From positions 124,001-188,000 of the forward strand of contig PBIO01000017.1 of the NCBI GenBank assembly GCA_002720865.1: a DNA stretch of 64,000 nt. The letters are read 5' to 3'. The translations under genes were made by a program, and so were the position numbers. The notes under the pieces are model-generated. The model worked only from the letters and a program-made list of their open reading frames with translations. It was not told where the DNA came from and ran no database searches. This DNA comes from Halobacteriovorax sp. GTDB lineage: Bacteria; Bdellovibrionota; Bacteriovoracia; Bacteriovoracales; Bacteriovoracaceae. Shown in pieces: positions 1-64,000 of this stretch. Numbering within the stretch: the first letter of the stretch is position 1; the number at the start of each line of letters is the position of its first letter.

Positions 1-190
1 TATCCAGAATCTCAACTTGCTTGATAAGCTCTCTTTCAAGTCTTTTATTAAAGTCACTCTTATCAACTCTTGGTAATCTATATTTAGAATATTCGTTTTC
101 ACTAGAAGGAAGTCTTGAATGACCACCAATACTAGAACAAGAAAAATTAAATAGTATTAAGAATACTAAAGATAGCCTAAGAAATCTCAT
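1..190 (-). CDS. Lipoprotein, N-terminal part only
   Basis: The gene reads leftwards off the window edge, so only the first 63 codons are visible. The ATG at 190 follows a strong ribosome site (AAGGAGGGG). The protein starts MRFLRLSLVFLILFNFSCSS, a charged start, a hydrophobic stretch and a lipobox-like NFSC. This predicts an exported, lipid-anchored protein. After the cysteine the chain is hydrophilic and rich in charged residues. I do not recognise the family. A CCGATAA sequence overlaps the ribosome site, but it would leave almost no leader, so I do not call it a promoter. Confidence 0.7.
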   Translation of the reverse strand, partial: MRFLRLSLVFLILFNFSCSSIGGHSRLPSSENEYSKYRLPRVDKSDFNKRLERELIKQVEILD

Positions 191-252
191 CCCCTCCTTA
201 TCGGTTAATACTAAAAAACCTTCAAACTCATCTAAATTTATTGAAGAAAAAG

Positions 253-266
253 ATGATTAAAATCAG
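253..266. promoter_or_regulatory. FNR-type binding site upstream of the cbb3 operon
   Basis: The sequence ATGAT-TAAA-ATCAG is a dyad matching the inner TGAT-N4-ATCA of the FNR consensus. It lies about 60 bases upstream of ccoI. Comparable sites precede the cNMP-domain gene and the nap operon, and a near-match precedes the FNR-type gene. A half-site (AACATGAT, from 278) follows. I could not place a convincing -10 box at the classical -41.5 distance here. The regulatory role is therefore inferred from the motif and from the oxygen-respiration genes it precedes. Confidence 0.6.
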
Positions 267-326
267 TTTTTTATACAACATGATTTATGTCGTCATTTTC
301 GTGATTTAGCTAAGATAGGGCTATAT

Positions 327-2744
327 ATGACAGACTCAATTGAAGAATCCATTTCTGAGCCAAATGCTAAGGTACCCTCTTTAAATAAAGGCTTTGATTG
401 CTGTCATTGTGGTCAAAAAACGAATAACCCTCTTTTCCTAACGGATAACTTCGATAAAAAGCCATTTTGCTGTAGCGGTTGTATGACTGTGTACGAAATT
501 ATAAATGATCATAAGCTAGAGGAATACTACAAGCTAAAAGACTTAGGTTCTCAAAACGAGGCAATTCCAGTCATTGAGCAAAAAGCAAACTATGCCCATT
601 ATGACGAGCAGAATTTTCAATCTGAATACTTGCAGAAATATGACGACTATAAAAAAATAAAAATCTATTTAGAGGGTGTTCATTGTATGGCCTGCCTTTG
701 GCTAATTGAGAACACTCCAAGAATGTCTGAAGAGATCATTAGTGCAAATTTAAATTACGAAAATTCATTAGCAGAGTTCACCTTAACACCTGTGGCCAGG
801 CTCTCAAGCCTAGGACAATTGTTAGGAAGCTTAGGCTACACCCCTCATCCTATAAAAAATGACGACGAACTTCAAAATCTAAAAGTTAAAGAAGAGAGAG
901 ACTATTTAATAAGACTTGGGGTGGCCATGGCCTGTATGGGGAATATCCTTTTATTCTCTATCTCCATTTATGCTGGCCTAGAAGGCAAGCTCAAGGATAG
1001 CTTTGAGTGGTTAAGCTTTTTTATATCTCTTCCCGTTTTTCTATATAGCGCAACACCATTTTATAAGTCTGCTCTATCTTCACTAAAGCAAAAAAGATTT
1101 AATATAGACCTACCCGTTAGCTTGGCCCTAATTTTAGGTGGACTCGGAGGACTTTACACATTGATCTCTGGGCATGGAGAGGCCTATTTTGACTCCCTCA
1201 CAAGTTTAGTTTTCTTACTCCTATTAAGTCGTTATGTTCTCTTAAAGATCAAACAAAATGGAGTTAGCAACTCTAGTTTAGAATACTTATCAAGTTTTGG
1301 TTCGGTAAAGGTCATCGATAATGAAGGTAAGCAAAAAACAATTCTAGCAAAGTACTTAAAAGAAGAAGATATTGTCTGTCTAGAAAGCGGTGACCTGATC
1401 CCCGCTGACGGTGTCGTACTAGAAGGGACATGCGCAATAAATACTTCCCTTCTTACTGGTGAATCTAACCCTATAAAAGCAAACGAAGGCTCCTCTGTTT
1501 TCTCAGGTACCCAGGTCTTATCAGGCTCTATAAAAATCAAAGTTCTTCATACAGGTGAAGCCACAAAGTTAGGCTTTATACTTAGTGAGGTTAATAAAGA
1601 AAAATCTAAGTTATCACCTATCGCGACGCTTTCAGACACTATTTCTAGATACTTTATTGGTGTTGTTCTCTTATTATCAATTGGTCTGGTAAGTTATTTT
1701 GCTTTGCAAGGAAATACTTCTGAAGGGGCCATGAGGGCTCTTACGCTTTTAATAATCACTTGTCCATGTGCTCTTGCCTTAGCAACTCCACTAGCCTTGG
1801 CCTCAGCAATTCATAAACTTTCTTCCCTGGGTATCATAGTAAAATCAGAAGATGTTATTGAAAAAATTGTTAAGTCTAAAGATATCTATTTAGATAAAAC
1901 AGGAACTTTAACGAAAGGAATATTTCAAGTTTCTAGCTGGAGTTCTATCAGCAACAATAATTATTACGATATTGTTTGGAGCCTAGAGCATAAAGCTCAA
2001 CATCCAATGGCCCAGTCTCTGAAAAACTACATCAAATCAATGACAGAACCTATGGAACTTCCCTATTCGGATTGGATTGAAACTCCAGGCGTAGGAGTAA
2101 GTGCTAAAATTGATAATAAGATTTACAAGATAGGGAAATTTAGTAGTTCAGATCCTCTCTCTACCACTATCGCTCTCTATGAAAATGAAATAGCTGTATT
2201 AAAAATACAGTTAAAAGATAATCTACGTTTTGATTCGATTCAATCGATAGAAAATATTAAAAAATCAGGTTTTAAACCTTATTTAGTTTCTGGAGATAGT
2301 GAAAAGAACGTTAAGAATATCGCTAAGATTCTTGGCATTCCTCCTGAGCATACCTTTGCCAGAGTTACTCCAAAAGATAAAGTAGAGATTGTCAAAAACT
2401 CTCCTCTCTCAATTATGGTTGGTGATGGTGCCAACGATGCCATGGCACTCAAAGAAGCTGAGGTCGGTATTGCAGTAAAAGGCTCCCTTGATATTAGTCT
2501 AAAAGCTGCTGATATCTATTTATCTAAAATGGGTGTCTCACCTATAAATGAAGTCATCAACATCTCTAGAGAATGCATTTACGTTATAAAACGAAATATG
2601 CTCTTTTCCATTTTGTATAATCTAGTAGGTGCGACTTTAGCAATTAACGGTTATTTAAACCCACTCTGGGCAGCTGTTCTAATGCCTCTAAGTTCATTCA
2701 CTGTTCTTTTATCAACTTATTTTTGGATTAGGAGAAGATCATAA
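327..2744 (+). CDS. ccoI: Copper-exporting P1B-type ATPase for cbb3 oxidase assembly (CcoI/FixI)
   Basis: This inner-membrane P-type ATPase moves copper for cbb3 oxidase maturation. The domain order is clear. A Cys-rich N-terminal metal-binding segment (CCHCG and CCSGC, residues 26-52) is followed by a heavy-metal-associated domain with GVHCMAC near 118. Then come membrane helices, the actuator motif TGES near 380, the copper-site CPC followed by ALALATP near 485, the phosphorylation motif DKTGT near 525, an HP motif near 563 and GDGAND near 697. At 805 residues it has normal family length. It is first in the operon, and its stop overlaps the ccoS start by one base (TAATG). Confidence 0.95.
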   Translation: MTDSIEESISEPNAKVPSLNKGFDCCHCGQKTNNPLFLTDNFDKKPFCCSGCMTVYEIINDHKLEEYYKLKDLGSQNEAIPVIEQKANYAHYDEQNFQSEYLQKYDDYKKIKIYLEGVHCMACLWLIENTPRMSEEIISANLNYENSLAEFTLTPVARLSSLGQLLGSLGYTPHPIKNDDELQNLKVKEERDYLIRLGVAMACMGNILLFSISIYAGLEGKLKDSFEWLSFFISLPVFLYSATPFYKSALSSLKQKRFNIDLPVSLALILGGLGGLYTLISGHGEAYFDSLTSLVFLLLLSRYVLLKIKQNGVSNSSLEYLSSFGSVKVIDNEGKQKTILAKYLKEEDIVCLESGDLIPADGVVLEGTCAINTSLLTGESNPIKANEGSSVFSGTQVLSGSIKIKVLHTGEATKLGFILSEVNKEKSKLSPIATLSDTISRYFIGVVLLLSIGLVSYFALQGNTSEGAMRALTLLIITCPCALALATPLALASAIHKLSSLGIIVKSEDVIEKIVKSKDIYLDKTGTLTKGIFQVSSWSSISNNNYYDIVWSLEHKAQHPMAQSLKNYIKSMTEPMELPYSDWIETPGVGVSAKIDNKIYKIGKFSSSDPLSTTIALYENEIAVLKIQLKDNLRFDSIQSIENIKKSGFKPYLVSGDSEKNVKNIAKILGIPPEHTFARVTPKDKVEIVKNSPLSIMVGDGANDAMALKEAEVGIAVKGSLDISLKAADIYLSKMGVSPINEVINISRECIYVIKRNMLFSILYNLVGATLAINGYLNPLWAAVLMPLSSFTVLLSTYFWIRRRS

Positions 2745-2926
2745 TGGAAGCACTATTAATCTTATTGCCGATTTCACTACTCCTAGGTGGGGTTTTTCTG
2801 TTTCTTTTCATAATGAACGTTAAAAAAGGTGACTTTGACGATCTCTCAACACCTGCAAAAAGAATTTTATTCGAAGAAGAAAATATAAATATTAATTTAA
2901 ATGAAAAACAAGGATTAAAAAAATGA
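2744..2926 (+). CDS. ccoS: cbb3 oxidase maturation protein CcoS
   Basis: A 60-residue protein with one N-terminal membrane helix (residues 2-24) followed by [18 protein letters not shown], the recognisable CcoS pattern. CcoS is needed for cofactor insertion into cbb3 oxidase. The start overlaps the ccoI stop by one base and the end overlaps the ccoNO start by four (ATGA), so translation is probably coupled across all three genes. Confidence 0.9.
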
Positions 2927-5058
2927 GTACAGAGTTAGAAAAAGGCCCTCTGGAAGAATTTTCTTACAATGACAAAATTGTTAGACAATTTCTTTATGCC
3001 ACCATTCTATGGGGTGCAGTTGGGATACTTTTAGGTGTCATTATCGCTTTTCAGCTAGCTAGTTGGAAGTTTAATTTTGGATTAGAATGGTTTACTTTTG
3101 GCCGACTAAGACCACTTCATACTAATGCAGCAATTTTCGCCTTCTGTGGCAATGCTATTTTTGCAGGTGTTTACTACTCTACCCAGCGTTTATGTAAAGC
3201 TAGGATTTTTAACGATACTCTTTCAAAGATTCATTTTTGGGGCTGGCAATTAATTATCGTGGCCGCAGCGATTTCACTTCCCATGGGTTACTCTCATGGA
3301 AAAGAATACGCTGAGCTTGAGTGGCCAATTGATTTAGCAATCACAGTTGTATGGGTTATTTTTGCCATTAACTTTTTTGGTACTCTCTGGAAAAGAAGAG
3401 AAAGGCATCTTTATGTTGCCCTTTGGTTTTATATTGCAACCATAGTAACTGTGGCCGTGCTTCATATTGTAAACTCAATAGAAATTCCCGTTACTTTTAT
3501 GAAGTCTTACCCTGTTTGGGCCGGAGCTCAGGATGCCTTGATTCAGTGGTGGTATGGTCATAATGCTGTTGCCTTTTTCCTAACGACACCATTTTTAGGT
3601 CTCATGTACTACTTTATTCCTAAAGCAATTAATCGACCTGTGTATAGTTATCGTTTATCAATAATTCACTTTTGGTCGCTCGTTTTTATTTATATTTGGG
3701 CCGGTCCCCATCACCTTCTGTACACTTCTCTACCAGAATGGGCCCAAACCCTTGGCATGAGTTTTTCTATTATGCTATGGGCACCAAGTTGGGGGGGAAT
3801 GATCAATGGTCTAATGACCTTAAAAGGAGCATGGGATCGAGTAAGAAAAGAACCTCTTTTAAAATTTCTTGCGACTTCAGTGACCTTCTACGGAATGTCT
3901 ACTTTTGAAGGACCAATGATGTCGATCAAATCAGTAAATGCACTAGCACACTATACTGATTGGGTTGTTGGGCATGTTCACTCAGGAACCATTGGCTGGA
4001 ATATAATGCTTGTTTCAGGGATTCTCTACTACATCATTCCAAAAATGTTTAAGACTGAGCTCTTTAGCCAAAAACTAGCTAATTTTCACTTTTGGACAAC
4101 CACTGTAGGACTTGTTTTATATATCCTTTCCATGTGGACTGCAGGAATTACCCAGGGTCTTATGTGGCGAGGGATCAACTCGGAAACTGGCCAACTTCTG
4201 TATCCTAATTTTGTAGAAACAGTTACAAAAATTGTTCCTATGTACTGGGTTAGAGCTTTCGGTGGAGTACTTATTCTTGTAGGTTTTTTAAGTATGATCT
4301 ACAACTTTATAAAAACAATTAAAGCTGCAGAAAAGCCAAATGATAATGAAGTTTTTCAAGCGCATTCATTTCGAGGTGTTGATACTTCAAAAGGTCATAG
4401 AAAACTAGAAGGATTAACTGCACTTTTCACAGTGCTTACTGTTCTCGCTATTTTGGTGGGTTCAGCAATCGAAATCATGCCTTCCATCTTGGCCAGCAAA
4501 TGGATTGAAAAAGATCCGCGAGTTAAGCCTTATACTGCCTTAGAAATTGCCGGACGTGATATTTATATCAGAGAAGGATGTTATGTTTGTCATTCTCAAA
4601 TGATTAGAACGATGGCTCACGAGGAAATTCGATATGGGAAACCTTCCCAGGCCGCTGAGTTTATCTATGACAGACCTTTTCAGTGGGGCTCAAGAAGAAT
4701 CGGACCAGACTTACAGAGACTCGGTGGTAAATATTCTGATATTTGGCATTATCGTCATATGTGGGACCCAAGAGAAGTAACTGCTGGTTCGATCATGCCC
4801 ATCTACCCTTGGCTCTTTAAAAAGAAAATGGACTTAGGGGTTTTAACTAAAAAGCTCTCTGTCATGAAGGCCTTAGGTGTTCCTTATTCTGATGAGGAAA
4901 TCAAGAACGCAAAGGCAGATGCGTTAAAGCAGGCAGAGTCAATTATGACCTCACTAGAAAAAGAAAATGTGCCTTCTAGTATGAAAGATAAGCAAATCAT
5001 CGCTTTGATCGCCTATCTTCAGAGGCTTGGAATTGATATTCAAGAAGAGGAGGAATAG
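2923..5058 (+). CDS. ccoNO: cbb3 cytochrome c oxidase, fused subunits I and II (CcoN-CcoO)
   Basis: The 711-residue chain joins two subunits that are usually separate. Residues 1 to about 475 are CcoN, the catalytic haem-copper subunit. Visible signatures include RPLHTNAA (haem b ligand region), [26 protein letters not shown] and [13 protein letters not shown]. After a short hydrophilic linker, a membrane anchor near 505-525 opens the CcoO part. That part has one c-haem site, CYVCH near 552, then the CcoO patterns [11 protein letters not shown] and [10 protein letters not shown]. Together these reduce oxygen at high affinity and pump protons. Fused CcoNO is known in several groups. Nothing looks truncated. 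Confidence 0.95.
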
Positions 5059-5241
5059 ATGAAGCAACTAGTATTAGCGGGTTTCAATTGGACCTACTTA
5101 ACCAATGCGGCCCTTATCACTTTTATGGTTCTTTTCGTCTCCATCCTTTTTTGGATCTTTAGAAAAGAAAGTAACGAAGTTTATTCAGAGGCAGCCAATA
5201 TGCCCTTGTTAGAAGAAGGTGAAAGTCATGAATCAAAATGA
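5059..5241 (+). CDS. ccoQ: cbb3 oxidase small subunit CcoQ/FixQ
   Basis: A 60-residue protein with one membrane helix near residues 15-35 and a charged C-terminal tail, placed between ccoNO and ccoP as CcoQ usually is. It begins directly after the ccoNO stop, with GAAGAGGAGG just before it as ribosome site. CcoQ stabilises the oxidase. Sequence conservation in this family is weak, so the call rests mainly on size, topology and position. The last codons overlap the start of ccoP. Confidence 0.8.
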   Translation: MKQLVLAGFNWTYLTNAALITFMVLFVSILFWIFRKESNEVYSEAANMPLLEEGESHESK

Positions 5242-5809
5242 TCATTTAACTGAAGAAGATAAAAAAGTATTACTAGATCACGATTACGATGGGATCCAAG
5301 AATTTGATTATCCATTACCTAGTTGGTGGACGGCCTCCTTCGTCCTTTGCTGTTTGTTCGCTATACCCTATATGATCTACTATATGGGAATGGGAGGACC
5401 TTCAATCGCTCAAGAACAACAAATGGATATGGTTCAATTGAATAAGGTAAGAACCGCCTATGCAGTAAAAATGGCAAAGTTTGATGATAGTGCATATTCT
5501 GCCTTTGATAATGAGGAAGGAGCTAAACTTGGAGCAGTTGTTTATGAAGATAATTGTCTCTCCTGTCATGAAGAAAATGGAAAAGGTGATATTGGACCTA
5601 ATCTAACTGACGCTTATTGGATGCATGCCAAAGGAACTAAAGAGACCATCTATGAAGTCGTTTTAAATGGTAGAGAAGATAAAGGGATGCCTACTTGGAA
5701 AGAGGACCTCACTAAAGATGAGATCTTACAAGTTGTTAAATATCTGATGGTCATAAAAGATACGAATGTGGCAGATGGTAAAGAACCCCAAGGTGAGCTT
5801 ATAAAGTAA
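5228..5809 (+). CDS. ccoP: cbb3 oxidase subunit III, one-haem CcoP
   Basis: CcoP passes electrons from soluble cytochromes to CcoO. The ATG at 5228 is preferred to the in-frame GTG at 5219 because AAGGTG sits at a good distance. An N-terminal hydrophilic segment containing DGIQEFDYPLPSWW, typical of CcoP, is followed by one membrane helix (residues 38-56). The periplasmic domain has a single haem-binding CLSCH near 109 and a distal Met in GMPTW. Most proteobacterial CcoP proteins have two haem domains and about 300 residues. This one has 193 residues and one haem. Confidence 0.9.
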   Translation: MNQNDHLTEEDKKVLLDHDYDGIQEFDYPLPSWWTASFVLCCLFAIPYMIYYMGMGGPSIAQEQQMDMVQLNKVRTAYAVKMAKFDDSAYSAFDNEEGAKLGAVVYEDNCLSCHEENGKGDIGPNLTDAYWMHAKGTKETIYEVVLNGREDKGMPTWKEDLTKDEILQVVKYLMVIKDTNVADGKEPQGELIK

Positions 5810-5822
5810 AGACGGTAATTTG

Positions 5823-7244
5823 ATGAATGATGAAAATACGACAGTTCACGCAGAAAGATTAGCGACTACAGATGTAGACGGAAATCGTATTTATGTTCAT
5901 CCAGAAGATGTCCGTGGTAAATGGAGAGACAGAAGGACTCTCCTTTACTGGACCCTTGTCTTAATCTATTTCACCTTGCCGTGGATCCATTATGGAGGAA
6001 AACAAATCATCCTCCTTGACATCTTTAATAGGGAGTTTGTTTTTTTTGGGCGTACTTTTTTTAGTCACGACTCTCCCCTCGTATTTTTTTTGTTTTTAAT
6101 ATTTGTACTAATTTTTGGTTTTATTACGGCCCAATGGGGTAGAATCTGGTGTGGTTGGGCCTGCCCTCAAACTGTTTTCATAGACCTTGTTTATAGACGT
6201 ATAGAAAAATTTATCGAAGGAAACTCTAGAAAAAGAAGATCTCTTGATAAAGAACCCATGAGTGTTTCTAAATTCTTTAAAAAGGTGGCTAAATGGACCC
6301 TCTTTACATTGGTTTCATTGCATCTTGCTCATACATTTCTTGGTTTTTTCGTAGGAACAAGGAACCTATTTTTTATTAGCCTTAATCCGCCTACTGAGCA
6401 TATGACCTTGTTCATTATTATGTTAACAACCACTGGAATTATCCTTTTTGACTTCGGATGGTTTAGGGAGCAGTTTTGTATTGTCGCTTGTCCCTATGGA
6501 AGAATGCAGTCAGTAATGATGGACGAACATTCCTTGGTAGTTGCATATGACGTCAAAAGAGGTGAACCACGAAGAAATACAGTTCCAAGAAGTGATGAAG
6601 CCGATTGTATAGACTGTAATCACTGTGTAAAAGTATGCCCAACAGGTATTGATATTCGAAAAGGAACTCAACTAGAATGTATCTCCTGTACTCAATGTAT
6701 CGATGCATGTGATGAGATCATGGGGAAAATTGGAAAACCCGAAGGATTAATTCGATATGAATCTTTGGCAGAAATAGAAGGTATTCCAAGGAAGACTGTA
6801 AGACCGAGACCTATGATTTATGCTACTGCCCTTTTGATCACGGTTTTAGCTTTTGGCCATGCTCTCCATAGTAGAAATAGCTTAAAAGTCCAGTTTATTA
6901 GAAGTAGCCAATCCGCCTTTCAAGATATCAAAAGACCAGATGGGTCTAGAGAGATAGTTAATCATTATAAAGTTTCTATTTATTATAACGGAGAACAAAA
7001 TTATAAACTATTCTTTGTTCCTAAGGATAAGTATCGCGAAGAAAGATTAAGGATAGTTTCAAGAAGAATACCTGCTCCTATTCATCCAGGGAAAAGAAAA
7101 ACTATAGATATCTTTTTTAGGTTTAAAAAAGATGTCTTAGAAATGGGAAGAAAGACATTAAAAGTTCATATTTTAACTGGCGACAATTTAGAATCTGCTA
7201 AGTTTTTAAGGGAAGAGGAGGTTAAGCTTGTTGGACCATTTTAA
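5823..7244 (+). CDS. ccoG: cbb3 oxidase accessory ferredoxin CcoG (FixG/RdxA)
   Basis: A membrane-bound polyferredoxin linked to copper reduction during cbb3 assembly. Visible features are several membrane helices and the WCGWACPQT motif near 113. Two ferredoxin-type cysteine clusters follow (CIDCNHCVKVCP near 260 and CISCTQCIDAC). A later helix near 335 leads into the C-terminal Ig-like FixG domain. I chose the ATG at 5823 over the adjacent in-frame TTG at 5820; the ribosome site is weak for both. Its 3' end overlaps the next gene by 17 bases. Confidence 0.93.
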   Translation: MNDENTTVHAERLATTDVDGNRIYVHPEDVRGKWRDRRTLLYWTLVLIYFTLPWIHYGGKQIILLDIFNREFVFFGRTFFSHDSPLVFFLFLIFVLIFGFITAQWGRIWCGWACPQTVFIDLVYRRIEKFIEGNSRKRRSLDKEPMSVSKFFKKVAKWTLFTLVSLHLAHTFLGFFVGTRNLFFISLNPPTEHMTLFIIMLTTTGIILFDFGWFREQFCIVACPYGRMQSVMMDEHSLVVAYDVKRGEPRRNTVPRSDEADCIDCNHCVKVCPTGIDIRKGTQLECISCTQCIDACDEIMGKIGKPEGLIRYESLAEIEGIPRKTVRPRPMIYATALLITVLAFGHALHSRNSLKVQFIRSSQSAFQDIKRPDGSREIVNHYKVSIYYNGEQNYKLFFVPKDKYREERLRIVSRRIPAPIHPGKRKTIDIFFRFKKDVLEMGRKTLKVHILTGDNLESAKFLREEEVKLVGPF

Positions 7245-7947
7245 CCAAATAATAGACGCCTCCCTTATCGCCCTACCCGGTCTAGCTTTTCTAGCGGGTC
7301 TTGGAGGAAGCCTACATTGTGTTGGCATGTGCGGTGGTCTAGTCTCAGCCTGCTCACCTGATAAGAAATCCATTTGGATTTATCAAATGGGGAGACTTTT
7401 AGGATATTCACTGCTTGGACTTTTTGCTGGCACTTTGGGTCATCTTATCTCCCAAGGTTTTAAACATCAATTTATGGTCTTAGCTCCTTCAATAACTCTT
7501 GGTATTCTCTTTATCACCTGGGGATGGAATTCCTACAAAGGAAAGAAGGAAGTTAAAAGTCCTGGATTTATAAAGAAAACCTATAGCCACCTTTGGCGTA
7601 TTTTAATTCCCAATGTTTCAGGAGCGCTAAAACCTTTTGGGGTTGGATTTTTTTCTATACTACTTCCATGTGGCTTACTTTACTCACTGGTCATCACAGT
7701 AGCAGCCTTCCACGACCCTGCCAGGGCCCTATTGGCCATGTTCTTTTTTTGGCTTGGAACGGTACCTGCAATGGCACTAGCTCCAAATCTCTTTAAAAAT
7801 ATTATGGATAAACTTTTTAAAAGATCTCAAAAGTATGTAGGGATTACTTTTATGAGTATTGGAGTCTTAACTATAGCAGTTAGAGTTATAATGATAATAA
7901 ATATGGATCCAAGCCTAGAAGGAGCAGAAGCTCCTACTTGTCATTAA
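7228..7947 (+). CDS. SafE/TauE-like membrane protein of the cbb3 assembly operon
   Basis: A 239-residue multi-helix membrane protein with the N-terminal motif GGSLHCVGMCGG, characteristic of the COG2836 sulfite-exporter-like family that ends many cco operons. The role in copper handling or oxidase assembly is inferred from this position; the substrate is unknown. The TTG start at 7228 is supported by GAGGAGG six bases upstream, and no ATG is available. No separate FixH/CcoH gene is seen between ccoG and this gene. The stop is overlapped by the convergent small gene on the other strand. Confidence 0.85.
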   Translation: MLDHFNQIIDASLIALPGLAFLAGLGGSLHCVGMCGGLVSACSPDKKSIWIYQMGRLLGYSLLGLFAGTLGHLISQGFKHQFMVLAPSITLGILFITWGWNSYKGKKEVKSPGFIKKTYSHLWRILIPNVSGALKPFGVGFFSILLPCGLLYSLVITVAAFHDPARALLAMFFFWLGTVPAMALAPNLFKNIMDKLFKRSQKYVGITFMSIGVLTIAVRVIMIINMDPSLEGAEAPTCH

Positions 7948-8056
7948 GTTTCAAGGGAAACTCAGTTTCTTTTAGAGACGCAAAAGTAATATAAGTCCAA
8001 CCGATAACAAATGCCACGGCCGTGATAATGGCCCATATACTAAATGGATTTGACAT
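7934..8056 (-). CDS. 40-residue single-helix membrane peptide
   Basis: A short gene with ATG at 8056 preceded by AAAGGAGTG, a strong ribosome site. The peptide has a short polar start (MSNPFS), one hydrophobic helix at about residues 7-26 containing two Trp residues, and a charged tail ending LKLNDK. It lies 12 bases after the cNMP-domain gene on the same strand, so both are probably transcribed from the promoter with the FNR-type site at 8466. It overlaps the convergent safE-like gene by 14 bases. Size and context recall small oxidase subunits, but I see no specific family signature. Confidence 0.7.
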   Translation of the reverse strand: MSNPFSIWAIITAVAFVIGWTYITFASLKETEFPLKLNDK

Positions 8057-8068
8057 AACTACACTCCT

Positions 8069-8419
8069 TTAAGCGCTTAATAATAGCTCATTGGCAAAAT
8101 TTCTAATATTTTCCTCTTTGGCCTTAGATAGACTAATCAAGGTGCTTCTATCTAAAGGAAGAACTTTGGTGTTGGGATAAATTTTTACGGTGTATTTAAA
8201 AGGTTCTTTTGAGGCCAGCTCCTTCACCCCAATTGCATTATTGGGAGAAACTTCCTTTTTGGTTTTAGACATTATAATTTCAAGCTTACCCTCAAGGAGG
8301 ACAAACCCAACTCTAGGGACATGTCCTTCGTAAATGATAACTTCATCTCTCTCGTACACGATTTCGCTACAGAAACCCTGTAAATAGTTGATTATGTCTT
8401 TATCTATTTCTGTCGTCAT
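8069..8419 (-). CDS. Stand-alone cyclic-nucleotide-binding-fold protein without a DNA-binding domain
   Basis: A 116-residue protein resembling the beta-roll sensor half of Crp/Fnr regulators (YERDEVIIYEGHVPRVGFVLLEGKLEI). It ends after the roll and a short helix, with no helix-turn-helix. It has one cysteine (Cys17), so it is not an FNR-type cluster protein. It sits between the FNR-type regulator and a small membrane peptide, under its own FNR-type site. A sensing or protein-binding role in oxidase regulation is possible but unproven. The ligand cannot be read from the sequence. Confidence 0.75.
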   Translation of the reverse strand: MTTEIDKDIINYLQGFCSEIVYERDEVIIYEGHVPRVGFVLLEGKLEIIMSKTKKEVSPNNAIGVKELASKEPFKYTVKIYPNTKVLPLDRSTLISLSKAKEENIRNFANELLLSA

Positions 8420-8465
8420 TATCTATCCTTCTTTATTAGAATAGACCCTACAATCTAAAACAAAC

Positions 8466-8479
8466 ATGATTCAAATCAG
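8466..8479. promoter_or_regulatory. FNR-type binding site upstream of the cNMP-domain gene
   Basis: ATGAT-TCAA-ATCAG matches TGAT-N4-ATCA exactly. On the minus strand a -10-like TATTCT occupies 8443-8438, where a -10 box would fall for an activator bound at -41.5. This geometry fits a class II FNR-activated promoter for the cNMP-domain gene and the small membrane peptide. Confidence 0.65.
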
Positions 8480-8507
8480 CTCAAGAACTCTTTTTTTAGG
8501 GCTTAAA

Positions 8508-9221
8508 TTAGTAGGAGAGATTAGCAAATTCTACTAATTTTTCTTCATTTTTGATCACTATATTTTTACCCTCTTGCCCTACTACATCTTCGGATTTAAG
8601 CTCCGATAGGCAGCGAATAAGAGTCTCTGAAGAGGTACCTAGATACGAAGCCATCTCTTCTCTTGTAAGCTTAAGTGTGATTTTTTTACCTTCATCACAC
8701 TTCTCAGAATGAGAAGCACTTAATAGCAATAAAAGCTCGGCCGTACGCTCAAAGACCGACTTTTGTGATAACGAAGCAATCTTTGTTTCACTGGCCCCGA
8801 GATCTCTACCTAAGCGAAACATTATATGTTTTGAAATAGAGGGCTCTTTTCCTACTTTTTCTAGAATATATTTCTTATCTAAAAAACAAACTCTAGTGTC
8901 CTCAAGGGCAGTCGCGGTAGCACTATAGTATTGGTCGGTAAAAATACTTCTATGGCCTAAAACATCTCCGGCCCCAGCAAGTCTTACAATATTCTCTCTA
9001 CCACCTGATCCGAGTTTAGAAACCTTAACATTACCGGTGCTAATACAATAAAGTCCAAAAGGGGGATTTCCTTCAACGAACAGAGTCTGACCTTTTTTAT
9101 AAAGATTCGTGATTTTATGAGCGCTAAGCTCATTAAGAGATTCATCTCCTAAATCACAGAACACCCCCTCCATAAGTGAGGGACAGTCTTGGCATTTTTT
9201 TGGTAGTGACTCTTTACTCAT
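8508..9221 (-). CDS. FNR-type oxygen-responsive transcription regulator
   Basis: A 237-residue Crp/Fnr-family regulator. The N terminus carries Cys10, Cys13 and Cys22. A further Cys112 lies where E. coli FNR has its fourth [4Fe-4S] ligand, so an oxygen-labile cluster is likely. The cNMP-like beta-roll covers about residues 35-150. The C-terminal winged helix has TREEMASYLGTSSETLIRCL. Relative to the FNR recognition helix, the Glu and Arg are kept but Ser212 becomes Ile. It starts at ATG 9221 with GGAG upstream. A palindrome 45 bases upstream suggests autoregulation. Neighbouring oxidase genes support a role in low-oxygen control. Confidence 0.9.
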   Translation of the reverse strand: MSKESLPKKCQDCPSLMEGVFCDLGDESLNELSAHKITNLYKKGQTLFVEGNPPFGLYCISTGNVKVSKLGSGGRENIVRLAGAGDVLGHRSIFTDQYYSATATALEDTRVCFLDKKYILEKVGKEPSISKHIMFRLGRDLGASETKIASLSQKSVFERTAELLLLLSASHSEKCDEGKKITLKLTREEMASYLGTSSETLIRCLSELKSEDVVGQEGKNIVIKNEEKLVEFANLSY

Positions 9222-9266
9222 TATCTTCTCCAGATGCTTTTAGGTTAGCATCAAGACTTCCCCAAA

Positions 9267-9286
9267 AACATGACCTACATCATGTT
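9267..9286. promoter_or_regulatory. Palindrome upstream of the FNR-type gene
   Basis: AACATGA and TCATGTT form a perfect 7-base inverted repeat around a 6-base spacer. The core TGAC-CTAC-ATCA is one base from the TGAT-N4-ATCA pattern. A TAACCT at 9247-9242 could be the -10 box for a site centred near -41. This suggests that the regulator controls its own gene; whether it activates or represses cannot be told. Confidence 0.55.
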
Positions 9287-9343
9287 CTTTGGAAAACTCA
9301 CCCTTTACTTAAATATCTCTAATTTTTAGTAATTTAAAAGATT

Positions 9344-10792
9344 TTAAGCGGTTTTTCTAATCATTTTTTTTTGAGAAGGAAGTGCTATGAACACAAAGGC
9401 CAATAGAACACTTAAACCAATTCCGTAGGTTGAAGAAACTGATGGGTTTGCAATACCCCCAAATAGGTTCAGATAGAGATGGGTGAATAGGGCCAATAAC
9501 GAGCAAGCTCCTATTTTTACTGGCGATAAGTCTTTATTTAAGAAAACTCCAAATATGATTGGAACTAGACTTGCCGCAGCTAAACCATAAACCCCTTTTT
9601 GAGCAAAGAGCCCTACAAGCTTAGGTGGATTCCAGGCCAGGGCCAAGGAAAAAAGCCCAATTAAAACTAATACTACACGAGATAAGTGTAATGGATTTAA
9701 ATTATATTTCTTACTAAGCCACGGCTTATAAATATCGTTAACAACCATAGAGGACAAGGCTACTAAAATACCATCTAATGTTGATAGCCCAGCGGCCAAA
9801 AGACCAATAGAGACTAAACTTATAAAATATTGACCCCAGAGAGTTGAACTAAAACTCGTGGTAATATAGGCGGCTACAACCGTATCCTGTCTAGCGATTT
9901 CTAGCCCATCGAATTTAGCGAAAAACCCAATAAAAAGCATGAGCCCAAATATCGTTCCCGTTGTTAAGGTCGTGAAAAGAAATTTGTTTACTTGCTTGTC
10001 ATCTTTTAAGAATAAAACTTTTGTTAAGATATGAGGCTGAAGCATTAAGGCAAAGGTTATTATAAAACTACTGCCAAAGACACTAAAGAAATCATAATAA
10101 AGATTACTCTCAGTATTATAAATTGAAGCATAGTTTAAAGAAATAGATTTTAAATTTGTTATAAAACTTCCATCAAGATTGGCCATTCCGTAAACAAACA
10201 AAAAGAGAGAAATGCCGAGCATAACGACTCCTTGTAATGTATTGGTATAAGCATGAGCGTAAGAGCCTCCCATTAGCACATAGCTAAAAACAAATAACAT
10301 AACGATGATTAGGGCAAACTTTTGCGAAACCGGAAATAAGCTAGCAACTAAAATAGAGCAACCAACCATTATAAGAACTACAAAAGTAATAGAGAGAAGA
10401 TTTAAAAAAGCAAAAAGTAGACCTAATTTATCGCTCTTATACCGAGTAGCTATCCAGTGAGGAATAGTTAAAGCACCTTGTTTTTCACCTAAACTTCTAA
10501 ATTTTTTCGTTAGTAAGATAAAGGCCATTGCTATACCAAGTGAAGCCGCTACAGCGTAATGAAGGTAAGCGCTTAATCCATGGGTATAGACAAAACCAGG
10601 GTTGATAACAAATGTTGCCGTTGAGCTTATCGAAGCGGCAAGAGTTAGACCAACCATATAAGGACTCATATCACCTGAGCCAATAGAAAAGCTCTTTAAA
10701 TCGGTAGTTTTACGCATTCCCTTTATCGAAAGCCAATATGTAGCGATAATAAAACTTCCCATTAAAATATACTTAAAATATTCTGCATTCAT
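9344..10792 (-). CDS. Sodium:solute symporter (SSS family)
   Basis: A 482-residue polytopic membrane protein with about 13 hydrophobic helices. It has SSS-family patterns such as LTLAASISSTATFV near residue 50 and LAAGLSTLDGILVALSSMVVND near 330. Members import monocarboxylates, amino acids or sugars with sodium; the substrate cannot be assigned here. It begins nine bases after the acyl ligase stop, with AGGGAAAT as ribosome site, so it is probably the last gene of that operon. Importing a carboxylate that the ligase then activates would fit, but this is inference. Confidence 0.85.
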   Translation of the reverse strand: MNAEYFKYILMGSFIIATYWLSIKGMRKTTDLKSFSIGSGDMSPYMVGLTLAASISSTATFVINPGFVYTHGLSAYLHYAVAASLGIAMAFILLTKKFRSLGEKQGALTIPHWIATRYKSDKLGLLFAFLNLLSITFVVLIMVGCSILVASLFPVSQKFALIIVMLFVFSYVLMGGSYAHAYTNTLQGVVMLGISLFLFVYGMANLDGSFITNLKSISLNYASIYNTESNLYYDFFSVFGSSFIITFALMLQPHILTKVLFLKDDKQVNKFLFTTLTTGTIFGLMLFIGFFAKFDGLEIARQDTVVAAYITTSFSSTLWGQYFISLVSIGLLAAGLSTLDGILVALSSMVVNDIYKPWLSKKYNLNPLHLSRVVLVLIGLFSLALAWNPPKLVGLFAQKGVYGLAAASLVPIIFGVFLNKDLSPVKIGACSLLALFTHLYLNLFGGIANPSVSSTYGIGLSVLLAFVFIALPSQKKMIRKTA

Positions 10793-10801
10793 ATAATTTC
10801 C

Positions 10802-12262
10802 CTAAAGCCCTTCTAGAGCTTGGCTACGTAAACTATGTTTATCAATCTTTCCCGAACCTAACAATGGGAATTCTTTTACCATTTTGAGATACCCTGGATG
10901 CTTGAATCTACACAAAGAATTGTTTAACCACTTTCTAACGGTTATTAGATCTACCTCTTTTTCCCCACGATAAAAAGCATACCCGACTTCCCCCCACTCA
11001 CTAGAAGGAACGGACACAACTGCAACTTCGTCAATTAAAGGTATTTCTTTCAAAGCTTTTTCTACCTCACCGGGGTATACGTTTTCTCCCCCTGAGATAT
11101 ACATTTCCTTGCTTCTCCCAACGACATAAAAAAAGCCATCTTTATCAAATTTAACCAAATCACCTGTCTTAAAGAATTCTCCCTTCTTCGAATCACTAAA
11201 AAGATTTTCTTGTTTATAATAACCTAGACAAACATGTGGACCTGCAAGAAGAAGCTCACCTACTTCATCTACTTTTGCGTATTCACCGTTTTTCTTTAAG
11301 ACCATTACCCTTGTATGCTTCATGGGTTTACCAATAGAGCCCATTTTAGAAATAGCATACTTCTCACCTAGACTAAAACAGTTCGGACCAACTTCCGTCA
11401 TTCCAAAACCTTGTCTAAAAGAGACACCTCTAGATTGGTAAAGATTTATCAAATTCTCTGGGCATGGCGCCCCACCTGAAATAAGGAATCTAACTTTTTT
11501 AAAATTTATTTTAAGAAAGATTGGGCATTCACTTAATCTTTGGAACATAGTTGGAACGCCAAAGTAAATACTGACCTTCTCTTTTTCTATAAGTTCTAAA
11601 GTACCCTTTTGATCAAAACCTTTAGATAGAATTAAAGTTCCACCAATGAGAAGTAAGGGCAAGAGCAATACATTATAGCCACCTGTATGAAAGAAAGGAG
11701 TCTCAACAATAGAAACATCTTCTTTTCTTAGTCCCCACTCCTTTACTGTGGCCCACTGATTAGCTTCAAGCATTTCTCCGTGAAAGAGCACACCTTTTGG
11801 ATTACCAGTAGATCCTGATGTGAAAAGCATAAGGAGAGGATCGCGCTTTGAAGTGTGCACAGACCTGAATTTATAGGCTGAAGGTAAGCTCCAAATCCTT
11901 AAATCAATCTGTTTTTTATCAAACTTAAGCTCATGATCTTCATCATAAATAAAAAATTCTGGGTCTATTCTTTTTAAAATTTCTTGTAATTCATCTTTTG
12001 ATAAACGCCAGTTTAGAGGCACAAAAATAGCTCCGAGATGAGCTAGTGCGAAAAAAATACTAATATGTTCTAGTCTATTTTTAGCTAGAAGTGCGACCCT
12101 ATCACCTTTTACAATTCCCGTACCTTGGAAAAAGCAGGCCCAGCGATCAACCTCCAATCTTAGTTTTCTATAACTCCATCTAATGCCAGTAGACTGATCC
12201 ACGATGGCCGTCTTTCCTGGCTCATTTAGCGAGACTTTATTAAAGAAATCAATCCAGCTCAT
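10802..12262 (-). CDS. AMP-forming acyl-CoA (or acyl-acid) ligase
   Basis: An adenylate-forming enzyme of the acyl-CoA synthetase superfamily that activates a carboxylic acid with ATP. The P-loop-like motif LLMLFTSGSTGNPKGV lies near residue 145. GFGMTEVGP, KTGDLVKFDKDGFFYVVGR and the C-terminal GSGKIDK with its catalytic Lys are also present. The start is the ATG at 12262, preceded by AGGAG, rather than upstream in-frame codons. It overlaps the hydrolase gene by 14 bases. At 486 residues it is in the normal range. The acid used is not evident; a medium- or long-chain fatty acid is plausible. Confidence 0.88.
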   Translation of the reverse strand: MSWIDFFNKVSLNEPGKTAIVDQSTGIRWSYRKLRLEVDRWACFFQGTGIVKGDRVALLAKNRLEHISIFFALAHLGAIFVPLNWRLSKDELQEILKRIDPEFFIYDEDHELKFDKKQIDLRIWSLPSAYKFRSVHTSKRDPLLMLFTSGSTGNPKGVLFHGEMLEANQWATVKEWGLRKEDVSIVETPFFHTGGYNVLLLPLLLIGGTLILSKGFDQKGTLELIEKEKVSIYFGVPTMFQRLSECPIFLKINFKKVRFLISGGAPCPENLINLYQSRGVSFRQGFGMTEVGPNCFSLGEKYAISKMGSIGKPMKHTRVMVLKKNGEYAKVDEVGELLLAGPHVCLGYYKQENLFSDSKKGEFFKTGDLVKFDKDGFFYVVGRSKEMYISGGENVYPGEVEKALKEIPLIDEVAVVSVPSSEWGEVGYAFYRGEKEVDLITVRKWLNNSLCRFKHPGYLKMVKEFPLLGSGKIDKHSLRSQALEGL

Positions 12263-13019
12263 ATTGTCTCCTAAGAAAAGGCATAATCGAATTTCTAATA
12301 GATATTGGATTTTCAAGCACTGAAGCATGCCCCCCAGGGACAACCGTAAGCTCAGCGTTTTTAACCATCTTTTGTAATTTTTTATGATGAGTAATAGGTG
12401 TTAAAAGATCCTCCTCACCAACAACAAAGTGAACAGGAGCAATTATGGAGTCTAAATTGATATCTCCACTCAAAGCTCCCTTAATAAGAAACTCTGAATT
12501 GTCTTCATTTGAATTTTCTGCAAGATCTCTATATTTTTGAACAAGGTTAAAATTTGTTTTTAATATGGTTTCTCCCCAAACCCAAGGTGCCGCCACATCA
12601 AAGCGATGAACTGCGCCTCCATTCTTTTGGGCCTTAAGCCAAGATTCTAGCTTAAGCTTTAAAATTGGAGTTACCTCTGCATAAGTATCACAGGCGACGA
12701 CAGATTGAACTTGCTCTGGATAAAGAGAGCTAAACTTTAATGCTACCCTTCCCCCATTACTAAGTCCGAGCAGGGAGACCCTTTTTAAATTGTTTTCCTC
12801 TAATACCTTTTTTAAATCATCCACCTGTTCATCTAAGGAATAAGGTTTAGATAGAGTAGGTCCTTCTCCCTGCCCTTTTGCATCATAAGTTAAGATATTA
12901 AAATTTTCAAAATACTCAAGACATTCACTCCATGAGCACTTGCTTGCAAAAAGTCCATTTACAAGAACTAACCAAGGAGCAGAGCTAGAATGAATATAAG
13001 TCTTAACTGGGAGCCCCAT
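12249..13019 (-). CDS. Alpha/beta hydrolase
   Basis: A 256-residue alpha/beta-hydrolase-fold protein. It has the oxyanion-region NGLFASKCSW, the nucleophile elbow GLSNGG (Ser), an Asp in HFVVGEEDLLTP and a His in VPGGHASVLENP, a complete Ser-Asp-His triad. It resembles the MenH/BioH/enol-lactonase group. The start ATG at 13019 overlaps the SDR stop (TAATG). The serine nucleophile differs from the aspartate of OleB-type enzymes, which matters for comparing this operon with olefin or beta-lactone pathways. A thioesterase or lactonase role on an acyl product is possible. Confidence 0.85.
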   Translation of the reverse strand: MGLPVKTYIHSSSAPWLVLVNGLFASKCSWSECLEYFENFNILTYDAKGQGEGPTLSKPYSLDEQVDDLKKVLEENNLKRVSLLGLSNGGRVALKFSSLYPEQVQSVVACDTYAEVTPILKLKLESWLKAQKNGGAVHRFDVAAPWVWGETILKTNFNLVQKYRDLAENSNEDNSEFLIKGALSGDINLDSIIAPVHFVVGEEDLLTPITHHKKLQKMVKNAELTVVPGGHASVLENPISIRNSIMPFLRRQYELD

Positions 13020-13729
13020 TAAATAACTATTCCACCGTCTACATTCAAACAAGTTCCTGTGATAAAGGAGGCTTCATCGCTCGCTAAAAAATAGTAGGCA
13101 TTGGCAATATCTTCTGGTTTTCCCATCCTACCAAGGGGAGTCTTTCCTTCCATCATGGCAATCACTTTTTCAGGCATTTTACTAACCATTGGAGTTGCAA
13201 TAAATCCGGGAGCGATTGCATTAACTCTTATCTTATTCTTGCCTAGTTCTTTTGCCATAGTCTTCGTCATTCCAATAACACCTGCCTTTGTAGCAACATA
13301 ATTAGCTTGACCAAAGTTTCCATTATGGGCAACAACTGAAGCTGCGTTAAGAATGACTCCCCCACCAGCTTCCTTCATAACTTTAGCGGCCATTTGTGAA
13401 AGGATAAAAACTGATTTCAAATTAACGTCTACGACAAGATCCCAATCCTTCTCTTCCATTTTTAAAAGTGTTGAATCTCTTGTCACTCCTGCATTATTAA
13501 CAAGAACATCAATTCCCTTTTTCATTTCATCTTCTATAAGTGGTCTCAGCTCCAAAGAAGTAATATCAGCTTGGATATACTCCATCCTTTCTGGGAATTG
13601 ATCTTGTAGTTCTGACTCTTTTAATGATGGAAGGTCTATTAGCACGAGTTCATGACCATTTTCCCAGAACCTTTTTGCGACCTCTCTACCAATCCCTTGA
13701 GCTGCGCCTGTAATAAATATCCTTTTCAT
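13019..13729 (-). CDS. Short-chain dehydrogenase, FabG-like 3-oxoacyl reductase
   Basis: A classical SDR of 236 residues. It shows the nucleotide-binding TGAAQGIG near residue 7, NNAG near 83, the active-site Ser in NAASVV and the YxxxK in NYVATKAG. The ending GTCLNVDGG is typical of FabG. The ATG at 13729 is chosen because GAGGT precedes it. It probably reduces a 3-oxoacyl group to 3-hydroxyacyl, using product from the KAS III-like enzyme encoded just upstream. It is a classical short SDR, not the extended form found as OleD. Confidence 0.88.
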   Translation of the reverse strand: MKRIFITGAAQGIGREVAKRFWENGHELVLIDLPSLKESELQDQFPERMEYIQADITSLELRPLIEDEMKKGIDVLVNNAGVTRDSTLLKMEEKDWDLVVDVNLKSVFILSQMAAKVMKEAGGGVILNAASVVAHNGNFGQANYVATKAGVIGMTKTMAKELGKNKIRVNAIAPGFIATPMVSKMPEKVIAMMEGKTPLGRMGKPEDIANAYYFLASDEASFITGTCLNVDGGIVI

Positions 13730-13737
13730 TTTTAACC

Positions 13738-14784
13738 TCAGTATTTTAAATCGTTTAAAGCTGTACTTGTAAATATTGGTTGATCCCACCGAATAGAAAC
13801 AGCTGACCAAGTATATCCAATCCCAGCAGAGGCCAGGACCACATGATCACCAGTTTTTAATAAACTATTTTTCTCAGCCAACCCAAGGCTTACAACCTGA
13901 TCGGGAGCACCAAAATGTCCATACTCACTTAGATATATTGATTGTTCTGCCTTGAGCTCCAAGGGTTCTAAGATCCCATCATGAGCTGACTTTTTCATAT
14001 GAAGTAGCGACAAGTAGTCAATCGGTCTTTCAGGCATTGAAGATCTGGCAGCATCTTTAATTACTTTTAAAAAGTTCTTAAGGGATTTTTGAGCTAGCCT
14101 CTCTCTCATTCCGACAATATCAGGACAAGTTAAGCTTTGTTTCTGATTGACTTGTTCGCTAGAAATGGGGTTAACAGTGCCCCCATTTTTTATAATGACA
14201 TCTTTACTAAAACTACCATCTGTTATTATTGAAGTCTCTAATACTTCATTCGTGGCTGTCTTATCTAATACAATTGCCGAGCCGCCATCTGCTAGATTAT
14301 AAAGGAACCGAGAAGTAGAGTCCTTATAATCAACCAAATCTCCCGTTTTATGACCACCACATAATAGGACTCGATTAATTTTGCTATCAGTTTGCATTAA
14401 TGACTTGGCCAACTTAATTCCTAAAACATTAGAAGAACATCTTGCAGAAGCATCAAAAGAAAAAGCATTTTTAAGACCAAGTCTTTCTTGTACATATATT
14501 CCAGCAGACCAGACAGGAAAATCTTTATACTCAGACCCCGTCCAAATCAAAAGGTCAATTGAGAGTGGGTCAATATCTGCAAGGGCTTTTTGAGCAGCTC
14601 TAATCGCCATCTCAGATGGATTAATATTATCTGAACCTATAGCTCTACACTTTCTGTTGATTCCCATTTTTCCGCGAACCACCTCTAATGGAACTCCTGA
14701 GAGATCAGATATCTTTTGCGCATCCTCAAACTGGCTAGGTAACCAGACACCCATTGAAGTTATACCCACTTTTATCGTTTCCAA
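13738..14784 (-). CDS. KAS III-like 3-oxoacyl synthase
   Basis: A thiolase-superfamily condensing enzyme of about 348 residues. The active-site Cys is in DASARCSSN, and the first catalytic His is in LLHMKKS. The position that is Asn in FabH (GNTSAAS) reads GHFGAPDQ here, so the classical Cys-His-Asn triad is changed. The TTG at 14784 is preferred because AAGGAG lies seven bases upstream and the next residues match the usual KAS III start. It is first in a five-gene operon divergent from a TetR gene. It probably makes a specialised acyl product rather than starting housekeeping fatty-acid synthesis. Confidence 0.8.
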   Translation of the reverse strand: METIKVGITSMGVWLPSQFEDAQKISDLSGVPLEVVRGKMGINRKCRAIGSDNINPSEMAIRAAQKALADIDPLSIDLLIWTGSEYKDFPVWSAGIYVQERLGLKNAFSFDASARCSSNVLGIKLAKSLMQTDSKINRVLLCGGHKTGDLVDYKDSTSRFLYNLADGGSAIVLDKTATNEVLETSIITDGSFSKDVIIKNGGTVNPISSEQVNQKQSLTCPDIVGMRERLAQKSLKNFLKVIKDAARSSMPERPIDYLSLLHMKKSAHDGILEPLELKAEQSIYLSEYGHFGAPDQVVSLGLAEKNSLLKTGDHVVLASAGIGYTWSAVSIRWDQPIFTSTALNDLKY

Positions 14785-14840
14785 AAAAGACTCCTTATTT
14801 TCATCCAAAAAACCACTTTTTATACATATCAGCAAGTTTT

Positions 14841-14856
14841 TTATACATCCGTATAA
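14841..14856. promoter_or_regulatory. Palindromic operator candidate for the TetR regulator
   Basis: TTATAC-ATCC-GTATAA is a perfect inverted repeat with six-base arms. It lies between the divergent KAS III operon and the tetR gene, just upstream of the tetR -35 box and within the likely promoter of the operon. A partial copy, TTATACAT, occurs at 14820-14827. Such placement is typical for TetR-family repressors of divergent genes. Confidence 0.55.
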
Positions 14857-14861
14857 ATTTA

Positions 14862-14890
14862 TTGAAATTTTAAATGCCTTGTGTTAAACT
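14862..14890 (+). promoter_or_regulatory. Promoter of the tetR gene
   Basis: TTGAAA at 14862 and TAAACT at 14885 are separated by 17 bases, close to the sigma-70 consensus. The tetR ATG follows at 14897, which leaves little or no leader. The next in-frame ATG would give a longer leader but would drop the first residues. Confidence 0.45.
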
Positions 14891-14896
14891 TAGGTT

Positions 14897-15520
14897 ATGG
14901 AAAATACATATGTAGACCCCGTCATGATGGACTTATTTGAATTTCGTCCAAGAAAAGGTGATTTAAAAAAGGCTGAAATAATAAATGCCACGATTGAGTG
15001 CTTGGCCACAATTGGATTTGAAAATACAAGCTTTGAGGCCATAGCTAAAAAGATTGGTACAAGAAGAGCCCATGTTAATTACTATTTCCCCAATAAAGAT
15101 GAAATTTTTCTTTCTGCCATTAAGTATATAGCTGCGACCTATCAATCTATATCTTTAGAGAACCTAGAACAGGCAAAAGACAGTAAGGAGTTGCTAAATC
15201 TTTATATAGAAGGGCCTTTTATTTGGGCCAAAAAGCATCCTTACCAACTGTCTGTTATGTTTCTTCTTTACTATCTTTCTACATTTAAAAAGGAATATTT
15301 AGAAATAAACCACCAAATTCGTAAAGGTGGTGTCACCAGGATAACCTACCTCTTAGGCCAAATGAATCCTCGAACAAAGAGCTCTACTCTTCAGACCAAG
15401 GCAAAGTCGATTCAAAATATTTTGTCCGGGTGTTTGCTTGACGTTGCGACCACAAAAACCAAGTCACTACAAAGTGCAGAGAAGGAAGCTAAGATTTTAA
15501 TTAACAGATTGTTAAAGTAA
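14897..15520 (+). CDS. TetR-family transcriptional regulator
   Basis: A 207-residue regulator. The N-terminal helix-turn-helix (about residues 25-70) contains IINATIECLATIGFENTSFEAIAKKIGTRRAHVNYYFPNKDEIF as separate recognisable blocks, with the YYFPNKDEI ending typical of TetR. The C-terminal ligand domain shows no recognisable signature. It is divergent from the KAS III/SDR/hydrolase/ligase/symporter operon and is probably its repressor, released by an acyl or related ligand. A longer N-terminal extension (about 20 residues) precedes the first helix; a start at the internal ATG near residue 10 is possible. Confidence 0.88.
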   Translation: MENTYVDPVMMDLFEFRPRKGDLKKAEIINATIECLATIGFENTSFEAIAKKIGTRRAHVNYYFPNKDEIFLSAIKYIAATYQSISLENLEQAKDSKELLNLYIEGPFIWAKKHPYQLSVMFLLYYLSTFKKEYLEINHQIRKGGVTRITYLLGQMNPRTKSSTLQTKAKSIQNILSGCLLDVATTKTKSLQSAEKEAKILINRLLK

Positions 15521-15526
15521 GGGGGT

Positions 15527-15545
15527 GGAGGGCCAAAGGCCCTCC
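15527..15545. terminator. GC-rich hairpin after tetR
   Basis: GGAGGGCC-AAA-GGCCCTCC is a perfect 8-base-pair hairpin between the convergent tetR and secreted-protein genes. No T-run follows on either strand, so it is not a classical intrinsic terminator. It could still block read-through or protect 3' ends in both directions. Confidence 0.4.
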
Positions 15546-15559
15546 GAGGGGGAGATATA

Positions 15560-15988
15560 CTACCGACAACGTCCATAGTATGAATCAATTAATCTTTCAT
15601 GAGTATTCTTAAACGTCATAGAGCTATAAGCCGGGAATACAACTTTGATTACTGAACGCTTATATACTTTACACTCGTAATCTCTCTTGTCGTTATCACC
15701 GCCATTTTGAGTCTGTCTTCTAACTTCGTACTGATCAAAGTCTGTAGAAACTGAAGTTGTTCCACGTCCCATTGTTTGATTAAAAGTAGAAAGAACTGCA
15801 TCACAATCAGCTCTCATTGGAAGATTTGCTTTTAAGTATCCTCTTCCAACTGAACCGTAACGCTCTAATCCGTTAACCTTAATTTTTAGATTTCCAAAAA
15901 GTGAACATTTGGATTTCTTAATTGATACCATTTCTGCCTGTGCAGAGGTTGCTACTAAAAATAGCGCTGCGAAAAATAATTTTTTCAT
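15560..15988 (-). CDS. Small secreted protein with four cysteines after the signal peptide
   Basis: A 142-residue protein with a clear signal peptide ending in AQA at about residue 18. The mature part has four cysteines (KCSLF, ADCDA, YECKV and the terminal GRCR), enough for two disulfides. I do not recognise the family. AAAGGAGACA is a good ribosome site just before the ATG. The gene stands alone, convergent with tetR. Probably periplasmic or secreted. Confidence 0.75.
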   Translation of the reverse strand: MKKLFFAALFLVATSAQAEMVSIKKSKCSLFGNLKIKVNGLERYGSVGRGYLKANLPMRADCDAVLSTFNQTMGRGTTSVSTDFDQYEVRRQTQNGGDNDKRDYECKVYKRSVIKVVFPAYSSMTFKNTHERLIDSYYGRCR

Positions 15989-16187
15989 CTGTTGTCTCCT
16001 TTGTTGTTTTCGATACTAAAGTTTTAGGGCCCTAGGATTAAAATGGCACAGGAAAACATATGAGGTCCTAAATAGGTTCGTCAGATTTATAATTTGACGA
16101 AGCTTTATTACATATTATCAAGGAGTTAAAAGGTTTACCTTGTATTACTTTGGCCAAAATGACACTTTTTTGGGATGAAGTTTTGTG

Positions 16188-16952
16188 ATGTTTAAAAATG
16201 CTGCTAGCCAATTGGCCTCAATTATCAAGGCATATTTAGAGAGCAATCCAAAGCTTTCTCTAAATAGACTCTCCGAACAAGCGGGAGTTAGTGAAGCTAG
16301 TCTGAGAAGAGTTTTAACAAACGAGTATAAAGGAAACCCTTCAATTCACTTAACTCTAGCAGTTCTAAGGCAAATAACAGGTCAGAAAAGCTTTATAAAC
16401 TTATGTAAAAATCATGAAGGGCCCCTCGGTGAATACCTCTATAATGAGCTCGCTCTCGATCAGCTAAGTGAAAATCAAGAAAATTATAGAAACCAAATAC
16501 AATCCAAAGTCTATGATCCCATACTCTTTCATGTTGCCGCTTTGGCAGGATCTCCTATAGGTGTTTCAGAAGAGCAAGTCGAGAAATACCTCGGGGTAGA
16601 AGGAATTAAGGCACTCCTAAGCCTCTATGAAGAAGACTTTTTAAACCTTAAAGAAGGCCGCTTTCATACTAATGAAAAAGGAGTCTCTTTTGCTAGAGAT
16701 ATCTTCAAGCCTGTTCTAAGAAGTACTATCGAATTAATCGATACGGACTTGAGTCCTATGGATAGCGATAATTTCTTTTACCTTTGGACCTCCTCTCTTA
16801 ATAAAAAAGGTGTTCAAAAGCTTAGAAAACTAAAGCTCGATACCTATCAAAAGTTAAAAGATTTAACCCGCCAAGAGCGCTACCAAGGTGAAAAGCATGT
16901 TTTCTTCTTCGGTGCTTTTGATACTTACAAAAAAAATGGTCTCAAGAAATAG
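16188..16952 (+). CDS. Helix-turn-helix protein resembling the TIGR02147 family
   Basis: A 254-residue cytoplasmic protein. Residues 20-60 form an XRE-like helix-turn-helix (LSLNRLSEQAGVSEASLRRV). The later block YDPILFHVAALAG and a winged-helix-like segment near 120-165 recall the TIGR02147/DUF4423 family seen mostly in Bdellovibrio and Fibrobacter. The family match is by eye. The ATG at 16188 is chosen over the overlapping GTG at 16185. It probably regulates transcription; no target is evident. It has no partner gene and its own upstream region. Confidence 0.6.
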   Translation: MFKNAASQLASIIKAYLESNPKLSLNRLSEQAGVSEASLRRVLTNEYKGNPSIHLTLAVLRQITGQKSFINLCKNHEGPLGEYLYNELALDQLSENQENYRNQIQSKVYDPILFHVAALAGSPIGVSEEQVEKYLGVEGIKALLSLYEEDFLNLKEGRFHTNEKGVSFARDIFKPVLRSTIELIDTDLSPMDSDNFFYLWTSSLNKKGVQKLRKLKLDTYQKLKDLTRQERYQGEKHVFFFGAFDTYKKNGLKK

Positions 16953-17054
16953 ACCACCTGTAATTATTCCAAGGGCCCTTGTGAAAAGTTCGATTTTCTG
17001 GTTAGTTAAAAACTCAATGTGGGTTGAACGTTAGTTGCGAAGAGAGAGGTTTCA

Positions 17055-17717
17055 ATGAAATTTACGGATGGTATTTGCAGAGCTTTGGCTCTCACAGGAA
17101 TTATTGCGTTTTCTTTATCAGTAAATGCAAAGACTTACCAAAAGTCTTTAAATATTTGGCAATCTTATTACCCGGACATGGATTGTAGCAAAAATCATTG
17201 TGCTAGATCAGTTCCACCAAGACCGCTTGAGGCATTGCTTGAAAAAGGGTCCTATCATTACCCTAGCAAGTTAACCAATGCCACTTGGATGATGGTGAGT
17301 GACTTTACTCAACACTCTAAAGAGAAAAGAGGTTACTTGATCAATACAAAAACTGGGAAGGTAACGACTTATCATGTTAGCCATGGGGTCGGAAGTGGAG
17401 ATGGTAGAGGAAAGGCTATAAAGTTTTCTAATATCAGCAACTCCAAAATGTCTTCAAAAGGTCTTTACGTCACTGCTGAGACTTACTATGGAAAACACGG
17501 ATACAGTCTTAGAATGGACGGTAAAGAAGCGACAAACTCAAAGGCTAGACCTAGGGCCATCGTTATCCATGGGGCAGCATATATGAGCAAAAACTTTATC
17601 AAAGCTAATAACAGAGCCGGCCGATCTTGGGGCTGTCCAGCAGTTGATAACAAGCTTTCAAAAGCGTTAATTGATAAACTTAAAGGCGGAAGTCTTTACT
17701 ATATCTACGCACGCTAA
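17055..17717 (+). CDS. Secreted murein L,D-transpeptidase-like protein (YkuD_2 type)
   Basis: A 220-residue protein with a signal peptide ending near ANA at residue 25. The C-terminal half has VIHGA followed by GRSWGCPAVDN, the His and Cys motif of the L,D-transpeptidase catalytic domain (PF13645 type). It probably cuts or crosslinks peptidoglycan stems in the periplasm, or prey wall if the host is predatory; the latter is inference. A GAGAGAGG ribosome site precedes the ATG. Its stop overlaps the convergent glutamate-synthase-like gene by four bases. Confidence 0.85.
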   Translation: MKFTDGICRALALTGIIAFSLSVNAKTYQKSLNIWQSYYPDMDCSKNHCARSVPPRPLEALLEKGSYHYPSKLTNATWMMVSDFTQHSKEKRGYLINTKTGKVTTYHVSHGVGSGDGRGKAIKFSNISNSKMSSKGLYVTAETYYGKHGYSLRMDGKEATNSKARPRAIVIHGAAYMSKNFIKANNRAGRSWGCPAVDNKLSKALIDKLKGGSLYYIYAR

Positions 17718-19225
17718 TCACAATAATCTTTAAACGTGGTGAAGGAAACTTCATCACGTCTATAATTTAAGATTTCATCTAAAGTACTAAATTGATTTAC
17801 ACCTGTACTAAATTCAATATCATCGGCCGTAAATTGAGAGGGATGTTCATATCCAGCTGAATGAGCAAGCGATAAAAGTTCTTTCCTAAAGCTTTGCATA
17901 TAGTTTTTAAAATGATGAGACTTTGTTTCTACATTTAATCCACCCTGAAGCCACTTGTTTTGAGTGGCCACACCAGCAGGACAGTTTCCTTCGTGACATT
18001 TTTGGGCCTGAATACAACCGATTGAAAGCATGGCTTCTCTTGCGATATGAATAAGATCGCAGCCCATGGCCAAAGCCACAATTGTTCTGTCAGGAAACCC
18101 AAGTTTTCCTGATCCAATCCAGACTAAATCCTTAGAGATACCTACATCCTGAAATACTTTATAGACTCTAGAAAAGCCAATTTTAAAGGGCAGACTAACA
18201 TGATCTGAGAAAGTTAGGGGTGCCGCTCCTGTTCCTCCCTCTCCTCCATCAATTGTAATAAAGTCGGGTCCAGTGTTAGAGGTTTTCATTTTATTTGCTA
18301 GCTCTTCCCAGAACTCAATTTTTCCCACCGCCCCTTTTATTCCAACCGGTAAACCTGTGGCTTTGGCAATCTCTTCTACAAACACTAAAAGTTCATCTAC
18401 GGTAGTAAAAGCACTATGGGAGTTAGGGGACATACAATCTTTTCCCACCGGAATTCCTCTGTATTTGGCGATCTCTGGGGTAACTTTACTTCCAGGCAAA
18501 ATCCCCCCTTTACCTGGTTTTGCCCCTTGAGATAATTTTATTTCAATAAGCTTAATAGAAGGTGTTGCCAATGCTTTTTCAGTTAGCTTCTCTAGTGAAA
18601 AACTGCCATCGTCATTGCGGCAGCCAAAATAACCAGTTCCAATTTGCCACATCAGATCACCACCTTGCATATGATGGTCACTTGGACTTCCCTCTCCTGT
18701 ATTGTGATAACAATTTGAAAGCCTAGCTCCAATATTGAGAGACTTAATGGCCCTTTCACCAAGGGAGCCAAAGCTCATGGCCGAGATGTTTATAATAGAT
18801 TTTGGTCTATAAGGCTTTTCTCTTTTATGAGATGAACCTATCACTTTTAAACAAGGAATAAGTGTGGCATCTTCGCTTGGGGCATAAGCCTTAGCATCTG
18901 GAAAAGGAATGGCAGCATTTTTTATGATCGGATAACCGATACCATAAATAAGCTCACTCGTTCCAAAGCCAAAAGTATTATTTTTCTTTTCTGCACTTCT
19001 ATAAATCCATTCTCTTTCACTTCTATTGAAAGGGGCTTCTTCTTTATCGTTTGCGACAATATACTGCCTCAGCTCAGGTCCAATTTCGATAAGGAAGTAG
19101 CGCAGATGACCCAAGACTGGAAAGTTATGAAGGATTGGTGAATGTTTTTGTATAAAAACATCATAAATGAAAATAAGTGCTATTAACGAAGCTATCGCTA
19201 TAATTAAGATTATCCAAATATCCAT
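17714..19225 (-). CDS. Membrane-anchored FMN-binding glutamate-synthase-like protein
   Basis: A 503-residue protein with an N-terminal membrane helix (residues 4-24) followed by a domain resembling the FMN half of glutamate synthase. It shows GEGSPSDHH, KLSQGAKPGKGG, the FMN-region TIDGGEGGTGAAPL and the 3Fe-4S pattern C-x5-C-x4-C in CIQAQKCHEGNC. The glutaminase domain is absent, as in the COG0069 stand-alone family. The true electron donor and substrate of such proteins are uncertain. It is a single gene. Confidence 0.87.
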   Translation of the reverse strand: MDIWIILIIAIASLIALIFIYDVFIQKHSPILHNFPVLGHLRYFLIEIGPELRQYIVANDKEEAPFNRSEREWIYRSAEKKNNTFGFGTSELIYGIGYPIIKNAAIPFPDAKAYAPSEDATLIPCLKVIGSSHKREKPYRPKSIINISAMSFGSLGERAIKSLNIGARLSNCYHNTGEGSPSDHHMQGGDLMWQIGTGYFGCRNDDGSFSLEKLTEKALATPSIKLIEIKLSQGAKPGKGGILPGSKVTPEIAKYRGIPVGKDCMSPNSHSAFTTVDELLVFVEEIAKATGLPVGIKGAVGKIEFWEELANKMKTSNTGPDFITIDGGEGGTGAAPLTFSDHVSLPFKIGFSRVYKVFQDVGISKDLVWIGSGKLGFPDRTIVALAMGCDLIHIAREAMLSIGCIQAQKCHEGNCPAGVATQNKWLQGGLNVETKSHHFKNYMQSFRKELLSLAHSAGYEHPSQFTADDIEFSTGVNQFSTLDEILNYRRDEVSFTTFKDYCD

Positions 19226-19279
19226 TGTTTAATTATAGTTCGTAAGTGATTACCCGAGGTAGTCAGTACGCGTTAGCAA

Positions 19280-21286
19280 TTATTTTAAATTTTCTTCTTT
19301 TAAAAAAGTCAGTGGGATTGGAACTTCTAAAATTGCACCAATGGCCCTTAGGCTTTCGAGTTCTATTGGTATGGTCCTCCTATCAAATTTGATAAGTGAG
19401 ATACAAGCACCAATTAAAAGTTCTTTTTCTTCAATCTTAAGTCTCTTAAGCTTTGAAAAGTTTTTATTAAGGACTGAAACCTTAAAGTCTTCTAGTTCCA
19501 TAAAGTTTAATCGATTATCAAAAATGTCACTATTCACTCTGCGAAAAGCAAGACTGGCACCTTCCCTATCTTCCGGAAATCCGGCATAAGCCAAAGTAGA
19601 AACTAGATATTCAATTTCATTAAGGGCTTTCCCTATTTTTATAGTGCTACCTCCAAAGATTTTTTTCTTTTTATCTAAAAACGATTTAATGATGGAATAG
19701 TACAAGTACTCTTGAAGATTAATCTTTGAGTCTGACTTTATAATTAATTTTAGGTTTCTAATAAAAATAGAGTTTTGTTTTTTAGAAAGCTCTCTTAGTG
19801 AACTAAGGCAAAGGTCAATAAGAGGAAGGTGTTTACTTCTTTCGAGTGTTTTTAATTTTTCCTGGGCCTTAGGAATAAAGCCTCTTACTTTTTCAGTTTC
19901 TTCCTTTAATTGAAAAGTCTCTAAACCACTAAGATTTAAAAAGAGTCCATAGATGATACTCCTACTAAGGTCTAGATTTTGAGCATATTCTCTTAATTCA
20001 ACCGGAATACTATCTAATAACCTTATAGAGTAACCTAGAGATTCTACAGAGATATTCCCTATGGATTGCTTAATTTTTTTATGAAAATCAACATTGGCAT
20101 TGGGGTCTAGTAGAATAGCTCCCATTAAGGCTTTTGAGCCAAGGATTAAGGATTTATCTATATCTTCTCCCTCTAATTCTTTTCTAACTTTATCCAAGAT
20201 ATTGGGATGGACAGGTTCTTCTTCTTTGTTTTTTAACTCTATACTCTCTCTAACTTTTTCAATTTCATTCTTTAGAAAATCTTCTTCATTAAAATTAGGT
20301 TCGACTCTCATAATCCTTTCGACTAATTCGGGGTGAGTATAATTTGGATTACTCCCCCTTTTATTGATATTAACTTCAGTAACACACATATGCCCTACTA
20401 CATCATGCATCCCACATTTAAGATATTGATGCCTATCATTGGCCAGTATTTTTTTAAATGTTGAAGCGAGGGCCATCGAATTTCTCGTAAATTGAACTGC
20501 CGTTGCGTCGGCCAAATATTCTCTTTGAATATTTATCTCTTTTTTAATTAAGCGACCAAAGAGAACACCGAGATAGCCTACGACGTGTAAAAGCATTCCT
20601 ACAACCCAAAGCTTTCCTCCGCCCCTACGTCTTCCTAGCCCGTAATCATTATCTCTTTCAGAGGTCATTTCCATAATCTCAGAACCCAGAATTGAGATCA
20701 TCTGAATTCCGTGAAGCACTCCAACCAAATAGGTATTAAGTTTCATATCACCATTAAAAAGATGGCTATATTCATGAGCTATTACTGTTTGGAGCTCATC
20801 ACGATCTAAATGTCTTATCGCCCCTTCGGTAACTGCTATGACTGCGTCGTTAGTGTGAAAACCGGCTACAAAGGCATTAATAGAAGGCTCACCCTCTAGT
20901 AGATAAATAGGAGGACTTGGAATCCCCGAGGCCACTGAGATCTCATCAACAATATTTACAATTTTTCTTTGATTCAACTCTTTAGTTGTTTTTTCTAAAG
21001 GAAAGCCTCCTAACATATTAGCGATAACTTTTCCTCCACCCTGTAGCTGCAGAATCTTAAAACACATCCCTAGTAGAATCACTAAAAGTTGGGCGCAGGT
21101 GAAAAGGGTATAGAATATTTTTTTCTGCTCCCAAGGTAGGGACTCCCCTTCTAAATAGATAAATTCTATCCCTATAAAGAGAACAATATTAGAAATTGCG
21201 ATAATCGCGATTACGGCAAAAATAAAATGAAGGGTTAAAACAAATGTTTCTTTTTTAGCAACTCTTTGATGCTCAAAGAAGTTCAT
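19280..21286 (-). CDS. M48-family membrane metalloprotease (HtpX-like, long form)
   Basis: A 668-residue protein. Two N-terminal membrane helices (residues 14-40 and 55-78) precede the catalytic zinc motif HEYSH near 169. Further hydrophobic segments follow, and EYLADATAVQFTR near 255 supplies the third zinc ligand. The C-terminal half (about 330-668) is a helical, charged extension longer than in HtpX. The gene starts one base after the lemA stop; M48-LemA pairs are common. A membrane protein quality-control role is likely. I cannot assign a function to the extension. Confidence 0.88.
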   Translation of the reverse strand: MNFFEHQRVAKKETFVLTLHFIFAVIAIIAISNIVLFIGIEFIYLEGESLPWEQKKIFYTLFTCAQLLVILLGMCFKILQLQGGGKVIANMLGGFPLEKTTKELNQRKIVNIVDEISVASGIPSPPIYLLEGEPSINAFVAGFHTNDAVIAVTEGAIRHLDRDELQTVIAHEYSHLFNGDMKLNTYLVGVLHGIQMISILGSEIMEMTSERDNDYGLGRRRGGGKLWVVGMLLHVVGYLGVLFGRLIKKEINIQREYLADATAVQFTRNSMALASTFKKILANDRHQYLKCGMHDVVGHMCVTEVNINKRGSNPNYTHPELVERIMRVEPNFNEEDFLKNEIEKVRESIELKNKEEEPVHPNILDKVRKELEGEDIDKSLILGSKALMGAILLDPNANVDFHKKIKQSIGNISVESLGYSIRLLDSIPVELREYAQNLDLSRSIIYGLFLNLSGLETFQLKEETEKVRGFIPKAQEKLKTLERSKHLPLIDLCLSSLRELSKKQNSIFIRNLKLIIKSDSKINLQEYLYYSIIKSFLDKKKKIFGGSTIKIGKALNEIEYLVSTLAYAGFPEDREGASLAFRRVNSDIFDNRLNFMELEDFKVSVLNKNFSKLKRLKIEEKELLIGACISLIKFDRRTIPIELESLRAIGAILEVPIPLTFLKEENLK

Positions 21287-21901
21287 CTATTCAAATGAAA
21301 CCTTAACGTTTTCACGTTCTTCTTTATTTGTGATCTCCCAGAGCATTGCCTCTGTAAAGTTGAACATTTGTGCAATAAAAACGTTCGGAAAAACTTCTCT
21401 CTCACTATTATAATTCGTAACAACGTCATTATAATGCTGTCTTGAAAATGCAATTCTATTCTCTGTTGATTGGATTTCCTCCATAAGAGAGTTCATTGTT
21501 TTGTCACTTTTAAGCTCAGGGTATCTTTCATTTAACATCATTAAACGACCAAGAGCTCCGCTTAGACCGGCTTCAGCTTTCATGACTTCGGCCATTCCTT
21601 CCTTATTATTTAAATTGCCAGCCATATTTTGATTGGCCGTTACAGCACCACTGCGGGCAGCAATAACAGCTTCAAGAGTATCCTTCTCATGAGATAAAAA
21701 CCCTTTCGCCGTTTCAACTAAATTTGGAATCAAATCGTGTCGTCTCTTTAATTGAATATCTATTTGCTCAAAAGAGTTTTTATATTCATTTCTTCTTCTA
21801 ACTAAGCCGTTATAGATAGAGATGAAGTAAAAAACGAGAAATAAAGCTCCAAAAAGGAGAGCGCCAATAAGTATCAGTAGTAAGTTTCCAAATGTAGCCA
21901 T
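21287..21901 (-). CDS. lemA: LemA family protein
   Basis: A 204-residue protein with an N-terminal membrane helix (residues 7-28) and the LemA signature: NSFEQIDIQLKRRHDLIPNLV, then YPELKSDKTMNSLMEEI, then EREVFPNVFIAQMFNF. LemA proteins have an extracytoplasmic helical bundle and commonly pair with M48 proteases, as here, where the protease gene follows directly. The biochemical role is not settled. Confidence 0.93.
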   Translation of the reverse strand: MATFGNLLLILIGALLFGALFLVFYFISIYNGLVRRRNEYKNSFEQIDIQLKRRHDLIPNLVETAKGFLSHEKDTLEAVIAARSGAVTANQNMAGNLNNKEGMAEVMKAEAGLSGALGRLMMLNERYPELKSDKTMNSLMEEIQSTENRIAFSRQHYNDVVTNYNSEREVFPNVFIAQMFNFTEAMLWEITNKEERENVKVSFE

Positions 21902-21940
21902 GGTTTATTATAGGGTCATTTGGAAATTCATGGAAGCAAT

Positions 21941-22180
21941 TTAAAGATTTGCAATGGCCTCTTCAACAAGTTTTTCGCCGGCATCGCAGCAACATTTAAT
22001 GTCAAAACGTCCTGCATCCCTAATCAGCTCTAAGTTTTGCAAAGCCTTACCGTGCTCTGGGCAATTAATTAACTCAAGTTTTGCCTTAGCCTGATTTACG
22101 ACCTCTTGAAGATGGTCAATGACGGCGTCTTTAATTTGTCCCTCTTCGGGTTTCTTATCGTTCATCCTTCTATTATACAT
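21941..22180 (-). CDS. Small cytoplasmic protein of unknown function
   Basis: A protein of up to 79 residues, helical, with four cysteines including a CCC run in IKCCCDAGEK; a metal-binding role is conceivable but unsupported. Two starts are possible. ATG 22180 has GAGG in the stem of the preceding terminator. ATG 22165 lies about ten bases after a TATAAT (22177-22172) and would give an almost leaderless message. I cannot decide between them. It lies upstream of lemA with a 39-base gap, so it may share that transcript. Confidence 0.55.
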   Translation of the reverse strand: MYNRRMNDKKPEEGQIKDAVIDHLQEVVNQAKAKLELINCPEHGKALQNLELIRDAGRFDIKCCCDAGEKLVEEAIANL

Positions 22181-22184
22181 AAAA

Positions 22185-22209
22185 AAGTCCTCACAAAAAG
22201 TGAGGACTT
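22185..22209 (-). terminator. Intrinsic terminator of the Cys-repeat protein gene
   Basis: On the minus strand AAGTCCTCAC-TTTTT-GTGAGGACTT is a perfect 10-base-pair hairpin. It is followed directly by a T-run and lies 15 bases after the stop at 22224. Confidence 0.85.
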
Positions 22210-22223
22210 AATAATCGACTTAT

Positions 22224-24407
22224 TTATTTTGCACCTAAGTTAATAGAAATGGACTTTTTAAGGTCGATCCCATCAATAGGTTTTAAATCGGCATGAAGCT
22301 TTTGCTCAAGTTTTAAGACAACTTGATGTTTACCTATTTTAGTAACTTTTCCTCCAAATTTTTTGAAATTAACAAACACTTCTAAAAATTCTCCATTTTC
22401 TTTTACGTCAACATCAGCTTTAGTGAAATGCTTATCAACTTTAACCTTAGACCTTTTTGATATATGAAGATGAAATTTAAAATCATTTAAATACTCACTC
22501 TTTTTTAATTTGAAAGAAAGGGAGTATTTTTTCAAATGAACTTCTTCTAAGAAACTAGCTGCCTCCTGAAGTTTTCTTTTAGCCTTTATGCTTAACTTAG
22601 GCTTTAACTCCTTATTAATAGTGGCCGTATGACTAAAGTCATTTGGAAGTGGAGCCTCTTCACTAAATACATAATGGACTTTTGTTGTGACGGAGTAATT
22701 TCTTAAGGCACTTAACTCCAACCCAAGCTTTTCAAGGTCTACCTGGACCAACACTTCACGGGAGCCTATCTCCCAAGTGAACTCGTCTTTCGTAAGGCTT
22801 CTATTAAAAACTTCACCTATCTCAATACTAAACCTAGCGCCTGAGATAAAATCGTGATTAGGAAAACGAAAATTCAACTTCTCACCACTTAGTTCTAGGT
22901 GAGATAATTGATTTAAGTGGTCCTTTAACCTCGTAAGATCATCACTATCGTAAGTGTAGACTGTTCCTTCTTTTTTGCCACTAAAGACCTTAGCCGCAGG
23001 AAAAGCTAAAGTTCTTTTGAAAATAGGCCTTACAACCAATTCATATTTGTACTTTTGCATATTCTTTAGCTTTAAAGCGAGTTTCTCCATCGAGACTTGA
23101 AAGTTAATAACTTTCCCCTCAACAGAAGTGTTGTACTCGCTTTTCTTTAATTCCCTTGAAATTAAAACCTTTTCGTCTTTTTTAAGCTTTAAAAAGACTT
23201 TATGCCCCTTAACTTCGGCATGCATTCCCAACTTAAAGCTTAAAAATTCTTTAGATAGCTCCACTTGATCTATCTTTGAAAGATTTCTCTTAAAGTTTTC
23301 TCCATCTAAGATTGAGAACTTATAAGTGCCATCAATCTCAATATCCTTTCCGTTTTCACTACGCTCCTCAATGGTTTCTAAAAAGGCCATTGGTTTAAAC
23401 TCTCCGGCATCTTTTAATAAGAATTTGCTCTCTCCATTTTCTGTCAATTTATTAACTAAAGTAAACTCAGGATTATAACCCTCTGGCTTCAAGAATTTTA
23501 AATTAGAGTTTAACAAAAAGTTTTTAAGAGTGACGGTATAGGGAACCTGGATCTCTTCCTGACAAGCATAGGACTCTTGACGGTAGCGAGTCACATCACG
23601 ACAAACTTGGTTTTCTCCAATCTGAACTGTTCTACAGTCTTGTCTTGATGGAATCCACTCACAGGCCTGCCTAGGCACATCTTCACAAACTTCATCGTTA
23701 TATGGAACCTGTCTGCAAACCTGTTCCCCTGGGATCGTATGACAAACTCTTTCCTGATAAGGAACCTTACGGCAGTGAACCTCACCTGGAACAGTTTCAC
23801 ACTCTTGTTCAGTATAAGGAACGTCTCTACAAACTCTCTCTGGTTTGTTTTCACAAATCTCTCTGGCCGGAATTGTTCTACATCTTCTTTCACCATTTCT
23901 ATTTGTACGACATTGTTCTCTGGCAGGCTCAGTTCGACATTGTCTATTTGAATTATCCATATGGCACTCTCTTCTAGTACGTCTTACATTTCGACATTCA
24001 CGTCTAGAAGGGCCTCTTTCGCATTCTTTTCTATAGCGAGTTTCATTTGAACATTGTTGTCTATCAGGAGTTCGGTCGCATTCTCGTCTATAATTTGTTT
24101 CGGTTCTGCACTGACGATCATATTCTGTACGACAATCTTCTCTTCCCGGAATAGTCTGACAAACAGTATCGTACTCCGGAACCATCTCACATTCTGTATC
24201 TTGATAAGGCACTTGACGGTAGCAAGTCGTATCTCTTGTTTCAGTCCTATAACGAACTTCTGTAAGTTTTGAAGTAAGCGTATGTGACTCTTCTTCCTGT
24301 CCGTTATAAAAAATCTCTCTAGTTGATAACTCTTCAGAAGCTAGCGCTGTTTGAATAAATAATAATAAAATAATTCCCAGCGTTTTTGCCGGTGTCCGAT
24401 TGACCAT
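22224..24407 (-). CDS. Secreted protein with 24 regularly spaced cysteines
   Basis: A 727-residue exported protein with a signal peptide ending near residue 24. From about residue 62 to 285 it has 24 cysteines spaced about 8-11 residues apart. The repeat units are like RxVPYxxxxC, with many Arg, Glu and Gln (for example ETVPGEVHC, RKVPYQERVC, HTIPGEQVC). The remaining 440 residues lack cysteine and are beta-rich and Lys-rich, with spaced internal similarity. I do not recognise the family. GGGGAGAG precedes the ATG. A role at the cell surface or in adhesion is possible but not shown. Confidence 0.8.
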   Translation of the reverse strand: MVNRTPAKTLGIILLLFIQTALASEELSTREIFYNGQEEESHTLTSKLTEVRYRTETRDTTCYRQVPYQDTECEMVPEYDTVCQTIPGREDCRTEYDRQCRTETNYRRECDRTPDRQQCSNETRYRKECERGPSRRECRNVRRTRRECHMDNSNRQCRTEPAREQCRTNRNGERRCRTIPAREICENKPERVCRDVPYTEQECETVPGEVHCRKVPYQERVCHTIPGEQVCRQVPYNDEVCEDVPRQACEWIPSRQDCRTVQIGENQVCRDVTRYRQESYACQEEIQVPYTVTLKNFLLNSNLKFLKPEGYNPEFTLVNKLTENGESKFLLKDAGEFKPMAFLETIEERSENGKDIEIDGTYKFSILDGENFKRNLSKIDQVELSKEFLSFKLGMHAEVKGHKVFLKLKKDEKVLISRELKKSEYNTSVEGKVINFQVSMEKLALKLKNMQKYKYELVVRPIFKRTLAFPAAKVFSGKKEGTVYTYDSDDLTRLKDHLNQLSHLELSGEKLNFRFPNHDFISGARFSIEIGEVFNRSLTKDEFTWEIGSREVLVQVDLEKLGLELSALRNYSVTTKVHYVFSEEAPLPNDFSHTATINKELKPKLSIKAKRKLQEAASFLEEVHLKKYSLSFKLKKSEYLNDFKFHLHISKRSKVKVDKHFTKADVDVKENGEFLEVFVNFKKFGGKVTKIGKHQVVLKLEQKLHADLKPIDGIDLKKSISINLGAK

Positions 24408-24541
24408 TTTTCTCTCCCCATAATAGTTCTAATAAATATCTAGAGGACTAAGAGCAATTGTGATGCCACGACCTAGAGCAACAGAGAGGCGCGTCAAGTA
24501 CCCGAGTATTTTACTCGCGGAAAAATTTAGTTAAATCTTTT

Positions 24542-24557
24542 TGGCCCCGAAGGGCCA
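24542..24557. terminator. Short GC hairpin after the hydrolase-S51 fusion gene
   Basis: On the minus strand TGGCCC-TTCG-GGGCCA forms a six-base-pair stem with a stable TTCG tetraloop, six bases past the stop. No T-run follows, so termination is uncertain. Confidence 0.35.
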
Positions 24558-24563
24558 TTGTGA

Positions 24564-26465
24564 CTACTTTGAAACTACCCCATTCACAACCTGAAGAACC
24601 GACCATGAATTCGTTTCTAAAATTTTGTAGTGTGGATATGGTTTATTCTTTTTAAGTTTATAAAAGGAGATGGGTCCATAATTCAAAGGTCCCTCTTGCT
24701 CTATAACCTTCGAATCTAAAGATTTATAAAGCCAAACTGAACCAACCCCATATGAAGTCATTTTCTGATCGTGAGTTATATGAAGTGAAGTATGCTCATC
24801 AACTCCAATTCCAAAGACGCTACTTAGTCCGAAATCGAATTGAGCCTTAAACATAAACCCGAGCAAACGGCCTTCCCTATCTCTATTTGAAAAATGGGTA
24901 TCGGTTATTACTGAACCGATTAGAGGGCTATAAAAAAAATCTTTTTCAATTGAGATATATTTAGAGTGAGGTCTTTTTAAAACCGTAGAACTTCTAAGAC
25001 CGCCGAATTTAGCCGAAAAAATATACTCACCCATTATGGCCAGACCAGCGCTTGTTCCAGCAATAGGTAAATTTCTCTTTAATAATTCCCTATGAAATTT
25101 CGTTCCTTTTATTCTTAAGATATATTTTGACTGATCTCCTCCTGTAAAAAAAACTCCATCAGCTCTTTTTAACAGCTCTAAAAGTTCTTTTGTGTCACCA
25201 GCTTTTTTGTGGTGAAAAGAAAAAGTCTCTACTGAGGCAAGTGGAACTTCGAACTCTTCTGCCATTCTCCAAAAATCATGAGTATATCGGTGATTCAATA
25301 TGTCTTTGCCAGAGATAACGAGCAAATTACCACCCTTTACTTTAGACAAGAATCTTTTCATACCTAAGGGCTCGTTCTTGCCTCCCCCAAACATTGTAAA
25401 GCTTTTCTTATTAATCAGCTTCCTATCTTTAACTGTTCCTATTTTTCTATAGGAATAATAACTCGATAACTTTTCATTTTTTCCAAAAATTACTCTACCA
25501 GCTTCTTTTGACTCATAAACATGTACATGCTCATGACCTATTTTAGGAATACTTAAAAACCGATGGTTCAAAGGCTTAAAAGACTTTTTAGCGTAATAGA
25601 AAAAATTCAAAGACCTTTCAAAACGATTTTTTCCCTGAAGATTCGCTTCACAGGATCTATCTAGGCTATCTGTTCCTTTGTCCTCTTCTGACATCAGGTA
25701 AACGATGTCTTGGTCTGAAAAGTTACTCCTAAGCTCCTCTAAGCTAAACCCTGACATATAGTCAGCTCGGTCAATTGGTCCGTAGATATAATGATTATAT
25801 TCTTTGCAAGCACTACCTATGTTTTTTACTCGATAGTTCCCCTCGGCAAATTCATAGCGTTTGTCATGGAGGTACATATAAGAAGAAGGGTTTGAAGGAA
25901 CAAATTTGATCTTCTGCTCTACCTCTTCCCTTAATTTATTAGCTACGGCAAATCTCTGGGTAAATTGTCCCCCCGCAGAATGTCCGGTTATTACGATTGT
26001 CTTTAGATTAGGAAAGTTATTAGAGCTTACAATTGATTTAATTAAATTATCTATAATAGTGAAAGAGCTAACTTTATCAGAGTCTTCTGACTTATAACCG
26101 TATTTCCATTTGGTATACCAGCGCCTTCCCCAGTAGTGTTCCCCTAATTCCCGTTTATCTGTAATTTTTCGAAAATGGGGGGCTAAAACAATAAGCTTAT
26201 TTAAGCTTGAGTGTTTTTGAGCAGCGAGAACAGTATCATTAAAATAAGTATCGCCATTTCTAAGAGCACCATGAACAACTATGACTAAGCGATTTACTTC
26301 CGTTGAAGAGGACTTTAAATCATGAGTGGAATAATAAGTTAGAAAATTATCTTTACTATAAAACCTAGACTTACAGTCTTTGGCCACCGTACAAAAATTG
26401 GTCTTTGAAAATAGTATTGAGGGATGCCAAAGCAGGCATAAAAATAAGAATATAAATTTTTTCAT
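24564..26465 (-). CDS. Exported fusion of an alpha/beta hydrolase and an S51 cyanophycinase-like domain
   Basis: A 633-residue protein with a signal peptide of about 20 residues. The N-terminal half is an alpha/beta hydrolase: VVHGALRNG near residue 63 and the nucleophile elbow GHSAGG near 161. The C-terminal half, from about 345, resembles peptidase S51/cyanophycinase: MFGGGKNEP, FFTGGDQ, then GTSAGLA with the catalytic Ser near 478, and DTHFSNRDREGRL with a His. Two serine hydrolase domains in one exported chain are unusual. It may attack peptides or esters outside the cytoplasm; the substrates are unknown. Confidence 0.8.
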   Translation of the reverse strand: MKKFIFLFLCLLWHPSILFSKTNFCTVAKDCKSRFYSKDNFLTYYSTHDLKSSSTEVNRLVIVVHGALRNGDTYFNDTVLAAQKHSSLNKLIVLAPHFRKITDKRELGEHYWGRRWYTKWKYGYKSEDSDKVSSFTIIDNLIKSIVSSNNFPNLKTIVITGHSAGGQFTQRFAVANKLREEVEQKIKFVPSNPSSYMYLHDKRYEFAEGNYRVKNIGSACKEYNHYIYGPIDRADYMSGFSLEELRSNFSDQDIVYLMSEEDKGTDSLDRSCEANLQGKNRFERSLNFFYYAKKSFKPLNHRFLSIPKIGHEHVHVYESKEAGRVIFGKNEKLSSYYSYRKIGTVKDRKLINKKSFTMFGGGKNEPLGMKRFLSKVKGGNLLVISGKDILNHRYTHDFWRMAEEFEVPLASVETFSFHHKKAGDTKELLELLKRADGVFFTGGDQSKYILRIKGTKFHRELLKRNLPIAGTSAGLAIMGEYIFSAKFGGLRSSTVLKRPHSKYISIEKDFFYSPLIGSVITDTHFSNRDREGRLLGFMFKAQFDFGLSSVFGIGVDEHTSLHITHDQKMTSYGVGSVWLYKSLDSKVIEQEGPLNYGPISFYKLKKNKPYPHYKILETNSWSVLQVVNGVVSK

Positions 26466-26524
26466 GAACTAAATTTGCCTTAGAATGGAACAGTAAGTCA
26501 ATTATGCAATTTAATAAAATTAGC

Positions 26525-27391
26525 CTATGAAAGACTTCTTAGGTACTTGGCGAGTTTTTTTGTTTTTTTGTCTTCAATCGAAGCTTCTCTTTTAACGATA
26601 TAGACTTTTCTTTTAACCGTTTTCATATTTGTTGGACCAAGTTTTTTAACTAAGTGATACTCTTGTTTTATTATCTCGTTATGAAGCTTGGCCACAAAAG
26701 TAGGAATGAAAACAGCACATAGACCATTTCTGGCCAAAGACATTGCCGTCTCCATTAAATCCACTCTAAATTTTATATTTCTTTTTATTTTATGATCAGG
26801 CCAAGAATCTAATCCCTTAGTTCCTGTTGGTGCTCCCTCAACTGGAATCAGTGGGGCGGCAAATGGAACTTCTAGTAGATCTCTCTTTTTAAAACAGCCT
26901 TTTTTAACAAAAGCCCCCATCTCAATGGTACTTACATGAAGATGTTCGACACCTGGCAAGGGGATTGGTTCATAAGTAATAGCTAAGTCAATTGTTCTAT
27001 CAAGAAGAGCTTTTTCCATTTTACCAGGTACCAACTCATGAAAGTCCAAATCATAGCTATCAAAGATTGGGCCCATGGTCTTAGCAAAATAGGTCGTAAA
27101 AACCTCAAAGGACCCAATTCTTAAAATTTCTTTTGAACCATCGGGTGTAGGGAATAAAGCTTTTTCAAACTCCCCGAGAAGCAAGGGAATTTTTCTTGCT
27201 ACCTCATGGCCTCTGTCCGTAAAGGATATTCCCCTACCAGAAGAAATAAAAAGCTCAGTTTCAAGCTCATCTTGCAAAATGCTCATAGATTTAGAAAGCC
27301 CAGAATGTGAAATACCTAATAGCTCTGAGGCCTTTCTAAGGTTCCCTGTTTGGTATAAAGTCGCAAATTGATGAAGTCTTTTAGTTTCCAT
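26525..27391 (-). CDS. LysR-family transcriptional regulator
   Basis: About 288 residues. The N-terminal winged helix METKRLHQFATLYQTGNLRKASE, continuing to SHSGLSKSMSILQDELETELF, is typical of LysR regulators. It is followed by an effector-binding domain of the periplasmic-binding fold. ATG 27391 is preferred over an upstream in-frame TTG at 27430 because it fits the family start; neither has a strong ribosome site. It is divergent from a secreted-protein/nitroreductase pair with about 88 bases between, which it may control. Confidence 0.88.
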   Translation of the reverse strand: METKRLHQFATLYQTGNLRKASELLGISHSGLSKSMSILQDELETELFISSGRGISFTDRGHEVARKIPLLLGEFEKALFPTPDGSKEILRIGSFEVFTTYFAKTMGPIFDSYDLDFHELVPGKMEKALLDRTIDLAITYEPIPLPGVEHLHVSTIEMGAFVKKGCFKKRDLLEVPFAAPLIPVEGAPTGTKGLDSWPDHKIKRNIKFRVDLMETAMSLARNGLCAVFIPTFVAKLHNEIIKQEYHLVKKLGPTNMKTVKRKVYIVKREASIEDKKTKKLAKYLRSLS

Positions 27392-27479
27392 ATTGGAACC
27401 AATAATTGATTTAAATTCACTATTCGTCAATAACCTTTAGTGCTAATTACATAGCTCTAGACTAGAATCAGGAGGAATC

Positions 27480-28202
27480 ATGAAGTCTATTACTATAGGG
27501 GTGACATTATTTGTCGGGTTAAATTTAGGGCTCTTTGCCTCAGAAGTCTTAATTGGTAAAAGTGGACCTTTCGCCAATTTTGATCGCTGCGAAGTTACTA
27601 AGACCAAAACAACCTTGTCCATAGGTAGCTCTCATCATAACCAGCTGATCGAAGTTACTAACCTCGAAACAAATGCAGATGAAATTTTAAAATACTCTAA
27701 TGCTGCCCTCAAGGCCGCTGGGAATAGGTACTACAGGTGGTTTAATACGCAAACAGACTACAATGTCAGAAACACTTCCGGTCAAATTGTACCTTATTAT
27801 TCGATTGGCTTTTCGAATATTAACAATGATTCTGACGCCGCACTTTATTTACGGCAAAAGACAGATCAAATTTGTGACAAAGTGAACGACTTCAAACTTC
27901 TTGGTAGCTTTACTCTCGATTTAAAAATTGGGGATCGTATCTTTAAAGATAAGTTATTAGTTCAAAGAAGTAATGGATCAGTTGTTGCTGAATATATTGT
28001 ACCGAACTCCTTCGCCTCTAAAATAAAGAACCTCGACTACAAGAATGGGAGCTATACCTTTACTATCCATGTAAAAGAAGGAGAGCAGGAATATGACGCT
28101 GCTTTTGAAGGAACTATTGATGAGCAAGGCAAGCTTAAAGGAAATGCCTTCTTCTTACCAGACAGATCATTACTAGGATCTTTTATAGGTAAAAAGGATT
28201 AA
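27480..28202 (+). CDS. Exported protein of unknown function
   Basis: A 240-residue protein with an N-terminal signal peptide (hydrophobic to about residue 20). AGGAGG lies directly upstream of the ATG. The mature part is mixed beta/polar with two cysteines (DRCEV and QICDK), possibly one disulfide. No family is recognised. The nitroreductase gene starts two bases after its stop, so the two are co-transcribed. The divergent LysR gene is a candidate regulator. Confidence 0.75.
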   Translation: MKSITIGVTLFVGLNLGLFASEVLIGKSGPFANFDRCEVTKTKTTLSIGSSHHNQLIEVTNLETNADEILKYSNAALKAAGNRYYRWFNTQTDYNVRNTSGQIVPYYSIGFSNINNDSDAALYLRQKTDQICDKVNDFKLLGSFTLDLKIGDRIFKDKLLVQRSNGSVVAEYIVPNSFASKIKNLDYKNGSYTFTIHVKEGEQEYDAAFEGTIDEQGKLKGNAFFLPDRSLLGSFIGKKD

Positions 28203-28204
28203 TC

Positions 28205-28981
28205 ATGAAGCTCTTCTACGATACCCTTCTCTCTCATCGTTCAATTAGAAAATATAAGAAGAGGCCAGTACCTGATAGAATATTAAACAAAATTTTATCT
28301 GCCGGAACAAGAGCCTCTTCTTCAGGAAATATGCAACCTTATTCAATTATAGTAACGACGGATGAAAAGCTAAAAGAAGAGCTTCTCCCTGCTCACTTTA
28401 ATCAATCCATGGTCACTGAAGCACCAGTACTTCTAACTTTTTGTGCCGACTTTCATCGTATGCGTATGTGGTTAGAACAAAACGATGCTCCGGAAAATTT
28501 TGATAATTTTATGAGTTTTATGATTGGCTCTATTGACGCTACATTAGCTTCTCAAAACGTAGCCCTTGCTGCAGAAGCTGAGGGTCTAGGAATCTGTTTT
28601 ATGGGAACAACGCTAGCCTCTAATAAGGAAATTTCAAGAATTCTTAAGCTTCCAAAACATGTAGTACCAGTCGTTGGATTTTCGCTTGGCTACCCAGACG
28701 AAATGCCAGAACTAAGAGACCGTCTCAATCTGGAGGCCATTGTTCATAAAGACATATACCAAGATTATAGCAGGGAAGAAATAACAAAAATCTACAAAGA
28801 GAAAGAAGAAGAAGGAATGAAACGGTATAAAAGTAACCCAGATTTAAAAGAGATGATTCAAAAAACTGGCGTGAATAACCTCGCTCAAGTCTATACTAAG
28901 GTTAAGTACACTAAAGAATCTCATATTAAGTATTCCGAAGATGTATTTAGCTGCCTAGAAAAGCAAGGCTTTTTAAATTAA
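28205..28981 (+). CDS. Nitroreductase-family flavoprotein
   Basis: A 258-residue protein of the FMN-dependent nitroreductase fold. HRSIRKYKKRPVPDRIL near residue 10, ASSSGNMQPYSIIV near 38 and GLGICFMGT near 137 are family patterns, closest to NfsA/FRP-type oxygen-insensitive enzymes. It probably reduces quinones or nitro compounds with NAD(P)H. AAGGATTAATC precedes the ATG. Its stop overlaps the convergent PDZ-thioredoxin gene by four bases. Confidence 0.88.
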   Translation: MKLFYDTLLSHRSIRKYKKRPVPDRILNKILSAGTRASSSGNMQPYSIIVTTDEKLKEELLPAHFNQSMVTEAPVLLTFCADFHRMRMWLEQNDAPENFDNFMSFMIGSIDATLASQNVALAAEAEGLGICFMGTTLASNKEISRILKLPKHVVPVVGFSLGYPDEMPELRDRLNLEAIVHKDIYQDYSREEITKIYKEKEEEGMKRYKSNPDLKEMIQKTGVNNLAQVYTKVKYTKESHIKYSEDVFSCLEKQGFLN

Positions 28982-29763
28982 ATGGATTTGGCTTTTGCTA
29001 GTACTTCCTCTAAAACTTTTCCTGCGCCTATTCCGATATCAACGACGATGCCTTTTTTATCTAGTACTACAAACATCGGAATAGCGTTTGACATATATTC
29101 GCCAATTACTTTTCCATCTTCTGAGCGAGTGAATATAATATTGCGCTCTTTAATCTTTAAGATATTATCTACTTTACCTAAATATTTTTTTAAGACGATT
29201 TTCTTATCTGCTGTTATGGAAACAAGATTTATTTTATCTTTATTTTCTTTAGCAAATTGAACAAGTCTAGGGTGGGCCGAAACGCAGGCAGGGCAACTAA
29301 CTGACCAGAACTCTAAAATTGTCGTTTTCCCTTTAAAGTCTTTTAAGCTTACTCTCTTCTTATCTAGTCCTTGTATAACCTCTAGATCAAAATCCGGAGC
29401 TTTTTGATTCATAAGCTTTTTCTTTGCTATTTTCTCAAGCTCAGGTTTCGCCACAAGTACCATTTCTTTTCTAAGCTCTTTATTTTCTCTTAGCAAAAGT
29501 ACAGTGGCCGTATTCCCTACCCCAATAGAAGTTACTTCTTTTATGAGAGCAGTCGTTTTAGTAACTTTTTTTCCATTTATTGATAAAATCTCATCGCCTC
29601 TTCTAATCCCAGCCTTCTGTGCTGGAGTACCTGGAAGGGCCATCTTTACAAAAACACCTTTCTTACCGTCTCCTATGGCCACCCCTAGCCATGGTTTAAC
29701 GGACTGAACCAGCTGGGCACTAAGACTAAATGAGAAGAATAAAAGTAAAAGAAGATATTTCAT
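28978..29763 (-). CDS. Exported PDZ-thioredoxin (TlpA-like) fusion
   Basis: A 261-residue protein. A signal peptide (residues 1-16) is followed by a PDZ domain (about 22-105) with PGTPAQKAGIRRGDEILSIN. Next comes a TlpA/ResA-like thioredoxin domain (about 118-261) with FWSVSCPAC, so its active site is CPAC. The PDZ part may recruit a partner whose disulfides or haem cysteines are handled in the periplasm. It is not adjacent to the cytochrome genes. It is a single gene, convergent with the nitroreductase. Confidence 0.85.
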   Translation of the reverse strand: MKYLLLLLFFSFSLSAQLVQSVKPWLGVAIGDGKKGVFVKMALPGTPAQKAGIRRGDEILSINGKKVTKTTALIKEVTSIGVGNTATVLLLRENKELRKEMVLVAKPELEKIAKKKLMNQKAPDFDLEVIQGLDKKRVSLKDFKGKTTILEFWSVSCPACVSAHPRLVQFAKENKDKINLVSITADKKIVLKKYLGKVDNILKIKERNIIFTRSEDGKVIGEYMSNAIPMFVVLDKKGIVVDIGIGAGKVLEEVLAKAKSI

Positions 29764-29816
29764 TTGCTTATTATAACGAATATCTATTTTTTAAGTATAA
29801 GGAAAATTCAGGAAAA

Positions 29817-29841
29817 ACAGTCGGGCCAATTGCCCGACTGT
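29817..29841 (-). terminator. Intrinsic terminator of the coiled-coil protein gene
   Basis: On the minus strand ACAGTCGGGC-AATTG-GCCCGACTGT forms a perfect 10-base-pair stem followed by a T-run, 16 bases after the stop at 29858. Confidence 0.88.
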
Positions 29842-29857
29842 CTTGATAAGCTTTATT

Positions 29858-30787
29858 CTATTGAGCGACCGGTGTTTCAACAACACAAACCATTCTATTG
29901 GCTTCTTCTAATGCTCTTAGCTCTAACTTTGTCACGTCATAAGGCAATCTAGACCTAACTAGTTCAACATTACAATCAGCAGCCTTTAAGCGCTTAGCCA
30001 TACTTTTTAAAAGATTATATGATCTGGCATCATCAGCAATTCTTCTACAAAGGTTTAGCTCTCTATCAGCTCTTAATAAGTCCCTTCTAAGATTTGACTC
30101 GATATCTTCTTGAGAATCTAATCTTTGCCTTACAGCTCTTTCTTCATCTCTTAATTGAGCTAAGGTTGGCACTCTATTTCTTAGCGAGGCTAAATTTGCT
30201 TCAGCAGTAACTAAGCGCTCCCTATTCGCTTCAATTTGACCAGGAAGAGTATTAATTTCGTTAGCCAATCTAACATTATCATTTTGAAGACTAACAATTC
30301 TTTGCTCTTCTTTTTTGATGTCTTTTTTTCTATTTTTAATTTTCTTTTTAATTATTGGTCTTTTAATAAATCCTGCGTCTTCAAGATCTTTTTCAAGCTT
30401 AACAATTTCTCTTTCTAAGCTAGAGATCTCTTGCCTCGCTTCAACCATTCTTCTCTTATTGGCTTCTATTGCTCCAGGGTTTGAGCTTAATCTTCCTTCA
30501 GCAGTTGAAATTCTATTTTCAATATCTCTAACTACAATTTCTAATTTACGCTCATCAGAGGCTCTATGATTTACTCTGCTTGATCTTTCCCCTAATTCTC
30601 TTTCCAGCGGTGCTAAAACTTCCGCTTCAAAATTATTAATTGAATCTGAAAGCGAGCGAACCTCTAAGCGGTATGGCTTACAAACCCTAAAGTCTTTATT
30701 GTTTAAATTGTCTGCCATTAGAGTCGTAGAGGATAAACAGACACCGGCAACTAAAATTGTACTTGCGATATTCTTTATTGATAACAT
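29858..30787 (-). CDS. Exported coiled-coil protein
   Basis: A 309-residue protein started at ATG 30787, where GGGAG lies eight bases upstream. It has a signal peptide ending near LMADN. Residues 40-270 are almost continuous heptad-like coiled coil rich in Glu, Arg, Leu and Asn, with a basic KKKIKNRKKDIKK stretch in the middle. Four cysteines lie outside the coil, at the N and C termini. I do not recognise a family. A structural role in the periplasm is possible. Confidence 0.75.
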   Translation of the reverse strand: MLSIKNIASTILVAGVCLSSTTLMADNLNNKDFRVCKPYRLEVRSLSDSINNFEAEVLAPLERELGERSSRVNHRASDERKLEIVVRDIENRISTAEGRLSSNPGAIEANKRRMVEARQEISSLEREIVKLEKDLEDAGFIKRPIIKKKIKNRKKDIKKEEQRIVSLQNDNVRLANEINTLPGQIEANRERLVTAEANLASLRNRVPTLAQLRDEERAVRQRLDSQEDIESNLRRDLLRADRELNLCRRIADDARSYNLLKSMAKRLKAADCNVELVRSRLPYDVTKLELRALEEANRMVCVVETPVAQ

Positions 30788-30891
30788 TTGAAACACTCCC
30801 AGTTTTGATTTCAAAGCACTAATTAAGGGCTTTTCTATCAAACTGGTAAAATCTCTCAATAAGATTGAAAGATTTATCGAGCTCTAAGTGT

Positions 30892-31512
30892 CTAATTTTC
30901 CGATCTGTTTTGAATTTCTTTGAGAAGTTCTAATCTCTCTAGATAGGAATCCCTCAATTCAAGCCAAGACTCCATCTCCAGGCGTATGGCCTTATTGTCT
31001 TCGTTTTTTAACCTTTCCATATGCTCCCGAGCCTTCAGATCATAGACATTAGCTTTATCTTTAACAGCTAAAACTGTAGGCAGCACTTCATCTCTAACTA
31101 AATTACCGCAATTTTGAATTATTTTATCAAAGCCAGCCTTTCTTTTTTCTCCGGCCTTTGGCCCTAGTAAAAGAAATCTTTCACTAAACGCCTTTTCGCA
31201 GTATTTCTTTGAGTCAATGGCAAAGCTACTCCCAAGAATTTTTTGGCAATCATCATATTTCTCTTTAAACGATTTAGAAATCTCTTCTTTTGAAAAGTAT
31301 GTTTTTAAATAAGATTTTTGAACCTTTACACAAGACCTTCTACGATCCTTAACCCCTACGGTTTTATCAACAGTTAAATAGAAGATACCGCTTCCTACTG
31401 CGCTTACTATGGTAAGCCCAATGAAAAAGTTGATAAATCTCGTGGTTGGATTTTCGCCTAGAATCCTAAGGAGCTCTTTTGTTTCTTTTTCGGTTTTTGT
31501 CTCTTTTGTCAT
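30892..31512 (-). CDS. Single-pass membrane protein of unknown function
   Basis: A 206-residue protein. A charged cytoplasmic N terminus (MTKETKTEKETKELLR) is followed by one helix (residues 28-46) and a long helical extracytoplasmic part with four cysteines (SCVKV, DCQKI, YCEKA, NCGNL). A TATAAT lies about ten bases upstream of the ATG. No family is recognised. It is divergent from the nap operon. Confidence 0.7.
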   Translation of the reverse strand: MTKETKTEKETKELLRILGENPTTRFINFFIGLTIVSAVGSGIFYLTVDKTVGVKDRRRSCVKVQKSYLKTYFSKEEISKSFKEKYDDCQKILGSSFAIDSKKYCEKAFSERFLLLGPKAGEKRKAGFDKIIQNCGNLVRDEVLPTVLAVKDKANVYDLKAREHMERLKNEDNKAIRLEMESWLELRDSYLERLELLKEIQNRSEN

Positions 31513-31594
31513 GGCACCATTATAGCGGAAGATGGCATAGGGCCCTATTCCTTTAAGCCAGACCTTTGGACTCTACTATAATGCCAAAAAATAG

Positions 31595-31608
31595 CTGATG
31601 AAAATCAT
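31595..31608. promoter_or_regulatory. FNR-type binding site and promoter of the nap operon
   Basis: CTGAT-GAAA-ATCAT matches TGAT-N4-ATCA. A -10-like TATAAC at 31628-31633 puts the start of transcription roughly 40 bases from the site centre, the classical geometry for FNR activation. This predicts nitrate reductase expression when oxygen is low. Confidence 0.65.
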
Positions 31609-31701
31609 GTAATTAGTCTTCAGAGACTATAACTACCTGTGCTTATTTGATTTAGAATCTTTAATGCAAGTTTAGATACCTTTCATAGTAAGGAGCTTTT
31701 A

Positions 31702-31926
31702 ATGCCAATATTTAGCTATTTGGTCTATCCCCGCATGGGTAAAAAAGAAGAACTCATTAAGAGCTTAGAGGGAATACCAGAATGCAAAACCGTTGATTCC
31801 ACAAATGAAGATATCGTTGTTCTACTTACGGACACATCTAGCGAAGAAAAAGAAATGCATCTACAAGAAACTTTAAAACAGGTTCCAGAAATTGAGGGCA
31901 TGGCCCTCGTCTACGCAGGGGAATAA
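31702..31926 (+). CDS. napD: NapD, maturation chaperone of periplasmic nitrate reductase
   Basis: A 74-residue protein of NapD size and character, with SYLVYPRMGKKEELIKSL at the start and a beta-alpha-beta pattern. NapD binds the twin-arginine signal of NapA before export. Position directly before napA (five bases) supports the call. TAAGGAGC precedes the ATG. Confidence 0.85.
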   Translation: MPIFSYLVYPRMGKKEELIKSLEGIPECKTVDSTNEDIVVLLTDTSSEEKEMHLQETLKQVPEIEGMALVYAGE

Positions 31927-31931
31927 TTAAA

Positions 31932-34256
31932 ATGGATTTTGATACAACTATTGGACGTAGAGAATTTATTAAAAACTTAGCTATCTCGTCTGCAATTATT
32001 GCAGCTAAGGCGATGATACCAGGAGTATTATTCGCAAATGAAGCTGATTTCAAAGGACTCGGTGATTTAGATTGGAATAAAACACCTTGTCGATTTTGCG
32101 GAGTAGGATGTGGATTACTTGTTGCCATAAAAGATGGAAAAGCTGTTGCGGTAAAAGGAGATCCACAGTCCCCGGTCAATAAAGGTCTATGCTGCGTAAA
32201 AGGTTATCACTCTATCCAGTCTTTATACGCTAAAGATAGATTGAAATCTGCACAAATAAGAAAAAACGGAAAGCTTGTTAATGTTCCCCTTAAAGAAGCA
32301 TTAGATTTGGTAGCAAGCAAAATGCAAGAGACCATTAAGAAGCATGGTAAAGACTCTGTCTCTATGTATGGAAGTGGTCAATGGACAATTCCAGATGGGT
32401 ATATTGCTTCCAAGTTCATGAAAGGGGCCATTGGAACGAATAATTTAGAGGCTAATGCTAGACTTTGCATGGCCAGTGCAGTGACTGGATTCATTTCAAC
32501 TTTTGGTCTAGACGAACCCATGGGATGTTATGAAGATATTGATTACGCCGACGTTTTTGTCTTATGGGGTAATAATATGGCAGAGATGCACCCCGTTCTT
32601 TTTTCAAGAATACTAGATCGTAAAGCCAAAAACAGAAAAGTAAAAATAATTGACCTAGCAACTAGAACTACGAGAACTAGTTACGCTTCAGATAAGTCAA
32701 TGCTCTTTGTCCCTCAAACTGATTTGGCTATTGCCAACGCCATTTGTTATGAAATCTTAAATAGCGGTAAAGCGAATTTCGATTTTCTAAAAAAACATGT
32801 TTCTTACAAGAAAGGAAAAACTAATATTGGCTATGGTCTTGAGGATGGATTTAAGTTTAAAGACAAGCTTGAAGGAATCGACTTAGATGCTGTAAAGAAA
32901 TTCTTAGAGGATTATACACCTGAGAAAGTATCCAAGTACTGTGGTGTTTCAGTTAAAGATATAAGATACCTTGCCTCCTTATATTCAGATCCCAAATTAA
33001 AAGTTATGTCGCTATGGTGCATGGGAGTAAATCAACATACTCGTGGTACCTGGATGAATAATTTAATTTATAATATTCATCTACTTGTCGGAAAGATTTC
33101 AACTCCTGGTAACTCTCCTTTTTCCTTAACAGGTCAACCTAGTGCCTGTGGTACGGTTCGTGAAGTCGGAACCCTTACCCACAAACTTCCTTACGGGGTA
33201 GTTATGTCTGAAAAGGCTAGAGAAAAAGCTGCAAAAATTTGGCAGGTCCCTGTATCAAAAATTCCGAGTAAACCAACTCATCATACAGTATCCATGTTTA
33301 GGGCCTTAGATCGTGGTGATATTAAGTTCATGTGGATTCAAGTAACGAACCCAATGGTTACGATGCCTAAGCTAAAGCGCTATCGTGATGGAGCCAATAA
33401 AGAAGACCGGTTTATCGTCGTCTCTGATATTTACCCTACCCCTACGACCGAAATAGCAGATGTAGTTCTTCCTTCCGCCTTATGGTTTGAAAGAGAAGGA
33501 ATGTTTGGAAATTCAGAAAGAAGAACTCAGCATTTTAATCAATTAGTCCAGCCTCCCGGTCAAGCTATGAGTGATGGACTTCAAATAATGGAAGTTGCAA
33601 AACGCATGGGCCATGGGGCCATGTTTCCTTGGACTAAGGAGAACTATATAGAGAAAATTTGGAGTGAATACAGCCAATTTCACGCCAATGATAAACATAG
33701 CATGGCTCCTTACGAAGTTTTAAAAGAAAACCCAGGAATGAGATGGCCATATGTAAAAGGCAAAGAAACGAGGTGGCGCTTTCATGCTAAATATGACCCC
33801 GCTGCTAAAGGCGATAGCTATGATTTTTATGGAAAGCCAGATCATCGAGCATGGTTAATCATTAGGCCATTTGAAATGGCCCCAGAACCACCGAATAAAA
33901 AATATCCATTCCTTCTCTGTACAGGAAGGGTCATAGAACATTGGCACACAGGTTCAATGACAAGAAGGATTCCAGCTCTCCATCAAGCGGTTCCAGAGGG
34001 TTATGTCGAAGTTAACCCTATAGACGCAAAAGAGTTAGGCATCGTTAATAATACAAAATTAAAATTAAGCTCAAGAAGAGGCTCGATCGTCTTAAAGGCC
34101 CTAATAGATGGTAGAGCTAGACCGCAACCTGGGGAATTATTTGTTCCATTTTTTGACGAAAGCTTATTAATAAATGAACTAACACTTGATGCCTTCTGTC
34201 CTATTTCAAAACAACCTGACTATAAGAAATGTGCAGTAAAAATAGAGAAAGTATGA
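31932..34256 (+). CDS. napA: Periplasmic nitrate reductase catalytic subunit NapA
   Basis: A molybdopterin enzyme of 774 residues that reduces nitrate to nitrite. The Tat signal is GRREFIKNLAISSAIIAAK. The N-terminal [4Fe-4S] cysteines are in CRFCGVGCG near residue 54 and in LCCVKGY. The molybdenum ligand Cys is in ARLCMASAV near 178. Typical NapA blocks follow (GQPSACGTVREVGTLTHKLP, WFEREGMFGNSERRTQH, GRVIEHWHTGSMTRR). The length is slightly below the E. coli protein. The gene overlaps the next cytochrome gene by four bases. Confidence 0.95.
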   Translation: MDFDTTIGRREFIKNLAISSAIIAAKAMIPGVLFANEADFKGLGDLDWNKTPCRFCGVGCGLLVAIKDGKAVAVKGDPQSPVNKGLCCVKGYHSIQSLYAKDRLKSAQIRKNGKLVNVPLKEALDLVASKMQETIKKHGKDSVSMYGSGQWTIPDGYIASKFMKGAIGTNNLEANARLCMASAVTGFISTFGLDEPMGCYEDIDYADVFVLWGNNMAEMHPVLFSRILDRKAKNRKVKIIDLATRTTRTSYASDKSMLFVPQTDLAIANAICYEILNSGKANFDFLKKHVSYKKGKTNIGYGLEDGFKFKDKLEGIDLDAVKKFLEDYTPEKVSKYCGVSVKDIRYLASLYSDPKLKVMSLWCMGVNQHTRGTWMNNLIYNIHLLVGKISTPGNSPFSLTGQPSACGTVREVGTLTHKLPYGVVMSEKAREKAAKIWQVPVSKIPSKPTHHTVSMFRALDRGDIKFMWIQVTNPMVTMPKLKRYRDGANKEDRFIVVSDIYPTPTTEIADVVLPSALWFEREGMFGNSERRTQHFNQLVQPPGQAMSDGLQIMEVAKRMGHGAMFPWTKENYIEKIWSEYSQFHANDKHSMAPYEVLKENPGMRWPYVKGKETRWRFHAKYDPAAKGDSYDFYGKPDHRAWLIIRPFEMAPEPPNKKYPFLLCTGRVIEHWHTGSMTRRIPALHQAVPEGYVEVNPIDAKELGIVNNTKLKLSSRRGSIVLKALIDGRARPQPGELFVPFFDESLLINELTLDAFCPISKQPDYKKCAVKIEKV

Positions 34257-34951
34257 GTAAGAATAAGCTTGAAAAAATCTCGTTCCCTATGATCTTTATC
34301 TTTAGTCTCTTGATGATGACTTTTGTTTATGTACAAGTTGAAGTATTCGATCACTTTAGTACAAAGGATTTAGACAAAAAAGAAACACAAAAGGAAGTTA
34401 AAGAATGGGGAAAGATTGATGATATAAAAGCAGCTAAGCAAATGTATCAATATTTGGACCGGCCAATGCACGATAATAACTTTATTGATAAGACGGCCCG
34501 ACAAAGAACCCTAGAAAGTTTTTATGAACTTAGGGCTTACGATGGTGCTCCCCCAGTCATTCCACACCCAGTAGAAGCGAGTTTAACACTGACCGGTGAT
34601 AGCTGCTTAGCTTGCCATGAGAACGGAGGCTTTGTACCAAAATTTAATGCCTATGCCCCGGTAGTGCCCCATCCTGAGAAAAAAAGCTGTCGTCAATGTC
34701 ATAACCCTAGAGATGGGAAAAGATTGTTTAAAAACACGAATTGGAAAAAAAATAGCAATCCTAGAGGAGTCAACCACTTACCAGGCTCTCCTTTAACAAT
34801 CCCCCACTCTATTCAAATGAGAGAAAACTGTTTGTCTTGTCATTCTGGCCCTGCTGCCGTTTTAGAAATTAGAACAACGCACCCAGAAAGAACCAACTGT
34901 CTGCAATGTCATGTTGAAATAAAGTCTAAGAAAATATGGGGGGAAAATTAA
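34253..34951 (+). CDS. Membrane-anchored NapB-like cytochrome with four haem motifs
   Basis: A 232-residue protein. A hydrophobic segment at residues 12-28 could be an uncleaved anchor or signal. The region AYDGAPPVIPHPVEA is typical of NapB, the electron donor to NapA. NapB has two haems. Here four CXXCH sites occur (CLACH, CRQCH, CLSCH, CLQCH), each near a further His that could be the sixth ligand. ATG 34253 overlaps the napA stop (ATGA). It is probably the direct donor to NapA. An extended NapB is the best description. Confidence 0.8.
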   Translation: MSKNKLEKISFPMIFIFSLLMMTFVYVQVEVFDHFSTKDLDKKETQKEVKEWGKIDDIKAAKQMYQYLDRPMHDNNFIDKTARQRTLESFYELRAYDGAPPVIPHPVEASLTLTGDSCLACHENGGFVPKFNAYAPVVPHPEKKSCRQCHNPRDGKRLFKNTNWKKNSNPRGVNHLPGSPLTIPHSIQMRENCLSCHSGPAAVLEIRTTHPERTNCLQCHVEIKSKKIWGEN

Positions 34952-34952
34952 A

Positions 34953-35555
34953 ATGAAAAAAATATTTCCCATACTACTGATTTTAACTGCTGCCTGCCAT
35001 CCTCATCATGGCTCAAACAGTAAATCAAAATATAAAGAACTAACAAATCAGGTTAAAAATAAAGTCTCCGTTAAAGAAGTTTTTAATAAAGATAATTTTG
35101 TAGAGTGGACTGAGACTAAAGCTCAACCGTTTTTGGTTGAAAAAGTTTGGAATGAAGCAAAAGAGAATGGCTGTAAATCTTGCCATAGTGGTTTTGCTCT
35201 ATCAAAAATGAAAGGCAAAAAGCATAAAAGAGCCCATTGGAATATCGTATTAAAACACGCCGATTCTAAAATTATGAACTGTACGACCTGTCATAATGAC
35301 GATGAAGTCTGGCGATTTAAAGTTGGTAAATCCAAAGTTCACGCTAATAAATCTGCAAAGACTTGTATGCAATGCCACTTTAAACAAGCAAATGATTGGG
35401 AGCTTGGTTCCCATGGAAAAAGGTCCGTCGGTTGGCAAACAGAGAGGGCCATTAAAAGTTGTACCTCCTGCCATAACCCCCACCGGCCTGTCTTTGGGAA
35501 AAGAGTTCCGAAGCTCGCTCCTTACAGACCTGAGAATAATGAGGAAAGACTATGA
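34953..35555 (+). CDS. Four-haem c-type cytochrome lipoprotein
   Basis: A 200-residue protein with a lipoprotein signal (LLILTAAC, Cys15). It has four CXXCH motifs (CKSCH, CTTCH, CMQCH, CTSCH) spaced through residues 74-173 with extra histidines, giving a multihaem fold like NapM or cytochrome c3-type proteins. It lies between the NapB-like gene and an iron-sulfur subunit. It probably carries electrons from the membrane module to NapB-like or NapA. Its stop overlaps the next start by four bases. Confidence 0.82.
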   Translation: MKKIFPILLILTAACHPHHGSNSKSKYKELTNQVKNKVSVKEVFNKDNFVEWTETKAQPFLVEKVWNEAKENGCKSCHSGFALSKMKGKKHKRAHWNIVLKHADSKIMNCTTCHNDDEVWRFKVGKSKVHANKSAKTCMQCHFKQANDWELGSHGKRSVGWQTERAIKSCTSCHNPHRPVFGKRVPKLAPYRPENNEERL

Positions 35556-36550
35556 AAGGTTTAAGAGAAAGACTTAAAAGCTTCCTTGGTTTAGAGGAAT
35601 CTGAGAACCCTAGTAAGTTCGATTTTCTCGGCAGAAAAAAACAGAGCCGTAGGGGTTTTCTAAAAGATGCTACCACGACAGCAGGTATTGGTGCATCTAT
35701 TATGGGCGTAGGAGCATCAACACTTATTGGGGAAGAAGAGAAGGAAAAGCTTAGCCTTAGTTGGGAAAACTATTTTAAATCCAACTATAAATATATGAGT
35801 AAGCGTGACAGGAAGAAGGCCGTAAAAAGATTGGAGAGGCTTGCTAAGCTTAAAAGAGATGAGAATGTTTCAATCTCTGACAAGGATGCTATTCCAGGTG
35901 TACTATTTGGATATGCTTTTAATATATCAAAATGTGAAGGCTATATGGACTGCATCAAGGCCTGCCTAGAGGAAAATAACCTCGATCGCAAAAGTAATAT
36001 GCAGTATATCAAAGTATTCGAAGTAGAAAATGGAACTTTAAGTGTAGAAAATGGCGACAACCATTTTTTCCATGAAACTCCCACAGACGAACATTTCTAT
36101 ATGGGTACTCAGTGTATGCATTGTGAAAATCCCCCTTGTGTTCCCGTTTGCCCAACCGAGGCGACCTGGAAAGAGAATGATGGGATTGTCGTAGTCGATT
36201 ACGATTGGTGTATTGGTTGCCGTTATTGTGAAGCTGCCTGCCCTTATGAAGCAAGAAGATTTAACTGGGCGGAACCTGAAGTTTCTTCTGATCAGTTAAC
36301 CACCAATCAGCATTATCTAGGTAACCGCAGAAAAGCAAAAGGAGTTATGGAAAAATGTACCTTCTGTATACAAAGGTCTAGAGAGGGTGAAAACCCTGCC
36401 TGTGTTGAAGCTTGCCCAACTGGGGCCAGGGTCTTTGGAAATTTATTAGACCCCAATAGTGAAATAAGAAAAATTATAGAAACCAAAAAAGTATTTAGAC
36501 TAAAAGAAGAGCTCGGAACCGAACCTAAGTTTTGGTATTACATGGATTAA
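35552..36550 (+). CDS. Tat-exported NrfC/PsrB-type iron-sulfur protein
   Basis: A 332-residue subunit with a Tat signal (SRRGFLKDATTT near residue 33) and ferredoxin-type cysteine blocks. The later clusters are normal: CMHCENPPCVPVCP, CIGCRYCEAACP and CTFCIQRSREGENPACVEACP. The first, expected as CxxCxxCxxxC, reads CEGYMDCIKAC, with Tyr for the second Cys. It is followed immediately by an NrfD-type membrane subunit. The pair probably takes electrons from menaquinol and passes them to the cytochromes of the nap operon. Confidence 0.88.
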   Translation: MKGLRERLKSFLGLEESENPSKFDFLGRKKQSRRGFLKDATTTAGIGASIMGVGASTLIGEEEKEKLSLSWENYFKSNYKYMSKRDRKKAVKRLERLAKLKRDENVSISDKDAIPGVLFGYAFNISKCEGYMDCIKACLEENNLDRKSNMQYIKVFEVENGTLSVENGDNHFFHETPTDEHFYMGTQCMHCENPPCVPVCPTEATWKENDGIVVVDYDWCIGCRYCEAACPYEARRFNWAEPEVSSDQLTTNQHYLGNRRKAKGVMEKCTFCIQRSREGENPACVEACPTGARVFGNLLDPNSEIRKIIETKKVFRLKEELGTEPKFWYYMD

Positions 36551-36553
36551 TAA

Positions 36554-37786
36554 ATGGACAATAATTTTAAAATCTTTACTTCATTTATCAAAGACCTTCT
36601 AAATTATAGTTTGAAGGGAGATAAAATTTATCACCTTTGGATGGGTCTTCTCACTTTTCTTATGATTGGCGGTGCCTACCTCTATACCAAACAACTCCAA
36701 AGTGGATTGGCCATTACTGGAATGAACGATCATGTAAGTTGGGGTCTATATATCTCAAATTTTACATTTTTAGTTGGCCTAGCGGCAGCTGCTGTGATGC
36801 TGGTTATACCGGCCTATATTTTTTCTGACGTGGATTTATATAAAGTCGTCCTCATTGGGGAAGGCGTCGCCGTTGGGGCACTCTTAATGTGTCTTGCCTT
36901 TGTTACTGTAGATATTGGAGGTCCTCAGCGTTTTTGGCACTTAATACCCGGTATTGGAAGATTAAATTTCCCCCAAAGTCTATTGGCCTGGGATATTATC
37001 GTTCTTAACGGGTATCTTCTTCTGAACCTGCTCATTCCCTTCTATATATTGTTTAATAAATACCGAGGTGAAGCCCCTAATAAAAAAATATATGTTCCAT
37101 TAGTTTTCTTAAGTATTTTTTGGGCCGTTGCTCTTCATATGGTGACTGCCTTTCTCTATGCAGGGCTCTCTGCGAGACCCTTTTGGAATAACGCCCTCCT
37201 AGGGCCAAGATTCTTAGCTTCTGCTTTTGCAGGTGGACCAGCCTTTATTCTTGTTATGCTAGGATTTACCAAGCGCTTTAGTAATTTTAAAGTTGATGAA
37301 TCAATCTTAGATAAAATTGCCGTCATTGTTACAATCGCTGCTCAAATAAATTTAGTCATGCTTGGTAGTGAAGTTTTTAAAGAATTTTACAATGCCACTC
37401 ATCATAGCATCAGTGCAGTTTATCTATTTTTTGGTATTGGGGAAAAGTCGGCCCTAGTCCCTTGGATTTGGACGGCCATAAGCCTAAATATAATAGCGAC
37501 CCTCACTCTCACTATTCACAAACTAAGAAATAATGATTTTTTTCGCTACAGTGCTTGTGTCCTTTTATTCGCAGCTATTTGGATAGAAAAAGGAATGGGT
37601 CTAGTTGTTCCTGGATTTATTCCCTCACCCCTAGGTTCTGTTGTGGAGTATCATCCAACTTTAGTTGAGATTGGTATCACTATTGGAATCTGGGCCTTTG
37701 GACTCTTTGTCATTACTCTTCTCGTAAGACTTGGCTTTGCCATCGAACAAAATATTATAAAGTATAAAGAAAAGGCTTCATCATGA
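36554..37786 (+). CDS. NrfD/PsrC-type membrane quinol-oxidising subunit
   Basis: A 410-residue membrane protein with about ten helices, including GMNDHVSWGLYISNFTFLVG near residue 55 and GGPQRFWHLIPGIGR near 122, as found in NrfD/PsrC proteins. It exchanges electrons between menaquinol and the iron-sulfur partner encoded just upstream. In this operon it takes the place of NapC or NapGH. Its stop overlaps the next small gene by four bases. Confidence 0.88.
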   Translation: MDNNFKIFTSFIKDLLNYSLKGDKIYHLWMGLLTFLMIGGAYLYTKQLQSGLAITGMNDHVSWGLYISNFTFLVGLAAAAVMLVIPAYIFSDVDLYKVVLIGEGVAVGALLMCLAFVTVDIGGPQRFWHLIPGIGRLNFPQSLLAWDIIVLNGYLLLNLLIPFYILFNKYRGEAPNKKIYVPLVFLSIFWAVALHMVTAFLYAGLSARPFWNNALLGPRFLASAFAGGPAFILVMLGFTKRFSNFKVDESILDKIAVIVTIAAQINLVMLGSEVFKEFYNATHHSISAVYLFFGIGEKSALVPWIWTAISLNIIATLTLTIHKLRNNDFFRYSACVLLFAAIWIEKGMGLVVPGFIPSPLGSVVEYHPTLVEIGITIGIWAFGLFVITLLVRLGFAIEQNIIKYKEKASS

Positions 37787-37977
37787 GTATTTTTGATCTC
37801 TTTAAGAAAAAAGCACCAAAAGATTTTACCCCTACTAAGAAAATGATGGAGGCGGCTATACTTAAAGGAAAGAGAATAGGTCTTTCAAGAGAAGAGATTA
37901 TTGAAATGACCTGCCTTATGGATAAATCAAGCCCTAAGCTAAAAGTCGAAAAACTGGTAGATAAGCTTATTTCTTAA
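37783..37977 (+). CDS. Small basic cytoplasmic protein at the end of the nap operon
   Basis: A 64-residue protein, helical and Lys-rich, without signal or haem motifs (MSIFDLFKKKAPKDFTPTKK start). The ATG overlaps the nrfD-like stop (ATGA), so it belongs to the operon. A single Cys is in MTCLMD. No family is recognised. A maturation or assembly role is a guess from position only. Confidence 0.65.
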   Translation: MSIFDLFKKKAPKDFTPTKKMMEAAILKGKRIGLSREEIIEMTCLMDKSSPKLKVEKLVDKLIS

Positions 37978-38176
37978 CCTGACAAAGACAAAGTTCTTTA
38001 TCGTAAGTGGATTGAATCAGAATAAACACCTTTCAAGTAGCAAAGATGTCTTTATACAAAAACCATTTAATATTGAAGACATAATAAACGCACTATCGGG
38101 ACTGTAAACAAAGTTAACAATTTCCTTTTCATAGTCATTTTATTTCCTTTAAGGCCTTAATCTTAGGTCTAAATAC

Positions 38177-38192
38177 TGGCACCTTTCTTGTA
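38177..38192 (+). promoter_or_regulatory. Possible sigma-54 promoter
   Basis: TGGCAC-N5-TTGTA keeps the GG and G at the -24 and -12 spacing of sigma-54 promoters but has T instead of C at the -12 GC. It lies about 30 bases upstream of the ATG at 38221. The rest of the 243-base gap 37978-38220 shows no gene, no strong hairpin and no tRNA. This is a weak call. Confidence 0.3.
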
Positions 38193-38220
38193 TTAATAAT
38201 TACTTAAAAGAGAGATTATT

Positions 38221-38871
38221 ATGAGAGAGATTTAAAAAAACCTTCTAAAAGGCGTCCTACTCCTTTTATCAAGTGTAAATATGGCCTACGCCCTAATTCC
38301 GAATCATAGGGATCAGATTGATTGTATTCAAGACATACCTAAAAACCCGTATGTGGTTATGGTCGCCAGTACAGAAGATCTAAGATCTGTTGTCACTGCA
38401 TTTAAAACTAAGCAAGAGTTAATGAAAGCAGATATTACCTATGGAGGACTTGGGCTTGGCGTAGGTACTGCTGATATTTATTTCAACACCAAAGACGGAA
38501 AAATTGTCGATTTAAATATTGTAGCCGACGTAGGAATTCTCGGGTTCAAGGAAAGAATTCATCCCATGATCACCCTGGATCAAATTTTGGCCGGAGAACC
38601 CCTCGTTTTTCGCATGAATGGCTCTAACCGCGGAGTGCTTATCGTGCAGCCCCTCGAAGATATGACTGCCCAAGGAGGCTCTGCCCTTCTAAATATTTGG
38701 AACGGAAAATCCTATACTCAAGAATTAATCTCCATCAAAAAAATAAATGGCGAATTCAAAGCCTATTCAATTAAAGATAAAAAGGCTAAAAAGATAAAGC
38801 GAATAAAAATTAATATGGGTGGTATGAGCATCCCAAGTATGTACGTTCGCGGATACAAAATTAAATATTAA
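38221..38871 (+). pseudogene. Exported protein with an in-frame stop in its signal peptide
   Basis: From ATG 38221 the frame reads MREI, then TAA at 38233-38235, then KNLLKGVLLLLSSVNMAYALIP with no further stop to 38871. The sequence after the stop is a good signal peptide ending in MAYA, so the TAA falls inside it. GAGAG precedes ATG 38221. Starting instead at ATG 38281 gives an intact 196-residue chain but no signal peptide. The gene may be damaged, or the TAA may be a sequence error. The body (a Gly-rich beta pattern, VGTADIYFNTKDGKIVD) is not recognised. Confidence 0.6.
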
Positions 38872-38897
38872 AAAATAGGGATTTTTAGGGACCATTA

Positions 38898-39476
38898 ATG
38901 AAGTATTTTATATCTATAGCAGCTCTTATCCTTTCTTTATCACTTCATTCGAAAGTTTATGATCAGCAGTTTGGCACAGATAATTTTTATAGTGCTAAAA
39001 CCTCATTAAACTTTATTAAGTTTGAAATTGAAGGCACAAGGGCCAAGGTTTTTCCGGCCGACGTGCTAGGCATGGCAAAAAGATTCTCGATCAAAATAAA
39101 TATTAAAAAGAATATTGTAAACTCTGCTGAAGTACGCTTCAAGGTTGAAGACTTAGACACTGATTTGGCCGTACGGAATAAAAGATTAAGAAATTTTTGC
39201 TTTAACTACGAAAAATATCCTGAAGTGACGATTAAAGCAAAGAACTATTTTCGCCTAAAGGCCAAATCACAAAACGTAAAAGCAGTTATGACTATCAAAG
39301 GCCGAGAAAAACCGATTATGCTTAAACTTAACTCTTATAAAAATGGCAAAAAACTTTACTTAAAAGGAAGCTCCGAACTGAGCTTAAAAGAATTAGAAAT
39401 CCCAGATCCCTCTACATTCTTTAACAAGGTTAGCGATAAAGTTAATATATCTTTTAGTGTTGCTATAGATCTATAG
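38898..39476 (+). CDS. YceI-like periplasmic lipid-binding protein
   Basis: A 192-residue protein with a signal peptide (about residues 1-18). Its beta pattern is typical of YceI: the start NFYSAKTSLNFIKFEIEGT, then KINIKKNIVNSAEVRFKVEDLDTD, and a final ISFSVAIDL. YceI proteins bind isoprenoid-like lipids in a lipocalin-like barrel. No partner gene, such as cytochrome b561, is next to it. The 3' end lies 20 bases before the tRNA on the other strand. Confidence 0.75.
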   Translation: MKYFISIAALILSLSLHSKVYDQQFGTDNFYSAKTSLNFIKFEIEGTRAKVFPADVLGMAKRFSIKINIKKNIVNSAEVRFKVEDLDTDLAVRNKRLRNFCFNYEKYPEVTIKAKNYFRLKAKSQNVKAVMTIKGREKPIMLKLNSYKNGKKLYLKGSSELSLKELEIPDPSTFFNKVSDKVNISFSVAIDL

Positions 39477-39495
39477 AAATGAAATTCTGAAAAAA

Positions 39496-39573
39496 TGGAG
39501 GAGACGGCCGGATTTGAACCGGCGGCTTTACAGTTTTGCAAACTGTTCCCTTGGACCACTCGAGCACGTCTCC
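39496..39573 (-). tRNA. tRNA-Cys (GCA)
   Basis: On the minus strand GGAGACG pairs with CGTCTCC as acceptor stem. The anticodon loop is TTGCAAA (anticodon GCA) closed by ACAGT/ACTGT. The T arm is GCCGG-TTCAAAT-CCGGC. The discriminator base is T, as expected for tRNA-Cys, and CCA is encoded. A complete cloverleaf can be drawn. Confidence 0.95.
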
Positions 39574-39654
39574 CCACTTGGAAATCTAATTTAATGCATT
39601 CTTATTAAAGATTCAATGTCTTAGGTAGAAGCGCTAGGCGTTAAAATAAAAAAA

Positions 39655-39670
39655 GGAGCTCAAAAGCTCC
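39655..39670. terminator. Bidirectional terminator after the IHF/HU gene
   Basis: GGAGCT-CAAA-AGCTCC is flanked by an A-run on the left and a T-run on the right, so it can terminate in both directions. It lies 33 bases after the stop of the IHF/HU gene on the minus strand, and after the tRNA region. Confidence 0.8.
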
Positions 39671-39702
39671 TCTTTTTTATTATATTTAATTTGATTTTTT
39701 TC

Positions 39703-40008
39703 TTAGGCTTCGCGAATTACGTATTTATCTTTTCCAGCATCAACCATTTCCTTAAGCTCCTTTCCAACTTTAAAGAATGGGACTTTCTTTGGTGGTACCT
39801 TTACCACTTTTCCAGTCTTAGGATTTCTCCCCTCATATGCCTTGTAATTTCTATTAGCGAAAGAGCCAAAACCTCTGATCTCGATCCTCTCGTCCTCGTA
39901 TAGAGTCTTAATACAGCTATCAAAACAGATGTTAACAACAGTCTCAGCTTGCTTATGTGTGATGTTTGCTTGCTTCTCAAGAGCTGCAATCAAATCGGCC
40001 TTAGTCAT
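39703..40008 (-). CDS. ihfB: Integration host factor-like DNA-bending protein (IHF beta/HU family)
   Basis: A 101-residue protein started at ATG 40008, with GGGAGAGAG upstream. It has the family signatures MTKADLIAALEKQ, ERIEIRGFGSF, GRNPKTGK and VPFFKVGKEL. The RIEIRGFGSF and KTGKVVKVP segments look closer to IHF beta than to HU, but the two are hard to separate by eye. It bends DNA in the nucleoid and at promoters, including sigma-54 promoters. Confidence 0.85.
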   Translation of the reverse strand: MTKADLIAALEKQANITHKQAETVVNICFDSCIKTLYEDERIEIRGFGSFANRNYKAYEGRNPKTGKVVKVPPKKVPFFKVGKELKEMVDAGKDKYVIREA

Positions 40009-40263
40009 ATCTCTCTCCCTTATGGATGTAATACAATCAATAGTTTGTACTCCACTTGTCGGACGCATGTTTCAAAACTAAAGGCTTAAGTGCCTATTTT
40101 TTCTTAAATTTTAACACAAGTTCGTGAAATCCTTGCATGGCAGTATTTTGAGGCAGGTTTTTAGATGTAAAATTGCCTTCATAAGTACTTAAATAGCCGT
40201 AATAATTAGGTTTTATGGGCAGTTTCGAAGATTCCCCATTCTTATCCCTTATTCACGATAAAA

Positions 40264-40288
40264 TAGGCATATAGGCAAAATATGCCTA
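40264..40288. repeat. Inverted repeat upstream of the 566-residue lipoprotein
   Basis: TAGGCATAT and ATATGCCTA form perfect 9-base arms around a 7-base loop (AGGCAAA). The right arm overlaps the CTAAAG of the promoter-like motif that begins at 40286, so the repeat could be a repressor or activator site. No T-run follows, which argues against a terminator. Confidence 0.5.
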
Positions 40289-40315
40289 AAGACCCGGTCA
40301 ATAGAAGACGAAAAG
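40286..40315 (+). promoter_or_regulatory. Sigma-28-like promoter motif upstream of a lipoprotein
   Basis: CTAAAG, 17 bases, then CGAAAAG. The same layout occurs upstream of three other envelope genes (57927, 60229 and 60977). It resembles TAAAG...CGATAA of sigma-28 promoters with one extra base of spacing. The end of the motif is 13 bases from the ATG, which leaves only a short leader. Confidence 0.4.
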
Positions 40316-40328
40316 AAGATGGGTATAT

Positions 40329-42029
40329 ATGAAGAGTAATGCAAGAATTTTAACATTTAGCAAAAGATTAAAAGGAATTTCGATTCTTTTTATGGCCCTT
40401 TGCTTGTTCAGCTCTTGCGTTGGTGATGGTGGCCGTAAAGGCAGACCATTTATCAAGGACTTTTCCGTTGGTGCCGGAGCCAGTGCTTTTTGTACTGAAG
40501 CCTATAGAGTTCAAGACGCCACATGTGCGGGGGTTTGCCCAGGAATTCCCGACTTTGTTACTCACGAGGCTACCCCTGCAGAGATAAGCTCAACAATAAC
40601 GACCGTTCAAAATGATACAACCCTTACCACTAGTGAAAAGGAAGAAGTCATCAGTAATATAAATACTGCTGCAAAAGTTTGTTTAGAAGGTAGCGGAATC
40701 GCAAGACCGAACAATGCCATCTTTGTTAAGAAAGATTTTTGCTCTTGTGTTCAAGGGAAAAAAGATATTATTAATAATTGTGATCAGTTCTGTGCCACAA
40801 CAAACGATCAAAATGCTACTCTACACGGCTCAGTTACTCTTGGACCTGAAGTGGAGCTAAATGAACAGCTTGGAAATCTATCAAACTGGTGTACTGAAGA
40901 AATTAATGAGCTAACTGGACCTTCATGTGTTTTAGAAGTCTTTGATGGAACCAATACTGATCAGCTTTCAATTACAATTCCTCCGGGGTCTAATACCTTC
41001 ACAGCTTCGATTGCGAGTCTTGCCTTTAACAAAACCTATGTGGCAAAGATTGTTGAAGTAGGTTCTGGTTCAAATGCAACTTCTAGTAACTTTCAAATTT
41101 ACCGAGTTCCTCAAGATGATGGAACAACTCCGATAAATACACCTCTTAAAATTCTGCCTTCTTCTATGTACTCATGTATCTTTAGAGATGGGCAGCAAGG
41201 TCAAAATAATACTTTTGAAAACGCCGCAAGAGTTCACTACTTCTTTGCATCCAACTCTACACCCCCGCCAATGCCAGCGAATAATGTCTTTGATATCTGT
41301 CACGATGTAAATGTCCATGGAACGATTGACTCTCCAACGACACCAAGACTAGAACTTATCCCACAACATATGGCCCTTTGGGACTTTAGTGATATTCGAT
41401 TTGCTGATACGGACGTAGATGGGCAACCAGATATTAATAAGCTTATTCAGGATCGCTTATTAAGCGAATACAATGAGACAAGGACCGTTGGCCTCTTTGG
41501 ACTACTCCCTTGGCAAAACTATCCTCTTGCAGAAACTAACCCTAATTTAGGCTTTATTATGCAGGCCTTTATTGATCCTCAGACGGGACGAGGCTTTTGC
41601 CCAGGACAAGAAGAGTACAATGGATCTACAGGAGACAATCTCTTTAGAGTATTAAAAGAAATCGTAGGTGTAGATACGGAAGGGCTCTTTATGTCAGAAA
41701 GAGAGCCAATTGTTATTCCTGATGGTCAAGGTGGATTTAACTTAGCCCCTGCCGATTTTTTAATGATCAGAGAAGGACAACTTCGAAAGATTTGGTTCTA
41801 TTTTGAAAATAATCAGCATTTCGTCCCTGATGAAGTTACCTCTTCATCAAAAACCATTCACTTTTATTGGCCGCCAGATGAAGTGAACCCCTATGTAAAA
41901 AAGTCACATCAACAAACCTACACGATTAGAGCGCCAGAAGATTTAGGTCAAAGTGGCGCCACTTCAGGATTAAATACTTCGATTCGTCCACCGGATAAAA
42001 GGTTTGCCTGTATCCCAGCTCTTGATTAA
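40329..42029 (+). CDS. Large lipoprotein of unknown function
   Basis: A 566-residue lipoprotein. The signal is MALCLFSSC (Cys at about residue 30), followed by a Gly-rich linker. The mature part has several Cys-rich stretches (CAGVCPGIP, CSCVQGKKDIINNCDQFC). A fibronectin-like beta region lies near 215-260, and a long C-terminal domain contains a DTDVDGQPDINK calcium-loop-like segment. I do not recognise the family. The stop overlaps the convergent gene by four bases. A sigma-28-like motif and an inverted repeat lie just upstream. Confidence 0.75.
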   Translation: MKSNARILTFSKRLKGISILFMALCLFSSCVGDGGRKGRPFIKDFSVGAGASAFCTEAYRVQDATCAGVCPGIPDFVTHEATPAEISSTITTVQNDTTLTTSEKEEVISNINTAAKVCLEGSGIARPNNAIFVKKDFCSCVQGKKDIINNCDQFCATTNDQNATLHGSVTLGPEVELNEQLGNLSNWCTEEINELTGPSCVLEVFDGTNTDQLSITIPPGSNTFTASIASLAFNKTYVAKIVEVGSGSNATSSNFQIYRVPQDDGTTPINTPLKILPSSMYSCIFRDGQQGQNNTFENAARVHYFFASNSTPPPMPANNVFDICHDVNVHGTIDSPTTPRLELIPQHMALWDFSDIRFADTDVDGQPDINKLIQDRLLSEYNETRTVGLFGLLPWQNYPLAETNPNLGFIMQAFIDPQTGRGFCPGQEEYNGSTGDNLFRVLKEIVGVDTEGLFMSEREPIVIPDGQGGFNLAPADFLMIREGQLRKIWFYFENNQHFVPDEVTSSSKTIHFYWPPDEVNPYVKKSHQQTYTIRAPEDLGQSGATSGLNTSIRPPDKRFACIPALD

Positions 42030-42799
42030 GAGTAAGTCTCTTTAAATATTCTTATTAAGGGTGTAATTTCTGGATGAAAGAAAAAACCAACTAGAGCTAG
42101 TTTTAATCCCGTAAAAAATAAGAAATGGAAAATTCCTTTTGTCATGGCCTCACCGAATGGGAGATCTTGATTCTTTCTTTTCTTTTTTATGAGCCAGCTA
42201 ACCACCATGATAAAAAGTGAACAGCCTGCAAAGGTTAATAACCTCTTCCTATCTCCAAGAATTCCAAAAAATTTCTTAGGTGCTTCCTTATCTCTTAGAA
42301 AGTTTGTCACAAACTCGGAAGACTTTGGAATCTTGCTTAAAACTCCTGCTAGCTTTGATGAGTCCATTTTTTTCTTAATATGGGAATGAGCCTCTTCATA
42401 AGAAAGACTTCTAAAAACTTCAAGGCCCTTATCCATAGAGGCAGCAATTTTCTTAGGATCCATTCCAGAAGCACCCATGACTTTTGCCTGAGTTTCGGGG
42501 GGAAGATTTGAAAAGGATCTTTTCATAAGCTCTTGAGCTTCCTCAGGAGAAAGCTCTCCATTTCTTAAGGCCTCAAAATTTTCCTTTTCTTGGGGATTAT
42601 GCTTTTCAACTTCCTTCATCATTTGAGCTAACTTTTCCTTAGTTAACCCTTTTGCTTCAAGTTGTTTAATAATTTCTTGGTTTTTATCTTCTATCGAATC
42701 TTGAGTATATCCTGATCCCCCAGTTAATAGGAGGATCAAGAATATAATAAATGATTTATAAGTTTTAAGCACGAGCCGGTGATTTTGCTTTACCAGCAT
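42026..42799 (-). CDS. Membrane protein of unknown function next to secF
   Basis: Up to 257 residues with an N-terminal hydrophobic signal or anchor near 16-30. A charged helical middle follows (Lys- and Glu-rich, with DPKKIAASMDKG), then two C-terminal helices (about 190-207 and 225-245). It overlaps the 3' end of secF by 35 bases if the ATG at 42799 is right. A GTG at 42772 would shorten it. No convincing ribosome site supports either. Position after secDF suggests an envelope role, but the family is unknown. Confidence 0.65.
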   Translation of the reverse strand: MLVKQNHRLVLKTYKSFIIFLILLLTGGSGYTQDSIEDKNQEIIKQLEAKGLTKEKLAQMMKEVEKHNPQEKENFEALRNGELSPEEAQELMKRSFSNLPPETQAKVMGASGMDPKKIAASMDKGLEVFRSLSYEEAHSHIKKKMDSSKLAGVLSKIPKSSEFVTNFLRDKEAPKKFFGILGDRKRLLTFAGCSLFIMVVSWLIKKKRKNQDLPFGEAMTKGIFHFLFFTGLKLALVGFFFHPEITPLIRIFKETYS

Positions 42800-43688
42800 T
42801 TAAGCGATCAAAGAAAAGTGTTACTGGTGCAGCTACAAATAATGAACTGTAAGTACCGATCAACACACCTAATGAGATAGCAAAGAAAAAGTCTTTAATA
42901 GCTCCCCCACCAAAAATGAACATGGCCAGTGAAATAAACATGGTCGTTCCTGAAGTCAGGATTGTTCTTGATAGAGTTTCATTAGCTGCATTATTAATAT
43001 GATCCGCTAAGTCTCGACCTGCGTGTTTTTCCTCATGCTCGCGAACCCTATCGTAAATAACAACGGTATCGTTAACTGAATAACCAATCACGGCCAGTAA
43101 GGCAGCAACTGTCTGAAGAGTAAACTCAGTTCCAGTAAATGCAAAAATACCTAGGATAATACTAACGTCGTGGAAAAGTGCCACAATCGCTCCTGGTGAG
43201 TATTTAAAGTCAAACCGAAGACCAATATAGATCATAATAGCAATAAGGGCCCAGAGCATGGCCTGAAACCCTGAGATCCTAAGATTTGCACCAGCTTTTG
43301 GACCAACGATATCAATTTTTCTGATATTCACACCTTGAGCCGCAAATTCTTTATTCATAACGGCGGACATTTTATCCGTCACTTCATTTAGATTTTGCTC
43401 GGAAGCCAAAACTTTAACCAGATACTCGTTATCAGCAGCTTCACCAATAGTTTGAACCATGGCACCTTTGAAACCGTTTTGAACTAGTGTTTTTCTTAAG
43501 TTATCAAGGTTCATACTTTGAGCGAATTGGACTTGAATCTCTGCTCCACCTCTAAAATCAACCCCATATTTCATCTTCGTAAAAAGTGCAAAAAGACTTG
43601 CGCTAACTAAGATAACTGAGATGACTGCTGTAATACTAAACTTTGAAACAAAGTTAATTTTTACATCATGTTTAATTAATTCCATCAT
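42765..43688 (-). CDS. secF: Protein translocase subunit SecF
   Basis: A 307-residue membrane protein with the SecF pattern of six helices. Characteristic blocks are GVDFRGGAEIQVQF near residue 40, the TM4 block VIGYSVNDTVVIYDRVRE near 205 and LSRTILTSGTTMFISL near 245. SecF works with SecD to drive late steps of export using the proton gradient. The start has GAGGATTTTATT upstream. The gene follows secD by 15 bases. Confidence 0.95.
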   Translation of the reverse strand: MMELIKHDVKINFVSKFSITAVISVILVSASLFALFTKMKYGVDFRGGAEIQVQFAQSMNLDNLRKTLVQNGFKGAMVQTIGEAADNEYLVKVLASEQNLNEVTDKMSAVMNKEFAAQGVNIRKIDIVGPKAGANLRISGFQAMLWALIAIMIYIGLRFDFKYSPGAIVALFHDVSIILGIFAFTGTEFTLQTVAALLAVIGYSVNDTVVIYDRVREHEEKHAGRDLADHINNAANETLSRTILTSGTTMFISLAMFIFGGGAIKDFFFAISLGVLIGTYSSLFVAAPVTLFFDRLNAGKAKSPARA

Positions 43689-43703
43689 AATAAAATCCTC
43701 GAA

Positions 43704-45413
43704 CTATATAGATAGTTCCTGCCCTTCAACTTTGTTCATATAAAATTCAAAAAGTAGTCGTCCTACAAAATAAGAAGTGTAAACAGTTGCGACAATCCCG
43801 ATAAGAAGAGTCACAGCAAAACCTCTAATAGGTCCAGTACCAAAATTTAAAAGACAAAGACCAGCAAGCGCTGTCGTTAAGTTAGCATCTATAATGGTTA
43901 AGAAAGCCGATTCAAATCCACTTTCTACGGCTTTATAATTCCCAACCCCTTTTCTAATCTCTTCTCGAATCCGCTCGTAGATAATCACATTCGAATCCAC
44001 GGCCATACCAACAGTCAGAGCGATACCGGCAATCCCAGGAAGAGTTAAGGTCGCTTCAAGTCCTACTAGAGCAGCTAGAATAAAGAGGATGTTTAATCCA
44101 AGAGTGATCATGGCAATGCCACCAGCGATCTTGTAGTAAACTAGAATAAAGAGAAAAACCATTACACAACCAATAAGGGAAGCGTATCTAGCTTTAACAA
44201 TCGAATCTTGACCAAGTGAAGGTCCAACAGAGCGCTGTTCTTCAAAGTCTAGCTGAACAGGAAGAGCACCAGCTCTTAAAACGAGGGCCAAATCTCTTGC
44301 TTCTCTCATGGTCTTATTAAAGTTCCCTGCTCCTAGAGTAATCTGAGCACGGCCACCACCAATTTTCTCTCTGATATTTGGTGCTGAGTAAACATTCCCA
44401 TCTAAAACAATGGCCATTCTTTTACCAACATTTTCAGCTGTTAATTGTTCAAAGAGTTTTGCCCCTTGAGATTTAAACTCTAGCGAAACATAAGGTTCGT
44501 TTTTCTGCTGATCAATTTGAACTCTAGCATCTTGGAGCTCTTCACCAGTTAATTTAGGATTGGCTTCAATAAGATAAGGAATTTGTGTTTCGATTTCATT
44601 ATTGAATTTAGAAACACGTTTTTCGAACGCCAATTCATAGCCAGCAGGAAAGTCTTTTCTTAAGTATTCATTTAATTGCTGAATATATAAAGAAAACCTG
44701 GTTCCCTTTTTATAATTAATTCCATTGTTCTTAGCTTTATCGAGCCAACCTTGAATAGTGGCCGGAGAAACTTCATCGTTAACCATTTTAAAAGAAAGCT
44801 TTGCGGTTCTACCAATAAGCTCTTTAGCTCTTTCAATATCCTTAACACCAGGAAGTTGAACAATAATACGGTCATTACCTTGAGAAATAATCTCAGGCTC
44901 CGTTACACCAAATTCATCAATTCTGTTTCTGATAACTTCAATTGATTTAGAAACCGATTGCTCTTCAATCTGAGTCTTAGCAACTTTGGCCATACCATAC
45001 TGAAGAGTCGTTCCACCTTCATCAGAAGTTAATCTTAAGTAAGATCCAAAATACTGTTTAACTCTAGAAACAGCTTTATCGTGATCATCTGCGTTTGTAA
45101 GAATGATTGAATGCTTAGGATCGGTTATATCAGTAGTATCTACTACACCAATCTTGGCCCCAATACCTTCGTCCTTTAGGACAAATTCAATTCTTCTCGC
45201 ATAGCCTTTGATTTCATCAAGGTAGACCTTGTTAAAATCAATTCCCAAAATCATATAGAGTCCACCTTGAAGGTCGAGCCCTAAATTGATCTTAGATTTA
45301 ACGGGGTAGTTGCTCTCTTCTTTGAAGTCCAACGCGGTTGGAATAATAGTCACTATGGCCATTACAGATACAACTAACAAAAAGGTAAATCGATACCACC
45401 AACTTCTTTTCAT
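43704..45413 (-). CDS. secD: Protein translocase subunit SecD
   Basis: A 569-residue protein. An N-terminal helix and KINLGLDLQGGLYMILG (residues 40-57) precede a large periplasmic domain. The C-terminal helices carry GIALTVGMAVDSNVIIYERIREEI near 465, the functional membrane segment. It forms SecDF with the following gene. It lies in the conserved yajC-secD-secF order, here with tatA inserted between yajC and secD. AAGGA precedes the ATG. Confidence 0.95.
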   Translation of the reverse strand: MKRSWWYRFTFLLVVSVMAIVTIIPTALDFKEESNYPVKSKINLGLDLQGGLYMILGIDFNKVYLDEIKGYARRIEFVLKDEGIGAKIGVVDTTDITDPKHSIILTNADDHDKAVSRVKQYFGSYLRLTSDEGGTTLQYGMAKVAKTQIEEQSVSKSIEVIRNRIDEFGVTEPEIISQGNDRIIVQLPGVKDIERAKELIGRTAKLSFKMVNDEVSPATIQGWLDKAKNNGINYKKGTRFSLYIQQLNEYLRKDFPAGYELAFEKRVSKFNNEIETQIPYLIEANPKLTGEELQDARVQIDQQKNEPYVSLEFKSQGAKLFEQLTAENVGKRMAIVLDGNVYSAPNIREKIGGGRAQITLGAGNFNKTMREARDLALVLRAGALPVQLDFEEQRSVGPSLGQDSIVKARYASLIGCVMVFLFILVYYKIAGGIAMITLGLNILFILAALVGLEATLTLPGIAGIALTVGMAVDSNVIIYERIREEIRKGVGNYKAVESGFESAFLTIIDANLTTALAGLCLLNFGTGPIRGFAVTLLIGIVATVYTSYFVGRLLFEFYMNKVEGQELSI

Positions 45414-45495
45414 TTAAAAATCCTTCTTTATAGATGGTGGTTATTATAAGGATTTGTTACGGAATTTAAAAGGGTTAAAAGGTGCCAGCAAGAGC

Positions 45496-45780
45496 TTAGG
45501 TTGGCTCGCTGGCTTTTTCTTCTGATTTAGACTCTGCGTCAGTAGCGACACCAGTTAAAGTCTGCTTGGCTTCTTCGGTTTTCTTTTTTTCAATAAGCTC
45601 ATCAAGTTTAGCATCTTCAACTTCTTCATTCACCTGAGTCATTAAGTCATCTTTTGCTTTTTGAAACTCTCTAAGACCCTTCCCAAGCCCCTTTGCGAGC
45701 TCAGGAAGTTTTTTTGGCCCAATAAAAATCAGTGCAATAACTAATATAACAATGACTTCTGTTGCGCCTAGTCCAAACAT
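45496..45780 (-). CDS. tatA: Twin-arginine translocase subunit TatA
   Basis: A 94-residue protein: a short N-terminal membrane helix (residues 5-20), the FIGPKKLPELAKGLGKGL amphipathic helix and an acidic tail, the TatA/E/B pattern. FGLGATEVIVILVIALIF has no N-terminal polar extension, so TatA is likelier than TatB. It would form the Tat pore needed by NapA and the NrfC-like protein encoded in this window. It starts two bases after the yajC stop. Confidence 0.9.
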   Translation of the reverse strand: MFGLGATEVIVILVIALIFIGPKKLPELAKGLGKGLREFQKAKDDLMTQVNEEVEDAKLDELIEKKKTEEAKQTLTGVATDAESKSEEKASEPT

Positions 45781-45781
45781 A

Positions 45782-46126
45782 TTACTTTTCCTTTTTTTCT
45801 TCGAAGATCACGTTTGCCTTACCACCAGCTTGAGAGCGAAGCATTTTTAATTTTACTCCACCTTCAATTTCTAGAGTCATTACTTTTTCAGTTAGACCGT
45901 GAATAGTTCCGATAATACCAGACTTCGTGAAAATTTCATCCCCTTTAGCTAGGCTATTTAACATGGCCTGTTCTTCTTGAAGTTTTTTCTTTTGAGGACG
46001 AATCATAAGAAAATAAAAAATGATAAAAATAATTACGAATGGCGCAAATTGAGCCATAGCATTTGGTTGCTGTCCTGCTGCTCCAGCAGCTTCTTGTGCG
46101 TATGCATTAGCAAATAAAAAATTCAT
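45782..46126 (-). CDS. yajC: Preprotein translocase subunit YajC
   Basis: A 114-residue protein from ATG 46126 with GGAG six bases upstream; an ATG four codons earlier lies too close to that ribosome site. One helix (about residues 26-46), then YFLMIRPQKKKLQEEQAML and LAKGDEIFTKSGIIGTI are the YajC signature. It associates with SecDF, encoded downstream. Confidence 0.93.
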   Translation of the reverse strand: MNFLFANAYAQEAAGAAGQQPNAMAQFAPFVIIFIIFYFLMIRPQKKKLQEEQAMLNSLAKGDEIFTKSGIIGTIHGLTEKVMTLEIEGGVKLKMLRSQAGGKANVIFEEKKEK

Positions 46127-46140
46127 ATATATCTCCATGA

Positions 46141-47271
46141 TTAATCGATCTGATTAGCTGTGTAGCGTTTATAAAATGAGTCATAAAAGACGTCAAACTT
46201 CCCTTCTAAAATAGCTGCTCTGGCGCGCCTCGTTAACTCTAAAAAAAAGTATAAGTTGTGATAAGTCATTAAAAGACCTGCGGTATACTCTCCAACCGTA
46301 AATAAATGTCTTAGATAGGCTCTTGTGTATCTTTTCGTGTAAGGGCAATTAAGCTCCGCATCAATTGGCTTGGTGTCTTCTTTATACCTTTCATTTTTAA
46401 TATTCATGGGTCCATCAAAGGTAAAGACTTGTCCATTTCTTGCATTTCTTGAAGGTAGAACGCAGTCAAACATATCGATCCCAGCCCTTATTCCATTTAG
46501 GACATCAAGGGGTTTACCAACGCCCATTAGATAACGTGGCTTATGGGCCGGCATTGTTGGAGTAAAATCATTAAGGAAATTAACCATTTCTTCATTTTTT
46601 TCTCCCACACTTAATCCCCCTAGGGCAAGGCCTGGAAAATCGAGCTCTTCTAATCTTTGCATACACTCTGTTCTAAGATCAAAATGAAGACCTCCTTGAA
46701 CAATACCAAACAAATGCTGATGGGATTTTAGTTCATAGTCCTTACATCTTTTTGCCCACCTTAAAGTAAGCTCCATTGATTTTCTTAAATCCTCTTTGGT
46801 GGCCGGCAGAGCTGGGCATTCGTCAAAGACCATCACAATATCTGAACCAAGGGCCTTTTGAATTTCCATTGATTTTTCAGGGGTGAACATATGATAAGAG
46901 CCATCTATATGAGATTGAAAACGTACACCCTCTTCCGTGACTTTATTAAGGCCACTTAAAGAAAAAACTTGAAAACCACCTGAGTCGGTTAAGATAGGTC
47001 CATCCCAATCCATAAACCCGTGGAGACCTCCGCCCCCGGCAGCCGCTCCAACTTTCTCTATAAGTTCGTGCCCCGGTCTTAAGTAAAGGTGATAAGTATT
47101 GCCTAAAATGATTTGAGCACCCATTGATTCAATATGAGAAGTATCGAGGGTTTTGATAGCGCCTCTGGTTCCTACTGGCATAAAGATAGGGGTTTGAATA
47201 TCACCATGGGCCGTTGAAACAACTCCTGCCCTAGCATTTCCACTGGTTCCCTCTAATTTATAAATGCTCAT
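46141..47271 (-). CDS. tgt: Queuine tRNA-ribosyltransferase (Tgt) with an altered zinc site
   Basis: A 376-residue enzyme that exchanges guanine 34 of tRNA for preQ1. Clear family blocks include ILTDSGGFQVFSLS near residue 88, GGLSVGEKNEEM near 217 and the catalytic-Asp block GIDMFDCVLPSRNARNG near 262. The zinc-binding CxCxxC is reduced: ELNCPYTKRY keeps only the middle cysteine, while the His in TYHNLYFF is kept. The gene directly follows queA (start and stop overlap). The altered site may mean zinc is not bound. Confidence 0.92.
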   Translation of the reverse strand: MSIYKLEGTSGNARAGVVSTAHGDIQTPIFMPVGTRGAIKTLDTSHIESMGAQIILGNTYHLYLRPGHELIEKVGAAAGGGGLHGFMDWDGPILTDSGGFQVFSLSGLNKVTEEGVRFQSHIDGSYHMFTPEKSMEIQKALGSDIVMVFDECPALPATKEDLRKSMELTLRWAKRCKDYELKSHQHLFGIVQGGLHFDLRTECMQRLEELDFPGLALGGLSVGEKNEEMVNFLNDFTPTMPAHKPRYLMGVGKPLDVLNGIRAGIDMFDCVLPSRNARNGQVFTFDGPMNIKNERYKEDTKPIDAELNCPYTKRYTRAYLRHLFTVGEYTAGLLMTYHNLYFFLELTRRARAAILEGKFDVFYDSFYKRYTANQID

Positions 47272-48320
47272 CAGCTTCTCCCCTTTCTTTTTATAAACAT
47301 TGAATCACCGTAAGAGAAAAAACGATATTTTTTCTCTACGGCTTTCTTATATAGCTCTATTGTTTTTTTTCTACCAATTAGCGAGCTCACTAACATAATC
47401 AATGAACTTTTAGGCAAATGAAAGTTGGTTATTAGCCCATCGATACTTTTAACCTCTTTTCCTGGATAAAGAAAAATATCCGTTGAATATTCTTTACCGG
47501 CAATAATATCTTCACCCATCGACTCTAAAACCCTAAGGCTTGTAGTTCCAACTGCTACTAATTTCTTAGCATTTTTTATTTTTTGGAGATCTTGTTCATC
47601 GACATGATATTTTTCACTATGCATACTATGCTCAGTAATAAGCTCAGACTTAACAGGTAAAAAAGTTCCTAAACCAACATGGAGGGTAACAAAGGCTATA
47701 TCAACTCCTTTGTTCTTAAGTTTTTCCAACAGCTCAGCTGTAAAATGTAGACCTGCCGTAGGAGCCGCAACTGAACCGAGCTCTTTGGCAAAAACTGTCT
47801 GGTAATCCTCTAAATCTGATTCGTCACTAACCCCATTTCTGATATAGGGAGGGAGGGGAACACTACCGATTTTTTTTAACACATCTTCAGCTGTAGTTTT
47901 ATTATCAAATTCAATATAGAAAGTACCTTCACCTATAGCATTGATCCTTGCAACAAATTCTTCGTTAAAAATAAACTTATCACCTATCCTTTTTTTACCG
48001 CCAGTCTTTATCAAAACCGGGTACCCCTGCTCTTCTTTTAAAAGGCTTAAAACAAAGAATTCAGCTTTTGCTCCAGTCGATTTCTTTCCAAAAATTCGAC
48101 AGGGAAAAACTTTAGATTGGTTCAAGACCAAAGTTGTTCCCGCAGGAAGTAAATCTTCTATCTCATAAAAGTTTTTATGTTGAACTTCGCTAAGCTCTTC
48201 ATCAAAAAAGAGAAGTTTTGAGTTTTGACGCTCAGAAGCAGGTCTAGAAGCTATTAACTCTTCCGGTAATTCATAATCGTACGCTTCTAGCTTTAAATCT
48301 TCATCGGGATGTGTCATCAT
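47271..48320 (-). CDS. queA: S-adenosylmethionine:tRNA ribosyltransferase-isomerase QueA
   Basis: A 349-residue enzyme that makes epoxyqueuosine on tRNA from preQ1. The start is YDYELPEELIASRPASERQNSKLL, and FAKELGSVAAPTAGLHFT near residue 185 and VTLHVGLGTFLPVK near 213 are typical. ATG 48320 is chosen over in-frame upstream codons; the ribosome site is not obvious. The divergent gene starts only six bases away, so the promoter of one lies inside the other or further upstream. tgt follows. Confidence 0.92.
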   Translation of the reverse strand: MMTHPDEDLKLEAYDYELPEELIASRPASERQNSKLLFFDEELSEVQHKNFYEIEDLLPAGTTLVLNQSKVFPCRIFGKKSTGAKAEFFVLSLLKEEQGYPVLIKTGGKKRIGDKFIFNEEFVARINAIGEGTFYIEFDNKTTAEDVLKKIGSVPLPPYIRNGVSDESDLEDYQTVFAKELGSVAAPTAGLHFTAELLEKLKNKGVDIAFVTLHVGLGTFLPVKSELITEHSMHSEKYHVDEQDLQKIKNAKKLVAVGTTSLRVLESMGEDIIAGKEYSTDIFLYPGKEVKSIDGLITNFHLPKSSLIMLVSSLIGRKKTIELYKKAVEKKYRFFSYGDSMFIKRKGRS

Positions 48321-48326
48321 TGAAAG

Positions 48327-48629
48327 GTGTTTGTACCGAACTTTCCAACATTTAGACAAGTTACCCTGGCCACTTTTCTGCTCTTTTCTTTAAGTTCTAT
48401 GGCCGAGAGTGAACTATATGACGAGTTAAGCTTTTTAGAGACGGCCTCAAAGGACGTAGAGGTTTTTCTCCCCGGTGAACAACAAAAAGTTAAAACCAAA
48501 AAACTGGTTTCAGAATTTTCCGATAGCATCTCAACAGGTCAGGCCGGTATTCAGAAAAATGAAGTAAAAACAGATAGTTACATAATAAAATCGAAAAAGA
48601 AAAAAAGGCTTCGTTTTCGCTCACGTTAA
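48327..48629 (+). CDS. Small exported protein of unknown function
   Basis: A 100-residue protein. The N-terminal hydrophobic segment (residues 13-26, ending MAESE) looks like a signal peptide. The mature part is polar and ends in a very basic KKKKRLRFRSR tail. The only usable upstream start is GTG at 48327, since an in-frame TGA lies just before it; AAAGG is too close to be a good ribosome site. It may be co-transcribed with the envelope protein gene 15 bases downstream. No family is recognised. Confidence 0.5.
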   Translation: MFVPNFPTFRQVTLATFLLFSLSSMAESELYDELSFLETASKDVEVFLPGEQQKVKTKKLVSEFSDSISTGQAGIQKNEVKTDSYIIKSKKKKRLRFRSR

Positions 48630-48644
48630 GTTATTATTTGGGCC

Positions 48645-49919
48645 ATGAAAAATTTTGCCATTATTTCAATCTTATTTTTTTTAAGTTTTAGCTCTTTAGC
48701 CGGAGATAGCCGCTTCTCTGTATCATTTGGACCTGTTCGAATTGGTGAGTCTAGAGTTAAGGCCAATTTAGATGATTTTAAAGTTGAGCAAGAGTTTAAA
48801 AATCGTCTTGTTAAGGCAAATTTTATTCAAAACTCAATTCAATGGGTAAGAGATAATAATAATCTCCTTACCCCAAGAGCAAGACTTGGGATTCTAATTT
48901 ATAAAACAAACCCAAATATTCATTTAGAGTATCATGGGCGCGCTATACTCCCACAAAAACAAGGCAAACATCATTATATAGAGATTTATATCAATTTATT
49001 TGACCCTGGTGTTTTAAAAATTATTGAAGACAATACTGTTATAGAAAAGCTTCATACTTACACAGACATCAGCGATAAAACGAAGAACACGAAGATGATT
49101 GATTTTAGCTGTGTACGCTATGGTCTAAAGATAACCGGATTAAATGATGAATATGTAAGCGTTGGCTGTCGAATAGAGAGAACTGGAATTTGGGGACAAG
49201 AAAAACCCTATTTAGCAGTCACCTGGTCAGCCACCAATATAGAATTAATCAATGGTAAGACTCCCCCGTTCACAACATTCTTAAAAAATAATGAACCTGT
49301 TATTTTGACTGTTAGAGATCAAGACGGTCGCAATAAAAGAGTTAGTTTAAGTGCACGTTTACCTAAAAGAATGAATAGAGTTAAAACCGCCTACGGGTTT
49401 GGGCCAGCTGGACTTCTAGGAGAAACACCAACAGAGAAGTCTGACTGGAAAATTGCTCCTGTGCTCTACTTGTATGGAAAGCTTGAGCTAAGTCCATATA
49501 CCTCTGTTAGAGTATTCGATGCTCTTGCGGTCAATAAATCTATCTTTAATAATTCAGGCTTTTATTTTGCTTATAGGCTAGCAGACGCTTTAGATGGTCA
49601 ATTTGAAATAGTACCTCTTCTAGGAGCACAAGGCCTTTACTTCAAATACGATAAAGACGGAAACCAGAAAACACAAAATGGAATGATCTTCCCGCAAGGG
49701 GCAGAGTTTAATTATAAAAATGCCTTTGGAATTGAGAATTATTTGATCAGCTTTGGAATCTTTTTATCTACTCAAAGTGACGTAGATTATACGAATACTT
49801 GGGTGAGATGGGGTAAAGGACCCTTTTGGGAATTTAACTATATTACTTGGGGACAAAATGGATATATTTCAAAGATGGCCGGACTTTCAATAGGACTACC
49901 ATTAGCGAACTTTTTCTGA
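48645..49919 (+). CDS. Exported outer-membrane-like protein of unknown function
   Basis: A 424-residue protein with a signal peptide (hydrophobic to about residue 18, then AGDSRFS). The body is rich in alternating beta strands, and the C-terminal residue is Phe (LANFF), common for outer-membrane barrels. No family is recognised. It follows the small exported protein closely and ends directly against the convergent FecR gene. Confidence 0.7.
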   Translation: MKNFAIISILFFLSFSSLAGDSRFSVSFGPVRIGESRVKANLDDFKVEQEFKNRLVKANFIQNSIQWVRDNNNLLTPRARLGILIYKTNPNIHLEYHGRAILPQKQGKHHYIEIYINLFDPGVLKIIEDNTVIEKLHTYTDISDKTKNTKMIDFSCVRYGLKITGLNDEYVSVGCRIERTGIWGQEKPYLAVTWSATNIELINGKTPPFTTFLKNNEPVILTVRDQDGRNKRVSLSARLPKRMNRVKTAYGFGPAGLLGETPTEKSDWKIAPVLYLYGKLELSPYTSVRVFDALAVNKSIFNNSGFYFAYRLADALDGQFEIVPLLGAQGLYFKYDKDGNQKTQNGMIFPQGAEFNYKNAFGIENYLISFGIFLSTQSDVDYTNTWVRWGKGPFWEFNYITWGQNGYISKMAGLSIGLPLANFF

Positions 49920-50981
49920 TTATTCCTCTTCAATGCTGTCTAAGTCTTTTATTCGATCTTTTTGAGCCTGTTCAAAGTTTTGCATATCTTGAGCAGCTTC
50001 ATTAATTTGCCCAACAGGGGAAGCAGACTTTAGCCCTGTTGCCCCTTTCTTTGCTACGTCTAAAACTTTACCTACCACATTTCCTAAGAGGCTACCTGAA
50101 TTAGCTGCTTTCTTTTTTGGCTTATCTTTTTTCCTTGCTAGAAATTTCATAGCAGGCATTTTCTCTAGAGCTAATCTTCTTTTTTTCCAATCAGCTTTTT
50201 CTTGCTCTGAAAAAGAATGACTGAATAGATCAATACCTGAGCCTTTAGCAATTTTTTTCCACTTAATTTTTTCAACCCAAGAATCACTTCTAGGATTTGA
50301 AATAACTTCATTAGGCTTTATCAAGACCCCTTGAGTAGCACCAACTTTTTTAGTATCCCCTAGACCAACGCTTGTCGCTTCAACCGAACCTTCAAGCACC
50401 GCGAGTTGAGATCGTTTTTTATTTGTATTGTGAAGAAAAAGAAACTGGGTTCCTCGAACTTTTAACTCAGCTGAATTTGAAGTGATTTCTAAGAAATGCA
50501 TTTTTCCACGGTTAATAAAATCAACAACAATAGCGCCTCTCTCTAGGTGAAAGAAGTTATATTGAGTTCCTGTAGTTGATCGATCCTGATGTTGAATTCT
50601 CCCCACCCTTAGTTCGGAGTTTGAAAATAATTTTATAATTGAATTTCCTGCAAATTTTACGACAACAACCGAATCGGCACCGGCTACCAAATGATCTCTA
50701 TATTTAAGTTCAAATCCATTTTCTACATTTAATGTTCGCTCACCTCTTCTAACAAAGACATCTCCACTTCCTTTATAAATACTGACTCTAAGATTATCTT
50801 CATCAAGAGAGTTTCGACTTGAAGTAGGTTTTTGAAAAGTTTTCTTTTTGTTTTTCGAACCCTTACCAATCTTAAGTTTTGAAATTTTAGTATCAAACAT
50901 TTGACCAGGACGCATGCGAATCATATAGAACGTATAGACCGTCATACCGACTGAGAATAGTAGAAAGAGTTTTTTAACCAT
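49920..50981 (-). CDS. FecR-domain protein with N-terminal anchor
   Basis: A 353-residue protein with a membrane anchor near residues 4-20 and a basic segment of KGSKNKKK type. A FecR-like beta domain (about 70-215) follows with VFVRRGERTL, LERGAIVVDF and KVRGTQFLF, continuing to AVLEGSVEATS. The C-terminal part is helical and Lys-rich. FecR domains often sense or bind in the periplasm. No sigma factor or TonB receptor is adjacent, so a FecIR signalling system is not indicated. Confidence 0.8.
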   Translation of the reverse strand: MVKKLFLLFSVGMTVYTFYMIRMRPGQMFDTKISKLKIGKGSKNKKKTFQKPTSSRNSLDEDNLRVSIYKGSGDVFVRRGERTLNVENGFELKYRDHLVAGADSVVVVKFAGNSIIKLFSNSELRVGRIQHQDRSTTGTQYNFFHLERGAIVVDFINRGKMHFLEITSNSAELKVRGTQFLFLHNTNKKRSQLAVLEGSVEATSVGLGDTKKVGATQGVLIKPNEVISNPRSDSWVEKIKWKKIAKGSGIDLFSHSFSEQEKADWKKRRLALEKMPAMKFLARKKDKPKKKAANSGSLLGNVVGKVLDVAKKGATGLKSASPVGQINEAAQDMQNFEQAQKDRIKDLDSIEEE

Positions 50982-51028
50982 GTAACTTTATTATAGAAGA
51001 TAGATGGCTTGAGAAAAGAGGTAAAAAA

Positions 51029-51304
51029 CTATCTTTTATAAATGGAAAAGGCCAAGACCGGATCAAACTTTTTGATCAACTTCTCTAAAGTATCAACCAG
51101 CTGGTCGATATAGGCCTTAACGACCAAAAAGATAGCGAAGCTTGAAACTTGCTGTAGTAATTCTTGTAAGATTCCCTCAAGAATAGAAAGTACAGGTTCT
51201 AAACCCAACTTTTTAACTAAAGCATCAAAAAAGTTCTGAGCTTCTTCTACGTCTTGCCCTTTATTTGTGACCACGTACAATGGATTCTTAGTTTTAGTGT
51301 TCAT
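51029..51304 (-). CDS. Small helical protein downstream of parA
   Basis: A 91-residue protein. The middle (about residues 40-70) is a mostly hydrophobic, amphipathic helical stretch (LEGILQELLQQVSSF and AIFLVVKAYIDQLV), which could lie on a membrane. ATG 51304 lies 11 bases inside the parA end; a start three codons upstream is also possible. The overlap with parA suggests a functional link. No family is recognised. Confidence 0.6.
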   Translation of the reverse strand: MNTKTKNPLYVVTNKGQDVEEAQNFFDALVKKLGLEPVLSILEGILQELLQQVSSFAIFLVVKAYIDQLVDTLEKLIKKFDPVLAFSIYKR

Positions 51305-52166
51305 AATGCTCATTCCAGTTGGTTATAATTTTGGCCAAATTGGTAAACTGACCCTGAAGATGTTTAAAGTCTTTTCCTTTAAAATCATAAACTGATTTTT
51401 TCTGGGCCTGGCTTTTTACAAGTTGTGCACGGTTAAAAAATGGCTCAACCGTTGTCCCCTCTGCCATTTCAGAGCTTATTTTTTCTAAGTCTAGAACTTC
51501 CTGTTTTCTTCGAAGATCAACCATATTTGGAATATGGGCCAATACATCAGGGGCTCTACTAATTCCCATATCAGCAACGTCTTCTAATGCCTCGTAAAAA
51601 TGAGTTAGTCCTTTTCTTGAAAACTCGTCTGGTTTAAAAGGAATCATAACTCCTTGACTAGCGCATAGAATATTAACGACCAATAATCCTAGGGTCGGGG
51701 GACAATCGACAATAATATAATCATATTCATTTAAAAGATTATTTTTTTCGAAGAATTTTTTAAGGATTGTTTGTCTTGGAGCTGATATCCCTGCCACGGT
51801 TAACTCAAATCCCGAAAGCTCTTGTCCTGAAGGTAGAAGGTCTACTTTCCCTTTTGTTACTAGAACATCGCCTATTAATGAGGAAACATGTAGCGGAGCG
51901 AGTTCTCTAATACTGTTAATTAATAAATGATGAAGATGATGTTTACCTGTTCGCTCGCAACCAAATAAAAGAGAGAGATTACTTTGGGGATCGAGGTCTA
52001 GACAAAGAACCTTATGACCTTCTTCACTTAAAGCAAAGGCCGTATTATAGGCCATTGTCGTTTTTCCAACCCCTCCTTTTTGATTTAAAAAAGCAATGAC
52101 CTTACCTTTTGGTTCAACAGCAGGTTCAGATATTTTTGGTTTAAGCCTATTGAAAAGTGAAGCCAT
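51294..52166 (-). CDS. ParA-type ATPase without a neighbouring parB
   Basis: A 290-residue protein of the ParA/Soj group. It has deviant Walker A FLNQKGGVGKTTMAYN near residue 28, LDLDPQSNLSLLFG near 56 and the Walker B region YIIVDCPPTLG near 144. An N-terminal tail of about 20 residues contains several Pro. These ATPases position chromosomes, plasmids or cell-pole complexes. Adjacent genes are a small helical protein and FecR. No parB or parS-like cluster is in the window, so chromosome segregation is not indicated. Confidence 0.85.
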   Translation of the reverse strand: MASLFNRLKPKISEPAVEPKGKVIAFLNQKGGVGKTTMAYNTAFALSEEGHKVLCLDLDPQSNLSLLFGCERTGKHHLHHLLINSIRELAPLHVSSLIGDVLVTKGKVDLLPSGQELSGFELTVAGISAPRQTILKKFFEKNNLLNEYDYIIVDCPPTLGLLVVNILCASQGVMIPFKPDEFSRKGLTHFYEALEDVADMGISRAPDVLAHIPNMVDLRRKQEVLDLEKISSEMAEGTTVEPFFNRAQLVKSQAQKKSVYDFKGKDFKHLQGQFTNLAKIITNWNEHYEH

Positions 52167-52272
52167 AGTTAATTCCTTTTAACGATTGGTATGAAAGAAT
52201 TCTAACAAGGAGGGCATGGGGCATCAATCTGACTTTTTAATTATGTAAAGAGATAGGCACCTTTGCTTCGCG

Positions 52273-55200
52273 TTATTCTTGATATCCGCTAATGGGAACA
52301 ACACATCTGAAGCCCACGTCGATCATGGCGCTAGATTTTTCCGTCTCGGTAAAGTTAGTCTGTGCTGTAGATGACTGCGTTTCCTGAGCATCCCCACTTA
52401 TAAAGGCAAAGACCATGGCACTTGCACCAGCGTCGCTATTTATGGCCTGAACGATACTGGCCGGCGTAGAGGTCACATTAGACCCATCAAATCTAAGCTC
52501 GACTTGAATTTGTCCAGTCCCAGCATTGGCAACCGCTATATTTTCATCTGTTCTTGCACCATTTTGTACAAACTCTAGGTTTGGAGTAACGGCCCCTCGT
52601 TGAACAATTGTCACATCGCCCACAGTTATTCTACTTTTAATTGAATCGGTACAAGGTAATAACTCCATATTATAAACCCCAGCTCCAACTCCATCGAGGT
52701 AAGAGCCCCCTGTCGCCACACCACCGCAGCCAGAAGTTTCACCAGCAATTGTGGCTGAATCAATTGTTATAATATCGTCTCTTAGCTGGGTCGATGTTAT
52801 TCCGTTGGTTGGGCCAATTTCAAATAAGAAATCAAGAATATTAGAGGCCGTAAAAAGAGAATTAAATTGTGTCACTACCGGAAGACCCATAGGGATTATA
52901 TATCTACCAGCATTATTTCTTTCATCTTCAAGTGACCATGAATCTATATTACCATCACAGGCATTATCTGAATTTGAATCCACACATGGTCCAACTCTTC
53001 CGTCTAGAACATAAGTTTGAAACCACTGATCTGTTCCATCACCATAGCGCATATCATTTGTTGTGGCGGCAAGAGCATCTGTTTCACCATTTATTCTGGC
53101 CTTACAATTAGCCGCTCCAAATCTTAGGTCAGCACTAAAGTCTACGGCCGTCCAAGCAGTACCGCTATTTGTATTTTCATAACAAGTTCTGGCCGCCGAG
53201 TCCCAAAAAAGAGTACCTTGTCCCGCTGTTACAGTACCGTTTGGGGTAGCTGTTCCAATACATCTTGTGTCCCCTGTATCACAACCATCTCTATCGTAAC
53301 CACAATGGGCCGGTGTCCACTCCGTTGAATCATCTGCATTTATCCAGCAAATACTATTACCAGTATCTCTAAAGTAAGTTCCAATTGGAGCTGTAACAGA
53401 GCCATTGGGATCTGAAGCAGCAGTACATTGACTATCTGTCGTATCACAAGCGTTTACTGAAAATGGACAGTTAACGACTGTGTCACGGCAATTAAATCTT
53501 TCCGCCGTCCATTCAGCCACGTTACCAACATGATCCTGAACTCCAAATCTTGAGATACATTGATTCGTTTCATCACTTCCCGTCATCATACTTCTAATAT
53601 TAGAAGTTGCTGTACCTGGAAGCGTATAAAAAGTATTTGAATCTGGAACTGGTACATCAGAATAATTAGTAGAAAGTCCACTTGCCTGGGAGCTATTACA
53701 TTTAGCTGAACTATTTAAAGATAGACCCGTTTCTAGTGTGGCAATAGCTGAATCAGTATTATTTTCCGTATCCCATAGACCATAGGCCATTTGCTCTTTT
53801 CTCGTTGGAAGAACTTTGGCAAGTCTTTGACCTGTTGTCACTAAGGCCCAAGTCGTTGCGCCATCTGTATTTTGATAGCAGCTAAGACCGGTTGTATCGT
53901 AGTAAGTACTTCCTAGCTTTGCCACCATACCTGGAGCACCAGCGCCGACACAATCAGAACCTGCACAGGCTCCTTTAGAAACATTACAACCTGAAAGTGA
54001 CCAGTCAGATCCATTAACATTATAAAAACAGTTGGTGCTATCAATATCAAAGTAAACACTTCCGATCGGGGCCGTGACACCGCCGGCATTAGGATCTGGA
54101 TTTCCAGAACAATCAGAACCACTACATAGTCCCTTAGTAAATTCACAGTTCGAAGACGTCGCTGCAGTATTAAACGAAAGACCTAAAACAGAAGGGGCGA
54201 CCTCTGACGCGCAAAAATTATGAGCGTTTGTCTGGGTAACATTAACAATTGGAGGAAGATGAGCTTTCACGTAATCAGTAATTGAAGTGTTTCCATCAAT
54301 CTCAGACCATGTTGTACCACCGCCGGAGCTTACATAACATTTACCTACTGATCTTGCGTAATAAATAACTCCGTTTGCTCCCCCATCAATTGCATCAGTT
54401 GTTGGATCATTAATTCCAACACAGGCTCCATCTGAAGTTCCCGTACAAGTAGGTGCAGAATTATAATTACATCCAGCTTCGTAACGATCAACTAGCATAT
54501 CGTATTTAATATCATAGTAATTAGAATCCGGTAGTGGAACTGGCGAAGCAATTGTTCGTCTAGGCTCGGCTCCTAAATCTCCCGGACCTTCGTAACGACA
54601 ACGATAGTTATTATTCGGATCTATTGTAGTTGAATGAATTTTTTCACACATCGTCTTATTCACCATCCAGCGGTGAACAAACACCATATTATCAGGTGGA
54701 GCAGTAACCCTTAGAGTTTTAAAGACTTCGTCCGTATTGGTTGATAGAGTTTGGTCCGTTCCATTATTAGGTTGAATAATTGGCCTAACTTCATAGTAGT
54801 AAACTGTTCCCGGTACTGGTGGAAACATGGAGTTGATAGCATTATCAGTAAAAGTTTTTACATTATCGTCTATGGCCTCACGGTTAAGTCTCTGAGTGTA
54901 ATCGAACTGCTCATTAGCAAGCCTTCTATAAACTTCATAATTGATAATACTTTCACCGGCAGGAACAACATCAAAATCTTCCCACTCGATAGTCACTTCT
55001 GCCGTAGCATTATAAGTTTCCCAATCAGCTGCCCCTGTACCTGTGGCAATAGAACGATAGCAAAGACTATTCGTGGCATCCCAGAAGTACTGATTTAAAG
55101 CTGTAGCATTTATGGTTGGAGCTGAACCGCTAATACAGCTAGCCACATCTGTTCCTGCATCTAGGGTCTTACAATTGATATTTAAATTTGTCGGTGTAAC

Positions 55201-57891
55201 CGCACAGTAAGTAGAAACTTCTGTCCAAGTAGTTCCGGCCGTGGCCGCATGATAACACTTATCTGTATCTTTATTATAGTAAAGTACGTCGTCAGCATCA
55301 GCAGTAACAGTTCCGTTTGGATCTGATTGTCCAATAGTCGCCTTAGTACAAGATTGGCCACTATTACATTTATCTAAATTATAAGAACAGACGTTTTTAT
55401 TAGTATCCTTTAATTCATCAAATTTATTAAACTTAGGTCCAACTGCTGTAATATTTTTCCAACCATTATGAATGGCTGAATAAGGCTGTACCGTTACAGC
55501 AAAAGTATAAGTTGAAGTTGCGCCTGATAAATCCTCTAGTGTGATTGTAATATTTGCTGTTCCAACATTACCAACTTGTGGCGTGATTTCTAATCTAAAA
55601 TCACCATCCCCTTCACTGGTTGCACCGCCAAAGGCAGATCCTGGCATGGCCCCAACTGTTTGTGCTGTATCATTAAAGAAAACAGAGATATTTCCGCCGG
55701 GTACAAGAATGGCGTTATCGCTGGTGATAGAGGTTACACCAAGAGTATCTGTATCTTCGGAACCAGCGCCCCCTTCATCAACTCCGATATTATCAACAAC
55801 AATAGTTCCCTCGCCTTCATTCACAACAATATCTTGAATATAAGAAGGCTCAGTAGCGTTATCTACAATTTCCCAATCTGCTGACGTTGTTCCCGTAGTT
55901 TTCCAACAAACTCCATCAGAGTTATTAAAATAGATAATTGGTTTTGCCGCTGTATGAGTCGAAGGAGTTATGGCATTAATTGGATCTGTTGTGCCAAGAC
56001 ATCCATTCCCACCACAGGCGTTTAAATCAGAATAAGTACTATAGTTACAGATAAGAGGTTTATCATTTGTTCCCGTGATATCTATATATACCGTTTGTGT
56101 AATTGACGTACTAACTCCATCAGAGGCCGTATAAGTAAATGAATCGGCATAAGGATTGGTAGCATTCCCTCCGGCCATGGCCGTACTGGCCTGGGCAACT
56201 ACGGGAGTGGCTCCAAGAACGGTGACCACAACAAGATTTTTAGCAACCGGATGAGCGGCAATAGCCGTTCCGACATGAGTTGGTAGTGTGGATGCTCCAT
56301 CATTATCTACATAGATAGTAATATCTTCACCATTTAAAGGATCAATTATGATTTGCGGATTTGTTCCAATATTGGGTGCATCTAAAATTGTAATATCAAT
56401 ATTATTTCCTTCAGGTCCACCTATGATTGAATCTATTTGAAGGTCGCCTTGAAGATACTGGGCAAAAGTTGGGGTAGCTGAATTTTGTAAGTTTCCACTA
56501 TTGGCCGTATAAGAGCAAGAGAACACGCCGGCCGTAGTTGTACAACCGGAAAGAACTCCACCTGTTGGTGAACTAGAAACTGCATAAGTTAAGGAAGCTG
56601 GTGCTTCATCCCAACCTTGATCGATAGAAAAACTTATGGCCCCTGAAGGAGCTGGTCCAGCGGGCTCTAAAAAATCAACCGTTGGCTGTTGTCCGTCAAC
56701 AGTTGAGTGAGCGATTGGTCTATCATCAACACTTGCTAAGGTAATATTAAAAGTTTTCGCTGTAGAAGATGCCGTGGCACCAGTTGTGTCGTGAATTTGA
56801 TAACTAACTACAGGCGTGCTTGTAGCATCGACATTTTCTTTTGGTCTAACAGGTACATCACAAAGAAGTGCTCCTAAAGTAGAAGTACAAGTACAGTTAC
56901 CGGTTTGAAATACATCACTAACACTTGGGTCAATAGTACATGTAAAAGTGTCAGTAAATTCGGCCGAATCTAGCTCAGTTCCGGTCAGTTGCCCATTAGC
57001 GGCATTAAAGCTAAAGGCAGTATCTTCTGTAAAACTTCCAGAAACTGAACTCGAATCTGCCGTTGGCGCATCCGCATTAAGTGCACCTTGATTTACCGTT
57101 ACAGTAATAGTCGAGTAGTTAGTATCACCAGTAGCAACCTGAACCGAGTCCCTAACTCCGATAACAATTGTATCACCGCTTGCAAGTTCATCATCTGCAT
57201 CAGGTATATAAGTAAAAATACCGGTTGATGAAACGATGCTCGCATTAGATTTTGGATCAGTTAAAATTGTAAATTCAAGAGGAGTATTGTTTTCATTAGC
57301 TGCTCCCCCATGTAAATCGGAGAAGCTTCCAGCGGTTGTTACCTGTCCTGCGACAACCGTTAAATCTAAACTTGTAGTTGCGACAGTAGAATCTTCGTCC
57401 ACCGTGATCGCAGCGTTAGTTGTTACTGGTGTGTCGTTGACTGAAGAAATAGTTACCGATACATATTTTGTGTTACTAACACCATCGTCGTCTGTAACTG
57501 TGTATTTGAAGTCTGCCGGTCCATTATAGTCTGGAGTGGGAGTTAGGATAACTTGGCAGACACCGCCAGTACAAGAACAGAGCGGAAGTGGGTTTGGTAA
57601 ATAAAGATTTGTATCAAGATCAGTAACTGAACAAGAAAAAGCGTTGTCGCTATTAACATCAGAATAAGTTAAGGTAATGGCCGTGGCCGCTGAATCTTCG
57701 ACTAATGAAAATGAAGCTAGAGTTGCAACTGGTGGGCTTTGGGTAACGACGGCACCTTGACATGAACGAGATACCGTATCGAAGACCTGCCCAGACGCAC
57801 AGTCTGGGTTCTTTGTTTTCTTAGATCCTCCGCCTAAACAGCCGACCAAAAAAACCAACATCAATGTGGTTATAATTCCTATTCTCTTCAT
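52273..57891 (-). CDS. Giant lipoprotein: cadherin-like repeats, Cys modules and a C-terminal FGE-sulfatase-like domain
   Basis: A 1872-residue lipoprotein (lipobox FLVGC, Cys18). The N-terminal half has tandem Ig/cadherin-like repeats with DYNGPADFKYTVTDDDGV and VNDTPV motifs. From about residue 640 on there are eight copies of a Cys module of roughly 45-60 residues. Each reads C..., a C near a GxxDPNG-like segment, then VTAPIGTxFxD and CYxNxDxxTxW. The C-terminal part also has VGNVAEWT near 1460 and ends GFRCVVPISG, both typical of SUMF1/FGE-sulfatase domains. It is probably surface-exposed; binding or adhesion is likely. No frameshift is seen. Confidence 0.8.
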   Translation of the reverse strand: MKRIGIITTLMLVFLVGCLGGGSKKTKNPDCASGQVFDTVSRSCQGAVVTQSPPVATLASFSLVEDSAATAITLTYSDVNSDNAFSCSVTDLDTNLYLPNPLPLCSCTGGVCQVILTPTPDYNGPADFKYTVTDDDGVSNTKYVSVTISSVNDTPVTTNAAITVDEDSTVATTSLDLTVVAGQVTTAGSFSDLHGGAANENNTPLEFTILTDPKSNASIVSSTGIFTYIPDADDELASGDTIVIGVRDSVQVATGDTNYSTITVTVNQGALNADAPTADSSSVSGSFTEDTAFSFNAANGQLTGTELDSAEFTDTFTCTIDPSVSDVFQTGNCTCTSTLGALLCDVPVRPKENVDATSTPVVSYQIHDTTGATASSTAKTFNITLASVDDRPIAHSTVDGQQPTVDFLEPAGPAPSGAISFSIDQGWDEAPASLTYAVSSSPTGGVLSGCTTTAGVFSCSYTANSGNLQNSATPTFAQYLQGDLQIDSIIGGPEGNNIDITILDAPNIGTNPQIIIDPLNGEDITIYVDNDGASTLPTHVGTAIAAHPVAKNLVVVTVLGATPVVAQASTAMAGGNATNPYADSFTYTASDGVSTSITQTVYIDITGTNDKPLICNYSTYSDLNACGGNGCLGTTDPINAITPSTHTAAKPIIYFNNSDGVCWKTTGTTSADWEIVDNATEPSYIQDIVVNEGEGTIVVDNIGVDEGGAGSEDTDTLGVTSITSDNAILVPGGNISVFFNDTAQTVGAMPGSAFGGATSEGDGDFRLEITPQVGNVGTANITITLEDLSGATSTYTFAVTVQPYSAIHNGWKNITAVGPKFNKFDELKDTNKNVCSYNLDKCNSGQSCTKATIGQSDPNGTVTADADDVLYYNKDTDKCYHAATAGTTWTEVSTYCAVTPTNLNINCKTLDAGTDVASCISGSAPTINATALNQYFWDATNSLCYRSIATGTGAADWETYNATAEVTIEWEDFDVVPAGESIINYEVYRRLANEQFDYTQRLNREAIDDNVKTFTDNAINSMFPPVPGTVYYYEVRPIIQPNNGTDQTLSTNTDEVFKTLRVTAPPDNMVFVHRWMVNKTMCEKIHSTTIDPNNNYRCRYEGPGDLGAEPRRTIASPVPLPDSNYYDIKYDMLVDRYEAGCNYNSAPTCTGTSDGACVGINDPTTDAIDGGANGVIYYARSVGKCYVSSGGGTTWSEIDGNTSITDYVKAHLPPIVNVTQTNAHNFCASEVAPSVLGLSFNTAATSSNCEFTKGLCSGSDCSGNPDPNAGGVTAPIGSVYFDIDSTNCFYNVNGSDWSLSGCNVSKGACAGSDCVGAGAPGMVAKLGSTYYDTTGLSCYQNTDGATTWALVTTGQRLAKVLPTRKEQMAYGLWDTENNTDSAIATLETGLSLNSSAKCNSSQASGLSTNYSDVPVPDSNTFYTLPGTATSNIRSMMTGSDETNQCISRFGVQDHVGNVAEWTAERFNCRDTVVNCPFSVNACDTTDSQCTAASDPNGSVTAPIGTYFRDTGNSICWINADDSTEWTPAHCGYDRDGCDTGDTRCIGTATPNGTVTAGQGTLFWDSAARTCYENTNSGTAWTAVDFSADLRFGAANCKARINGETDALAATTNDMRYGDGTDQWFQTYVLDGRVGPCVDSNSDNACDGNIDSWSLEDERNNAGRYIIPMGLPVVTQFNSLFTASNILDFLFEIGPTNGITSTQLRDDIITIDSATIAGETSGCGGVATGGSYLDGVGAGVYNMELLPCTDSIKSRITVGDVTIVQRGAVTPNLEFVQNGARTDENIAVANAGTGQIQVELRFDGSNVTSTPASIVQAINSDAGASAMVFAFISGDAQETQSSTAQTNFTETEKSSAMIDVGFRCVVPISGYQE

Positions 57892-57926
57892 TTCACCTAT
57901 CTAAGGGTCCCACACCCTCGTATCTC

Positions 57927-57956
57927 CTTTTCGCCCTAATCGGGACCGAACTTTAG
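57927..57956 (-). promoter_or_regulatory. Sigma-28-like promoter motif of the giant lipoprotein
   Basis: On the minus strand CTAAAG, 17 bases, CGAAAAG, ending 35 bases before the ATG. The region also holds a GGTCCC/GGGACC inverted repeat (57905-57947), which overlaps the motif. A second, sigma-70-like TTGACG with TATCCC is further upstream. Confidence 0.45.
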
Positions 57957-58122
57957 AGTTTCTCTCTATAGGGATATTTTCTACCGGAAGGCCGTCAAGG
58001 AATCTTCATATGTACTTTCTTGAACGATAACTGATACTTAGGTGGTAACCGACTAATTTAGTGGTCGTTTTAAATAAAGAATTAATGAACACTTTTTAAG
58101 GCATTTTTTTGTAAAAAACCAA

Positions 58123-60207
58123 TTATCGTCCAATTATATTAATTGACCAATCTACAAAGGTACCTGTGTGTGCAGGGGCTGAATCGAGGTCAGAATTTCC
58201 AGAGTCACTGCCAAGACCATCAATAACTTTTAGGGTCCAATTTCCATTTGAAGACTCTCCGTAAAAAGCATTAGAAAGAAAAATTGCTCCGCTATGATCA
58301 TCAACCCAATCAGGTGTTGCCCCATCTAACCCAATAAGAAGTGAATTATTAATATTTAAAATAATACTTTTTGTTCCACTAGGAGAAGTAAGTTCTATTC
58401 CTAAGTCTCCAGGTCTTGGGTGAGTAATATTAAGCTTTATCTGCACTGCCTCAACTGTATAAGCTTGAGTAACATTAATTGAGTTTGAAAGTCCTGTCGG
58501 ACTACTATCCGGTATGGCCGTATTTACTGTACTTGTTGATAAAGAAAATGCCGGGTCAGTTTCACTTGGCATTCCAGTTAAAAAAGAGCTGTAATTTTTT
58601 GCCATTGTTACAGCGGCATCTGCATCGATTTGACCAAATCCATAGTAATTATGAAAATTGTATCCCGCTGCATTTTGAATCCAACCAAGTGAATAAGTAT
58701 GCCCAATCATATCGTCATTATCGACAGCTACATAAGGACCATTATCGTAGTCAAAGCCAGCATCAACTACTGTATCTGAAGAAGCCGCATCTATTTTTTC
58801 AGCGGTAGCTGCTAAGATATGTTTTATATCTCTCCATGTAAGATTGGCATTTGCTTCCATTAGTAGTGCAACTAAGCCACTTACCATTGGTGCGGCAGAG
58901 GATGTTCCGTTAAAACTTTGAGTATAATTACAGTCCGTATTTCCGTCTCCACCAATTTGAAAATTAAAACCAGTTAGACCAAATCTTGCGTATCCATCAA
59001 GGCAGCCGGCTGTGTCAGTTGTCATGATGGCAGGGTTTGTTTTTCCAAACTCTCCACCAGGAGCAGAAACCCAAAGATTGGCGCCTGCGGATGAATATGA
59101 CGACTTAACACCCAGTGCATTGGTAGCACCGACAACAATATACCAAGGAAGTTCATCCTCGGACCCAAGATTTGAGCTATGACTAAAGCACATAAGCCCT
59201 AAGAAAAAGCTACCATTACTAAAATCACATTCTTGAAAGGAGTTACCGGCACTTTTAACGTATACTGATCCCTTCCCTCCACGCTGAGTACTTAAACCAT
59301 ATTTAACTTGATCGATATAAGTGCTGTCAGCATTTAGAGCTGTAGGATAAAAGCTAGATCCATAACTATAATTATAAACATCTAAGTCCCCACTAGCCTG
59401 ATCTAAATGAACCGCTGTCGATTGAGTCACTCCAGTTCCAAGATAGTTTAGGCCAACTAGTTTTGCTTCAGGTGCAACTCCCCTTGATCCAATTCCATTC
59501 CAGCCCACGGCCGCAATAATACCGGCCACGGAAGTTCCATGGTCACCACCTGTTGCAACTCCAGGGTCGCCAAAATAAGGAGCGCTTGTCTTATAGTCTT
59601 TATTAAGGGGATTTAAAACGTTAACAAATAAATCCGGATGATCAATATCAAGTCCCGTATCACTAACACCAACTTTAATATCTTTTCCAAAATTTCCGGT
59701 TCTTAAAACCTCGTCTAAATTAATATCTTCACCGACAGTTCCACCATTATTTGCAAAATTAGACTGACCGGTATTTCTAATATGCCAAGCATTTTCCTTT
59801 AGAGGATCGCCATAAACTTGAACAGAAAAGGGCCCTAGTTCAGTAAATTTAATTCCCTTGTAGGCCGTAATTCTAATATTATTTGTGGTTCCAGATTCTC
59901 TTGGTATTCCAGTCAAGGCCCCTGTACTTTCATGAATACTAAGCCAGCCCGGTAATCCCGTGGCAGAAAACCGCAGACCAGAATCATGCAGAGTTGGCGA
60001 CCAAGAGTAAAGGAGGTCTTGATTCGTTACTACAGTTGGTACTCCACTAATAAAAGGAGTTTCACTGGGAATCAAAGTTACACTTCCGCCTTTGCTTATT
60101 TTTCCTGCATTTGTCTTATCCCCAGGGGTTGGAACGCAGGAGCCTAGTGATGTCATCAACAACACTAAACCAAGGTAAATATTAAAGTGCTTACGCATCT
60201 TACTCAT
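58123..60207 (-). CDS. Subtilisin-family protease lipoprotein with a P domain
   Basis: A 694-residue protein. The lipoprotein signal is LMTSLGSC, with Cys at about 24. A putative Ig domain follows (RFSATGLPGWLSIHESTGALTG). The S8 protease domain has catalytic Asp in VGVSDTGLDIDHPD, His in GGDHGTSVAGI and Ser in FNGTSSAAPMVSGL. The C-terminal P/proprotein-convertase-like domain contains ITHPRPGDLGIELTSPSGT. All three catalytic residues are present. The gene is preceded by a sigma-28-like motif. Surface proteolysis is the likely role, of prey proteins if the host is predatory. Confidence 0.92.
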   Translation of the reverse strand: MSKMRKHFNIYLGLVLLMTSLGSCVPTPGDKTNAGKISKGGSVTLIPSETPFISGVPTVVTNQDLLYSWSPTLHDSGLRFSATGLPGWLSIHESTGALTGIPRESGTTNNIRITAYKGIKFTELGPFSVQVYGDPLKENAWHIRNTGQSNFANNGGTVGEDINLDEVLRTGNFGKDIKVGVSDTGLDIDHPDLFVNVLNPLNKDYKTSAPYFGDPGVATGGDHGTSVAGIIAAVGWNGIGSRGVAPEAKLVGLNYLGTGVTQSTAVHLDQASGDLDVYNYSYGSSFYPTALNADSTYIDQVKYGLSTQRGGKGSVYVKSAGNSFQECDFSNGSFFLGLMCFSHSSNLGSEDELPWYIVVGATNALGVKSSYSSAGANLWVSAPGGEFGKTNPAIMTTDTAGCLDGYARFGLTGFNFQIGGDGNTDCNYTQSFNGTSSAAPMVSGLVALLMEANANLTWRDIKHILAATAEKIDAASSDTVVDAGFDYDNGPYVAVDNDDMIGHTYSLGWIQNAAGYNFHNYYGFGQIDADAAVTMAKNYSSFLTGMPSETDPAFSLSTSTVNTAIPDSSPTGLSNSINVTQAYTVEAVQIKLNITHPRPGDLGIELTSPSGTKSIILNINNSLLIGLDGATPDWVDDHSGAIFLSNAFYGESSNGNWTLKVIDGLGSDSGNSDLDSAPAHTGTFVDWSINIIGR

Positions 60208-60228
60208 TATAGTAGACCTCTATACTCT

Positions 60229-60258
60229 CTTATCGAGAGCAAGCCATAAATACTTGAG
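60229..60258 (-). promoter_or_regulatory. Sigma-28-like promoter motif of the subtilisin gene
   Basis: On the minus strand CTCAAG, 17 bases, CGATAAG, ending 21 bases before the ATG. The CGATAA is the exact sigma-28 -10 core. AGAGG lies between as ribosome site. Confidence 0.45.
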
Positions 60259-60280
60259 TAATTTATTTTTTGGAATGATT

Positions 60281-60970
60281 CTAATTGCTTACAGGTGGGC
60301 TTTCTAGAATTTCGAGCTCAACTCTCTCCACCCTTGAATCACCACTAATTTGGGCCAAAATAGATTCGATTTTCTCTAAGTCATTAGTTTTAAGAAGCGT
60401 TAAGCGAATACCTGGAAAGTTGGCCTCTTCTTCGAGAGAGTAGGACTCTTGTACTTCTGACCAGCTTTTATGATCATAAAGTTTTATTTTAAAAACCCCT
60501 GTTAAGATACCAAGTCTTTTAGTTCTAGCATTTTGAACAATAAGATTTTTAGCTTCACTATCACTAGCTTTCTTAACTATGAGATGCCCAAACTTCTTTT
60601 CAACTATGTCCTCTTCCCTAAAATTATGCCTTTCAGATTCTTTTACCGCGACTAGGTCTTCAACTAAATTGAAATTTTGATTACCACTTTTAAAAACTCT
60701 TATCTTCGAAGGTTTAAAGCTGCTGGGTTTTCTTTCTTCTAATCTTTTAAACAATAAACTAGTTTTAAAATCTTCGGAGCTTTCTACTTTTTGCCCTTCT
60801 TTTTCTGCTGGTAATCTTTTATAAACAGGGGGTTTAGTGCTTGATTTTTTCTCGCTATTTATAGAGCCCTCATCTGCATCAAAGCTCTCTTGATATTTAT
60901 CCCAGGTAAGTGTCCATACTAGAGTTAAAACTCCCAAACTCCCCACTAATATGAGCATTCGCTTTTTCAT
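60281..60970 (-). CDS. Membrane-anchored protein of unknown function
   Basis: A 229-residue protein with an N-terminal helix (residues 5-22) followed by a Lys-, Ser- and Glu-rich linker. A mixed domain (about 90-225) may resemble inhibitor or propeptide folds, with FPGIRLTLLKTNDLEKIESILAQI. The similarity is general, and I do not assign a family. It lies upstream of the subtilisin gene with a 73-base gap and is a candidate inhibitor or helper. No ribosome site precedes the ATG at 60970, so the message may be leaderless or the start may be at codon 5. Confidence 0.65.
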   Translation of the reverse strand: MKKRMLILVGSLGVLTLVWTLTWDKYQESFDADEGSINSEKKSSTKPPVYKRLPAEKEGQKVESSEDFKTSLLFKRLEERKPSSFKPSKIRVFKSGNQNFNLVEDLVAVKESERHNFREEDIVEKKFGHLIVKKASDSEAKNLIVQNARTKRLGILTGVFKIKLYDHKSWSEVQESYSLEEEANFPGIRLTLLKTNDLEKIESILAQISGDSRVERVELEILESPPVSN

Positions 60971-60976
60971 ACTATT

Positions 60977-61006
60977 ACTATCGGCTATTTAAGGGCTAAG
61001 CTTAAG
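60977..61006 (-). promoter_or_regulatory. Sigma-28-like promoter motif, weakest copy
   Basis: On the minus strand CTTAAG, 17 bases, CGATAGT, preceded by GC to give GCCGATAG. The motif ends only six bases before the ATG at 60970. If it is a promoter, the message is leaderless or starts translation at the codon-5 ATG. Confidence 0.35.
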
Positions 61007-61060
61007 GGGAAAGGCTTAACCCCTTAATATTTTTGACGCTTAGAATGATATAATTTCTAT

Positions 61061-61951
61061 GTGAGAGAAAGAATCATTTATTTCCTTATTTTTCTAATCT
61101 TTGCATCCACTAATGTGGCCAAGGCCTACGATCAACTTGTGGTCGTGCAAACTGTTTCTACCAGTAAAAAAACCTTTGTCATAAGAAAAGGTTTTGTGGA
61201 TGGAATTGCCATTGGGCAGGAATCACTTTTTACAATTAGAAACGCTGGTGTTGTGGCAACTGCAACCGAAGTAAATAGAACAATGTCTATTTGGGAAGTC
61301 AACGATAAGCGAGGCGGAGTTGCTTTTGAAAAAGGCGAGTTTGTCACTTTCACAAACTCTATTGAAAATTTAATTCTAGAACTTCCAAAATTAGAAAAAA
61401 TCTCTGAAAAAGGCTTACGTTTTAAAACGAAGAATTATTGGATTGCGAGAGGTAACCTTTCATATGCCCTAAGTGATAGTGTTTCCTCCTTAGAGGCCGA
61501 GGCTCAATCTACTAGGTCCGGTTATCAAGTAGAAGGATTGTTCGTTGTAAACTTTGACCCAAGATGGGAGCTTGGAGTTGGAATCCGCTATGATAGCGAG
61601 GTCCAAAAAATTTCTGAGCCAGTATTAGACGTACCAACAACAAGGCTAGCGGCTATTGGAGAGCTTAATTATCTTTTCAACCAAGACGAAACAGACAGAA
61701 GCTATTTTTATGTTGGAGCCGGTCTTGGCTATGGAATCTCTTCTACCACTGTTGATGAGTCAGTAAGTACAGGTTCAGTATTCATCTTACCCGTACTTAA
61801 ACTTGGATTTTCCAAATTCATCGGTAATAGTAAATGGGTCTTACTAGAAGCGGCCATGGAGTCGATTGGCGCACAAGAAAGTTTTGCTGACGGAGTTGAA
61901 CAAAACACAACTATCGTTAATTCAAAAATGTCTATAGGTTTTAAGTTCTAA
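61061..61951 (+). CDS. Exported beta-barrel-like protein
   Basis: A 296-residue protein with a signal peptide ending at about AKA (residue 22). The N-terminal domain (about 25-105) is small and beta-rich. From about 125 there are alternating strands ending SMSIGFKF, with a terminal Phe as in outer-membrane barrels. GTG 61061 is the only start that keeps the signal. A TATAAT at 61049-61054 lies very close to it. Its stop overlaps the convergent oxygenase gene by four bases. No family is assigned. Confidence 0.7.
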   Translation: MRERIIYFLIFLIFASTNVAKAYDQLVVVQTVSTSKKTFVIRKGFVDGIAIGQESLFTIRNAGVVATATEVNRTMSIWEVNDKRGGVAFEKGEFVTFTNSIENLILELPKLEKISEKGLRFKTKNYWIARGNLSYALSDSVSSLEAEAQSTRSGYQVEGLFVVNFDPRWELGVGIRYDSEVQKISEPVLDVPTTRLAAIGELNYLFNQDETDRSYFYVGAGLGYGISSTTVDESVSTGSVFILPVLKLGFSKFIGNSKWVLLEAAMESIGAQESFADGVEQNTTIVNSKMSIGFKF

Positions 61952-62889
61952 GAATAAAGCCCAATTTCCTCAAGTCTTTGAATAAGAAAATCAGCTGAGT
62001 TAATATCTTCATATTTTTTGCCTTCACCTACACATGAGTCCAAACATGAAATCATTGCTCCATCATGTGGATGAACAAAGAAAGGCATTGAATATCTTGT
62101 TTCTCCAGAATCATCGGGATTCACCACTCTATGAGTTGTAGAAGGAAGAACATCGTTTGTTAACCGGCTCATCATATCACCTGTATCAACAACGATTTGA
62201 CCTGGTAGTGTTTTAACTGGAAGCCATTTTCCGTCTCTATCTAGAAGCTCAAGTCCACTTCCTGTAGCACCAACTAACATCGTGATTAGATTTATATCTT
62301 CATGAGCTCCCGCCCTGACTGAATTTTTTGTATCTTCACCTGTAGTAGGTGGATAGTGAATCGTTCTTAAAATTGTATTCCCATCGTGGATCATTTCTTT
62401 AAAGAAATTCTTGGGAGTTCCAAGGGCTTCACCTATCGCTTCTAATAAAATAACTGCGGTTTGATCCATAGAAGAATATAGCTCTAGAAAAGCTTTTTTA
62501 AAATTTGCAATTTCTGTGGGCCAAAGGTTTTTTGGATAAACATTATAGTAAGGGCTTTCTTCATTTAGCTCTCTTCCAACATGCCAAAATTCTTTTAAGT
62601 CTCCATGCTTTGAGTCTTTAGCATGTTCCTTTTTAAAGGGCGTATAACCTCTTTGTCCGCCAGGAACTCCTCCGTACTTTTCTTTTGTTTCAATTGGAAG
62701 ATGAAAAAATTGATGAACGAGCTCATAGGCCTCATCTACCTTTTTTTGGTCAACAGTATGATCAGTCAAAATAATGAATCCATATTCTTTTAGACCAATA
62801 AAAAGATTATCCACAAAGTTTTTTCTTTGCTCAGCTGAACCATTTACATAATCTAATAAACTTAATTCTGGCACCCTTCTTTCGGCCAT
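61948..62889 (-). CDS. 2-Oxoglutarate/Fe(II)-dependent oxygenase-like protein (isopenicillin N synthase family)
   Basis: A 313-residue protein. The iron ligands are AHEDI near residue 203 (His and Asp) and TTHRV near 260. The RYSMPFF motif that binds 2-oxoglutarate lies near 275. The N-terminal DIOX_N-like region contains GFIILTDHTVD. The substrate is unknown; neighbouring genes do not form an obvious pathway. AGAGGATGAT precedes the ATG. Confidence 0.88.
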   Translation of the reverse strand: MAERRVPELSLLDYVNGSAEQRKNFVDNLFIGLKEYGFIILTDHTVDQKKVDEAYELVHQFFHLPIETKEKYGGVPGGQRGYTPFKKEHAKDSKHGDLKEFWHVGRELNEESPYYNVYPKNLWPTEIANFKKAFLELYSSMDQTAVILLEAIGEALGTPKNFFKEMIHDGNTILRTIHYPPTTGEDTKNSVRAGAHEDINLITMLVGATGSGLELLDRDGKWLPVKTLPGQIVVDTGDMMSRLTNDVLPSTTHRVVNPDDSGETRYSMPFFVHPHDGAMISCLDSCVGEGKKYEDINSADFLIQRLEEIGLYS

Positions 62890-62968
62890 ATCATCCTCTC
62901 AAATCTACTCAATTCCCTCTTAACTTGCTTAAAATGACGTAAAGTTGCAATTTAAAAGTAATTTTTAC

Positions 62969-63670
62969 CTAGTGATGGGGCTCTTCTGGCTTAAAAATAT
63001 TCGTCCCGACCCTAACATAATCAGCTCCTTCCTCAGCAGCTATTATATAGTCTCGGCTCATCCCCATGGAAAGTTTCATAGGGGGAAGCTCAAAATCACG
63101 TTTTAAAGTATTTCTAACTTTAACCAGGCTCTTAAAGCAGCTCCTAGCATCTTTCTCAAAGTCCTCCGTCCTAATCTTACCCATAGTCATAAGACCGGCT
63201 AGATAAAAGTTGGAGTTTTCCATTCTAGAGATCATATTGGCCGCGGCAGCAAGCTCATCATAATTGGAAATTGAAAAACCTTGTTTCTCTTCTTCCTGAC
63301 TCGTATTAATTTGTAGAAAAAAACCTAATGAATCGCCGTTAAAATGTTCTTCTTTTTTGTAGAGATTTTCTAAGGTTTTAAGAGAGTCTATAGAATGAAT
63401 AAATCTTAGATTTGGAATTTTTAAGAGACGATTTATTTTGTTGGATTGTAGGTGGCCTATAAAATGCCAGGTAATATCTCGATCTTTTAAAAAAATAGCT
63501 TTTTCTTCAAGATCACCAATACGGTTTTCACCAAAATCGGACTGACCTGATTCAAGAGCATATTCTATACTTTCTATATCAGTAGATTTTGAGACGGCCA
63601 CAAGCTCAGTTGTACCAAGTTCTCTTTTTACTAAATCAAGTCTAACTTTGATCAGCTCAGCTCTGTCCAT
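62969..63670 (-). CDS. YggS/PLPBP-family PLP-binding protein
   Basis: A 233-residue protein of the PLP homeostasis family. The PLP-lysine is in LVAVSKSTDIESI near residue 28. Further family blocks are FGENRIGDLEEKA near 46, WHFIGHLQSNKINRLL near 68, GLMTMG near 158, LSMGMSRDYIIAAEEGADYVRVGTNIF near 205. It fits the usual length. It overlaps the upstream small gene by 14 bases, so the two are co-translated. Confidence 0.94.
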   Translation of the reverse strand: MDRAELIKVRLDLVKRELGTTELVAVSKSTDIESIEYALESGQSDFGENRIGDLEEKAIFLKDRDITWHFIGHLQSNKINRLLKIPNLRFIHSIDSLKTLENLYKKEEHFNGDSLGFFLQINTSQEEEKQGFSISNYDELAAAANMISRMENSNFYLAGLMTMGKIRTEDFEKDARSCFKSLVKVRNTLKRDFELPPMKLSMGMSRDYIIAAEEGADYVRVGTNIFKPEEPHH

Positions 63671-63977
63671 CTTGTTTTTTCTTAAACTTTAACGTGGCAT
63701 TAACTTCAATATCATATCCGTCTAAAACAGCTTCAACCATTTGCTTAGGATCTACTTTACTAAGATGCTTTCTAACTTCTTCTTGAATACCTGCGGTAAA
63801 TTCTGTCCGTGCACCCTTTGCATTTTCAATTAGTCCCGTAACTATTTCCTTAGGCAGCGGTAGATCTTTAACAATCCCCCTAACTGCTTCCTCAGTCATA
63901 AAAGCTGCTCCAACTCCAATTGAAACAACCTTCTTAATTACGTCCCCAAGACCCTCTTTATCTTCTTTTTTTGTCAT
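63657..63977 (-). CDS. Small helical protein, possibly phasin-like
   Basis: A 106-residue protein, mostly helical with a Gly/Ala-rich segment VVSIGVGAAFMTEEAVRG and a charged C terminus. It resembles phasin-like or PHA-associated helical proteins only in general character. ATG 63977 is preferred over the ATG three bases upstream because AGGGG lies six bases away. It overlaps the YggS gene by 14 bases. The window ends just upstream, so operon partners could be outside. Confidence 0.65.
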   Translation of the reverse strand: MTKKEDKEGLGDVIKKVVSIGVGAAFMTEEAVRGIVKDLPLPKEIVTGLIENAKGARTEFTAGIQEEVRKHLSKVDPKQMVEAVLDGYDIEVNATLKFKKKQDGQS

Positions 63978-64000
63978 CATTAGCCCCTAGACTTTGCTCT

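Follow-up and report, generated by a model that had tools for sequence, protein, structure and literature searches.

Insertion of a four-cysteine domain into a probable binding lipoprotein of the Bacteriovoracales

A single gene of a marine predatory bacterium (Bacteriovoracales) encodes an 1872-residue lipoprotein with eight copies of a small four-cysteine unit, three of them ahead of an FGE-sulfatase-like head and the other five within it, in three of its loops. The gene was read as an open-reading frame from the window, the whole 64,000-nucleotide stretch of DNA analyzed here. In relatives, the number of units in this gene runs from one to seven, indicating that one gene for a probable binding protein has been growing by insertion. 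The product is probably a cell-envelope binding protein with a pseudo-FGE head that was expanded by domain insertion, with predicted disulfides, a predicted exposed position and a putative ligand that may lie on prey.

The protein has the signal peptide and lipobox of a bacterial lipoprotein (MKRIGIITTLMLVFLVG/C, LVG/C at residues 15-18), followed in order by an Ig/cadherin stalk, an Fn3-like domain, and the FGE-sulfatase-like head (Table 1). A lipobox-like start was present in 45 of 54 homologs under a strict pattern. Ig/cadherin repeats were matched in the N-terminal part of the protein by Pfam and NCBIfam, and the stalk of one single-unit homolog matched Ca2+-stabilised adhesin repeats at 117 bits against a cut-off of 50.

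Table 1 Features of the host gene and its downstream neighbor, in window coordinates
Feature	Residues	Position	Strand	Basis
Host gene, 1872-aa lipoprotein		52273..57891	(-)	sequence, homologs
Signal peptide and lipobox (LVG/C)	1-18	57838..57891	(-)	sequence; homolog starts
Ig/cadherin-like stalk (Big_9, tandem-95 repeats)	~52-612	56056..57738	(-)	profile matches
Second inserted module, copy a, within Ig-like domain	~485-572	56176..56439	(-)	
U1, stalk site	614-677	55861..56052	(-)	site map, hold-out HMM
U2, Fn3 site, pair member 1	834-893	55213..55392	(-)	site map, hold-out HMM
U3, Fn3 site, pair member 2	895-961	55009..55209	(-)	site map, hold-out HMM
Fn3-like domain (putative), hosts U2-U3	~806-1060	54712..55476	(-)	sequence pattern and alignments; no library match in window protein
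FGE-sulfatase-like head, without catalytic Cys	~1063-1869	52285..54705	(-)	profiles, alignments, model
U4, head site 1, universal in homologs, pLDDT ~94	1140-1199	54295..54474	(-)	
U5, head site 2	1248-1299	53995..54150	(-)	site map, hold-out HMM
U6, head site 2	1301-1352	53836..53991	(-)	site map, hold-out HMM
U7, head site 3 after VGNVAEWT	1474-1527	53311..53472	(-)	site map, hold-out HMM
U8, head site 3	1529-1584	53140..53307	(-)	site map, hold-out HMM
Second inserted module, copy b, just before GFRC	~1755-1845	52357..52629	(-)	
ParA-family ATPase, conserved downstream neighbor		51294..52166	(-)	profile match, neighborhood comparison

A sequence-only reading of this protein had counted eight units, and exactly eight units of ~55 residues, each with four cysteines, were confirmed. 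The unit profile was iterated from units collected in homologs, and a hold-out HMM of 92 units from other genera, built without the window's genus, recovered all eight at E-values from 1.4e-8 to 2.3e-15. As controls, 1000 shuffled copies gave a best E-value of 0.007, with nothing comparable to the real units, and no other open-reading frame of the window scored below 0.5. In an alignment of 50 units, the four cysteines were invariant and G, P, and W nearly so, with the general scheme C-x-[YF]-[ST]...C...C-x-G...P.....YY....xCY......W. The DPNG..VTAPIGT motif previously proposed as the common scheme occurs in some units only. Pairwise amino acid identity among the window units is ~25-40%.

None of Pfam, PHROGs, and NCBIfam gave a consistent match for the 50 units, and the best match of the unit in the PDB (E = 0.042) was scattered over weak pieces. 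When ten units were run singly against PHROGs, one weak unrelated match and nothing else was returned. A phage tail-fibre origin of the unit was considered and rejected, as the weak single PHROG matches pointing to it were not reproduced; a tblastn search of phage records found no units, and no plasmid relatives were found. In this genome, the units are carried by the host gene only. Judged from its sequence, the four-cysteine unit is an undescribed domain that merits a family entry of its own.

The insertion sites were placed by aligning the host sequence after unit removal, using automatic alignments that are accurate to a few residues. U1 lies at the edge of an Ig-like domain and U2-U3 inside the Fn3-like domain ahead of its W-strand, while in the head U4 lies directly behind the DRYEA stretch, U5-U6 behind NAHNFC, and U7-U8 behind VGNVAEWT. 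These unit-free alignments support the original view that the modules are threaded into an FGE-like fold, some before and some inside it. A second repeated module of ~85 residues, unrelated to the four-cysteine unit and missed in that first reading, is inserted in the same manner, with two copies in the window protein (Table 1). Most multi-unit homologs carry one to five copies of it, and in several a copy lies between two Fn3-site units, giving a unit-module-unit arrangement at one site. Within this genome, the second module was likewise found in the host gene only. It had no confident family match, and its identification as Pfam phage sheath domain II, resting on a single weak match (E = 0.011), was rejected.

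Within the family, 70 of 129 genomes carry units. Named unit-bearing records belong to the Bacteriovoracales (Halobacteriovorax and Bacteriovorax), and most of the relatives are metagenome bins for which predation is unproven. A few unit matches were found in the phylum's other families, mostly one per genome and at the same head site where this was read; single-unit homologs were present in Bdellovibrionaceae and Oligoflexia bins. Across 62 homologs, copy number is not constant but ranges from 1 to 8, with the window protein at the maximum. The unit at head site 1 was present in 61 of these 62, the exception being a truncated contig, and the remaining sites are lineage-specific in the site map of the same homologs. 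When the head was placed in a tree with its units removed, the earliest branches were one-unit proteins. The stalk unit and the Fn3 pair arise in the Bacteriovoracales clade; head site 2 became occupied in two lineages, and head site 3 in two or more. The window's genus is richest in insertions, with eight units and two second modules, compared to five units in a congener (L118) that has no U5 or U6 and a single unit in place of U7/U8.

The host gene is orthologous across these relatives. Its ParA/QueA/Tgt neighborhood is conserved, and because the one-unit orthologs L163 and L166 lie in the same neighborhood, the series records the growth of one gene. ParA lies downstream of the host gene in 29 of the 43 multi-unit hosts with enough flanking sequence. 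Some more distant one-unit homologs lie outside this neighborhood and may be paralogs. The genes adjoining the host gene are ParA and tRNA-modification genes, with no known adhesion genes alongside, a setting that weighs against the binding-protein reading.

Both the units and the host are under strong purifying selection when compared with the near relative L117 (94% identical), with dN/dS values of 0.034 for the units and 0.020 for the host that are rough because synonymous sites are near saturation. We consider it possible, although only tentatively, that the unit and the second module act as insertion cassettes, mostly restricted to a single orthologous gene. They would have spread stepwise through the stalk and head loops across predatory Bacteriovoracales, and binding to prey or other surfaces would have been tuned by inserting domains and not by mutation or the growth of tandem repeats. 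The units might instead be structural spacers or stabilisers only, bracing loops and extending the stalk without contacting a ligand, their number drifting upward with little selection on it. This would agree with a copy number that varies without obvious pattern, with the presence of several unit sites in the stalk, and with head site 1 as the sole conserved unit site; we nevertheless regard it as unlikely, given that the added units retain all four cysteines, that they evolve under purifying selection, with dN/dS of 0.006-0.076 wherever it could be measured, and that those of the window's genus crowd the head and not the stalk.

The sequence-only reading had also proposed a variable protein whose units are independent copies that could recombine, and neither part of this proposal was supported. 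Units group by site, the resemblance between same-site units of different species (0.337) exceeding that between different-site units within one protein (0.282). No usable DNA repeats were found between units, and GC content is equal in units and host. Together with the low dN/dS, these results indicate that the units are old, individually conserved domains that are neither recombining nor hypervariable. A mobile DNA element or recombining repeat was rejected, with no DNA similarity between units and none elsewhere in the genome. A diversity-generating retroelement was also rejected, as a search of the genome for RVT_1 found no reverse transcriptase and the last ~500 bases of the host gene matched only themselves, leaving no template repeat. 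A recombining surface antigen, in which units swap sites or switch number within strains, would account for copy numbers of 5 and 8 in different species of the genus, but it is mostly refuted at the species level and very improbable in view of the site-wise grouping, the strong purifying selection, and the lack of DNA repeats, of a retroelement, and of donor copies elsewhere.

The head is FGE-like in its motifs and its model. Against the Pfam FGE-sulfatase family (PF03781), the window protein itself fell below the cut-off (18.6 vs 23.3 bits), which weighs against the reading, whereas homologs scored 44.5, 30.7, and 25.9 bits, above that cut-off. The core motifs GNVxEW (VGNVAEW) and GFR(C) are retained in order and were modelled as one fold, and a unit-free head profile found FGEs as its best PDB matches and aligned to the human SUMF1 structures. 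The human SUMF1 stretch GGSYMCHRSYCYRYRC contains the catalytic cysteine pair (MCHRSYC) and aligns to GGSYxSGxxAGxY, which has no cysteine. That the head retains FGE-type or EgtB-type enzyme activity, with the units as accessories, is therefore highly implausible despite the retained VGNVAEW and GFRC motifs, as both catalytic cysteine positions are non-cysteine in every homolog inspected.

An AlphaFold2 model of the head, built on 49 natural relatives, had a pTM of 0.75. The FGE core and U4 were modelled with confidence (pLDDT ~90-94), whereas U5-U8 were of low confidence (pLDDT ~35-70). In the model, U4 forms a three-stranded meander (residues 1176-1179, 1184-1188, and 1195-1197) ending in the conserved W, and U6-U8 show the same strand pattern at low confidence. 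FGE domains have been described as one subtype of the CLec fold, with a sensor role proposed for those of retroelement targets (PMC10907252), and a prey-recognition fibre of Bdellovibrio ends in a CLec fold (PMC10769870). From the FGE-fold matches, the missing catalytic cysteines, the model, these CLec precedents, and the adhesin-repeat homolog, we infer a non-enzymatic binding protein, most likely an adhesin or sensor that is anchored to the cell and bears a pseudo-FGE (C-type-lectin-like) head. The surface or binding role suggested at the outset thus fits the lipobox, the Ig and Ca2+-stabilised adhesin-type stalk, and the head without catalytic cysteines, and the 'variable' label attached to it is not supported.

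In such a protein, an Ig/Fn3 stalk would carry a head of the FGE (C-type-lectin-like) fold. This head no longer has the FGE active site and is most likely a ligand-binding domain, with prey or some other surface as a plausible target. Each unit would fold as a small domain built on a hairpin sheet of three strands, with two predicted disulfides. The copy at head site 1 is ancestral and belongs to the fold itself, and as the order evolved, more units and the unrelated second module were added in frame. The additions lie in loops that connect strands of the stalk, Fn3, and head domains, and the window's genus has the most of them. They probably make the exposed surface larger, stiffer, and more resistant to proteases and alter its contact face. 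A role in predation would follow if prey is the target.

Several described systems resemble parts of this arrangement. The head shares motif order and the C-type-lectin-like fold with FGE/SUMF1 (PF03781), whose Pfam cut-off homologs exceed, but it differs in having no catalytic cysteine pair, extra domains in three loops, and a fusion to a lipoprotein stalk. As in the retroelement targets (PMC10907252) and the Bdellovibrio MAT fibre (PMC10769870), an FGE/CLec domain ends a longer protein in which recognition is used or proposed. Unlike in these systems, no reverse transcriptase or template repeat was found, the host is a lipoprotein with an Ig stalk and not recognisably a trimeric MAT fibre, and its relatives differ by inserted domains and not by hypermutation. 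The closest described case of repeated insertion that we found among open-licence papers is PERCAL in bacterial animal-peroxidase domains (PMC3396595), where motif insertions are likewise repeated and variable in number within one bacterial domain. PERCAL, however, is a short Gly/Asp calcium motif, whereas here a ~55-residue four-cysteine domain and an ~85-residue module occupy sites across several domains. Stalk repeats of the Ca2+-stabilised, tandem-95, and VCBS-type Ig-repeat adhesins (NF033510, NF012211, PF17963) occur in the window protein and its homologs, but those adhesins grow by tandem repetition of whole domains and the host protein by insertion within domains. Within one orthologous gene, living relatives still preserve intermediate states of a bacterial recognition-type protein that has grown as two domain families were inserted in frame into folds already present. 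Should the head bind prey, the number of units could be tested as a factor in the prey range of predators that are studied as biocontrol agents.

Other observations concern the relatives and neighbors of the gene. One contig (L089, contig C169 of G111) encodes a protein very close to that of the window's genus but sits in a genome assigned to another genus, which reflects either a binning error or a recent transfer. FGE-head proteins occur in adjacent pairs at L178, L169, and L138, and the 881-residue protein at L178 has an apparent extra divergent unit near head site 3, below threshold. A 3168-residue open frame with stalk-like Ig repeats and no units is present at L003-L005 (G000 C11:370781-374776). 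The ParA-family ATPase that is adjacent downstream in most multi-unit relatives could position the host protein or share its operon. Just upstream of the host gene, a secreted-looking subtilase with a P-domain and an Ig domain is encoded at 58123-60207, and it is kept beside the host gene in L118, L120, L125, L128, L133, and L135.
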